Source: a virus. Taken from it: a stretch of 33,779 nt of DNA. The translations under genes and the position numbers were made by a program. The notes beneath the pieces are model-generated. The model saw only the letters and a list, made by a program, of their open reading frames with translations, was not told the DNA's origin and ran no database searches. The first letter of the stretch is position 1. Every line of letters begins with the position of its first letter. This document shows, in pieces, positions 1 to 33,779 of the stretch. The stretch covers positions 1-33,779 of IMG/VR virus record IMGVR_UViG_3300009169_000817. One strand, 5' to 3'.

Positions 1-927
1 ATTCCAAGTGGTGGGACATTTTCTTATTCAACTGGTGCTGGTGGTTCTGTGACAATTCAAGTTAATGGTGTTGAATATATAATTGAACCAGCACCATCAA
101 CAATTGATATTCCAGTTTTGAATTCAGATGGAACACCAATTGGAATTGTTGACCCAGGTGTTCAGGTGGACATTGAAGATTCATTTATTGAAAATACCGA
201 TGCAAGTTATACGAATCAATTTCCATCGGCAACTACTTTTGTATTGCCTGATATTAATTTGACGCAACCCAATGGAAGCATTCAGTCAAATCCTTCTGCA
301 ATTGATTTATCGTGTACTTTGATTTCTGCATTGGCTACTCAGGATTTAAATGATGACCTTACACCTACTCAGATTAATCAAATACAACGTCAGCAACCAA
401 CGAGAAGCGGACAAGTAACGTCATTTCGTACTGGCGATGACGGAAATTTGCAAATGGGAATCGGTGCAAGTTTTTCTACATTATCGGATTTGAATATTTT
501 CGGAACAAATCAAAGATTTACTGATGAAACGGGAGCGCAAACTTATACTAATAATTTTGTTTTAGACCATTTAACTGGATTAATGTGGTATCGAACACCA
601 ACAACTGCGACACAATGGAACGGCGCTATTGATGGGGCGTTAGCAAGTACACAAGGCGGGTTCACCGATTGGGCTTTGCCAAATATTAATCAACTTGTTT
701 CTATTTGTAATTTTTCAACCGTTACAAATGCTTTATTAAATTATTTACCTTTCAACATTGCGGTAACGACATCAACGGACAGAATTTGGACAAGCACATC
801 ATTACCAAATTCAACAACAAATGCTTACACGTTACAATCGAATTCAACTTTTGCGGGAACGGGAAAAGCAACAACTCAATCGTATATTATTTGTCGAAAG
901 TTTATTCCCTCAGATTTTGGACTATAA
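1..927 (+). CDS. Tail adhesin-like protein with C-terminal DUF1566/Lcl-type domain, 5' truncated
   Basis: The reading frame is open from base 1, so the true start lies upstream; the GTG at 49 need not be the start. The visible 308 residues show a beta-rich, Ser/Thr/Pro-rich N-terminal part (LPDINLTQPNGS, typical of phage tail extensions) and a C-terminal region matching the DUF1566/Lcl_C family: LDHLTGLMWYR, then FTDWALPNINQL, then RIWTSTS. That family is found in collagen-like adhesins and phage receptor-binding proteins. It is followed by tail-fibre and lysis genes, which fits a virion adhesin. The fold assignment comes from motif recognition; the binding role is inference. It may be the C-terminal part of the gene cut at the right edge of the window. 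Confidence 0.75.
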   Translation: MPSGGTFSYSTGAGGSVTIQVNGVEYIIEPAPSTIDIPVLNSDGTPIGIVDPGVQVDIEDSFIENTDASYTNQFPSATTFVLPDINLTQPNGSIQSNPSAIDLSCTLISALATQDLNDDLTPTQINQIQRQQPTRSGQVTSFRTGDDGNLQMGIGASFSTLSDLNIFGTNQRFTDETGAQTYTNNFVLDHLTGLMWYRTPTTATQWNGAIDGALASTQGGFTDWALPNINQLVSICNFSTVTNALLNYLPFNIAVTTSTDRIWTSTSLPNSTTNAYTLQSNSTFAGTGKATTQSYIICRKFIPSDFGL

Positions 928-939
928 AAAATAAAAATT

Positions 940-1176
940 ATGAATTACAAATTTCCCGATTTTAATGTCGAAATAGTCAACCCAACAATAACGGTTGTTA
1001 ATGTTTCGGATAAAATACAATTAAAATATTGCGTCGTTTCAATTCTATTAGTGGATGAAGTTGGAACAAAATTCGGTTTCACGTTTCCAAACTTATTTAC
1101 ATACGTTGATTCGTGGGAAGATGCCGATATTGATGCTTGGGTTGATAAACAATTAGTAGCATATCAAGTAAAATGA
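940..1176 (+). CDS. Small phage protein of unknown function
   Basis: A 78-residue acidic protein with no domain I recognise. It has alternating hydrophobic residues suggesting beta strands and an aromatic/acidic C-terminal half (YVDSWEDADIDAWVD). It starts 12 bases after the adhesin-like gene behind an A-rich leader (aaaataaaaatt) and overlaps the fibre gene by 4 bases (ATGA). Its place between two adhesion genes suggests a small tail or fibre accessory, but this is inferred from position only. Confidence 0.7.
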   Translation: MNYKFPDFNVEIVNPTITVVNVSDKIQLKYCVVSILLVDEVGTKFGFTFPNLFTYVDSWEDADIDAWVDKQLVAYQVK

Positions 1177-2951
1177 ATATCAATCTTCAATTCGTAGCAG
1201 TAGGAACGGGAACGGTTGACGCAATCACGGCAACATATGCTCCAGTTCCATTATCGTTAATGGATAGAATGATGGTTCTATTCAGAGCAACGGGTGCGAA
1301 TGTAACAACAACACCAACATTCAACCCGAATGATTTGGGTGCGAAAGTAATTGTAAAAAAAGGCGGTGTTGCATTGGCGGTGGGTGATATTACTGGAGCG
1401 GGATTCGTTGGTCATTTAGTTTACGATGCTCCGAATGAGCGTTGGGAATTATTGAATCCTGGTGCATCAGGTGGCGGTGGTGGTTCAGTCAACTCGGTGA
1501 CCGATGATGCAAATGGAGTGGTTTCTGTCGACAATACAGACCCATCAAATCCAGTTATTGAATTCAACGGTGTAAATGTGGATGGAATTACAATGTCGGG
1601 TGATGGTACTTCGGGGAATCCATTGGTTGCAACTGGAGGAATATTGAAGGGAACAACATCAGGAACAGATACCTATACGACAACAATTACTGGAGTAGCT
1701 GCATACACAGATGGTGATGCTTATCTTATTAGATTTGGCAATGGAAATACAACGGTATGCACATTGAACATCAATTCACTTGGTGCAAAAGATTTATATC
1801 GAAATAACAATGGGCTTTTAATCGGTGGCGATATTATAGACGGTGCTGAAATGTTTTGTATTTACAATTCAACTTTAAACGGATTTCAACTTATAGGTAC
1901 TTCGCCAAACACGTTACTGGCTTACGTTACCAATGATGATTCCGTAACGATAACCAAAGGTCAACCAGTATATGCTTTTAGTGGCACAGGAGACCGTTTG
2001 ACGGTTAAGTTAGCATACAATACCACAGATGCAACTTCAGCACAAACGGTGGGACTTGTATTGTCCACGTCAATAGCAGCGAATCAAAAGGGATTAATTA
2101 TTGTTAATGGATTATTGGATGGATTAAGCACTTTGCCAACTTCAACTTTTGCCGATGGGGATGCAATCTACTTAGGTGCAACTGCTGGAACGATTACTAA
2201 TGTAAAGCCATCTGCTCCGAATCATTTAGTATATTTAGGTTTCGTTACAACTGCGAGTAATGGTAATGCTGGGCGAATGTATGTAAGGGTTCAGAATGGT
2301 TATGAGTTGGACGAGATTCACGATGTGAAAATTGTTACTCCATTAAATAACGAAGGAATTTTTTATAATAACTCGAATACATTATGGGAGAATAAGGCGG
2401 TTATCTCTGCATTGTCGGGAACGAAAGCAGAATTTGATACTGCGTGTTCAGATGGTGATTTTGTTTTTGTCGGGGATGCGGTATTGAATCCAGAAGGTTG
2501 GAATGTAATTGTTAAGAGTGCAAATCAAGATGTGACAAATAACGGAACTTTACAAGACGATACCGATTTACAATTCTCGGTCGTAGCGGGTGGGCATTAT
2601 ATGGTAAGCCTTGACCTTACTTACTCAGGTAGTAGTTCTTCAGGGGATTATAAATGTGCTTTTGCCGTAAGTTCGGGTACAATAAATGGATATGGAACAA
2701 CTCAATCTATTAACACAATTTCATCGGTACTAAATCTTATTATAACTGCTGCTGCTGCTTCTGGAACTACTGCTTTAGGATTCGGAACAGAAACAGATAT
2801 TGATAGGCTTGTTTATGCCAAACTTCAATTTTCATTTACTGCTTCAGCAAATGCAACTTTTTCATATAAATTTGCAAATAATGCGGCGGGTTCGGGTAGA
2901 ATATCGAGAACGTGGAAAGGTTCAATACTTAAATATAAAAGATTAGATTAA
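1173..2951 (+). CDS. Tail fibre / receptor-binding protein with duplicated domains
   Basis: A 592-residue protein rich in Gly, Thr, Asn and Ala, as in phage fibres. Residues about 20-95 and 170-245 are two copies of one domain, sharing the pattern N-x-T...N-LGAK...GDI...G...YD/YN...W/F-x-L. A Gly-rich linker at 98-104 and the phrase SGDGTSGNPLVA join them. Residues about 250-377 form a third domain (TKGQPVYAFSG to GRMYVRVQNG) often seen in phage structural proteins. Residues about 400-592 are beta-rich and could be the receptor-binding tip. The start overlaps the preceding stop by 4 bases. The fibre role is strongly suggested by composition and position; the receptor is unknown. Confidence 0.8.
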   Translation: MNINLQFVAVGTGTVDAITATYAPVPLSLMDRMMVLFRATGANVTTTPTFNPNDLGAKVIVKKGGVALAVGDITGAGFVGHLVYDAPNERWELLNPGASGGGGGSVNSVTDDANGVVSVDNTDPSNPVIEFNGVNVDGITMSGDGTSGNPLVATGGILKGTTSGTDTYTTTITGVAAYTDGDAYLIRFGNGNTTVCTLNINSLGAKDLYRNNNGLLIGGDIIDGAEMFCIYNSTLNGFQLIGTSPNTLLAYVTNDDSVTITKGQPVYAFSGTGDRLTVKLAYNTTDATSAQTVGLVLSTSIAANQKGLIIVNGLLDGLSTLPTSTFADGDAIYLGATAGTITNVKPSAPNHLVYLGFVTTASNGNAGRMYVRVQNGYELDEIHDVKIVTPLNNEGIFYNNSNTLWENKAVISALSGTKAEFDTACSDGDFVFVGDAVLNPEGWNVIVKSANQDVTNNGTLQDDTDLQFSVVAGGHYMVSLDLTYSGSSSSGDYKCAFAVSSGTINGYGTTQSINTISSVLNLIITAAAASGTTALGFGTETDIDRLVYAKLQFSFTASANATFSYKFANNAAGSGRISRTWKGSILKYKRLD

Positions 2952-2952
2952 T

Positions 2953-3303
2953 ATGGGTTTAGAAATTAGCAAAGGACTTCCAACGCAAGTCACAAATGAG
3001 GATGGCACAATTAGCACAATAGATGCAAAAAAAATATACATTAAAGGAACGGATATTGAATTGCAATCAGTATACGGAAGAGCATCATTAATCTGTTCAC
3101 AGGATGGATTCACAATATCGGTTACCGTTAAGACTTATATTGATTATTACGCATACAAAAACGCAAGTGAAGTGATTACTGATATTAGTCAATTATCATT
3201 TGACTTTGTGATTTTGGAAACGGAAACGCAATCGATTGACGTGGCTCTTGAATATGCGAAAAATAGATTTATCGAATTAGGTTATACTTGCATAATAAAT
3301 TAA
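2953..3303 (+). CDS. Hypothetical protein in tail-fibre region
   Basis: A 116-residue protein with no recognised domain and no membrane segment or signal peptide. The N-terminal half looks beta-rich and the C-terminal part is amphipathic (IDVALEYAKNRFIELGY). It starts one base after the fibre gene stop and ends one base before the holin-like gene, so it is co-transcribed with both. It could be a fibre chaperone or a minor tail component; nothing in the sequence decides between them. Confidence 0.7.
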   Translation: MGLEISKGLPTQVTNEDGTISTIDAKKIYIKGTDIELQSVYGRASLICSQDGFTISVTVKTYIDYYAYKNASEVITDISQLSFDFVILETETQSIDVALEYAKNRFIELGYTCIIN

Positions 3304-3304
3304 T

Positions 3305-3598
3305 ATGGATATTCTAAACGAAATAGCCAAACAATCTTTACTCGTTGCATTCGCAATCGCAGTTATTATGTGGCTATTGTCCGATAGGAAAGAAATGAAG
3401 AAGGAAATCAAATTACTTCAAGAATATGTATTTTTGCAATCACGAAAGCAAACAGAACGGGAGAAGGAAATCAGCGACGAAAAACGAGAAGACTTGGAAG
3501 CTACATTGAACAATATAAATTCACAAGTAAACGCAATAAAAAATCAAACTGATGCAATTAAAGAACTCGCAAATCAAGTCCGCTATGACCGAAAGTAA
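3305..3598 (+). CDS. BhlA/UviB-like membrane plus coiled-coil protein (candidate holin)
   Basis: A 97-residue protein. Residues about 8-25 are one hydrophobic segment (SLLVAFAIAVIMWLL), followed by a charged region rich in Lys, Glu and Gln that should form a coiled coil (about 28-95). One N-terminal helix plus a charged tail is the layout of BhlA/UviB-type holin-like proteins, and the next full gene is the endolysin. The length fits that family. A role in lysis is therefore likely, but a two-helix candidate holin also sits at 4228, so this one could be an accessory or antiholin. Confidence 0.65.
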   Translation: MDILNEIAKQSLLVAFAIAVIMWLLSDRKEMKKEIKLLQEYVFLQSRKQTEREKEISDEKREDLEATLNNINSQVNAIKNQTDAIKELANQVRYDRK

Positions 3599-3725
3599 AA
3601 AACAAAAAAACGAAAGTAGTAAACGAATAAAAAAAGCTTTATTCAAATACTCAGACGAAATTTGCAAGGAAGCAATTGAAGTCTCGAATCAAATAATTCA
3701 TTCACTTAACACGAAGGTAGCGTGA
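3585..3725 (+). CDS. Small basic protein, 46 residues
   Basis: A short reading frame starting inside the last 14 bases of the holin-like gene and ending at the TGA that overlaps the endolysin GTG start (GTGA). The product is Lys/Asn/Glu-rich with a helical C-terminal half (EAIEVSNQIIHSL). No domain is recognised. It fills the only gap in the lysis operon and is coupled at both ends, which supports translation; its short length keeps confidence moderate. Confidence 0.5.
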   Translation: MTESKKQKNESSKRIKKALFKYSDEICKEAIEVSNQIIHSLNTKVA

Positions 3726-4231
3726 GTAAAAAAATTAGAGAAGCCATTTGGGCATATTGTGAGCAAGAACTTGGTACTACCGAATTTCCCGCTGGAAGTA
3801 ACATCGTAAAGTATAACAATCACTACTACGAAAAAGGTCATAGATATTTCCTTTCGCCAAAAGATTATCCCTGGTGCGGCAGTTTCTGCTGGGAAGCATA
3901 TTTGCAAGGTGGATTCGAGATTCCAAAAGAATATCAAGTGCATTATGTTCCTACAACGTACTACAAGGCGAAAATAAAAAAGTTCACCACGAAAGAACCG
4001 AAGCTTGGCGATTTGATAATCTTTGAATTCGCAAGTGATAACGACAACGAGATTGACCATATCGGTATCTTTGGCGAATGGATTGTAAAGAACCATTCAT
4101 TCACAACGATTGAAGGAAATACTTCATCAAGCGACAAGGGAAGCCAGTCGAATGGTGGTGGAGTCTTCAAAAAAAGGAGAGAGATGAAAGATGTTTTGGC
4201 TTTTGTAAACTTAATCGATAATATAAAATGA
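3722..4231 (+). CDS. CHAP-type endolysin (peptidoglycan amidase/peptidase)
   Basis: A 169-residue protein with the CHAP/NlpC-like layout: catalytic Cys52 in PWCGSFCW, His113 in IDHIGIF, and a third polar residue around Glu131-Asn133 in IEGNTS. The segment KLGDLIIFEF precedes the His, as usual in CHAP domains. The N-terminal pattern (GTTEFPAGSNIVKYN) is common in phage endolysins. No signal peptide is present, so export would need a holin, and candidates lie on both sides. The GTG start at 3722 overlaps the previous stop, and no ATG lies near it. It would cut cell wall peptide or amide bonds at the end of infection. Confidence 0.88.
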   Translation: MSKKIREAIWAYCEQELGTTEFPAGSNIVKYNNHYYEKGHRYFLSPKDYPWCGSFCWEAYLQGGFEIPKEYQVHYVPTTYYKAKIKKFTTKEPKLGDLIIFEFASDNDNEIDHIGIFGEWIVKNHSFTTIEGNTSSSDKGSQSNGGGVFKKRREMKDVLAFVNLIDNIK

Positions 4232-4422
4232 AAAAATTAAGTAGGTACTATTCACCTACTCCGAAGAAATGGAGAAAGCTGGGTGATTCATTATTGGCGG
4301 TAAGCACAATGGTCACAACTTACGCAATTGCTGAAGATATGAAAACATTCTCATTGATAGCTTTGGGCATTGGTGTTGTCGGGAAATTCTTGACCAATTT
4401 TTTTACCGAAGATGATAAATAA
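4228..4422 (+). CDS. Small two-helix membrane protein, probable holin
   Basis: A 64-residue protein with a basic N-terminus (PTPKKWRKLGDSLL) and two hydrophobic stretches separated by a short polar turn (EDM): about residues 21-36 and 40-59. Such proteins next to the lysin are frequent in Bacteroidota phages and are taken as holins. It overlaps the endolysin stop by 4 bases and the spanin-like gene by 11. Its acidic C-terminus (TEDDK) and small size suit a class II holin. The role is inferred from topology and position. Confidence 0.75.
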   Translation: MKKLSRYYSPTPKKWRKLGDSLLAVSTMVTTYAIAEDMKTFSLIALGIGVVGKFLTNFFTEDDK

Positions 4423-4720
4423 AAATCTTGTTATTGCATTCCTTATCTTGCTTGTCATAGTAAGCTTGGCAATAATGCCATTGAGAAGGAAAGAACCAAC
4501 AATTATTCAAGATGATTCAATCCTAATCAAAGCCAGGGAGCATTTCCAAAAGAAGCGGACGAAAGATTCATTGGAAATTGTTAGGTTAAAAAATAACAAG
4601 ACAATAATCCGTGATTCAATTTTTATCGAACGGATTAAATATAAAATTATTTATGAAAAAATTACTCATTCTACTTCTGTCGAGCGTAATGCTGCCTTCG
4701 ATAGTTTACTCTCAAACTGA
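4412..4720 (+). CDS. Inner-membrane spanin-like protein
   Basis: A 102-residue protein with one N-terminal membrane helix (about residues 5-23, LVIAFLILLVIVSLAIM), a basic stop-transfer (PLRRKE), and then a long charged helix likely to lie in the periplasm. This is the layout of Rz-type i-spanins. Its last 68 bases overlap out of frame with the start of the next gene, which encodes a signal peptide, as in nested Rz/Rz1 pairs. Spanins disrupt the outer membrane during lysis, which fits a Gram-negative host. Sequence similarity to known Rz is not evident, so the call rests on topology and arrangement. Confidence 0.6.
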   Translation: MINKNLVIAFLILLVIVSLAIMPLRRKEPTIIQDDSILIKAREHFQKKRTKDSLEIVRLKNNKTIIRDSIFIERIKYKIIYEKITHSTSVERNAAFDSLLSN

Positions 4721-5036
4721 TTCCCTTCGATGCTTTACCGTTTCCCAACAAAATGAGTTAATCACTAAGCTGGTTCATCGGCTTGAACTGATTAACGAGA
4801 ATTCAAGATTGATTCGATTGGATAAAAAAAGCGATTCGATTATCGCAATTCAGAACTCAACCATTTTTGATTTAACAAACGAAAAAGATTTGTTGGCACT
4901 TGCATACGAAAACAAAAAGAAAGCATTTGAAACGGAACGAAACAATGCTGAAAAGGAAATAAAGCGGAAAAGGTTCTGGCGAGGCTCAACGATTACGGTT
5001 GGAATTATCGGCTCGGTGCTATATCTATTGAAATAA
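4653..5036 (+). CDS. Exported coiled-coil protein nested with the i-spanin gene
   Basis: A 127-residue protein when started at 4653. That start is chosen because it gives a clean signal peptide (MKKLLILLLSSVMLPSIVYS, cut before Q); an upstream ATG at 4611 would bury it. The middle is a long charged coiled coil, and the C-terminus has a second hydrophobic segment (TITVGIIGSVLYLL). No lipobox cysteine follows the signal peptide, so it is not a classical Rz1 lipoprotein. It may be the outer partner of a spanin complex or another envelope protein. It is the last gene before the terminator at 5081. Confidence 0.65.
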   Translation: MKKLLILLLSSVMLPSIVYSQTDSLRCFTVSQQNELITKLVHRLELINENSRLIRLDKKSDSIIAIQNSTIFDLTNEKDLLALAYENKKKAFETERNNAEKEIKRKRFWRGSTITVGIIGSVLYLLK

Positions 5037-5080
5037 TTACTATATTTAAAGTCTTGTTTTGTTTTCGATTGTTTTCGCAG

Positions 5081-5108
5081 AAGCCACCATAATCGGTGGC
5101 TTTTGTGT
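5081..5108 (+). terminator. Intrinsic terminator after the lysis operon
   Basis: A perfect 8-base-pair stem (aagccacc, 5081-5088, with ggtggctt, 5095-5102) and a 6-base loop are followed by a T-rich stretch (ttgtgttt). It lies 45 bases after the last lysis gene and before the early promoter, so it would end late transcription. Confidence 0.8.
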
Positions 5109-5143
5109 TTCAAGTAGTTAGGGTTGCTAAAAAATTATTTTCG

Positions 5144-5174
5144 TGTCAGATTGTTGACTTGTCAGAAAACTGAC
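5144..5174. promoter_or_regulatory. Candidate operator overlapping the early promoter
   Basis: A perfect inverted repeat gtcag-aaaa-ctgac occupies 5161-5174 in the promoter spacer and abuts the -7 box. A direct copy of tgtcag occurs at 5144-5149 and 5160-5165, and a related gttgac lies at 5153-5158. Repeated half-sites between promoter elements are what a repressor site would look like. Candidate binders are the HTH proteins encoded at 5950 and 12607; this is inference. Confidence 0.5.
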
Positions 5175-5182
5175 TATCTTTG
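5154..5182 (+). promoter_or_regulatory. Bacteroidota-type promoter of the early operon
   Basis: TTG at 5154-5156, an 18-base spacer, and TATCTTTG at 5175-5182 match the known Bacteroidota sigma consensus (TTG near -33, TAnnTTTG near -7). Transcription would start near 5188, about 16 bases before the ATG at 5204. It sits just after the late terminator. Confidence 0.75.
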
Positions 5183-5203
5183 ACGAAACAAAACAAAAAC
5201 AAT

Positions 5204-5938
5204 ATGTCGTTAAAAATCGGATTTGCAAACACATTCTATACTCTTTGGGACGTATCAAGCGAAGATTGTTATTCCACCACTCCAAATGGTGTACACTACC
5301 TTTCGCACACCAAGACCAACTATTTCTATTTTCAGAATCTATCGAAGACCTTAGAGGTTGCCATTGAAAAAGCAAAGGAAAAAGGCTGCACAGACCTTGT
5401 TCCGAGCGATTCGCTCAGAGGTCACTCACGTTCATTCTCTGACACTATCACCCACCCGAAACCATTATATGCCGACTGGCAGTTTGTGAATGGCAAATAC
5501 GAAGGTCAAGACATTAGATTGTCAAACGACTTGAAGTATCTATTATGGTACTACAACGAAAAGGATTGCTTGGTGTCGGCTGCGAGAGTTTGTGAACTGG
5601 ATTCATATTATACTTTGGTTGATGGTCAACTTTTGACTGCGAGTGATTTAATTTTAAGAGATATCAGACAAGGGAAATATGAGTTGGAAGCAGTGTCTAA
5701 TTTTAAAGGTGATGAAGATGGTTATACTTGGATAAATGTAAAAATCGAAGCCAAAACAGATGACGAGCAAAAAGTAATGGATGAAAATCCATATGGCATC
5801 CAAATAAGTATTCTTAGTGAAGGTTTGAATTTACTTAGAAAAGAATATAAAGGATTTGTTTACTTCACTCCAAAAGGTATGAGAAGTTTTAAGGGGAAAA
5901 AATTCACAATTAACAACCAAATAATCACAATCAAATAA
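5204..5938 (+). CDS. First early-operon protein, unknown function
   Basis: A 244-residue protein of unknown function. The ATG at 5204 is chosen because the in-frame TTG at 5180 lies inside the promoter -7 box and would not be transcribed. The sequence has a compact N-terminus (LKIGFANTFYTLWDVSSE), a central LSNDLKYLLWYYNEKDCLVS, and a C-terminal segment resembling a short beta domain (FTPKGMRSFKGKKFTIN). There is no signal peptide or membrane helix. As the first gene after the early promoter it is probably made soon after infection. I recall similar unnamed proteins in Bacteroidota mobile elements but cannot assign a function. Confidence 0.75.
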   Translation: MSLKIGFANTFYTLWDVSSEDCYSTTPNGVHYLSHTKTNYFYFQNLSKTLEVAIEKAKEKGCTDLVPSDSLRGHSRSFSDTITHPKPLYADWQFVNGKYEGQDIRLSNDLKYLLWYYNEKDCLVSAARVCELDSYYTLVDGQLLTASDLILRDIRQGKYELEAVSNFKGDEDGYTWINVKIEAKTDDEQKVMDENPYGIQISILSEGLNLLRKEYKGFVYFTPKGMRSFKGKKFTINNQIITIK

Positions 5939-5949
5939 ACCAAACCACT

Positions 5950-6186
5950 ATGAAAATCGACATTCAAAAAGCAATCAATTACTTTAACACGGTCAGTCAA
6001 CCAGACAAGGCAATGACCATCGGTTCACTTGCTCAGATGCTGGGTGTGTCCGTGAATACCTTGAAGCTGATGCAACGCAACACAACAGACAAGGCAAACA
6101 TCAAGACCATTGTCAGAATCTCGGAAATCACTGGATTGCCAATCTGCGAATTCGTTCCAATCGAGAAATCAAAACTTGTAGGATGA
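5950..6186 (+). CDS. Small helix-turn-helix DNA-binding protein
   Basis: A 78-residue protein with an HTH-like core at about residues 22-60: TIGSLAQMLGVSVNTLKLM, then a second helical part ending VRISEITGLPICEFV, resembling the Cro/XRE fold in which a helix-turn-helix is followed by a residence-type helix pair. It is encoded second in the early operon, 11 bases after the preceding gene, and overlaps the next by 4 bases. A plausible role is control of the early promoter through the inverted repeat at 5161. The regulatory target is inferred. Confidence 0.6.
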   Translation: MKIDIQKAINYFNTVSQPDKAMTIGSLAQMLGVSVNTLKLMQRNTTDKANIKTIVRISEITGLPICEFVPIEKSKLVG

Positions 6187-6428
6187 GAAAGCAACTTAAC
6201 GACATCCTTGACTATTTAGGAGCAAATGGAATCATCGAGTATAAACTCGAAGCAAATTGCAACCCATCATTCATTTCAAGCGGTCAAATCTGCAAGATAT
6301 CAATTGAGTGGGAAGAGCAGTTCATCAAGTGCAAGACATTCATATTCGCTCACGAAAACGCATCTGAAAAAATGCAATCACAATTTATCCAAACAAGAAA
6401 CATTTTAATCAAAAACATTCAAAAATGA
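6183..6428 (+). CDS. Hypothetical early protein
   Basis: An 81-residue protein with no recognised domain. The N-terminal helix (RKQLNDILDYLGANGIIEY) is followed by beta-like segments and a C-terminal helix (SQFIQTRNILIKNIQK). It overlaps its upstream and downstream neighbours by 4 bases each, so it belongs to the early translational chain. An overlapping frame at 6226-6408 looks like a shadow and is not called. Confidence 0.65.
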   Translation: MRKQLNDILDYLGANGIIEYKLEANCNPSFISSGQICKISIEWEEQFIKCKTFIFAHENASEKMQSQFIQTRNILIKNIQK

Positions 6429-6613
6429 AAACTACCTACACTTTCGACCAGTACGTTCAGCTTTGCTCAACGGTTGATTCTTTCCACGAAATGGAAATTC
6501 TATGCGAATTATTAAGCGTGGAATGCAAACTATTCAAGGAAGAAGAAATGCTATACCTATTAGATTTAACGAGCAACAGACTTAATGTAATAATGAAGAA
6601 CAATGCAAACTGA
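6425..6613 (+). CDS. Hypothetical early protein
   Basis: A 62-residue acidic, mostly helical protein (FDQYVQLCSTVDSFHEMEIL). No domain is recognised. It starts on an ATGA overlap with the preceding gene and overlaps the next by 11 bases. Its size and position are typical of phage early genes that modify host processes, but no specific role can be read from the sequence. Confidence 0.6.
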   Translation: MKTTYTFDQYVQLCSTVDSFHEMEILCELLSVECKLFKEEEMLYLLDLTSNRLNVIMKNNAN

Positions 6614-6812
6614 AATCGATGTTCCGCAATGCGTTATTGATTTCGCCTATAAACGAATCAGCCAAATCAATAAGCAATTAAATGCGATTCAATCAATCCA
6701 CATCAGTTGCAACGATGATACCGAAACTATGAAGGACTTGAAAGAAATGGAACGACAAAAACAAAAACTTATATGGTTCGTCAAATTTTACTCACAAACA
6801 CTAAACAAATGA
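6603..6812 (+). CDS. Hypothetical early coiled-coil protein
   Basis: A 69-residue protein that appears almost wholly helical, with regularly spaced hydrophobic residues and many Gln, Lys and Glu (RISQINKQLNAIQSI, then EMERQKQKLIWFVKF). It may form a short coiled coil. It overlaps the previous gene by 11 bases and the next by 4. No function can be assigned. Confidence 0.6.
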   Translation: MQTEIDVPQCVIDFAYKRISQINKQLNAIQSIHISCNDDTETMKDLKEMERQKQKLIWFVKFYSQTLNK

Positions 6813-7036
6813 TAATCGAAATAGAACTAACAGGTAACTTAACTACTATGATTGTAGAAGTCTACGGTTACTTTACTGGAAGAACAGAAGCTACCTACTG
6901 GCAACCTTCTGAAGGCGGTTACTTTGAAATTGATAAAATTGAATGTAATGGTAAAAATATTACTAAAAGATTAAGCAAGTGCGAAGGATTAATTGACCAA
7001 ATAGAAAATCACATCGACGAAAATTATAACAATTAA
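6809..7036 (+). CDS. Conserved small phage early protein
   Basis: A 75-residue protein. The start at 6809 is chosen over an ATG at 6773 because it makes the usual 4-base overlap with the preceding stop. The pattern MIIEIEL..., a central aromatic YWQPSEGGYFEIDKI and then NGKNITKRLSK resembles a family of small early proteins in Bacteroidota phages whose members begin with IEVEL and end with an NGxDIT helix. Function is unknown. Confidence 0.6.
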   Translation: MIIEIELTGNLTTMIVEVYGYFTGRTEATYWQPSEGGYFEIDKIECNGKNITKRLSKCEGLIDQIENHIDENYNN

Positions 7037-7048
7037 AAACAAAACAAA

Positions 7049-7246
7049 ATGGAAAACAAAAAAATTAAAATCGAAATTAGAAAAGAAACCTTTTCAACTG
7101 GCAAGGTCAACTTTTGGATTTACAAGGACGGTCTTGCTTACTGCCTTGAATATACTGAAGAAGAAGCAATCAAAAAGTTTAATGAGTTGGTTGAAAAAAC
7201 CAAAGTCAAATCAACGGAAACAATAATCAAATCAATCGAAATCTAA
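7049..7246 (+). CDS. Hypothetical small early protein
   Basis: A 65-residue Lys/Glu-rich protein. It seems to hold a short beta sheet (IKIEIRKETFSTGKVNFWIY) followed by a helix (TEEEAIKKFNELVEK). An A-rich leader (aaaaacaaaacaaa) precedes the ATG. It lies 12 bases after the previous gene and 6 before the exonuclease partner gene. No domain is recognised. Confidence 0.65.
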   Translation: MENKKIKIEIRKETFSTGKVNFWIYKDGLAYCLEYTEEEAIKKFNELVEKTKVKSTETIIKSIEI

Positions 7247-7252
7247 ACAACT

Positions 7253-7606
7253 ATGTCAGAAACAACACAACCCAAAACGCATTGGAAGAAATTAACCAAT
7301 CCGAATTACATCGGTGCATATGACTTGCAACCGAATCAAGAACTAAAAATCACAATCGAATCCGTCACTCAGGAAATGGTCAAGAACCAGGACGGTAAAG
7401 ATGAATCTTGCGTGATTGCTAAAATCAAAGGAACGAAGAAGCCGATGATTCTCAACAAGACGAATATGAAAATCATCACAAAGGTCTTGGAAACTCCATA
7501 CGTCGATGATTGGGCGGGTAAATCAATTATAATCTATTCCGCTAAAATCAGAGCATTCGGTGAAAGTATGGAAGCGTTACGAGTTAAAAATCAAAAAGCA
7601 CAATGA
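7253..7606 (+). CDS. Conserved protein paired with the YqaJ exonuclease
   Basis: A 117-residue protein. The motifs THWKKLTNPNYIGAYDL, then PMILNKTNMKIITKVLETPY and DDWAGKSIIIYSAKIRAFGE match an unnamed family that recurs directly upstream of phage recombination exonucleases in Bacteroidota phages. The pairing and 4-base overlap with the exonuclease suggest a recombination partner, perhaps an annealing or single-strand-binding protein, though no OB-fold signature is clear. The family is recognised from pattern memory, and the function is inferred from its neighbour. Confidence 0.7.
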   Translation: MSETTQPKTHWKKLTNPNYIGAYDLQPNQELKITIESVTQEMVKNQDGKDESCVIAKIKGTKKPMILNKTNMKIITKVLETPYVDDWAGKSIIIYSAKIRAFGESMEALRVKNQKAQ

Positions 7607-8223
7607 TGACAACTTTTGACCAAAAAAGATATGGACTGGTGACTGCAAGTAGATGCAGTCCCCTTGTCCCGAAGCGTGATGCGAAAGCTGGGATGATAAC
7701 TTTAGCGAAGCAACTGGCTCAGGAGAAGTTCTTCCAGTTCCGAGATGACAACTCAGGAACTTGGCAAACCGAACACGGGAACTTGGGCGAAGAGTTTGCA
7801 TTGGCTCACTACCATCAATACTACGATTCCGAAATCAAGAAGGGTCGATTCATCTTCAACGGTGAAATGGGTGGCACTACCGATGCCGAGACCTTGACCT
7901 ATGGTGTGGACTTCAAATGTCCAACGTCACTTGAAAAGTGGCTCGACTATATTCACGATGGAATCAGCACGGAGCAGTATAACCAATGTCAACTTTATAT
8001 GAAGCTGACTGGGTTCGATACTTGGAAGATATGTGCGTTCCTTCTTGAGACCACCCGAATGAGCGACAATGGAGACGTTTATCCGATACCTTACGAGAAG
8101 CGGATGGTCATCATTGACGTGAAAGCGGACAAGGAGTGGAACGAGAAGTTCGATTTGAATCTTCCCGAAGTCATTCGGATGCGGGATGAATATTTGGAAA
8201 CGCTGAAGAACAAGTTCGGTTGA
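7603..8223 (+). CDS. YqaJ-like recombination exonuclease (PD-(D/E)XK)
   Basis: A 206-residue protein of the YqaJ viral recombinase family. Visible nuclease elements are Glu63/Glu64 in GNLGEEFALAHY, Asp94 in GGTTDAET, and the DxK motif Asp103-Lys105 in GVDFKCPTS, followed by a Gln-rich helix (YNQCQLYM). Length and order fit the family. It would degrade one strand of double-stranded ends to allow annealing-based recombination. The ATGATG start overlaps the previous stop. It is the last gene before the terminator at 8245, closing the early operon. Confidence 0.85.
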   Translation: MMTTFDQKRYGLVTASRCSPLVPKRDAKAGMITLAKQLAQEKFFQFRDDNSGTWQTEHGNLGEEFALAHYHQYYDSEIKKGRFIFNGEMGGTTDAETLTYGVDFKCPTSLEKWLDYIHDGISTEQYNQCQLYMKLTGFDTWKICAFLLETTRMSDNGDVYPIPYEKRMVIIDVKADKEWNEKFDLNLPEVIRMRDEYLETLKNKFG

Positions 8224-8244
8224 TTGATGCCATTACAACCAATT

Positions 8245-8274
8245 AGCCTGACTATCAACTGTCAGGCTTTTTTA
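8245..8274 (+). terminator. Intrinsic terminator after the exonuclease operon
   Basis: A perfect 8-base-pair stem (agcctgac, 8245-8252, with gtcaggct, 8261-8268) and an 8-base loop are followed by tttttta. It lies 21 bases after the exonuclease stop and would end early transcription. Confidence 0.85.
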
Positions 8275-8328
8275 TGCCCGATTGACGGGTTGAAAGGTCA
8301 CTACTCCCTATATATTTTTAAATGCGAA

Positions 8329-8366
8329 GGGTTGAAAAAAAAAATTGAAAAAAGGGGATTTCAACC
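8329..8366. repeat. Inverted repeat in the candidate origin
   Basis: ggttgaaa (8330-8337) pairs with tttcaacc (8359-8366) around an A-rich centre. A direct copy of gggttgaaa also occurs at 8287-8295. It could be a second class of binding site or a stem. Confidence 0.5.
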
Positions 8367-8379
8367 TGGCGACCTGGCA
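8364..8379. repeat. Tandem octamer acctggc(g/a)
   Basis: acctggcg (8364-8371) is followed directly by acctggca (8372-8379). It overlaps the end of the preceding inverted repeat and is part of the repeat cluster before the primase gene. Confidence 0.5.
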
Positions 8380-8454
8380 GCAGTATTGATAATCAAATAG
8401 ATACAAGGATTCAATCGGGCATAAATCCGAAATAAAAAAAAATAATCGGGCATA

Positions 8455-8486
8455 TTGAATTAATTCAAATAATATTATTAATATTG
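8455..8486 (+). promoter_or_regulatory. Possible promoter for the primase operon
   Basis: TTG at 8455-8457, a 21-base spacer and TAATATTG at 8479-8486 match the Bacteroidota promoter pattern with one mismatch in the -7 box. It starts right after the last copy of the 11-mer repeat. A start near 8493 would give a leader of about 130 bases containing the nested hairpin at 8542. Confidence 0.35.
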
Positions 8487-8541
8487 CACCATCCAAATCG
8501 ACAATACGGATATATGAAGAAACTACTCACTCTTATTAATA

Positions 8542-8618
8542 AGCCTCGGACATTATAATGTTCCTGATTCCCAAAATCAGGTTGTCGCCATTATATTGAT
8601 TCGAGGCTATTTTTTTTA
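8542..8618 (+). other. Nested hairpin with U-tract just before the primase start
   Basis: Three nested stems can form: agcctcg (8542-8548) with cgaggct (8602-8608), tataatg (8554-8560) with cattata (8589-8595), and cctgatt (8563-8569) with aatcagg (8575-8581) around the loop cccaa. An eight-T run follows and the primase ATG is at 8621. It could be a terminator or attenuator in the leader, a structured regulatory RNA, or an origin hairpin. The pairing is seen directly; the role is open. Confidence 0.55.
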
Positions 8619-8620
8619 AA

Positions 8621-10981
8621 ATGAACATTACTATATTCAAAAAGATATACGAAACGGGAACTCCTTTCTTCAAATCGGTTGAGTATGCTCTTGACCGAAT
8701 CAAGAATGGTAAGTCAAAAGAACCTATTGAGAAGTACAGAGAGACCAAGGAAGAGATTTATAAGAACTCATTGGTCTCGGTCTGCTTCAGCGGAACTTTC
8801 AACTATCGAAATGAAAAAGGATGCATTGCTCACTCAGGATTGGTTGTTCTTGATTTTGATAAGGTCGGCAACGAACAAGAAACTATTGATTTCAAGAACG
8901 AACTAAAAAAGGATGAATTCATTTTTGCTTGTTGGATAAGTCCATCGGGAATCGGAGTGAAAGCATTGGTCAAAGTTCCAGCTGAAATCGATAACCATAA
9001 ACAATACTTTGCTTCCGTTTTCAAACACTTCAAAAACGATTATCTCGATGAAAGTGGTTCTGACGTTGCAAGGGTCTGTTTTGAATCATACGATGCCGAA
9101 CTATATCATAATCCCGAATCGAAGCTATGGACGAAAAAGGATGAACCTGAGTTGGAAGAAATCGGAATCAGCAACCCGATTATCGCAGTTGTTTCTGAAA
9201 ATCGAATCATAACTAATTTAATTACTTGGTGGGAGAAGAAGTATGGAATGATTGAGGGAAGTAGGTCGAATAATTTATTCAAGCTTGCATCTTCATTCAA
9301 TGATTTCGGAGTGAACAAGAATGAATGCGAATCTGTACTGGCTCGATTTGAGCAGTCCGATTTCAAAATCTCTGAAATAAATGGAATTATCAAATCGGCA
9401 TACCGAAATACGGCTAACTTCAAAACAAAGTTCTTTGAAGATTCGACATCGAAAGCTAAGATTGAAAAGTTGATTCGGTCAGGCAAAAAGGAAACGGAAA
9501 TCGTTTCTTCCTTCCCTGAGTTGAAATCCGAACAAGTTACTCAGTCACTCGAACAAATCAAGGAGAAGATTTCAATAAATGATTTTTGGAACTATGACAA
9601 GAATGGAAAGATAAAATTATCACCACATCGGTTCAAGTATTGGCTGGAGCAGAACAATTTTTTCAAGTATTATCCGACCAATACATCAACTTTTATTTTC
9701 ATTCATAAAGAACAGAACCTACTCGAAGAGACAAACGATAAAAGGATAAAGGACTTTACTTTAAATCACTTGTTGAAACGTGAAGATGTCAATTATAATC
9801 CTTACGATTTTATGGCAAATTCAACGAAGTTCTTCAATTCAGATTTCCTTTCACTTCTCGATACTGCCAACATTGAATTGAAAGAAGATACTGCAACGGC
9901 ATCGTATATCTATTATAAGAATTGCGTGGTCGAGGTGACGAAAAATACTATTAAAAAAATAGATTATCTTGATATCGATGGATTCGTTTGGAAGAGGCAA
10001 ATCATTGACCGTACCTTCAACAAGGCAGACCATCACGGCTCTGAATTCAGAAGATTCATTTGGTTAATCTCAGGGCAGAATCAAGACAAGTATAATAGCT
10101 TTAAGTCGGTCATTGGTTACTTGCTCCATTCATACAAGACTTCGGCAAACAACAAGGCAATTATCTTTAACGATGAAACGATATCCGAGAATCCGAACGG
10201 TGGGAGCGGAAAGGGATTGTTTTGGAATGCACTATCTAAAATGAAAAAAGTATCTTCAATCGATGGAAAGACTTTTGAATTCACAAAATCATTTCCTTAC
10301 CAAACGGTTTCAACCGATACTCAGATTCTTGTTTTTGATGATGTAAAAAAGCATTTCAACTTCGAATCCTTATTCTCACTTATTACTGAAGGAATCACTC
10401 TCGAATATAAAGGTCAGGATGCAATCAAGCTACCAATACAAAAATCACCCAAAATCATAATAACTACGAACTACACCGTGGGTGGGATTGGTGGCTCGTT
10501 TGAGAGAAGAAAGTTCGAAATCGAAATGTCAGCTTACTTCAACTCTTCGAATACTCCATTGGACGAATTCGGACATCTACTTTTCGAAGATTGGAATGCT
10601 GATGAATGGGATAGGTTTGACAATTATATGCTGAATTGTTGCCAGTATTACTTGAACAATGGATTGGTCAGCACCGAATTTAATAATTTACATACTCGGA
10701 AGTTCATCAAGGAAACTTGCCACGAATTTTACGAATGGACGAATGATGCCGAGAACATTCGATTCAATGTTAGATTATATAAGTCGGAATTATTTGAACA
10801 ATTCAAGAATGAATATCCCGATTATAAAGTCAAACTTACTCAGAAAAGATTTTCATCTTGGATTGAGATATTCTGCAAGTTTCATTCTTACGATTACTTG
10901 AACGAACGTGACCAAATCGGTAGATACATCAACATACGCAAGGGTGAACAAATGCCTGACGCAAACGACAAATGGATATGA
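8621..10981 (+). CDS. Primase-helicase: BT4734-like primase domain fused to SF3 helicase
   Basis: A 786-residue replication protein. Residues about 50-165 match the BT4734-like/VirE N-terminal family: the acidic pair Asp78-Asp80 in GLVVLDFDKV, then SPSGIGVKALV and SDVARVCFESYD, resembling the catalytic elements of archaeo-eukaryotic-type primases. A linker region (about 195-290) follows. The C-terminal half is an SF3-type helicase with Walker A NPNGGSGKG (about 523-532), Walker B ILVFDDV (about 568-574) and sensor-like KIIITTNY (about 610-617). It would prime and unwind at the phage origin, for which the repeat region just upstream is the obvious candidate. No Shine-Dalgarno site precedes the ATG. 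Confidence 0.85.
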   Translation: MNITIFKKIYETGTPFFKSVEYALDRIKNGKSKEPIEKYRETKEEIYKNSLVSVCFSGTFNYRNEKGCIAHSGLVVLDFDKVGNEQETIDFKNELKKDEFIFACWISPSGIGVKALVKVPAEIDNHKQYFASVFKHFKNDYLDESGSDVARVCFESYDAELYHNPESKLWTKKDEPELEEIGISNPIIAVVSENRIITNLITWWEKKYGMIEGSRSNNLFKLASSFNDFGVNKNECESVLARFEQSDFKISEINGIIKSAYRNTANFKTKFFEDSTSKAKIEKLIRSGKKETEIVSSFPELKSEQVTQSLEQIKEKISINDFWNYDKNGKIKLSPHRFKYWLEQNNFFKYYPTNTSTFIFIHKEQNLLEETNDKRIKDFTLNHLLKREDVNYNPYDFMANSTKFFNSDFLSLLDTANIELKEDTATASYIYYKNCVVEVTKNTIKKIDYLDIDGFVWKRQIIDRTFNKADHHGSEFRRFIWLISGQNQDKYNSFKSVIGYLLHSYKTSANNKAIIFNDETISENPNGGSGKGLFWNALSKMKKVSSIDGKTFEFTKSFPYQTVSTDTQILVFDDVKKHFNFESLFSLITEGITLEYKGQDAIKLPIQKSPKIIITTNYTVGGIGGSFERRKFEIEMSAYFNSSNTPLDEFGHLLFEDWNADEWDRFDNYMLNCCQYYLNNGLVSTEFNNLHTRKFIKETCHEFYEWTNDAENIRFNVRLYKSELFEQFKNEYPDYKVKLTQKRFSSWIEIFCKFHSYDYLNERDQIGRYINIRKGEQMPDANDKWI

Positions 10982-11256
10982 GAGAACAATCTGAAATAAT
11001 TAACTTCGCATTGTGGATGTTTAAGAGACAAACCACCGAAGAACGAATTGGAAAGGTTTCCATTAATCGAAATAGCATTGGATTCAACTCACCCGATGCC
11101 CAGGCATTGACCAACCTACTTATTTGCTTAGATGAAAAAGTACCATATTCAAATCAAGAACTAAACAAAATTGCATTCACTCACCTTAGACCAAGACTAC
11201 TCAAATATGAAAATCAATATAATGAATATCTCCATTCTCAAACAACTGGACGTTGA
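10978..11256 (+). CDS. Hypothetical protein after the primase
   Basis: A 92-residue helical protein with no recognised domain (REQSEIINFALWMFKRQTT, then DAQALTNLLICLDEK). The start at 10978 gives a 4-base overlap with the primase stop; an ATG two codons earlier is also possible. Its end overlaps the nuclease gene. Placement between primase and nuclease suggests a replication accessory, by position only. Confidence 0.65.
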   Translation: MREQSEIINFALWMFKRQTTEERIGKVSINRNSIGFNSPDAQALTNLLICLDEKVPYSNQELNKIAFTHLRPRLLKYENQYNEYLHSQTTGR

Positions 11257-11689
11257 GCGGAAGAAACGGGAGCATCCTAATCTTGCATTGAATAATCCCG
11301 AAGCAATCACTCCATATGCTTACAAGCAAAATTCAGCGAATGGATTAACTCGCTGCATAATCGATGCGATAAATTTAACGGGAGGATTTGCCACAAGACG
11401 AAACAATGCGGGGACATTTCGTGAAGGCAAAACAATCAAGCGAGACTTTGGGATGAACGCAATTAAAGAACGGTCAACGTATACTTTCAACGGAACTCGT
11501 GGCGTTGAGGACATAGATGCGTTCTTTAACGGTTTCAACGTCAAAATAGAAGTGAAGTATGGCAAAGACCGAATGAGTGAAGCACAACGAACATATCGTG
11601 CCAATTTGGAGAAGGTTGGTGGTATCTATATCGTGGCTCGTAATCTCGAAGACTTTTGGATTGAATTCACTCAAAAAACTAAAGTATGA
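11207..11689 (+). CDS. VRR-NUC family nuclease
   Basis: With the start at 11207 the protein has 160 residues. The C-terminal half carries the VRR-NUC pattern: GTRGVEDIDAFF (Asp102/Asp104), KIEVKYGKDRMSEAQ (Glu115-x-Lys117 and Gln127) and then GGIYIVARNLEDFW. A basic patch (TRRNNAGTFREGK) lies before it. Such nucleases act on branched DNA or flaps and in phages often serve as junction resolvases. The start is uncertain: 11171 and 11222 are in-frame alternatives, and all overlap the preceding gene. Confidence 0.8.
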   Translation: MKINIMNISILKQLDVERKKREHPNLALNNPEAITPYAYKQNSANGLTRCIIDAINLTGGFATRRNNAGTFREGKTIKRDFGMNAIKERSTYTFNGTRGVEDIDAFFNGFNVKIEVKYGKDRMSEAQRTYRANLEKVGGIYIVARNLEDFWIEFTQKTKV

Positions 11690-11820
11690 AAATAGAACTA
11701 TTCATCAACTGGGATTACTTAGGCTTAATGATTGCGATGCTAATCTACCCAGTATGGAGTTGCATCGAATATGTTTGCACAATTATTAATGGATTAAAAA
11801 AATGGAGCGAGAAGCAATAA
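11686..11820 (+). CDS. Single-helix membrane protein, 44 residues
   Basis: The short frame starts on an ATGA overlap with the nuclease stop and overlaps the methyltransferase start by 19 bases. The product has one hydrophobic helix at about residues 11-34 (YLGLMIAMLIYPVWSCIEYV) and a basic C-terminus. No family is recognised. Coupling to the preceding gene supports translation. It might act at the host membrane during early infection. Confidence 0.5.
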   Translation: MKIELFINWDYLGLMIAMLIYPVWSCIEYVCTIINGLKKWSEKQ

Positions 11821-12563
11821 CGGTTTCGGGCTTGTCAAAGTTGCCCTTATCAAAAGTTCAATTAAAAAAAAATATTCAAATGATAGAAGTACGGTCAAAT
11901 TTAGTAACTCACTCTGATTATAAAAATGGAACTGGATTATATGACCTTGCAATGTTTGACCCGCCTTTTGATATTTGGAAAGATATTAACTGGAAGCCTG
12001 ATGCAAAAACATTTTGTTGCTTTACAAACTTTCAAAACAGACACCACGTTGAAAAATTGTTTGGAGTACCAAAGTTTGAAATGATTTGGTTTTTTAAGGA
12101 TGGTAGATGGGTAAGCCATAATATGCCAAGACTAACACACGAACATATAATGATTTACGGAGAACTTCGTTACGATGCTTATACTGGCGAATACAATGCA
12201 AATAGAAAATCAATGAAAAAAGGAAAAGGCTGCATAGGAAGGGATAATAATTTAGGAGATAGAACCTACACACCGAGAGAAAGAAAGATGCTTAATAGTG
12301 TTATTGAAGTTCCAAGAAATGTAGGTAAAGAATTGGGTGTTTGGGGTAAACCGATTGGTTTAATAAAGCCGATAATGGAATGGCTCACTTGCAAGGGTGA
12401 AAGGGTTTGGGATGGCTTTGCTGGTAGTGGAACTTTTGGAGTAGTTGCAAAAGATTTAGAACTGTTATATGATGGTTATGAAATAAACGAAAGTAGCTAT
12501 CAAAAAGCAAATGTCAGAATACAATCACAAACTAAACAAATTTCTCTATTTGGCAGTATGTAG
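11802..12563 (+). CDS. Beta-class DNA methyltransferase (N6-adenine or N4-cytosine)
   Basis: A 253-residue protein. The catalytic motif IV DPPF (residues 53-56) comes first, and the SAM-binding motif FAGSGT (206-211) comes near the C-terminus, followed by GYEINESSYQKANVRI. This order defines the beta class of amino-methyltransferases. The middle (about 95-180) would recognise the target. No restriction enzyme lies next to it, so it is a solitary enzyme, probably protecting phage DNA or marking it. Arginine codons are almost all AGA/AGG (10 or so against one CGT), unlike the adjacent nuclease gene, which suggests separate acquisition. An internal ATG at 11880 is an alternative start. Confidence 0.85.
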   Translation: MEREAITVSGLSKLPLSKVQLKKNIQMIEVRSNLVTHSDYKNGTGLYDLAMFDPPFDIWKDINWKPDAKTFCCFTNFQNRHHVEKLFGVPKFEMIWFFKDGRWVSHNMPRLTHEHIMIYGELRYDAYTGEYNANRKSMKKGKGCIGRDNNLGDRTYTPRERKMLNSVIEVPRNVGKELGVWGKPIGLIKPIMEWLTCKGERVWDGFAGSGTFGVVAKDLELLYDGYEINESSYQKANVRIQSQTKQISLFGSM

Positions 12564-12606
12564 TATTGGAAACTGCGGAATCGAATTGAACAACTAAATA
12601 ATTAAT

Positions 12607-12807
12607 ATGAACCTATTCTCACGCAATTTAAAGCACTATCGAAGGCAACTCGGACTATCACAACGCAAACTTGCCGAAGCGACTTGCATCAGCTATAAAT
12701 CAATCGGAGCATACGAAGAAGGTCGGGCAGAACCGAACATCGATAAACTGATTGTGATTGCATCGACTCTGAAGGTCTCAATCGACAAACTATGCGTATA
12801 TGAATAA
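12607..12807 (+). CDS. XRE-family transcriptional regulator
   Basis: A 66-residue protein that is essentially one HTH_3/Cro-CI domain: LKHYRRQLGLSQRKLAEATC, then SYKSIGAYEEGRAEPN (recognition helix and turn) and LIVIASTLKVSIDKLC. The length suits a minimal Cro- or repressor-type protein with no sensor domain. It lies 43 bases after the methyltransferase and overlaps the next small gene by 8 bases. It may control replication or late genes; the operator is unknown, and the inverted repeat at 5161 is one candidate. Confidence 0.88.
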   Translation: MNLFSRNLKHYRRQLGLSQRKLAEATCISYKSIGAYEEGRAEPNIDKLIVIASTLKVSIDKLCVYE

Positions 12808-12880
12808 AGACAAAATAAAACTTATCGCATTCGTTATCGGGATATGTACTGCGATGTTATTGATGAAATACTACCTTTGA
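12800..12880 (+). CDS. Very small membrane peptide, 26 residues
   Basis: An ATG at 12800 overlapping the regulator stop opens a 26-residue frame with one hydrophobic helix (IKLIAFVIGICTAMLLM) framed by a basic start and an aromatic end. It fills the gap to the sigma-like gene almost exactly. Similar tiny membrane peptides are common in phages. Its short length limits confidence. Confidence 0.4.
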   Translation: MNKDKIKLIAFVIGICTAMLLMKYYL

Positions 12881-12883
12881 AAA

Positions 12884-13378
12884 TTGGAACTAATCGACTT
12901 AATATACAAAGACCCAAAGTTCATCAAAGCTTGTCGGCAGATTACTGGTGGAAGTGAACTCGCTGACGACTTGCTCCAGCATTGTGCCATCAAGATTCAC
13001 GAGAAGAAAATAGATTCGAAATCGATAACGTCACCGATTCAGTTCTTCAAGGCAGTTGCCTGGCGAGAATGGAACACCAAGTCATCAAAGTTCAATCAGC
13101 AGTACGGTCATAAAGATAGAGTGCCGTTAATCGGTCATACGAATGCGATTGTTCCAAAAGACGAACCTAACTTTACCGATTGGCTCAATGCCTATCTGTC
13201 TGAACCTAAGAAAAATAAAGCATTGAAGTTCCAAAATGAAATATTTTTATTATATTTGAAATTGAATTCAACGCAAAAGGTATCTGAATACCTAAAAATT
13301 GAAATCAACGTGATAAAAAAATCAGTTAGGAACTATACTCAAATAATCGAAAATGAATATAAAAATCGAAATACTTAG
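12884..13378 (+). CDS. Sigma-70-like (ECF-type) factor
   Basis: A 164-residue protein with a region-2-like segment at about 25-62 (ELADDLLQHCAIKIHE and FFKAVAWREWNTK) and a C-terminal HTH-like part at about 115-155 (FLLYLKLNSTQKVSEYLKI). The layout and length resemble extracytoplasmic-function sigma factors and phage sigma-like proteins. An in-frame stop sits two codons before the TTG at 12884 and no ATG occurs in frame, so TTG is the likely start; weak initiation would keep its level low. Encoded shortly before terminase, it could direct host polymerase to late genes. Divergent from true sigma factors, so the role is not certain. Confidence 0.6.
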   Translation: MELIDLIYKDPKFIKACRQITGGSELADDLLQHCAIKIHEKKIDSKSITSPIQFFKAVAWREWNTKSSKFNQQYGHKDRVPLIGHTNAIVPKDEPNFTDWLNAYLSEPKKNKALKFQNEIFLLYLKLNSTQKVSEYLKIEINVIKKSVRNYTQIIENEYKNRNT

Positions 13379-13616
13379 TATTGGATTAGCTTTTATGCTC
13401 GTTCACGTTTTCCCAATAGCTTTCTACATAAAAAAATTGATTTGGGGAAATAAAAAAACTTTTAAACGCATCAAACCGTTCGATTGTTATCCGTGCCTTA
13501 CTTTATGGATATGTTCCTTCATTCACATCTACAATGGATTTACATTCGATTCAGCAATCAATATAATGGCAACCTATGTTGTCGCATCATTAATAAATAA
13601 AATAATAGAACAATGA
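13353..13616 (+). CDS. Small membrane protein with CxxC motif
   Basis: An 87-residue protein with probably two or three membrane segments (ILSIGLAFMLVHVFPIAFYI, then LTLWICSFIHIYNGF, then a weaker INIMATYVVASLI). A conserved-looking FDCYPCLTLW motif lies between the helices; I recall the same motif in other Bacteroidota phage proteins of unknown function. The start overlaps the sigma-like gene by 26 bases and the end overlaps the next gene by 4. Confidence 0.65.
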   Translation: MNIKIEILSIGLAFMLVHVFPIAFYIKKLIWGNKKTFKRIKPFDCYPCLTLWICSFIHIYNGFTFDSAINIMATYVVASLINKIIEQ

Positions 13617-14038
13617 CAAAATGTGATATTTTCCTTAAAGACTTATCGGTAAACATTGACCAATTCAGGCAATCAGGAATGGTAGTCTTGACAATGCCTG
13701 AAAAAAAAATACTCGAAGAAGCTTATCTCGAACTTGGTGGCACTCCATTCGATAAAAATTGCAAAGCTTGCGTGATGGAGACGTTCCAACGAACCGTAAA
13801 TGTTTTGGACAAAAAATATCAACCAACCACGGTCGGTGAAAATTATTCGGGAGCGAAAACGATTCCACTAACTGACCGAATAAAATCGGAAAAGTTCTTC
13901 AAGGCTGATGAATCAATGACGAATACTCAACTTCTTCATATCTTGAAAAAAGCGAAGCAACCCGAACCGAGAAACGCATCGAAAAAGAATCTCATCGATT
14001 CAATCAATGCTTTAAAACTACCTTTAAACTTTAAGTGA
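13613..14038 (+). CDS. Hypothetical protein with C-terminal SAP/HeH-like motif
   Basis: A 141-residue protein. The N-terminal part holds a CxxC (Cys50, Cys53 in KNCKACVMETF). The C-terminal 35 residues (MTNTQLLHILKKAKQPEP, then KKNLIDSINAL) resemble the helix-extended-loop-helix/SAP motif that binds nucleic acids in Rho N-terminal-like and phage proteins. It overlaps its neighbours by 4 bases on both sides and directly precedes the terminase genes, so a role in packaging or DNA binding is possible. Confidence 0.6.
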   Translation: MTKCDIFLKDLSVNIDQFRQSGMVVLTMPEKKILEEAYLELGGTPFDKNCKACVMETFQRTVNVLDKKYQPTTVGENYSGAKTIPLTDRIKSEKFFKADESMTNTQLLHILKKAKQPEPRNASKKNLIDSINALKLPLNFK

Positions 14039-14523
14039 TGTCAGAAATGCCAAATATTCCAAGACCATTTAATCCAATAGAAGCAGAGGCAATTTGTGAA
14101 AGAATTTCTGAATCTACTCTTGGACTTGTTGCTATTTGTAAAGAATTTAAAATGAGTACACTTACATTTTATAAATGGCTTAGAGACGAAGAAAATAAGA
14201 TAAACGGCGAGTCATTTGAAAAACGATACACGCGCGCGAAGGAAATTCAAACTGATTTATTAGCTGATGAAATTCTTGCAATAGCGGATGACGGAACAAA
14301 TGACACGATGACAATAATATTGCCAAATAAAGAAAAGAAGGAAGTTGAAAATAGGGAATGGACAAGTCGTTCAAAGTTGCGAATAGAAGCTCGAAAACTT
14401 TTAATTGAAAAGTTGAATCCTAAAAAATACGGAAACAAAGTTCAGCTTGACCAAAATATTAAAACCGTTTCAATACTTAATATTGACCCACTATCGGATG
14501 ATTCAAGCAACAACGGCACTTAG
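14035..14523 (+). CDS. terS: Terminase small subunit
   Basis: A 162-residue protein. An N-terminal HTH (CERISESTLGLVAICKEFKM, then LTFYKWLRDEE) is followed by a helical middle (RAKEIQTDLLADEILAIADD) and a C-terminal pattern W-T-S-R-S-KLRIEARKLLIEKLNPKKYG, which is the signature of Sf6-like small terminases. It would recognise phage DNA and load the large subunit. The ATGATG start overlaps the previous stop, and the end overlaps the large terminase by 26 bases in another frame. Confidence 0.88.
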   Translation: MMSEMPNIPRPFNPIEAEAICERISESTLGLVAICKEFKMSTLTFYKWLRDEENKINGESFEKRYTRAKEIQTDLLADEILAIADDGTNDTMTIILPNKEKKEVENREWTSRSKLRIEARKLLIEKLNPKKYGNKVQLDQNIKTVSILNIDPLSDDSSNNGT

Positions 14524-15700
14524 GAAGATAGCATCATTAAAAAAAAAGATTCGAATCGTTCAAGGTGGTCAGGGAGCGGGGAAGACCATATCGTTCTTGA
14601 TACTGATATGCAACCACGCATCGTCGCAACCCGATAGAGAAATCTTAATTATTTCGGCAGAGTTGACCAAGATGCGACTGACCGTAATCAAGGACTTCAT
14701 CAAGGTGATGCGAATGGCGGGACTTTATGAAGAGCATCGATTCTTAGCTGGAACACTTTATAAGTTTCCGAATGGTTCGTTCATTAAGTTCATCGGTCTT
14801 GATAAGTCGGATGTCGGTAAAGGACTTCGTTCAGACCTTGCATACTTTAATGAGATAAACAAATGCGACTTCGAATCGTATCGGCAAATAGCATCGAGGA
14901 CGAAGTTGGTACTTGCCGATTTCAATCCCGATTCAGAGTTCTTCGTTCACAAAGAACTTATCAATAGAGTTGATTGCGATTTCATTATTCTATCCTATAA
15001 AGACAACGAACTACTCTCCGAATCGGAGCGATACGAGATTGAACTTTACCGAGAGAAAGCATTTCACAATCCATTGGTGCAAGGTGAACTATTATTTGCT
15101 GAATCGAACATCAAGTCGCACTACTGGTCGAATGTTTGGAAGGTGTACGGAATGGGTCAGACTGGAATGCTTGATGGATTAATCTTCAAGGATTGGGACA
15201 AGATTGATAACATTCCCGAAGATGCGGTGTTGGATTGCCTCGGTCTTGACTTCGGGTTCACCAACTCATTTACTTCGATTGTGGCGAAGTATAAATGGCA
15301 AGGTATATCAATCTATCACGAGGTGATGTATGCAAGGCAGAAAGGGAATAGAGAGATTGCCGAAGCACTCAGACAATATTCGGGCATCGTTCCAATCTAT
15401 GCGGATAGTGAAGACCCACGAACCATCAACGAACTTGTCGAGATGGGTATCGATGTGGTCAAGGTGAACAAACCTGATGGCTCAGTAAACTTTTCGATTG
15501 AGAAGATAAATGAGAATCGATTTATGATTACTTCGTCAAGCAAGAATGGAATCAAAGAACTTGAATCGTACATATGGGCAAAGGACGTGAACGGGATGCC
15601 ATTGAATAAGCCTGAGAAGAAGGTCGACCATTTTTGCGATGCGATGAGATATACCGAGTTAGGCATTGCACCAATCGAGACGAACTACTATGTATATTAA
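14498..15700 (+). CDS. terL: Terminase large subunit
   Basis: A 400-residue packaging ATPase-nuclease of the Terminase_3 type. Walker A is GGQGAGKT near residue 23-30. A Walker B-like segment LAYFNEIN ends with the catalytic Glu but has Asn where Asp is usual. The nuclease domain shows LGLDFGFT and YADSEDP, supplying metal-binding acids, and VDHFCDAMRY near the end. The start at 14498 (MIQATTALRKIASLKKK) is preferred over 14447 because it matches the usual N-terminus of related proteins and shortens the overlap with terS. It drives DNA into proheads and cuts concatemers. Confidence 0.92.
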   Translation: MIQATTALRKIASLKKKIRIVQGGQGAGKTISFLILICNHASSQPDREILIISAELTKMRLTVIKDFIKVMRMAGLYEEHRFLAGTLYKFPNGSFIKFIGLDKSDVGKGLRSDLAYFNEINKCDFESYRQIASRTKLVLADFNPDSEFFVHKELINRVDCDFIILSYKDNELLSESERYEIELYREKAFHNPLVQGELLFAESNIKSHYWSNVWKVYGMGQTGMLDGLIFKDWDKIDNIPEDAVLDCLGLDFGFTNSFTSIVAKYKWQGISIYHEVMYARQKGNREIAEALRQYSGIVPIYADSEDPRTINELVEMGIDVVKVNKPDGSVNFSIEKINENRFMITSSSKNGIKELESYIWAKDVNGMPLNKPEKKVDHFCDAMRYTELGIAPIETNYYVY

Positions 15701-15723
15701 AAAATAATATTTACTTTTGAACT

Positions 15724-16233
15724 ATGATTGAAACAATAATTTTTAATGGAAAAGAATATCCCAAGTTTCAAGGTGAGGGATTCGCTGCAAAATTTGCATT
15801 TCCATTCGCAAAAGAAATCTTGAAAGGTGCTGGTGTTGATGTTGGATGCAACCGATTGGAATGGTCATTCCCTGGCTCGTTTCCCGTTGACCCAGTCATT
15901 GACCCTAACTACAACGCAATGTCACTACCGAGAAACTTCGAAGATGCCGATGGCAAGTGGGATTATATCTTCAGTTCACATTGTCTCGAACACGTTCCTG
16001 ATTGGACAAAAACATTGAACTATTGGCGAACGATGTTGAAAGATGGTGGTGTGTTATTTTTATACTTGCCACATTACTCGCAAGAATATTGGCGAACTTG
16101 GAACAATCAAAAACATATTCACAACTTGCATCCATTTGTGATGAAAGATTATTTTGAGTTCACTCAATGGAGCAAGGTATTTGTTTCAGAGAATGATTTG
16201 AATAATTCATTCTATGTAGTTGTTCAGAAATGA
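15724..16233 (+). CDS. SAM-dependent methyltransferase (class I)
   Basis: A 169-residue protein. GAGVDVGCN (residues 36-43) is a SAM-binding motif I, YIFSSHCLEHV (81-91) is the motif IV/post-I region of Methyltransf_11-type enzymes, and MLKDGGVLFLYLPHY (104-118) is the following strand. The domain is short but complete in its core. It is the first of a run of sugar- and methyl-transfer genes joined by 4-base overlaps, so a glycan or other small-molecule substrate is likelier than DNA. It lies 23 bases after terL behind an AT-rich leader. Confidence 0.8.
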   Translation: MIETIIFNGKEYPKFQGEGFAAKFAFPFAKEILKGAGVDVGCNRLEWSFPGSFPVDPVIDPNYNAMSLPRNFEDADGKWDYIFSSHCLEHVPDWTKTLNYWRTMLKDGGVLFLYLPHYSQEYWRTWNNQKHIHNLHPFVMKDYFEFTQWSKVFVSENDLNNSFYVVVQK

Positions 16234-16430
16234 GCAGACTTGGATTGTGGCAATGTAATCGATGCAAATTTAATGCGGGTGTTTACAATGGAGCGGTCAA
16301 ATGTTTGGTGATGAAAAAGGTCGTTATTCGAACGGACAAGAATTGTGCGTTGATGGATAACTCGGAGAAGCCAGGAAGAGTGATGGCAATGGACGAATTT
16401 TTAGAAGCGATAAAAATAAACACGAAATGA
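16230..16430 (+). CDS. Small Cys-rich protein, possible zinc ribbon
   Basis: A 66-residue protein with cysteines at 9, 12, 25 and 39 (WQCNRCKFN, AVKCLV, KNCALMD), a spacing that could bind one zinc ion. No named family is recognised. It lies between two methyltransferase genes and overlaps both by 4 bases, so it is made with them; an accessory or partner role is possible. Confidence 0.6.
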   Translation: MSRLGLWQCNRCKFNAGVYNGAVKCLVMKKVVIRTDKNCALMDNSEKPGRVMAMDEFLEAIKINTK

Positions 16431-17152
16431 AAATATTCAAAAACGGTCACGGCATTAAATTCAAATCAAGACCTGAGTTTTGGGCAGAAGTCGAAAACGG
16501 GAATTGGGAATCTGATACGTTCAAGGTCTTTGACCGATACATCAAACCCAATTCAACATTCATTGATATCGGTGCTTGGAATGGTGTCTGCTCCATTTAC
16601 GCAAAAAAGTTGGGAGCGAAAGTTTTCACCATCGAACCTGATTCGAACATCCATTGCGAGTTGACTGAAAACTTGAAACTGAATAAATGTGGATTAAAGT
16701 TTTTTTATGGAGTAGCGATTTCAGACAAAGAAGGATTGGTCACATTGAACACACAATCATCATTCGGTAATTCCGAAAGCAGTTTGATTAATCGTGGCAA
16801 TGTCAATGGTGAGACGCAGATTGAATCAACCACATTGCGTTCATTCGTTGAATATACGGACATAGATATGTCTGAAGTTTCACTAATCAAAATCGATGTT
16901 GAAGGTGGCGAGGTGCTAATATTAAAACAAGCACGAGAATTCTTGGCAGCACACAAGCCGACCATTTATGTCTCGTTTCATCCAGCGTGGTTTCCTGACA
17001 AGGAACAAAATATTCAAGACATCATCGAAACAATATTCCCGATTTACAAAGTGCGAAGATTAGTCGATGGTCAATTGATTGACTACACAATCGAATCATT
17101 CCGTGCGGCAATGGAAACGAATCACGAACACAACTTTATTCTTGAAGTATGA
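16427..17152 (+). CDS. FkbM-family methyltransferase
   Basis: A 241-residue protein with the FkbM pattern: STFIDIGAWNGVCSIYA (residues 43-59, motif I), FTIEPDSNIHCELTENLKLN (67-86), STTLRSFVE, then SLIKIDVEGGEVLILKQA (152-169), the hallmark of the family. Such enzymes O-methylate sugars or related hydroxyls and often sit in glycan gene clusters. It is directly followed by a glycosyltransferase. A plausible role is capping or modifying a glycan on the virion or host surface. Confidence 0.88.
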   Translation: MKIFKNGHGIKFKSRPEFWAEVENGNWESDTFKVFDRYIKPNSTFIDIGAWNGVCSIYAKKLGAKVFTIEPDSNIHCELTENLKLNKCGLKFFYGVAISDKEGLVTLNTQSSFGNSESSLINRGNVNGETQIESTTLRSFVEYTDIDMSEVSLIKIDVEGGEVLILKQAREFLAAHKPTIYVSFHPAWFPDKEQNIQDIIETIFPIYKVRRLVDGQLIDYTIESFRAAMETNHEHNFILEV

Positions 17153-18552
17153 AATTAGGATTATTGATTACTACATACAATCGACCAGACTATTTAGAAA
17201 GGTGTTTGGCAAGTTTGAACTATTCGGATTTGAATTCAGACGTTGAAGTATTGATTGTCGATGATTGCTCAACTGATAAGAAAACAATCGAGTTGATTGA
17301 ATCGGGATATCTTGAAAGCAATTTTTATTCGGTGATGTATAACCAAAAGAAGTCGGGGATATCTCAATCGATTATAACTGGATATAACCATCTATTCGCA
17401 AACGGTTGCGATGTCGTTATCAACTTGGATGGTGATGCGGTGGTGTGCGAAGATTTCTTCAGTAAGATGCAATTACTCATTGAACAATTTCCTGGCAGAA
17501 TAATAACTGGATTCAATTCACTCGTGACGAATTCACTCGGTAAAGCAAGACATCCGATATTGAAATCATTCGCAAACTATCACACGAAAAAGTCTTGTGG
17601 TGGAATCAATATGGCAATGAACGAAGCGACATTCCGAAAGTATATTGAACCAGCTTGTCAACAAGTTTTGAAGGACGGGAAAGGTAACTGGGACGAATTG
17701 GCTTGTAAGGCATACTCTGCGACTGGTATGGATATAATCGTAAGCAACCCATCAATCGTTCAGCATATCGGATTAAAATCGGCAATGGGGCATCACGAAA
17801 GACCTTGCGTGGCAACCGACTTCAAGTATTGCGATAATGACACGAAAGATATTATTGTGATGAATCAATTCGCTGGACTTGGTGACATTCTGTTTTGCAT
17901 CAAGATTGCGAATGACTTTATCGAAGATGGTCATCGTGTGATTTGGGCAGTCGATTCGCAGTTTATAAATATTCAAAAACATTTCCCCGATATTACTTTC
18001 GTTGATAAGAAACTTTTGTCAATCGATTACAATAGTCAAGTTGAAGTGAAAGGAAATGGATTCCGAGTGATTCCGATGCGATGGTCTCAAAATATTATGA
18101 AGGTCACCTTGCGTGAATGTATGAAGTCGAAGTATGCACTCGGAACAAATGACTGGAATGCTTGGAAGGAATGGAGAGACTTCGAGTGGGTGCGAGATGA
18201 GAAGTCCGAAGACCTTTTGTTTTCGATGCTCGGTCTTGATGATGGTCAAGAATATATCGTTGTGAATACGGCATACAAGACCCAAATCAGAACCATCCCA
18301 CCAATAGCAATCGAATCGAATTGCAAAATTATCAATATGGAAATCATTGATGGTTTCACTTTGCTCGATTGGTACAAGGTATTGCAGAACGCAAAACAAA
18401 TACATACCGTTTCAACTTCCATTATTTATATGCTCGAAAAAATGGAGTTGAATGCGGAAGCAGTTTGCATCTACATTCGCAAACCTGAAGAGCAAGATTT
18501 GAAAAATGTTGATTACATCCTGACCGACAAACATAAATACATTTTAGAATGA
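17149..18552 (+). CDS. Two-domain glycosyltransferase: GT2 plus GT-B-like C-terminal domain
   Basis: A 467-residue protein. Residues 1 to about 225 form a GT-A/GT2 domain: LGLLITTYNRPDYLERCLAS, EVLIVDDCSTD (33-43) and the nucleotide-sugar/metal motif INLDGDAVV with Asp94-x-Asp96. Residues about 233-467 begin IIVMNQFAGLGDILFCIKIA and continue GHRVIWAVD, resembling the N-terminal Rossmann half of GT9/heptosyltransferase-like enzymes, with later HTVSTSIIYMLE. It could add two sugars or act on different acceptors. It overlaps FkbM and the next gene by 4 bases each. The GT2 call is firm; the second domain is a weaker match. Confidence 0.8.
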   Translation: MKLGLLITTYNRPDYLERCLASLNYSDLNSDVEVLIVDDCSTDKKTIELIESGYLESNFYSVMYNQKKSGISQSIITGYNHLFANGCDVVINLDGDAVVCEDFFSKMQLLIEQFPGRIITGFNSLVTNSLGKARHPILKSFANYHTKKSCGGINMAMNEATFRKYIEPACQQVLKDGKGNWDELACKAYSATGMDIIVSNPSIVQHIGLKSAMGHHERPCVATDFKYCDNDTKDIIVMNQFAGLGDILFCIKIANDFIEDGHRVIWAVDSQFINIQKHFPDITFVDKKLLSIDYNSQVEVKGNGFRVIPMRWSQNIMKVTLRECMKSKYALGTNDWNAWKEWRDFEWVRDEKSEDLLFSMLGLDDGQEYIVVNTAYKTQIRTIPPIAIESNCKIINMEIIDGFTLLDWYKVLQNAKQIHTVSTSIIYMLEKMELNAEAVCIYIRKPEEQDLKNVDYILTDKHKYILE

Positions 18553-18881
18553 AAATATTCTCGGACGAAAACGAAAAGCCATTGGCGACTGGTGAGATTT
18601 CTGAATTGGTTGTGGTGCAAGAAAAAAAAATATTCAAGGGAAACTTTGAACTGCACCCTGGAATGAAGATGTGGGAACTTGACTTAATCAATTCAATGAT
18701 TTACGAGACCGAACTTGGCAAATCGAAAGCCGTAATTGGTGAAGACAAGTTGATTCGCAAACATCGAGAACTGGAAATAAAAGAAGACCACATCTATTGT
18801 GCTGCCATCAATATGGAGAATGCAATGCGAAAGTTTCACAAGATGCTCGGAACAAAACCACCAGCGAAAAAATTAAATTGA
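18549..18881 (+). CDS. Hypothetical protein within the decoration cassette
   Basis: A 110-residue protein with no recognised domain. It has repeated beta-like segments (ISELVVVQEKKIFKGNFELH) and a helical end (DHIYCAAINMENAMRKFHKM). Similar small proteins occur near structural genes of Bacteroidota phages, so it may be a structural or accessory protein rather than an enzyme. It overlaps the glycosyltransferases on both sides by 4 bases. Confidence 0.65.
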   Translation: MKIFSDENEKPLATGEISELVVVQEKKIFKGNFELHPGMKMWELDLINSMIYETELGKSKAVIGEDKLIRKHRELEIKEDHIYCAAINMENAMRKFHKMLGTKPPAKKLN

Positions 18882-19570
18882 AAAAAATTACTGCCAATAT
18901 TGCAACGATGCCAAGCAGAATAAATGTTCTGCTAAAAATGATTGATTCAATATACAATCAAGTTGATGAGATACGAATATACTTCAACGAGATTGAACAA
19001 GTGGATTATGCTTTTATTGCAAAATTGAAACGGGATAAAATAAAAATCGCTCACGGGAATAATTTAACCGATAACGGAAAGTTTTATTTTATTTCCGATT
19101 CGATTGAATACTACTTTATGATGGATGATGATTTCATTTATCCATCCGATTACGTTGAAAAAACTTTGAGCAATATTAATAAACATAAAGGTTGTGTCAT
19201 TACTTATCACGGAAGGAAGCTTGATGGTGTTGGATTGAATTATTATCACGGACACAAGAAAGCATATCGATGTATGGGAACGGTAAGCGAAGACGTGATT
19301 GTTGATGTCGCTGGAACTGGAGTGACTGCATTCGATACTTACTACTTCAGACCACAACTACTATTCGCATCGATGCATTTGAGAATGTCGGACTTGGTCT
19401 TCGCAAAAGAAATGGCTGACTGCGGAATCCAAGCGATATGTTGCAAACACGAATTAGGATGGATGAAAATGATGGAAAGCACCGAATCAATATTCGAATC
19501 GAATGTTGGCAAAATAACAACTGAGCAAAATAAATTATCGGATTACATTTACACTAAAAAATATTTATGA
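18878..19570 (+). CDS. Glycosyltransferase (GT-A fold)
   Basis: A 230-residue protein. TTG at 18878 is chosen as start: it makes a TTGA overlap with the preceding stop and gives the usual GT2-type N-terminus ITANIATMPSRINVLLKMI, then VDEIRIYFN. The metal/sugar-nucleotide motif is YYFMMDDDF (Asp83-85), followed by YPSDYVEKTL. Later MRMSDLVFAKE-like acidic residues (HLRMSDLVFA) may bind the acceptor. A longer frame from 18797 would overlap the previous gene by 85 bases and is unlikely. It would transfer a sugar within the same decoration pathway. Confidence 0.82.
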   Translation: MKKITANIATMPSRINVLLKMIDSIYNQVDEIRIYFNEIEQVDYAFIAKLKRDKIKIAHGNNLTDNGKFYFISDSIEYYFMMDDDFIYPSDYVEKTLSNINKHKGCVITYHGRKLDGVGLNYYHGHKKAYRCMGTVSEDVIVDVAGTGVTAFDTYYFRPQLLFASMHLRMSDLVFAKEMADCGIQAICCKHELGWMKMMESTESIFESNVGKITTEQNKLSDYIYTKKYL

Positions 19571-20157
19571 AGTTACACATCCCGATTTCACTCGACAAGT
19601 ACACGTTGACCGAAGCTGCAAGGTTGATGGATTATATTGCAACGAATCCATTCGAGAACGTCACCATTATAACAATGTGCGAAGTGATTGCAGCGGTCAC
19701 TGGTCATAGTGTTGACGCAATAAAAAAAGTAGATATTGAATCGGTGAAAAAAGCATTTACTTATATAATCAAATCCGTTGACCGTAAGAAGCAAAAACCA
19801 CCGAAGGAAGTGACCATTCAAGGAATCACCTATGAGTTTAATCAAGACCTTGCTCACAAGTCTTGGTCTGCGGGAAGGTTCATTGATGCTGATGTAATCG
19901 GTCAAGAAGTGCTGACCTATCCAGGCAAGTTCATTGCAATCCTTTACTTGAGAAAGGGAACGCAGTATGGTGATGAGAAACTTGAAGACCGTGCTGAATT
20001 AATGACCAAACATTTTCGGGGTGACCACTATGTCGATGTGGTCGATTTTTTTTTGCAGAAACGGGAACAATTATTGCCAGGATTTATGGTACTACAAACC
20101 GCAAGAAGTCAGATGCTAAGGCAAAAAGCGTTGAAGATAATTCAGAATCGTGGCTGA
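19567..20157 (+). CDS. Tail assembly chaperone, short (zero-frame) form
   Basis: A 196-residue protein with a helical N-terminal part (LTEAARLMDYIATNPFENVT) and a middle resembling phage tail assembly chaperones (YEFNQDLAHKSWSAGRFIDA, then GKFIAILYLRKGTQYGDEKL). It occupies the place of lambda gpG between packaging and tape measure genes. A run of nine T at 20046-20054 within codons Asp-Phe-Phe-Leu lets a -1 shift enter an open frame (separate entry). The zero frame continues 34 sense codons past the run. Its start overlaps the glycosyltransferase stop by 4 bases, tying the decoration cassette to the tail module. Confidence 0.7.
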   Translation: MKLHIPISLDKYTLTEAARLMDYIATNPFENVTIITMCEVIAAVTGHSVDAIKKVDIESVKKAFTYIIKSVDRKKQKPPKEVTIQGITYEFNQDLAHKSWSAGRFIDADVIGQEVLTYPGKFIAILYLRKGTQYGDEKLEDRAELMTKHFRGDHYVDVVDFFLQKREQLLPGFMVLQTARSQMLRQKALKIIQNRG

Positions 20158-20303
20158 ATTGGATTCACGCAATTGCGAAGGAAGACTATCTGCAATGGGA
20201 GAAAGTAACTGCGTTGCAATGCCAACACTTTTTGTTTATTATGAAACGGAAATACGAAGCCGATATGGAACAAATGCGAATATCTAAGATGCGAAAAAAA
20301 TAG
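19567..20303 (+). CDS. Tail assembly chaperone, -1 frameshift (G-T type) form
   Basis: A -1 shift on the T9 run at 20046-20054 would fuse the first 162 or so residues to about 82 more, read in the other frame to the TAG at 20301. The extension has no start codon close to its beginning, and its end looks like a real protein: SWLNWIHAIAKEDYLQWEKV, then FLFIMKRKYEADMEQMRI. That pattern is typical of the second chaperone product in Bacteroidota phages. The lambda G/GT pair makes the same kind of fusion. An extra base in the T run from sequencing error cannot be excluded; a true run of ten T would fuse the frames without shifting. Confidence 0.65.
20046..20054 (+). other. Slippery T9 run, probable programmed -1 frameshift site
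   Basis: Nine consecutive T in register GAT-TTT-TTT-TTG allow tRNA-Phe to re-pair perfectly one base back. Both frames stay open afterwards: the zero frame to 20157 and the -1 frame to 20303. Confidence 0.65.
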
Positions 20304-20315
20304 TCTTATTAGCGT

Positions 20316-20906
20316 ATGGCAATTAACGAAGGTGATATAGTCAATCAATTAAATTTAGGTGTTAGTCAAGACCCGATAACTGATGCGGTATTGATTGCAT
20401 TGGATTCGGTTAATGAAGAAGCGATTAATCTTGCAAGACAATTAATTAAAGACCAATCTAAATCTAAATCGGGAACTTCTGCTCAGAGTATTATTGCAAT
20501 GCCTATTTCCAAAAATGGTTCTTCATTTAGTTTTACTATTGAAGGTGATATTGCTTTGCTATTTATTGATGCGGGTGTAAATGGATTACAACAATCACAT
20601 TCGTCACCATATTCATTCAAGACTGCAAGTCCGAATGGAGCAATGGCAGAAGCAATCAGAGAATGGATTCCATCGGCTGGTGTTCAGTTACCATCGGACA
20701 ATCCATATATCAAAACATATGAGCAATTAAGTTGGGCAATCGCATCAGGAGTGAAGAAGAAAGGATTGAAACCAAAACCATTTATTGAAGAATCGTTTGG
20801 TGAAGATTTTGCTGCTCAATTAGAATTCGCATTGAGCGTGGCAATGGGTGAGGCGGTGTCGATAAAGTTCAAAACAATTGCTGACAAAATAAATTCACAA
20901 CAATAA
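20316..20906 (+). CDS. HK97 gp10-like tail completion protein (candidate)
   Basis: A 196-residue protein. The pattern EEAINLARQLIKDQSKSKSG, then SSFSFTIEGDIALLFIDAG, an NGAMAEAIREW segment, and a late KPKPFIEESF resembles HK97 gp10-type/neck proteins: an N-terminal helix, a surface-exposed strand pair and the family's PF(I/F)xP/E-type ending. It starts 12 bases after the frameshift product and overlaps the next tail gene by one base. It would join the tail tube to the head. The family match is moderate. Confidence 0.5.
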   Translation: MAINEGDIVNQLNLGVSQDPITDAVLIALDSVNEEAINLARQLIKDQSKSKSGTSAQSIIAMPISKNGSSFSFTIEGDIALLFIDAGVNGLQQSHSSPYSFKTASPNGAMAEAIREWIPSAGVQLPSDNPYIKTYEQLSWAIASGVKKKGLKPKPFIEESFGEDFAAQLEFALSVAMGEAVSIKFKTIADKINSQQ

Positions 20907-22069
20907 TGGCAGTCACAATCGAAAGCGTTCCGCAATTATATACTCCATCGGATAATCCCGTTGTGTTTACTTTTTCTTCGAACCAAACTGCGAATGCAAA
21001 TTTTGTTTATTACATTGAAGTATACGTTGGTGGAATATTAAGCGGAAACCATTTGGTCTTTCCTGAGAATGGAATATATGCACATTACGATGCGACTGAT
21101 TATGCTACGGTGTCGTGCGGTGTTCCTTATATGGGGTCAAACTTTCACGATACGGCTGCGAATAATACCGAGATTTACATCAAGGTTTTTGAACGATATG
21201 GAACACCAGCAGCGAATCAAGCTTCAGCAACATCATCAACGATAACCGTTTTCAAAGCATCATTGTCGGATAGTGATTTCATCGATTGGGACTATACCGA
21301 TTATGCCTATGGATTGAATAAAAAATGGTTAACATTATTTCCATCATCTTCAAAATATTTTTGTTCACCAACGGAACAAATGTGGACAATGTTCTTAACG
21401 AATAATCAAGCTGGAAATTTTATTGAGATTTATTTATACGATGCCAACGGTTCAGTAGTGGCATCGGATAGCGTTGCAATTACTGCTTATAAGTTTACGA
21501 TTTTTAATTTATCACAAGCGTCAATAATCGCAGCAACATCAATCACTCAATTGGATTTTGATGATTCAGCTTATTACGAAGTTTACCTTGACATAGGTGC
21601 AGCAGCAACGCAAACTTTTAGAATTTATATTGATAGGTCTTGCGATAGATATATCACAAAAAGATTTTTATTTCTCAGTTCAATCGGAAGTATAGAATGT
21701 TTTTCTTACATCTTAGCAACTGAGGAAACGAGAAGCATAAAGAGATATGGATTTGAAAAACAATTCGGACAATGGAACGATGCAAATCAATTCGTATTTA
21801 ACACAACGGATGGTAGGCAGCAAGATTACTTGGTGACATCAAGTGGTAAGATGACCGTCACTTCAGACTGGATTGAAGTCGATGTTCAAAATTGGTTGGT
21901 TCGTGAATTATATGAATCACCATTTGTCTGTATGATTTATTCATTGGTGACTTATCGAGTGCAGATTTTAAATTCATCTTACATCAAGAAAAAAATTATT
22001 ACTGATGGACTTGTTCAAGAGATTGTCGAAGTCGGATTGTCGGATGCTCGTAAATCGGTATTGATATAA
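20906..22069 (+). CDS. Tail or baseplate structural protein
   Basis: A 387-residue beta-rich protein with no enzyme motif. The N-terminal 110 residues look Ig-like (VPQLYTPSDNPVVFTFSSNQ, then YYIEVYVGGILSGNHLVFP). The remainder has many aromatic and polar residues and ends VEVGLSDARKSVLI. Such proteins precede the large tail-tip protein in Bacteroidota siphoviruses. It overlaps the neighbours by one base on each side (TAATG-type junctions). A distal-tail or baseplate role is inferred from position. Confidence 0.65.
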   Translation: MAVTIESVPQLYTPSDNPVVFTFSSNQTANANFVYYIEVYVGGILSGNHLVFPENGIYAHYDATDYATVSCGVPYMGSNFHDTAANNTEIYIKVFERYGTPAANQASATSSTITVFKASLSDSDFIDWDYTDYAYGLNKKWLTLFPSSSKYFCSPTEQMWTMFLTNNQAGNFIEIYLYDANGSVVASDSVAITAYKFTIFNLSQASIIAATSITQLDFDDSAYYEVYLDIGAAATQTFRIYIDRSCDRYITKRFLFLSSIGSIECFSYILATEETRSIKRYGFEKQFGQWNDANQFVFNTTDGRQQDYLVTSSGKMTVTSDWIEVDVQNWLVRELYESPFVCMIYSLVTYRVQILNSSYIKKKIITDGLVQEIVEVGLSDARKSVLI

Positions 22070-24438
22070 TGAAAGGAAGACTAACGATAAACAATGTTTT
22101 GATTGATATCAGCGAAGATATGCCAGTCCCTTTGTCTTATTCTATTGCTGATGTTAAAGAACCACAGAATCGAAAGAGGAACTATTCTAAAAATATTAAG
22201 CTACCAGGCACAAGAAGAAACAAAGCATTTTTCTCATCAACATATTCGTTGAGTTTATCAGCGATTGAGAATGCAACGGTAGGTTTTGACTTCGACCCAA
22301 CGCAACAAGTTCCAGCAACCTATTCAGAAGATGGTGATAATATTTTCATCGGGATGTGCAGACTTCAAAGCGTGACGATTGAAAATAAAAATTACTTTTT
22401 CAATATTGTTTTAATGACCAATATGGTCGAGTTGTTTTCGTTATTGAAAGATATTAAAGTTTCAGAATTGGGATGGTCGGAATATGACCATACATTATCA
22501 ATCACGAATATTGAAAATAGTTGGGCAACTTCGGTCGTTCAAAATGGTTCACCAGTTGCGAACTTTACGGGTGGTGTTCCTGATGGATTTGGATATCTAT
22601 ATCCGTTGGCGGATTATGGCTATTCGGGAAATCTTCGAGACTATAAAACAAATAATATATTCCCACATATTTATTTCCGAGAGATAATGACCAAGTGCTT
22701 TGCATTAGTCGGTCAGACTATCATTGGAAATTTTATTGATTCAGAAAGATTTAAACGATTCGTTCTTGGTTTTGGTGGTGGTGAGAAACAAAATGTAAGT
22801 GCATCCGATGTCTTGCAACGTAAAGCAGAATATACTGCGACGGGTTCATTCAGCGAAGATATAACTTACTCGTCGTTTGATACTCCATTTTTTCCATTGC
22901 CACCCACAGGAAATCTACTTTATAGATACAATTATAATTATAGTAAGATTTTAAAAATCGCTGATAATTTTTGGAGTGCAACAACATTGGTGGTGGATGC
23001 TCTTGGTCAGTTCGATGAAACAACTGGAGACTTTACGATTGCCAAGCAAGGGACTTATCAATTGTTATTTAATGGTGATGTTGATTTTACTTCGAGCGGT
23101 GGTTTATTAAGCACGGCAGCATTGAGGGTTGTAAGAAATGGAGCAGACCTCGGAAATATTTTTGTTACAAATAATACTGGAATAACCACATTCAATGGTT
23201 CGATAAATTTATCACTCAATGTTGGTGATGTGATTTCACTTGTATTTAAAATAGGATTTCAAAAAATAGATACTTCACAAACACTTCCCGAAGATATGCC
23301 AACGTACACCATTGGCATTGCTAATAGTGGAACTTGGAATTTCGAGTTGCGTTCATTGGGTGGTGTGCCAATCGATGGTGATACTATCTACTTGTCGAAT
23401 TACATTCCCGAAATGAAATGTTCAGATTTTTTGAATGGTGTAATCTTGGCTTTCAATCTTTACGTTGACGATGCAGATTCGGAAGGTGGTGTGAAAATAG
23501 AACCGTTGGATGATTTCTATTTAGGTTCAAACGTATTCGATGATATGACACAACTGCTCGACCATTCAAGGGAGCAGAAAATACTTTCATCATCACAGAT
23601 TAAAGGTAAAAATTATTTATACAAATTTCTCGAAGACAACGATTATTATAATCAAAATTATCGCAGCAAATTTGGTCAAGGTTATGGTGACAAGAACTAT
23701 CAAGTGCAATCGACATTCGAAAAAGGTGAACGAGTTTTTCAGTTACCATTTGCTCAGACCGTGCCGGTGGGAGTGCCAGGAACGAACATTGTTATTCCGA
23801 CCATAATTGCATTCGATGAAAATACTGGTGTTGTTACTCCATTCAAGGGAAAGCCACGAGCGTTTATTTATTCGGGATTGAGAGCATCCGATTCGTGGGT
23901 GTTGCGTAATTCAGCGGTGACAACAACATTCAACACTTACACATCTTATCCTTGCATTAATCACTTGGATGATTTAGATAATCCGACATTTGATTTTAAT
24001 TTTGAGTTACCGATTTTCTTGCAATGGTCGAATGCAAATTATGTCAATGAGAATATGTTTTCGGTTTATCACGAAAAGTTCTTGAAAGAAATAACTGGCA
24101 AAGATTCGAAAATATTCCAAGCATATTATAAGCTGAACAAGTCGCATATCCGACCACAATCATTCAGAAGGTTTGCAATGATTAATGGTGTATTGTTTAG
24201 AAAGAATGAGATAGTTGACTACAATGGAAATGGTGAAGAAACAACGTATATGGAACTCGTGAGAATAGTTGAGGGAAGTCGAAGAAGATTGATTCCAATT
24301 TTAGTGCCACAAGATTTGACTAATGATTTAGTTTCCGAAGGCGGGAACAATAGTAATGGAGCGGACACGGGTGTGTCTGTTGTTAGAGGCGAAATAAACA
24401 AAGCAGAAACAACTGCTAAATTAAGTTACGGAGGATAA
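22069..24438 (+). CDS. Large tail-tip/baseplate protein
   Basis: A 789-residue protein. The N-terminal domain carries KRNYSKNIKLPGTRRNKAFF followed by FIGMCRLQSVTIENKNYFFN, a pattern I associate with tail-tip proteins of Bacteroidota phages. The middle (about 300-420) is a beta-rich insert with TNF/C1q-like rhythm (FTIAKQGTYQLLFNGDVDFT, VVRNGADLGNIFV), perhaps a carbohydrate-binding or decoration domain. The C-terminal third includes LKEITGKDSKIFQAYYKLNK. It probably sits at the host-facing end of the tail. It lacks any enzymatic motif I can see. Confidence 0.65.
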   Translation: MKGRLTINNVLIDISEDMPVPLSYSIADVKEPQNRKRNYSKNIKLPGTRRNKAFFSSTYSLSLSAIENATVGFDFDPTQQVPATYSEDGDNIFIGMCRLQSVTIENKNYFFNIVLMTNMVELFSLLKDIKVSELGWSEYDHTLSITNIENSWATSVVQNGSPVANFTGGVPDGFGYLYPLADYGYSGNLRDYKTNNIFPHIYFREIMTKCFALVGQTIIGNFIDSERFKRFVLGFGGGEKQNVSASDVLQRKAEYTATGSFSEDITYSSFDTPFFPLPPTGNLLYRYNYNYSKILKIADNFWSATTLVVDALGQFDETTGDFTIAKQGTYQLLFNGDVDFTSSGGLLSTAALRVVRNGADLGNIFVTNNTGITTFNGSINLSLNVGDVISLVFKIGFQKIDTSQTLPEDMPTYTIGIANSGTWNFELRSLGGVPIDGDTIYLSNYIPEMKCSDFLNGVILAFNLYVDDADSEGGVKIEPLDDFYLGSNVFDDMTQLLDHSREQKILSSSQIKGKNYLYKFLEDNDYYNQNYRSKFGQGYGDKNYQVQSTFEKGERVFQLPFAQTVPVGVPGTNIVIPTIIAFDENTGVVTPFKGKPRAFIYSGLRASDSWVLRNSAVTTTFNTYTSYPCINHLDDLDNPTFDFNFELPIFLQWSNANYVNENMFSVYHEKFLKEITGKDSKIFQAYYKLNKSHIRPQSFRRFAMINGVLFRKNEIVDYNGNGEETTYMELVRIVEGSRRRLIPILVPQDLTNDLVSEGGNNSNGADTGVSVVRGEINKAETTAKLSYGG

Positions 24439-24442
24439 AAAT

Positions 24443-24964
24443 ATGTGCAGAACAAGCGTTGAAAGAAGAGTGGTAAAAGTATCAAGTATCGCTGGAGAAG
24501 TTCCAACGATTCCCGCAAGTGATGACCACACGGATGGAAGTTGGATTGCGACTGATGTTTATGTGGGTGAATTGTTTTTCAATTCAGCCGATGGAATAAT
24601 GTATACACGTTCATCGAATGGAATAGAAGTTGTCGGTGGTGGTGCGGGTGCAATCAAAGAATATTTTGCAATCATAACGCAAGCGGGAGTTACTGCTCCA
24701 ACCGTTGACACGTTGATAAAAAACACTATTGGTTCGGTTGCATTTGCTTATGATGACCCTGGCGAATTTGCTTTGAATTCGTCATCATTATTTCCATCGA
24801 ATAAAACCGTTTTTGCAATTGTTCCTTCACCGACAACTGGAACGTGTGCATTGTTTTGGAATTCATCTTCCAAAATAATTCTTCAAACTGCAAAAGATGG
24901 TGGTGGTGGATTTGATAACGACCAACTTACTAAGGCAACTATTCATATAATCGTATTGCCATAA
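24443..24964 (+). CDS. Tail-associated protein with fibre-like domains
   Basis: A 173-residue protein. The N-terminal half has DGSWIATDVYVGELFFNSAD and IMYTRSSNGIEVV, a motif found repeatedly in fibre and adhesin genes of Bacteroidota phages. The C-terminal half (YFAIITQAGVTAPTVDTLI, then FPSNKTVFAIVPSPTTG and ATIHIIVLP) matches another domain common at the end of such proteins. It lies between the tail-tip and tape measure genes, overlapping the latter by one base. Likely a minor tail or adhesion component. Confidence 0.65.
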   Translation: MCRTSVERRVVKVSSIAGEVPTIPASDDHTDGSWIATDVYVGELFFNSADGIMYTRSSNGIEVVGGGAGAIKEYFAIITQAGVTAPTVDTLIKNTIGSVAFAYDDPGEFALNSSSLFPSNKTVFAIVPSPTTGTCALFWNSSSKIILQTAKDGGGGFDNDQLTKATIHIIVLP

Positions 24965-27222
24965 TGGAACGCACCGTAATAATAGACGCACAAGTCAATA
25001 CTGGTAACTCGGTTGAAGATTTAGAAAAAGTTGCACAAGGATTTGATGACGTTGCTGATGCGTCAAGCAAATCGAATAGTCAAACACAAAAACAATTAGA
25101 TGACCTTAATAAGAAAGTTGAAAAAGGTGGGTTGACTTTTCGAGATTACTCAAAAGCGATTAAAGAATACCAAACAATCGCTATACAGGCTGGTGCAACA
25201 TCACCAATAGGACAAGAAGCTATTAGACGTGCGGGTGAGATAAAAGACGAATTAAAATCTATTGGCGAAGAAGTATCACGTGTTGGCGATGGCGGAAGAA
25301 AAATGCAAGCGGGCTTACAGTTAGGAGGAACAGTGGTTGCGGGTTATCAAGCATTCCAAGGTGTGACCGCAATGCTTGGCGTGGAAAACGAAGACTTATT
25401 AAAGACACTCACAAAGCTACAAGCAGCGCAAGGAGCACTTCAGGCAATAGAAACGATTCGGGCATCACTTGAAAAGGAATCGTTCTTGATGATTGAATTG
25501 CGCAATGCCAAAACAAAAGCGGCAACGGCTATTCAATGGTTATACAATGCAGCGATGAGTGCGAACCCGATGGGATTAGTTGTTCTTGCAATTGGAGCAT
25601 TGATTGCTGGTATTGGAATTTTAATTTCAAAAATGGGAGGTGTGACAGTAGTTTTTAATGCTCTCGGTAAAGTTGCATCATCGGTTCTTGATGGCATTGT
25701 TGCTGGTATTGATTATGCGATTGAATTGGCTGCGGGATTATTTGACGTTCTTACATTAGGATTATTTGACGCAAGTGGTTCTTATAAGAATTATAAAAAA
25801 TCTGTTGACGATGCAAATAAAGCAGAAAAAGAAAGGATTGAAACCTTAAATAAACAGATTGAAGCAAGTAAAGAAGTAATTAAAGAACAGGAAAATATAA
25901 GGAAAGCACATCAAAAAGCTGCCGATGACATACAAAAACAAAGAGATTTAATTGTAGGTAGATATGATAAAGAGATTGAGGTAGCCAATGCTGCGGGAAA
26001 AAATACCGAGCAGATGGAAATGGAAAAGTTAGAAATTGTGCGACAATCTACACTTGACCAAATTGCTGAGCTTAATAAAGTTTTAGATGCTGAAAGAATT
26101 ATAGCAGAAGAGAAGCAAAAAATTTACGAAGCAGAGCGGGATAAATTTAAGTCAGGACCAAGTTTTTTGGCTCAATTTGCAGAAATAGATGCTAGGGATG
26201 CAAAGGCAGCCGTAGCTGAAACAAAAAAATCATTAGGAGAATTAGCAACAGTTTACGACGATACGGAACAAAAAATAAATGTAAAAAGTGCAGAAAATCA
26301 AAAGAAAGCTAATGATGCTTTTAAAAAATCTGAAGAAGAAAAAACTGCAAAATTAAAAGAAGAAGGTGAAAAGCGAAAAGAACTTCAAAGACAATTGGAA
26401 GACCAGATTGCTGCTAACATAAAGGATGCTGATGAACGTGCAATCACTCAACTTCAATTGAAGCATCAACGTGAGCGTGACGAGTTGATTGAAAAGTATG
26501 GAAAGGAATCGGCTTTACTTGCAAATCTCGAAAGGATTCAAGCGGGAGAAAGAAACAAATTGCTTGATGAGATTCAAGAGGGGGATGCGGAAGAAAAGAA
26601 AAAAAGAGGTGAGGACAATTTACGAGTAGAGCAAGAAGTTAATGCAACAACAGGACAAGCATATGCAGATGCACAAGCAGCTTGGGATAAACTTCAAGAT
26701 GATAAACTTAAGAAAAAGAAAGAAACTGAAGACGCAATTTTTGCCGTGGGACAAGCTGCAATAAATGGATTGAAATCAATCGGTGAACTTGCAATCAAAG
26801 ACCAACAGAAAGCTTTGAAATTTTCAGCCGTAATGACTGCATCACAAATGGCATTGGATTCAGCAAAGGCAATCACGGGAGCGGTTGCATCAGTTAGGGG
26901 TGTTCCATTTCCCGCAAACATTCCCGCCATTGCGACTGCGGTTGCGACGGTACTTGGAAACATAGCAACGGCAGTCAAAGCATTCAAACAGGCAAAGGTC
27001 GGCTCTGCTCCATCCGTTTCAAGTTCGAGTGCATCGGGCTCAGGTGCGTCGAGTAGTGCGTCAGAGAACGAAGTGGTGAGGCGTGGAGCAAATGGTGAGA
27101 CCTTTACTGGTGAGCAACCAGCATTGACGAGACCACCAATGGCAAGAGTTTCGGTTTTGAATTCAGAACTACAAATGGTCAGACAAGAACAAGAAGCAAT
27201 CGTAGAACAATCAACTTTATAA
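24964..27222 (+). CDS. Tape measure protein
   Basis: A 752-residue, mostly helical protein with long coiled-coil stretches (about 285-560, Lys/Glu/Gln-rich) and a hydrophobic membrane-like segment at about 202-225 (MGLVVLAIGALIAGIGILIS) after a helical head (NPMGL preceding). A second hydrophobic part (TASQMALDSAKAITGAVASV at about 620-640, followed by PANIPAIATAVATVLGNIAT) is typical of the C-terminus of these proteins. The tape measure sets tail length and passes into the host envelope at injection. Using about 1.5 Å per residue, a tail near 110 nm would be expected. Confidence 0.85.
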   Translation: MERTVIIDAQVNTGNSVEDLEKVAQGFDDVADASSKSNSQTQKQLDDLNKKVEKGGLTFRDYSKAIKEYQTIAIQAGATSPIGQEAIRRAGEIKDELKSIGEEVSRVGDGGRKMQAGLQLGGTVVAGYQAFQGVTAMLGVENEDLLKTLTKLQAAQGALQAIETIRASLEKESFLMIELRNAKTKAATAIQWLYNAAMSANPMGLVVLAIGALIAGIGILISKMGGVTVVFNALGKVASSVLDGIVAGIDYAIELAAGLFDVLTLGLFDASGSYKNYKKSVDDANKAEKERIETLNKQIEASKEVIKEQENIRKAHQKAADDIQKQRDLIVGRYDKEIEVANAAGKNTEQMEMEKLEIVRQSTLDQIAELNKVLDAERIIAEEKQKIYEAERDKFKSGPSFLAQFAEIDARDAKAAVAETKKSLGELATVYDDTEQKINVKSAENQKKANDAFKKSEEEKTAKLKEEGEKRKELQRQLEDQIAANIKDADERAITQLQLKHQRERDELIEKYGKESALLANLERIQAGERNKLLDEIQEGDAEEKKKRGEDNLRVEQEVNATTGQAYADAQAAWDKLQDDKLKKKKETEDAIFAVGQAAINGLKSIGELAIKDQQKALKFSAVMTASQMALDSAKAITGAVASVRGVPFPANIPAIATAVATVLGNIATAVKAFKQAKVGSAPSVSSSSASGSGASSSASENEVVRRGANGETFTGEQPALTRPPMARVSVLNSELQMVRQEQEAIVEQSTL

Positions 27223-27235
27223 AAAAAATAAATTT

Positions 27236-27862
27236 ATGCATCCATTCTATTTAATCGATATCGACCTTGAAGATTCAGAAACTGAAATCGAATTCAACTC
27301 AATCGTTGACTATCCCGCTCATATGAGAGCGTTCGAAGCTTACGGAAAAAACGAAACCGAATACTTTATGGACGAAGAGCAACGCATTATAACTGGTGTT
27401 GTGATTGCCGAAGGAACACCAATCTATCGAAAGGATAAACAACTGGGCGAACACTATGTAATCTTCAACAAGGAAGCCATAAAAAAAATGTGGATTCTTT
27501 ATAATAAAAAAGGATATCGTGACCGTGTCAATAAGCAACACGATTCAGAAGATGTCATCAATCCGAGCAATGGAATCTTTATGGTTGAGCAATGGATTGT
27601 TGATTCAGAACGTGGAATGGGTGTGCCGAAAAACTTAGAGAAGCAAGGTATTCGTGATGGGTCTTGGATGATGTCTTACAAGGTTGAAGACCGAAAGCTT
27701 TGGAAGGAAATCAAAGCTGGGAAATACAATGGATTTAGCATTGAAGGTGTGTTCATTAAGTACCCGATTAAAGTAAAAAAAGCAGAGCAACAAACATCAA
27801 TGGAACAAAGAAAAATTGCTCGAAAATTATTTTCAATAATATCCAATTTTAATAAAAAATAG
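27236..27862 (+). CDS. XkdF-type prohead protease
   Basis: A 208-residue protein of the XkdF-type putative serine protease family: RIITGVVIAEGTPIYRKD (50-67), HYVIFNKEAIKKM, VNKQHDSEDVI with His102, GIFMVEQWIVDSERGMG, GSWMMSYKVEDRKLWKEIKA and GKYNGFSIEGVF. His102 with a serine in the GSW or GFS motif would form the active site. It is preceded by an A-rich leader and followed by the scaffold and capsid genes, the usual context. It would process the capsid and scaffold during head maturation. Confidence 0.82.
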   Translation: MHPFYLIDIDLEDSETEIEFNSIVDYPAHMRAFEAYGKNETEYFMDEEQRIITGVVIAEGTPIYRKDKQLGEHYVIFNKEAIKKMWILYNKKGYRDRVNKQHDSEDVINPSNGIFMVEQWIVDSERGMGVPKNLEKQGIRDGSWMMSYKVEDRKLWKEIKAGKYNGFSIEGVFIKYPIKVKKAEQQTSMEQRKIARKLFSIISNFNKK

Positions 27863-27885
27863 TCTTACAATCAAATAACTTAATT

Positions 27886-28479
27886 ATGTCCGATAAAAAA
27901 ACATTGACTGCTACTGAGAAGAAATCGAAACTTGCTTTTGAAACTTCAAAGAAACCAGTTGTAAAAAAATCAAAAGGTTTACTTTCTTCAATCAAGGAAG
28001 CTTTAGGAATTACTGAATCATTAGCCGAAGCACAATTGGCTGATGGCACTGTCATAATGTATGATGGTGAACTTGCAGTTGGAACGGTTTGTTCCGTTGC
28101 TTTAGAAGATGGAACAGAAGTGCCATTGGCTGAAGGTGAGCATATGCTTGGCGGTGAAATGGAAGGAATGAAAATCGTTGTTGATGCAACTGGAACGGTT
28201 GTTGAGATAATTGACGGAAGTGAAGAAGAAGAAGTTGAAGTTGAAGCTGAAGTTGAAGCTGAAATTGAGAAGGTCAACGAAGAGCAATCAACTGCAAAAT
28301 TATTGAAAGATTTCATTGCTAAACAAGATAAGAAATTTGCTGAACTTGAAAAAGTAAATAAAGCAAATCAAAAGACAATCTTGACAATGGCTGCTCACAT
28401 CGAGAAAATGGGAGTTGAAAAGAAAAAGTTCACAAGAACTGAGACTGCTCCATTGGATAAAGTTTCAAAATTAGCTTAA
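27886..28479 (+). CDS. Capsid scaffolding-like protein
   Basis: A 197-residue acidic, Lys/Glu-rich protein. A central small beta domain (LADGTVIMYDGELAVGTVC, then VDATGTVVEIIDG) is followed by an acidic repeat EVEVEAEVEAEIEK (about 115-128) and a C-terminal coiled coil (AKLLKDFIAKQDKKFAELEK). Its place between the prohead protease and the major capsid gene, plus charge and coiled coils, point to a scaffold. The pattern with a beta insert resembles others in Bacteroidota phages. Confidence 0.7.
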   Translation: MSDKKTLTATEKKSKLAFETSKKPVVKKSKGLLSSIKEALGITESLAEAQLADGTVIMYDGELAVGTVCSVALEDGTEVPLAEGEHMLGGEMEGMKIVVDATGTVVEIIDGSEEEEVEVEAEVEAEIEKVNEEQSTAKLLKDFIAKQDKKFAELEKVNKANQKTILTMAAHIEKMGVEKKKFTRTETAPLDKVSKLA

Positions 28480-28480
28480 C

Positions 28481-28514
28481 AAAAAATAAAAAATAAAAAA
28501 TAAAAAAATCAATT
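28481..28514 (+). promoter_or_regulatory. A-rich tandem-repeat leader of the capsid gene
   Basis: The heptamer aaaaaat is repeated three times in a row (28481-28501) and followed by aaaaaaa, just before the capsid ATG at 28515. No Shine-Dalgarno site is present. A-rich leaders promote translation in Bacteroidota, which suits the most abundant virion protein. Confidence 0.55.
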
Positions 28515-29501
28515 ATGGCAACTATTAAAATAGGACAAAAATTCGACTGGGACACTGATGCATTACCAGCTTACATCGATGAGAATTCAGATGTACTTTA
28601 TACACGTTTAGTTAACCAATCTAAATCAGTTAGATTGATGCAAACGGTTGAAGGTATCAAGGGAACTCAAGCATTACAATTGTTGGATTCAACTATTGTT
28701 TGGCAGAACGGTGCTTCTTGTGGATTCAATCCAGGCGGAACAGATGCTCTTTCTCAAAAGACAATTACGGTTGCCGACATCAAAGTTGAAAAAGAATTTT
28801 GTAATAAAGACCTTGTTGGTTTTTGGGCACAAAGAAAATTGAAACCAGGAGCGGGTGCTGAATTAGCTGAACTTCCTTTCGAAGAAACGATAATGAACCA
28901 ATTGTTATTGGAGAATCAAAAGAAAATTGAATACGCAATTTGGCAAGGTGATACCAATTCGATGGACGCAAGTTTAAATCGTTTTGACGGATTCGAAAAA
29001 CAACTTTCAAATCTTGCTGGTGTCATCAATATGAACACGACAAATGCGGTTGCAATTACTGATAACAATGCTTTAGCGGTCTTCCGTGCAGCGTTCGAAT
29101 CAATGGGTTCTACATTAACACAAGATGAGCGTTTCGCTATGTATACTTCGTGGGCAAATGTTCAGCACTTGATTGCTAACTTGATTACTTTAAATCTTTA
29201 CAATTATAATCCAGGTACACTTCAAGGTGGAATTATGATGGATGAGTATGTAATCATTCCAGGCACTCGTTGCAAAGTATGGTATGTTGAAGGCTTAACT
29301 GGTTCAGACAATATCTATGCGGGATTAGCTGGTGGAATGGGTGAGTTCATTGTTGGTACAGATACCGAAGGAGACTACACTAAAATCGAATCAGGATATG
29401 ATGCAAGACTTCAGTCATTATGGTTTAGATTACAATTCAGACTTGGTGTGACATTCCCTTTTGCAAATCAAATCGGTGTTTTTGCTCCATCTGTATCTTA
29501 A
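28515..29501 (+). CDS. Major capsid protein
   Basis: A 328-residue protein directly after protease and scaffold genes. The N-terminal DALPAYIDENSDVLYTRLV, the repeated use of short strands and the later FEETIMNQLLLENQKKIEYA followed by WQGDTNS are typical of HK97-fold capsid proteins in Bacteroidota phages. The C-terminus FRLQFRLGVTFPFANQIGVF fits the P-domain end. The strongest A-rich leader in the window precedes it, as expected for high expression. It would form the icosahedral shell. Confidence 0.85.
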   Translation: MATIKIGQKFDWDTDALPAYIDENSDVLYTRLVNQSKSVRLMQTVEGIKGTQALQLLDSTIVWQNGASCGFNPGGTDALSQKTITVADIKVEKEFCNKDLVGFWAQRKLKPGAGAELAELPFEETIMNQLLLENQKKIEYAIWQGDTNSMDASLNRFDGFEKQLSNLAGVINMNTTNAVAITDNNALAVFRAAFESMGSTLTQDERFAMYTSWANVQHLIANLITLNLYNYNPGTLQGGIMMDEYVIIPGTRCKVWYVEGLTGSDNIYAGLAGGMGEFIVGTDTEGDYTKIESGYDARLQSLWFRLQFRLGVTFPFANQIGVFAPSVS

Positions 29502-29527
29502 TTATTCACACTTAAAAAAATAAAAAA

Positions 29528-30052
29528 ATGATTGGTTGTGAAATAGCAAGTGGAAAAGCGAGAGGTTGCAGAACTGGATTCGCTGGAATAAAAATCTTCG
29601 ATGCATTCTCTTGGGATGACATCGAGACCATCACGGTTGTTGATGACGTAGTAACTGCATTAACATTGGCAAGTGGTAAACGTGCATATCGTTTTGAACT
29701 CGAAGAAGAAGTTGGAAGCTTCGGTCAAGTTATGACCGTGAGCAGACAAAATGGTTCTAAGGTAAACGCACAAACGTTGACCGTTCCATTCAATGGATTA
29801 TCTTCTGAAGATATCGAGACATTCGATAACTTAGCATCAACAAACTTCTGTGCAATCGTTCACTATTCAGACGGGACTTATCGTTTAGCTGGACGCAACA
29901 ACGGTATGGCAGTTGAGACCGACACAGAAACTTCGGGGACTGCTCACGAAGACAGAAACGGAACAGAGATTGTTGCAATGACAAAAGAACCACGCAAAGC
30001 ACCATTTATTGGGGCGAACATTGTGGCATCGTTGCAGATTGCAGCAAGCTAA
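29528..30052 (+). CDS. Virion structural protein, candidate major tail (tube) protein
   Basis: A 174-residue protein. The N-terminal GCEIASGKARGCRTGFAGIK is a signature I recall from a family found after the capsid gene in Bacteroidota siphoviruses, with later TLTVPFNGLSSEDIETFDNL and AIVHYSDGTYRLAGRNNGMA. The beta-rich size fits a tail tube subunit, and strong A-rich leader sequence (acttaaaaaaataaaaaa) suggests abundance. A terminator follows at 30077. The tube assignment is inferred, since the module order here is unusual. Confidence 0.65.
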   Translation: MIGCEIASGKARGCRTGFAGIKIFDAFSWDDIETITVVDDVVTALTLASGKRAYRFELEEEVGSFGQVMTVSRQNGSKVNAQTLTVPFNGLSSEDIETFDNLASTNFCAIVHYSDGTYRLAGRNNGMAVETDTETSGTAHEDRNGTEIVAMTKEPRKAPFIGANIVASLQIAAS

Positions 30053-30076
30053 AAAATAATATTAATCTAAAAATAT

Positions 30077-30109
30077 AAGGAAGGACAGAAGTTCCTTCCT
30101 TTTTTTTTA
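30077..30109 (+). terminator. Intrinsic terminator after the capsid/tail-tube genes
   Basis: A 9- to 10-base-pair stem (aaggaagga, 30077-30085 region, with tccttcctt, 30093-30101) with a short loop is followed by an eight-T run. It may limit transcription into the portal genes, so that capsid and tube proteins are made in excess. Confidence 0.85.
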
Positions 30110-30121
30110 TAATTTTATAGT

Positions 30122-30394
30122 ATGAAAAAAACAATTTGGATTAAAAGTTTAAAGTGCTTTGTCGATGTGTCGGAAGAAAATCGTTCATTGATTGAATCGG
30201 TTGGATTAGGTCACGAATTTAAAAATGAGAAAACAAATGTTAAAGGTAATCAAAGAACAACTCAATCTCTTATCACCGACGGCAACGGAACTGGCGACAA
30301 GCACCAGTCCGATGTTTCGATTCGAGATAAAAAATATACAAAAAAACACAAGTCAAACAATAACACTTCAGAATCTATCGACACACACGAATAG
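30122..30394 (+). CDS. Small protein overlapping the next gene
   Basis: A 90-residue protein. The first 43 residues (KKTIWIKSLKCFVDVSEENR, then SLIESVGLGHEF) look like a real small domain seen in other phages near capsid genes. The remainder is polar and low in complexity (DGNGTGDKHQSD, KKHKSNNN). It overlaps the next gene out of frame for 170 bases, in which the other frame looks more protein-like. The product may be real but its tail shaped by the neighbour's coding needs. Confidence 0.5.
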   Translation: MKKTIWIKSLKCFVDVSEENRSLIESVGLGHEFKNEKTNVKGNQRTTQSLITDGNGTGDKHQSDVSIRDKKYTKKHKSNNNTSESIDTHE

Positions 30395-30584
30395 AAGTGA
30401 TTTATTCGAATTGACGGAAGGAGTTGGAGAGGAAATTGAATTGGATAAGGGTCAATATAGCTATGAGATTTTCGATGCTGATGATACCTTGTGCGAAGTT
30501 GGAATGTTGCGAGTTTACGATTTGAATGATGAGGAAGTGAAGGCTTATAATGTTGCGGTAACAAACAAAGTTTATGAAGGATAA
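30225..30584 (+). CDS. Conserved phage structural-region protein
   Basis: A 119-residue protein, possibly starting at the second ATG (30237). The body FRFEIKNIQKNTSQTITLQN, then FELTEGVGEEIELDKGQYSY and EIFDADDTL forms the pattern of a small Ig-like or head-tail region protein common next to the capsid in Bacteroidota phages. Function is unknown. It overlaps the upstream gene by 170 bases and the portal gene by 11. Sequence quality over the overlap favours this frame. Confidence 0.65.
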   Translation: MRKQMLKVIKEQLNLLSPTATELATSTSPMFRFEIKNIQKNTSQTITLQNLSTHTNRSDLFELTEGVGEEIELDKGQYSYEIFDADDTLCEVGMLRVYDLNDEEVKAYNVAVTNKVYEG

Positions 30585-32586
30585 GTATAAAAAAAATAAT
30601 CAGATATCAATGCCATTGGGTATAGAACCTACTTCATACCATTTCGCTGACCATAGAAGAAGTAAAATTGTTCCCGAAGGCGAAGAGGTTCTAGTCAATA
30701 ATAGACCGTATGTTAATTGGGGAAAGAAAAACGACTATCCATTATTCATCAATAAGCTATATGAAGATTCCCCATCGCAGACTGGAATCATCAATGGCAA
30801 GACTTACTATATGACTGCGGGTGGTTATACCGTAACAACTACAATAATCGACGAACAAATGAAACAACTCGTTGCGTTATTTGAAAAGAACGAAGCGACT
30901 GATTATAATTTGCAAGATGTCTTGAATGCGGTCACTTTAGATTATGAATTATATAATGGTTTTGCAATTCGTGGCAAGTGGAATATGGATGGAACAAGAC
31001 CAGCATTCATTGAGCATATTGGATTTGATGATATAAGAACGAACGAATATCACGACAGATTTTTTTATTCAGATGATTGGGCAGAATCTAATCAAACATT
31101 TGAAAAAACTGGATTCAGAGAAATTCCTTCCGTTGATTTCAATAATAAAAAAGGTGAGTTCATTATCTATTATACTGGAGCGTCAAAGAAGGTGCGTAAG
31201 GGCGGTAAAAGAACTTACCCATCTATTCCATATGCTGGTTGTATTAAGTCGTTATTGTCGCAGATTGGTATGCAATCTTACCATTATTACGAGATTCAGA
31301 ATGGATTCAAGTCTGGAACAATTATCAACTTACCATCATCGAAACCGAAGACACAAAACGACCAGGCATTAATTGCTGATAGAATAAAGTCAGGAGCGGT
31401 AAACGAAGAAGAAGCGGGTGGTGTTGTTGTTTTATTCTCAGAAGGAGCAACCGAACCACCAACCATTTTAAGCTTGTCAGGAAATGATTTAGATAAACGA
31501 TACCTTCAAACTGAAGTAAGCGTTGCCAATACTATTTTGCAATGTCACTCCATTACAACTCCAAGTTTATTTGGTATGGCAGTCCCTGGTCAATTAGGAA
31601 ATTCGACTGAGTTGGAAAATGGATTTAATATATTCAAAAATACTTACGTTAAATCAAGACAGAAAGCAATCAACGATGTGTTCGATTATATAATGAATAA
31701 TCTTTATCAAATCAAAGGCGAGTTTAAATTGAATTTACCACCTGACTTGTTTACATCCGTTGAAGTTGAAGACACGAACAATGCGGTTTCACTTGCAATC
31801 AATTCAATGTCTCCATTGGTGGCGAATAAATTACTTGATAATTTAACGGTGAATGAGATTAGAGCATTAGGTAAGTTGCCAAGAATTGAAGGTGGTGATG
31901 CGATATCGAGCAATCCTATTCCATCAACTGCACCAGTTGAGACAATGGCTGCACAAGACCCAATTTTGAAAGCATTATTGAAATGTGGAAGAAAGCGTGA
32001 AGGATTTATTTTTAAAAGTTCATCACCAGTTCCACACGAAGTAGATAATGATTGGTTCGATTCAAGTGAGAAGGAATTGCTCGAAGCTGCACATAGTGAA
32101 AAACATTTCTTCGCAACCATATTGACCGAATTCCAAAAGAATGTTTTGGCTTTAGTCAATGATGGTCAAGATGTGAAATCGGTTGCGACTGCATTGGATA
32201 AATCAGTCGGTCAAGTGATGGACGCATACAATGAATTATCAGAAAAAGGATTGATAAAAAAAAACGGTGAACTAACTTCGATAGGAAAAAAGTATTTGGA
32301 TTCCGTTGAAGTGGATGCAAACAAATTTGAGATTCGTTACTCGTATCAACTCCGTTCCGATGCTCCGAAACTTTCAAAGAATGGCATCGGTGAAAGCCGA
32401 CCATTTTGCAGACAATTAATGTCAGCTAAGCGAATGTATACTCGTGATGAAATAAACACAATCAGCGTTGCCGTTGACCGAAATGTGTGGGCATATCGTG
32501 GAGGATGGTATAACAATCCAGTAACGAAACAAAATACTCCATATTGTAGGCATCAATGGGTTCAATCGGTAGTAATAAAAAAATAA
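30574..32586 (+). CDS. Portal protein fused to winged-helix and MuF-like C-terminal domains
   Basis: A 670-residue protein. The first 480 residues are portal-like: YVNWGKKNDYPLFINKLYED, SPSQTGIINGKTYYMTAGG, IIDEQMKQLVALFEKNEAT, later SITTPSLFGMAVPGQLGNST. Residues about 525-585 look like a winged helix (LDKSVGQVMDAYNELSEKGL, then IKKNGELTSIGKKYLD). Residues about 590-665 (SRPFCRQLMSAKRMYTRDEI, then VWAYRGGWYNNP and TPYCRHQWVQ) resemble the C-terminal region of MuF-type minor head proteins. The portal forms the ring through which DNA enters; the fused part might replace a separate MuF gene. An internal ATG at 30610 is an alternative start. Confidence 0.75.
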   Translation: MKDKYKKNNQISMPLGIEPTSYHFADHRRSKIVPEGEEVLVNNRPYVNWGKKNDYPLFINKLYEDSPSQTGIINGKTYYMTAGGYTVTTTIIDEQMKQLVALFEKNEATDYNLQDVLNAVTLDYELYNGFAIRGKWNMDGTRPAFIEHIGFDDIRTNEYHDRFFYSDDWAESNQTFEKTGFREIPSVDFNNKKGEFIIYYTGASKKVRKGGKRTYPSIPYAGCIKSLLSQIGMQSYHYYEIQNGFKSGTIINLPSSKPKTQNDQALIADRIKSGAVNEEEAGGVVVLFSEGATEPPTILSLSGNDLDKRYLQTEVSVANTILQCHSITTPSLFGMAVPGQLGNSTELENGFNIFKNTYVKSRQKAINDVFDYIMNNLYQIKGEFKLNLPPDLFTSVEVEDTNNAVSLAINSMSPLVANKLLDNLTVNEIRALGKLPRIEGGDAISSNPIPSTAPVETMAAQDPILKALLKCGRKREGFIFKSSSPVPHEVDNDWFDSSEKELLEAAHSEKHFFATILTEFQKNVLALVNDGQDVKSVATALDKSVGQVMDAYNELSEKGLIKKNGELTSIGKKYLDSVEVDANKFEIRYSYQLRSDAPKLSKNGIGESRPFCRQLMSAKRMYTRDEINTISVAVDRNVWAYRGGWYNNPVTKQNTPYCRHQWVQSVVIKK

Positions 32587-32589
32587 AGT

Positions 32590-33171
32590 ATGGAAAGAAT
32601 TCAATTAATATCCGCAGACAAATTAAAAGACATTAGTTTCATCCATAAAAATATGGATGAGAAAGATGTCTCTGAAATAATTTGGAGGTGTCAGGAAGTT
32701 TCTATTCAACCAATATTGGGAACTGCGTTGTATAAAAAATTACAATCTGACATTGATGACTTGATAACAAATGGCACTCCGATTCCAGCAAACTATAAAA
32801 TACTTCTTGAAGATTATGTCTGGTCTTGCTTAGTTGCTTATTGCGAGATGCGAGGAACAACCAATCTAAATTGGAAGATGCGTGAACAAGCAGTCGGAAC
32901 AAACTCCGACCAGTTCGTTCGTGCGGGTTCGAAGCAAGAAACGAAAGACTTGCAAGATACCTTTCAAAATGATGCAACGCATTATCGAAATTTATTAATA
33001 AGTTACATTCGTGCAAATCTTGATTTCTTTGCAGAATATCTTGACCGAACAAATGGAAATATATTTCCCGAAGAACGAAATTCATCCGTTGATGATTCAA
33101 TAATGTTTTTGAATATTCCTTTTTGCGGATGTGACCCAGGTGAACGTGGTTATAAAATCGGAGACAGATGA
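32590..33171 (+). CDS. Head-tail connector (DUF6712-like)
   Basis: A 193-residue protein. The pattern EIIWRCQEVSIQPILGTALY, then LLEDYVWSCLVAYCEMRGTT and KMREQAVGTNSDQFVRA is that of DUF6712/gp6-type head-tail adaptors in Bacteroidota phages. It is mainly helical with a polar loop and a Cys/Gly-rich end (FCGCDPGERGYKIGD). It follows the portal gene by 3 bases, the usual place for an adaptor, and overlaps the next small gene by 4. It would bridge portal and tail. Confidence 0.78.
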   Translation: MERIQLISADKLKDISFIHKNMDEKDVSEIIWRCQEVSIQPILGTALYKKLQSDIDDLITNGTPIPANYKILLEDYVWSCLVAYCEMRGTTNLNWKMREQAVGTNSDQFVRAGSKQETKDLQDTFQNDATHYRNLLISYIRANLDFFAEYLDRTNGNIFPEERNSSVDDSIMFLNIPFCGCDPGERGYKIGDR

Positions 33172-33287
33172 TAAGTGCAAAACTACTTGAAAAAAACTAC
33201 CCGAAAGTTGAAGCATACTTGAAGCAACAAAAGGAAGAAGAAAAAAGATTGAGGCAAAAACAACAAGCTGAAAAGAAAAGAAAATGA
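33168..33287 (+). CDS. Small basic coiled-coil protein, 39 residues
   Basis: An ATGA overlap with the connector stop opens a 39-residue frame rich in Lys, Glu and Gln (YLKQQKEEEKRLRQKQQAEK). It would be a single charged helix. It ends on another ATGA overlap with the next gene. Coupling at both ends supports translation; function is unknown. Confidence 0.5.
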   Translation: MISAKLLEKNYPKVEAYLKQQKEEEKRLRQKQQAEKKRK

Positions 33288-33779
33288 TTAAGACCTTAAA
33301 CCAATTAAAACAAGAGTTGCAGATTTTTGCAGATGCACATTTGCAAATAAATGAATTCTATTTTGGAAATTTTAATCAGATTTATAACGAGAAAATAATT
33401 CGACATACTTTTTTAATTGCCGATACTTTAAACATTGCAGCAAACAGAGTGCGTGGTGGTGGCTCTTATACCGATATCACGTTTATCATCTCAGCTTGCG
33501 ACCAAGTATTCCCCGACCAATCGAATTGGATGGATGTCAAGAGCGATATGTTTCAAGTCATAATGGATTGCCGAAACATTTTTGAGTCTCCAAGATGGAA
33601 AGCATTTTCTTCCGTTCAAGGCTCACCAACGGTGACGTACTTCGAGCAGAAAGGAAGCGACCGAGTGAATGGATGGGTGATGAATGTCACTCTGAGAATT
33701 CCTGACTTGCGAGACCTTTGTGCGATTCCCTTAGTAGATTATGATTTGGATAGTCAATTAGAATCATTGTGTGCTGGTG
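33284..33779 (+). CDS. Neck/tail-completion-like protein, 3' truncated by window end
   Basis: The first 165 codons are visible, with no stop before the edge. The helical N-terminus (LNQLKQELQIFADAHLQINE) is followed by beta segments (TFLIADTLNIAANRVRGGGS, YTDITFIISACDQVFPDQSN) and VMNVTLRIPDLRDLCAIPLV, a pattern common to proteins just after the connector in Bacteroidota phages; some of these carry C-terminal extensions. It could continue into the adhesin-like frame at the left edge if the genome is circular. The direct join is out of frame, so unseen bases would be needed. Confidence 0.7.
   Translation, partial: MIKTLNQLKQELQIFADAHLQINEFYFGNFNQIYNEKIIRHTFLIADTLNIAANRVRGGGSYTDITFIISACDQVFPDQSNWMDVKSDMFQVIMDCRNIFESPRWKAFSSVQGSPTVTYFEQKGSDRVNGWVMNVTLRIPDLRDLCAIPLVDYDLDSQLESLCAG

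Follow-up and report, generated by a model that had tools for sequence, protein, structure and literature searches.

What does a tailed phage gain from a run of methyltransferase and glycosyltransferase genes between its terminase and its tail genes, and which molecule would the enzymes decorate? We analysed this locus in a virus record of 33,779 bases without terminal repeats, referred to at its full length as the window. In the comparison with named phages, the window terminase was closest to those of Flavobacterium phages (37%), and this kinship, together with two further pointers to a Bacteroidota host, a BT4734-like primase domain and DUF6712, points to a tailed phage of Bacteroidota type as the source. 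A nucleotide search of the cassette region against named phages returned a single short match. The contig IMGVR_UViG_3300027721_000552 (L002) differs from window positions 13716-24823 at just 5 bases, all of them among its final 6 positions; thus, the same cassette has been assembled twice alike.

Gene order and overlaps of the cassette

The slot is bordered on the left by the gene for the terminase large subunit (14447-15700; PHROG E 9.5e-29), which lies on the + strand, as do the genes from here to the tape measure gene. The cassette starts 23 bases further on with the gene of MT1, a class I SAM methyltransferase of the Methyltransf_23/11 type (15724-16233; Pfam E 4.7e-11). It continues with genes for a 66-residue protein with four cysteines (16230-16430), found only in this phage and the near-identical contig, an FkbM-family methyltransferase of the sugar O-methyltransferase type (16427-17152; PF05050 E 2.2e-16), a 467-residue GT2 glycosyltransferase with an additional, phage-typical C-terminal domain (17149-18552; PF00535 E 1.2e-14), a 110-residue protein with no Pfam or PHROG match (18549-18881), and a glycosyltransferase with a TTG start (18878-19570), which resembles KfiA in sequence and predicted fold. 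A conserved gene at 19567-20157 forms the right border. The sequence-only reading had placed two methyltransferases, one of them FkbM, and two glycosyltransferases between the terminase gene and that of a tail assembly chaperone. All of these are present, and the FkbM assignment is backed by matches above cut-off, with scores of 60.9 bits for PF05050 (cut-off 22.7) and 89.7 bits for TIGR01444 (cut-off 37.7; E 2.3e-25). The number of glycosyltransferases was also right, and the second is newly placed here as KfiA-like.

Every junction from 16230 to 19567 had been described as an ATGA or TTGA overlap, and we indeed found six consecutive 4-base overlaps at six junctions, with ATGA at 16230, 16427, 17149, 18549, and 19567 and TTGA at 18878. 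Although 4-base overlaps are common, this run is unusual, as only 7 of the 40 other junctions in the window are of this kind (hypergeometric p = 1.8e-4, with a hand-made gene list). The chain ends at 20157 and is followed by a gap of 158 bases. In the cassettes of related phages, 37 of 138 junctions measured exactly 4 bases and most of the others overlapped too, as called by a simple gene caller that partly misplaces starts. The overlaps in the window suggest co-expression of the cassette genes, and translation may be coupled as well, as the sequence-only reading had concluded from them.

The same layout bears on the possibility that, late in infection, the enzymes act on the host surface, altering LPS or capsule so that the receptor is hidden from other phages or progeny are kept off debris. 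The FkbM product, which also matches PF05575 (E 9.1e-14), resembles in RfbT an O-antigen methyltransferase, as such a role would lead one to expect. Against this, Pfam and hydropathy gave no sign of a flippase, a polyprenyl-phosphate transferase, or a membrane anchor among the cassette proteins. A strongly hydrophobic segment occurred in one of 89 cassette proteins, and the maximum 19-residue hydropathy among those of the window was 1.63. The genes also do not form a separate moron but a chain that overlaps into a conserved late gene.

The right-border gene had been read as that of a tail assembly chaperone, an assignment that we could not confirm, as its product has no PHROG or Pfam match. 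The AF2 model (pLDDT 90.6) resembles uncharacterised phage proteins; it yielded one weak BFVD match named tail assembly chaperone (E 0.03) and no PDB match. Its position fits a putative tail assembly or completion factor. Downstream lie three conserved genes, probably of the tail (20316-20906, 20906-22069, and 22069-24438), in an order common to related phages and the cultured Nonlabens phage P12024S, and then the tape measure gene (24964-27222; PHROG E 6.9e-12). Single-sequence tblastn against named phages detected no homologue of the 19567 protein, the KfiA-like protein, or the 789-residue product of 22069-24438. The latter shows a sub-threshold BclA_C match, and the product of 49-927 is an Lcl_C (DUF1566-type) protein. 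Both domain types are known from collagen-like surface proteins, and the two products are possible candidates for receptor-binding or acceptor proteins. Ser/Thr-rich windows were richest, among the structural proteins, in the products of 49-927 and 1173-2951, and a search of these proteins for Ser/Thr-rich or Gly-X-Y stretches was too unspecific to name one acceptor.

The cassette enzymes and their relatives

The 230-residue product of 18878-19570 is a predicted GlcNAc transferase of the KfiA/heparosan-synthase type. In phmmer searches, it matched PDB entry 8vh7 (E 3.6e-19), the GlcNAc-transferase part of the Pasteurella heparosan synthase PmHS2, and 5z8b (E 4.8e-16), KfiA of E. coli K5. Its AF2 model (pLDDT 94.5) matched PmHS2 in Foldseek with an E value of 5.7e-20 and a TM score of 0.89, and KfiA was matched too. 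The DDD motif is invariant across 40 homologues. The protein thus shares sequence, predicted GT-A fold, and the DDD motif region with the KfiA/PmHS2 family, which we take to be CAZy GT45; it differs from KfiA and PmHS2 in its phage context and in that no partner glucuronosyltransferase was recognised. Its gene is the most recurrent one in the cassette family. KfiA and PmHS2 are capsule enzymes, which is a further point for a host-surface target.

The GT2 part of the 467-residue protein spans approximately residues 1-230 and the C-terminal domain, with a conserved GxGD motif, residues 235-467. The latter had been taken for a second, GT-B-like domain. We could not confirm this view: the domain has no Pfam match and no convincing PDB sequence match, and hhalign gave a probability of 1.6% against a thin GT9-like profile of two sequences. 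It resembles cyanophage proteins that are encoded beside MT1 homologues. MT1 itself has counterparts with 48-53% identity in T4-like cyanophages, in a Microcystis phage, and in a phage of 636 kb. In the last of these (LR756504, L014; 7155-8324, 9001-9507), a TIGR04414 gene (E 3.6e-66, above cut-off) lies near the MT1 homologue; TIGR04414 is the protein-glycosylating Aah/TibC autotransporter O-heptosyltransferase family.

Homologues of MT1 and of the C-terminal domain adjoin each other in S-T4, Sf-CH5, and Mel-JY01, and such adjacency was found in 20 of 62 non-redundant MT1 loci. Thus, the pair is a module widespread in many phages rather than peculiar to this one. The T4-like cyanophages S-T4, Sf-CH5, and S-SM2 and the Microcystis phage Mel-JY01 share MT1 and/or the C-terminal domain with the window, but their genes sit not in the terminase-tail slot but in large sugar clusters, which in the cyanophages include nucleotide-sugar genes. 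The adjoining pair (loci L012, L013, and L015 for S-T4, Mel-JY01, and Sf-CH5) lies within these clusters, in unrelated T4-like cyanophages beside heptose and nucleotide-sugar genes. Such neighbours again suit enzymes that act on the host surface.

Phage glycosyltransferases that act on modified bases are known, and the window carries a DNA methyltransferase gene at 11802-12563, so that the enzymes might also glycosylate or methylate phage DNA. We consider this very improbable, since no gene for a hydroxymethyl-pyrimidine or another base hypermodification was identified in the window; among the scanned window proteins, none for sugar-nucleotide or modified-base synthesis was recognised. Moreover, the substrates of FkbM and KfiA-like enzymes are small molecules and sugars.

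The slot in related phages and its link to tail genes

The sequence-only reading had proposed a comparison of the cassette position in related genomes. We therefore surveyed the slot by a terminase-profile scan of viral contigs, which is unbiased with respect to cassettes. Most of the relatives are metagenomic contigs, and their genes were read by means of one set of profiles and a simple gene caller. A recognisable 19567-type gene was present at 22 non-identical loci. In 13 of them the slot was empty, with this gene directly after the terminase gene, and in nine it was filled with inserts of 665 to 3,571 bases, mostly sugar genes and in six cases including a KfiA-like gene. At the other terminase loci, the gene in this place was not recognised by the 19567 profile, and there was mostly no room for a cassette. 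The terminase tree requires at least four changes between filled and empty on well-supported branches. Presence and absence did not discriminate between the terminase and the tail tree, with four changes on each. In P12024S, the profiles of the terminase, the 19567 gene, the three downstream genes, and the tape measure matched in the same order, a link in gene order seen only via profiles; here, terminase and 19567-type gene overlap by one base, so that the border gene is kept with an empty slot. The comparison thus showed that the cassette recurs at a conserved place and is exchangeable.

Pfam analysis of 68 proteins, mostly from cassettes and including some outgroup and structural genes, identified GT2 in 15, GT25 in 4, and hexapeptide acyltransferases in 3, as well as methyltransferases. 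Single proteins of sister cassettes match a GT11 fucosyltransferase-type enzyme and a sulfotransferase. Another sister cassette (L188:6931-7995) carries an N-acetyl-sugar amidotransferase-like gene of the WbuX family (E 1.3e-48, below cut-off). Judged by eye, the small terminase gene of other related phages is directly preceded by glycosyltransferase- or methyltransferase-like genes (L006:2-688 and L011:5079-7067), possibly a third cassette location.

A KfiA-like gene lies beside the terminase gene or another head or tail gene in 36 of 47 non-redundant loci; the terminase gene is within 5 kb (≤5 kb) in 20 and a 19567-type gene directly next in 15. Eight of the 47 loci define a second site, which directly precedes the prohead protease gene and, where visible, follows the tape measure gene as its border; here too, the KfiA-like gene closes a short series of sugar genes. 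According to the tree, this placement was gained or lost at least three times. That the gene stays in the structural block and arrived there several times argues against a host-surface target, the main rival explanation, which, with the evidence on both sides, we regard as possible but doubtful. A motif scan of genome contigs, which reaches close relatives only, gave two matches, both with a terminase nearby.

In phages with the first site filled, a small sample, the divergence of the KfiA-like protein tracked that of the downstream tail genes when terminase was controlled for (partial Mantel r 0.62, p 5e-4, n=15), and the terminase less so given the tail genes (r 0.27, p 0.016, n=15). After removal of close kin (n=12), the respective values were r 0.55, p 5e-4 and r 0.19, p 0.10. 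The pattern is apparent in single pairs: L080 and L087 share 79% of the terminase and 22% of the 19567-type gene and differ in their cassettes, whereas L087 and L226 share 42% and 52%, respectively, and have matching cassettes. The linkage may reflect recombination near the terminase as well as function.

Another view is that the slot is a mere permissive insertion point for cargo, tied to the tail genes physically and not functionally. Sugar genes, which phages commonly carry, would simply collect there. The content is indeed highly variable, with several genes unique to one phage, and terminase and tail genes are strongly mosaic relative to each other. Against this view, the cargo is drawn mostly from one functional class, and at both structural sites, which are separate, a KfiA-like gene comes last among the sugar genes. 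We hold this explanation to be decidedly unlikely.

Proposed role and comparison with known systems

With moderate confidence, we favour as the best reading a late-expressed, exchangeable cassette for the decoration of the virion with glycans. The cassette would belong to the late structural operon. Drawing on the sugar nucleotides of the host, the GT2 enzyme and the KfiA-like GlcNAc transferase would assemble a short cytoplasmic glycan, to which the methyltransferases FkbM and MT1 would add methyl caps. A virion protein synthesised concurrently, most likely one of the tail, would serve as acceptor. We infer for this scheme that the enzymes are active, that they work in a single pathway, and that they modify a virion protein. 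The last point is favoured because of late co-expression, soluble enzymes, the structural-gene address in most relatives, and the linkage with tail genes. As other sugar enzymes fill the slot in other phages, the likely advantage is a varied surface glycan serving adsorption, particle stability, or recognition. Thus, of the virion decoration proposed from the sequence, the glycan/methyl cassette in a late operon stands, while it is the context that favours the target. Against the decoration of virions, the RfbT match of FkbM and the capsule-building KfiA and PmHS2 suit a host-surface target equally, soluble enzymes can also work on lipid-linked glycans, and the tail-gene linkage could just mark where recombination breaks.

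A broader proposal, which we put forward as speculative and on balance unlikely, is a Bacteroidota phage family with interchangeable tail-linked cassettes. A heparosan-synthase-like enzyme would build a GlcNAc-containing glycan on a tail protein, capped by methylation, acylation, or sulfation, and the cassettes would travel with tail modules, each tail type keeping its own glycan.

Serotype-conversion (gtr) morons of lysogenic phages comprise phage-encoded glycosyltransferases, a membrane flippase, and membrane-bound transferases. The cassette has the phage-encoded glycosyltransferases in common with them but lacks flippase and membrane enzymes and occupies a late-operon position; it is thus not a gtr cluster.

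To our knowledge, glycosylation of phage virions has been shown in few systems. With a conserved slot that is empty or filled in relatives, and empty in the isolated P12024S, the role of virion glycans becomes a matter of comparative test, and the phage branch of the heparosan GlcNAc-transferase family would provide a marker for such cassettes. Phage-encoded glycosyltransferases, as expected of a virion glycosylation system, are present here in the GT2 (17149-18552) and KfiA-like (18878-19570) enzymes, as is the linkage to virion structural genes, a supporting rather than strictly defining feature. In mycobacteriophages (Che8 and relatives), capsid and tail tube proteins carry glycans (PMC12619734 and PMC11256854, citing Freeman et al., 2023), so that targets of this sort do exist. 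Those systems likewise combine phage-encoded glycosyltransferases with a tailed phage and a target of the kind proposed here, with the difference that their glycans were found on virions whereas ours are predicted from genes. In the F1 phage Maravista, the glycosylation genes are placed near the 3' end of the genome (PMC11256854), and not, as here, between terminase and tail genes. The cassette had been suggested to represent an undescribed decoration system; since virion glycosylation is already known from mycobacteriophages, the proposed system would add a variant to an established class and not open a class of its own.
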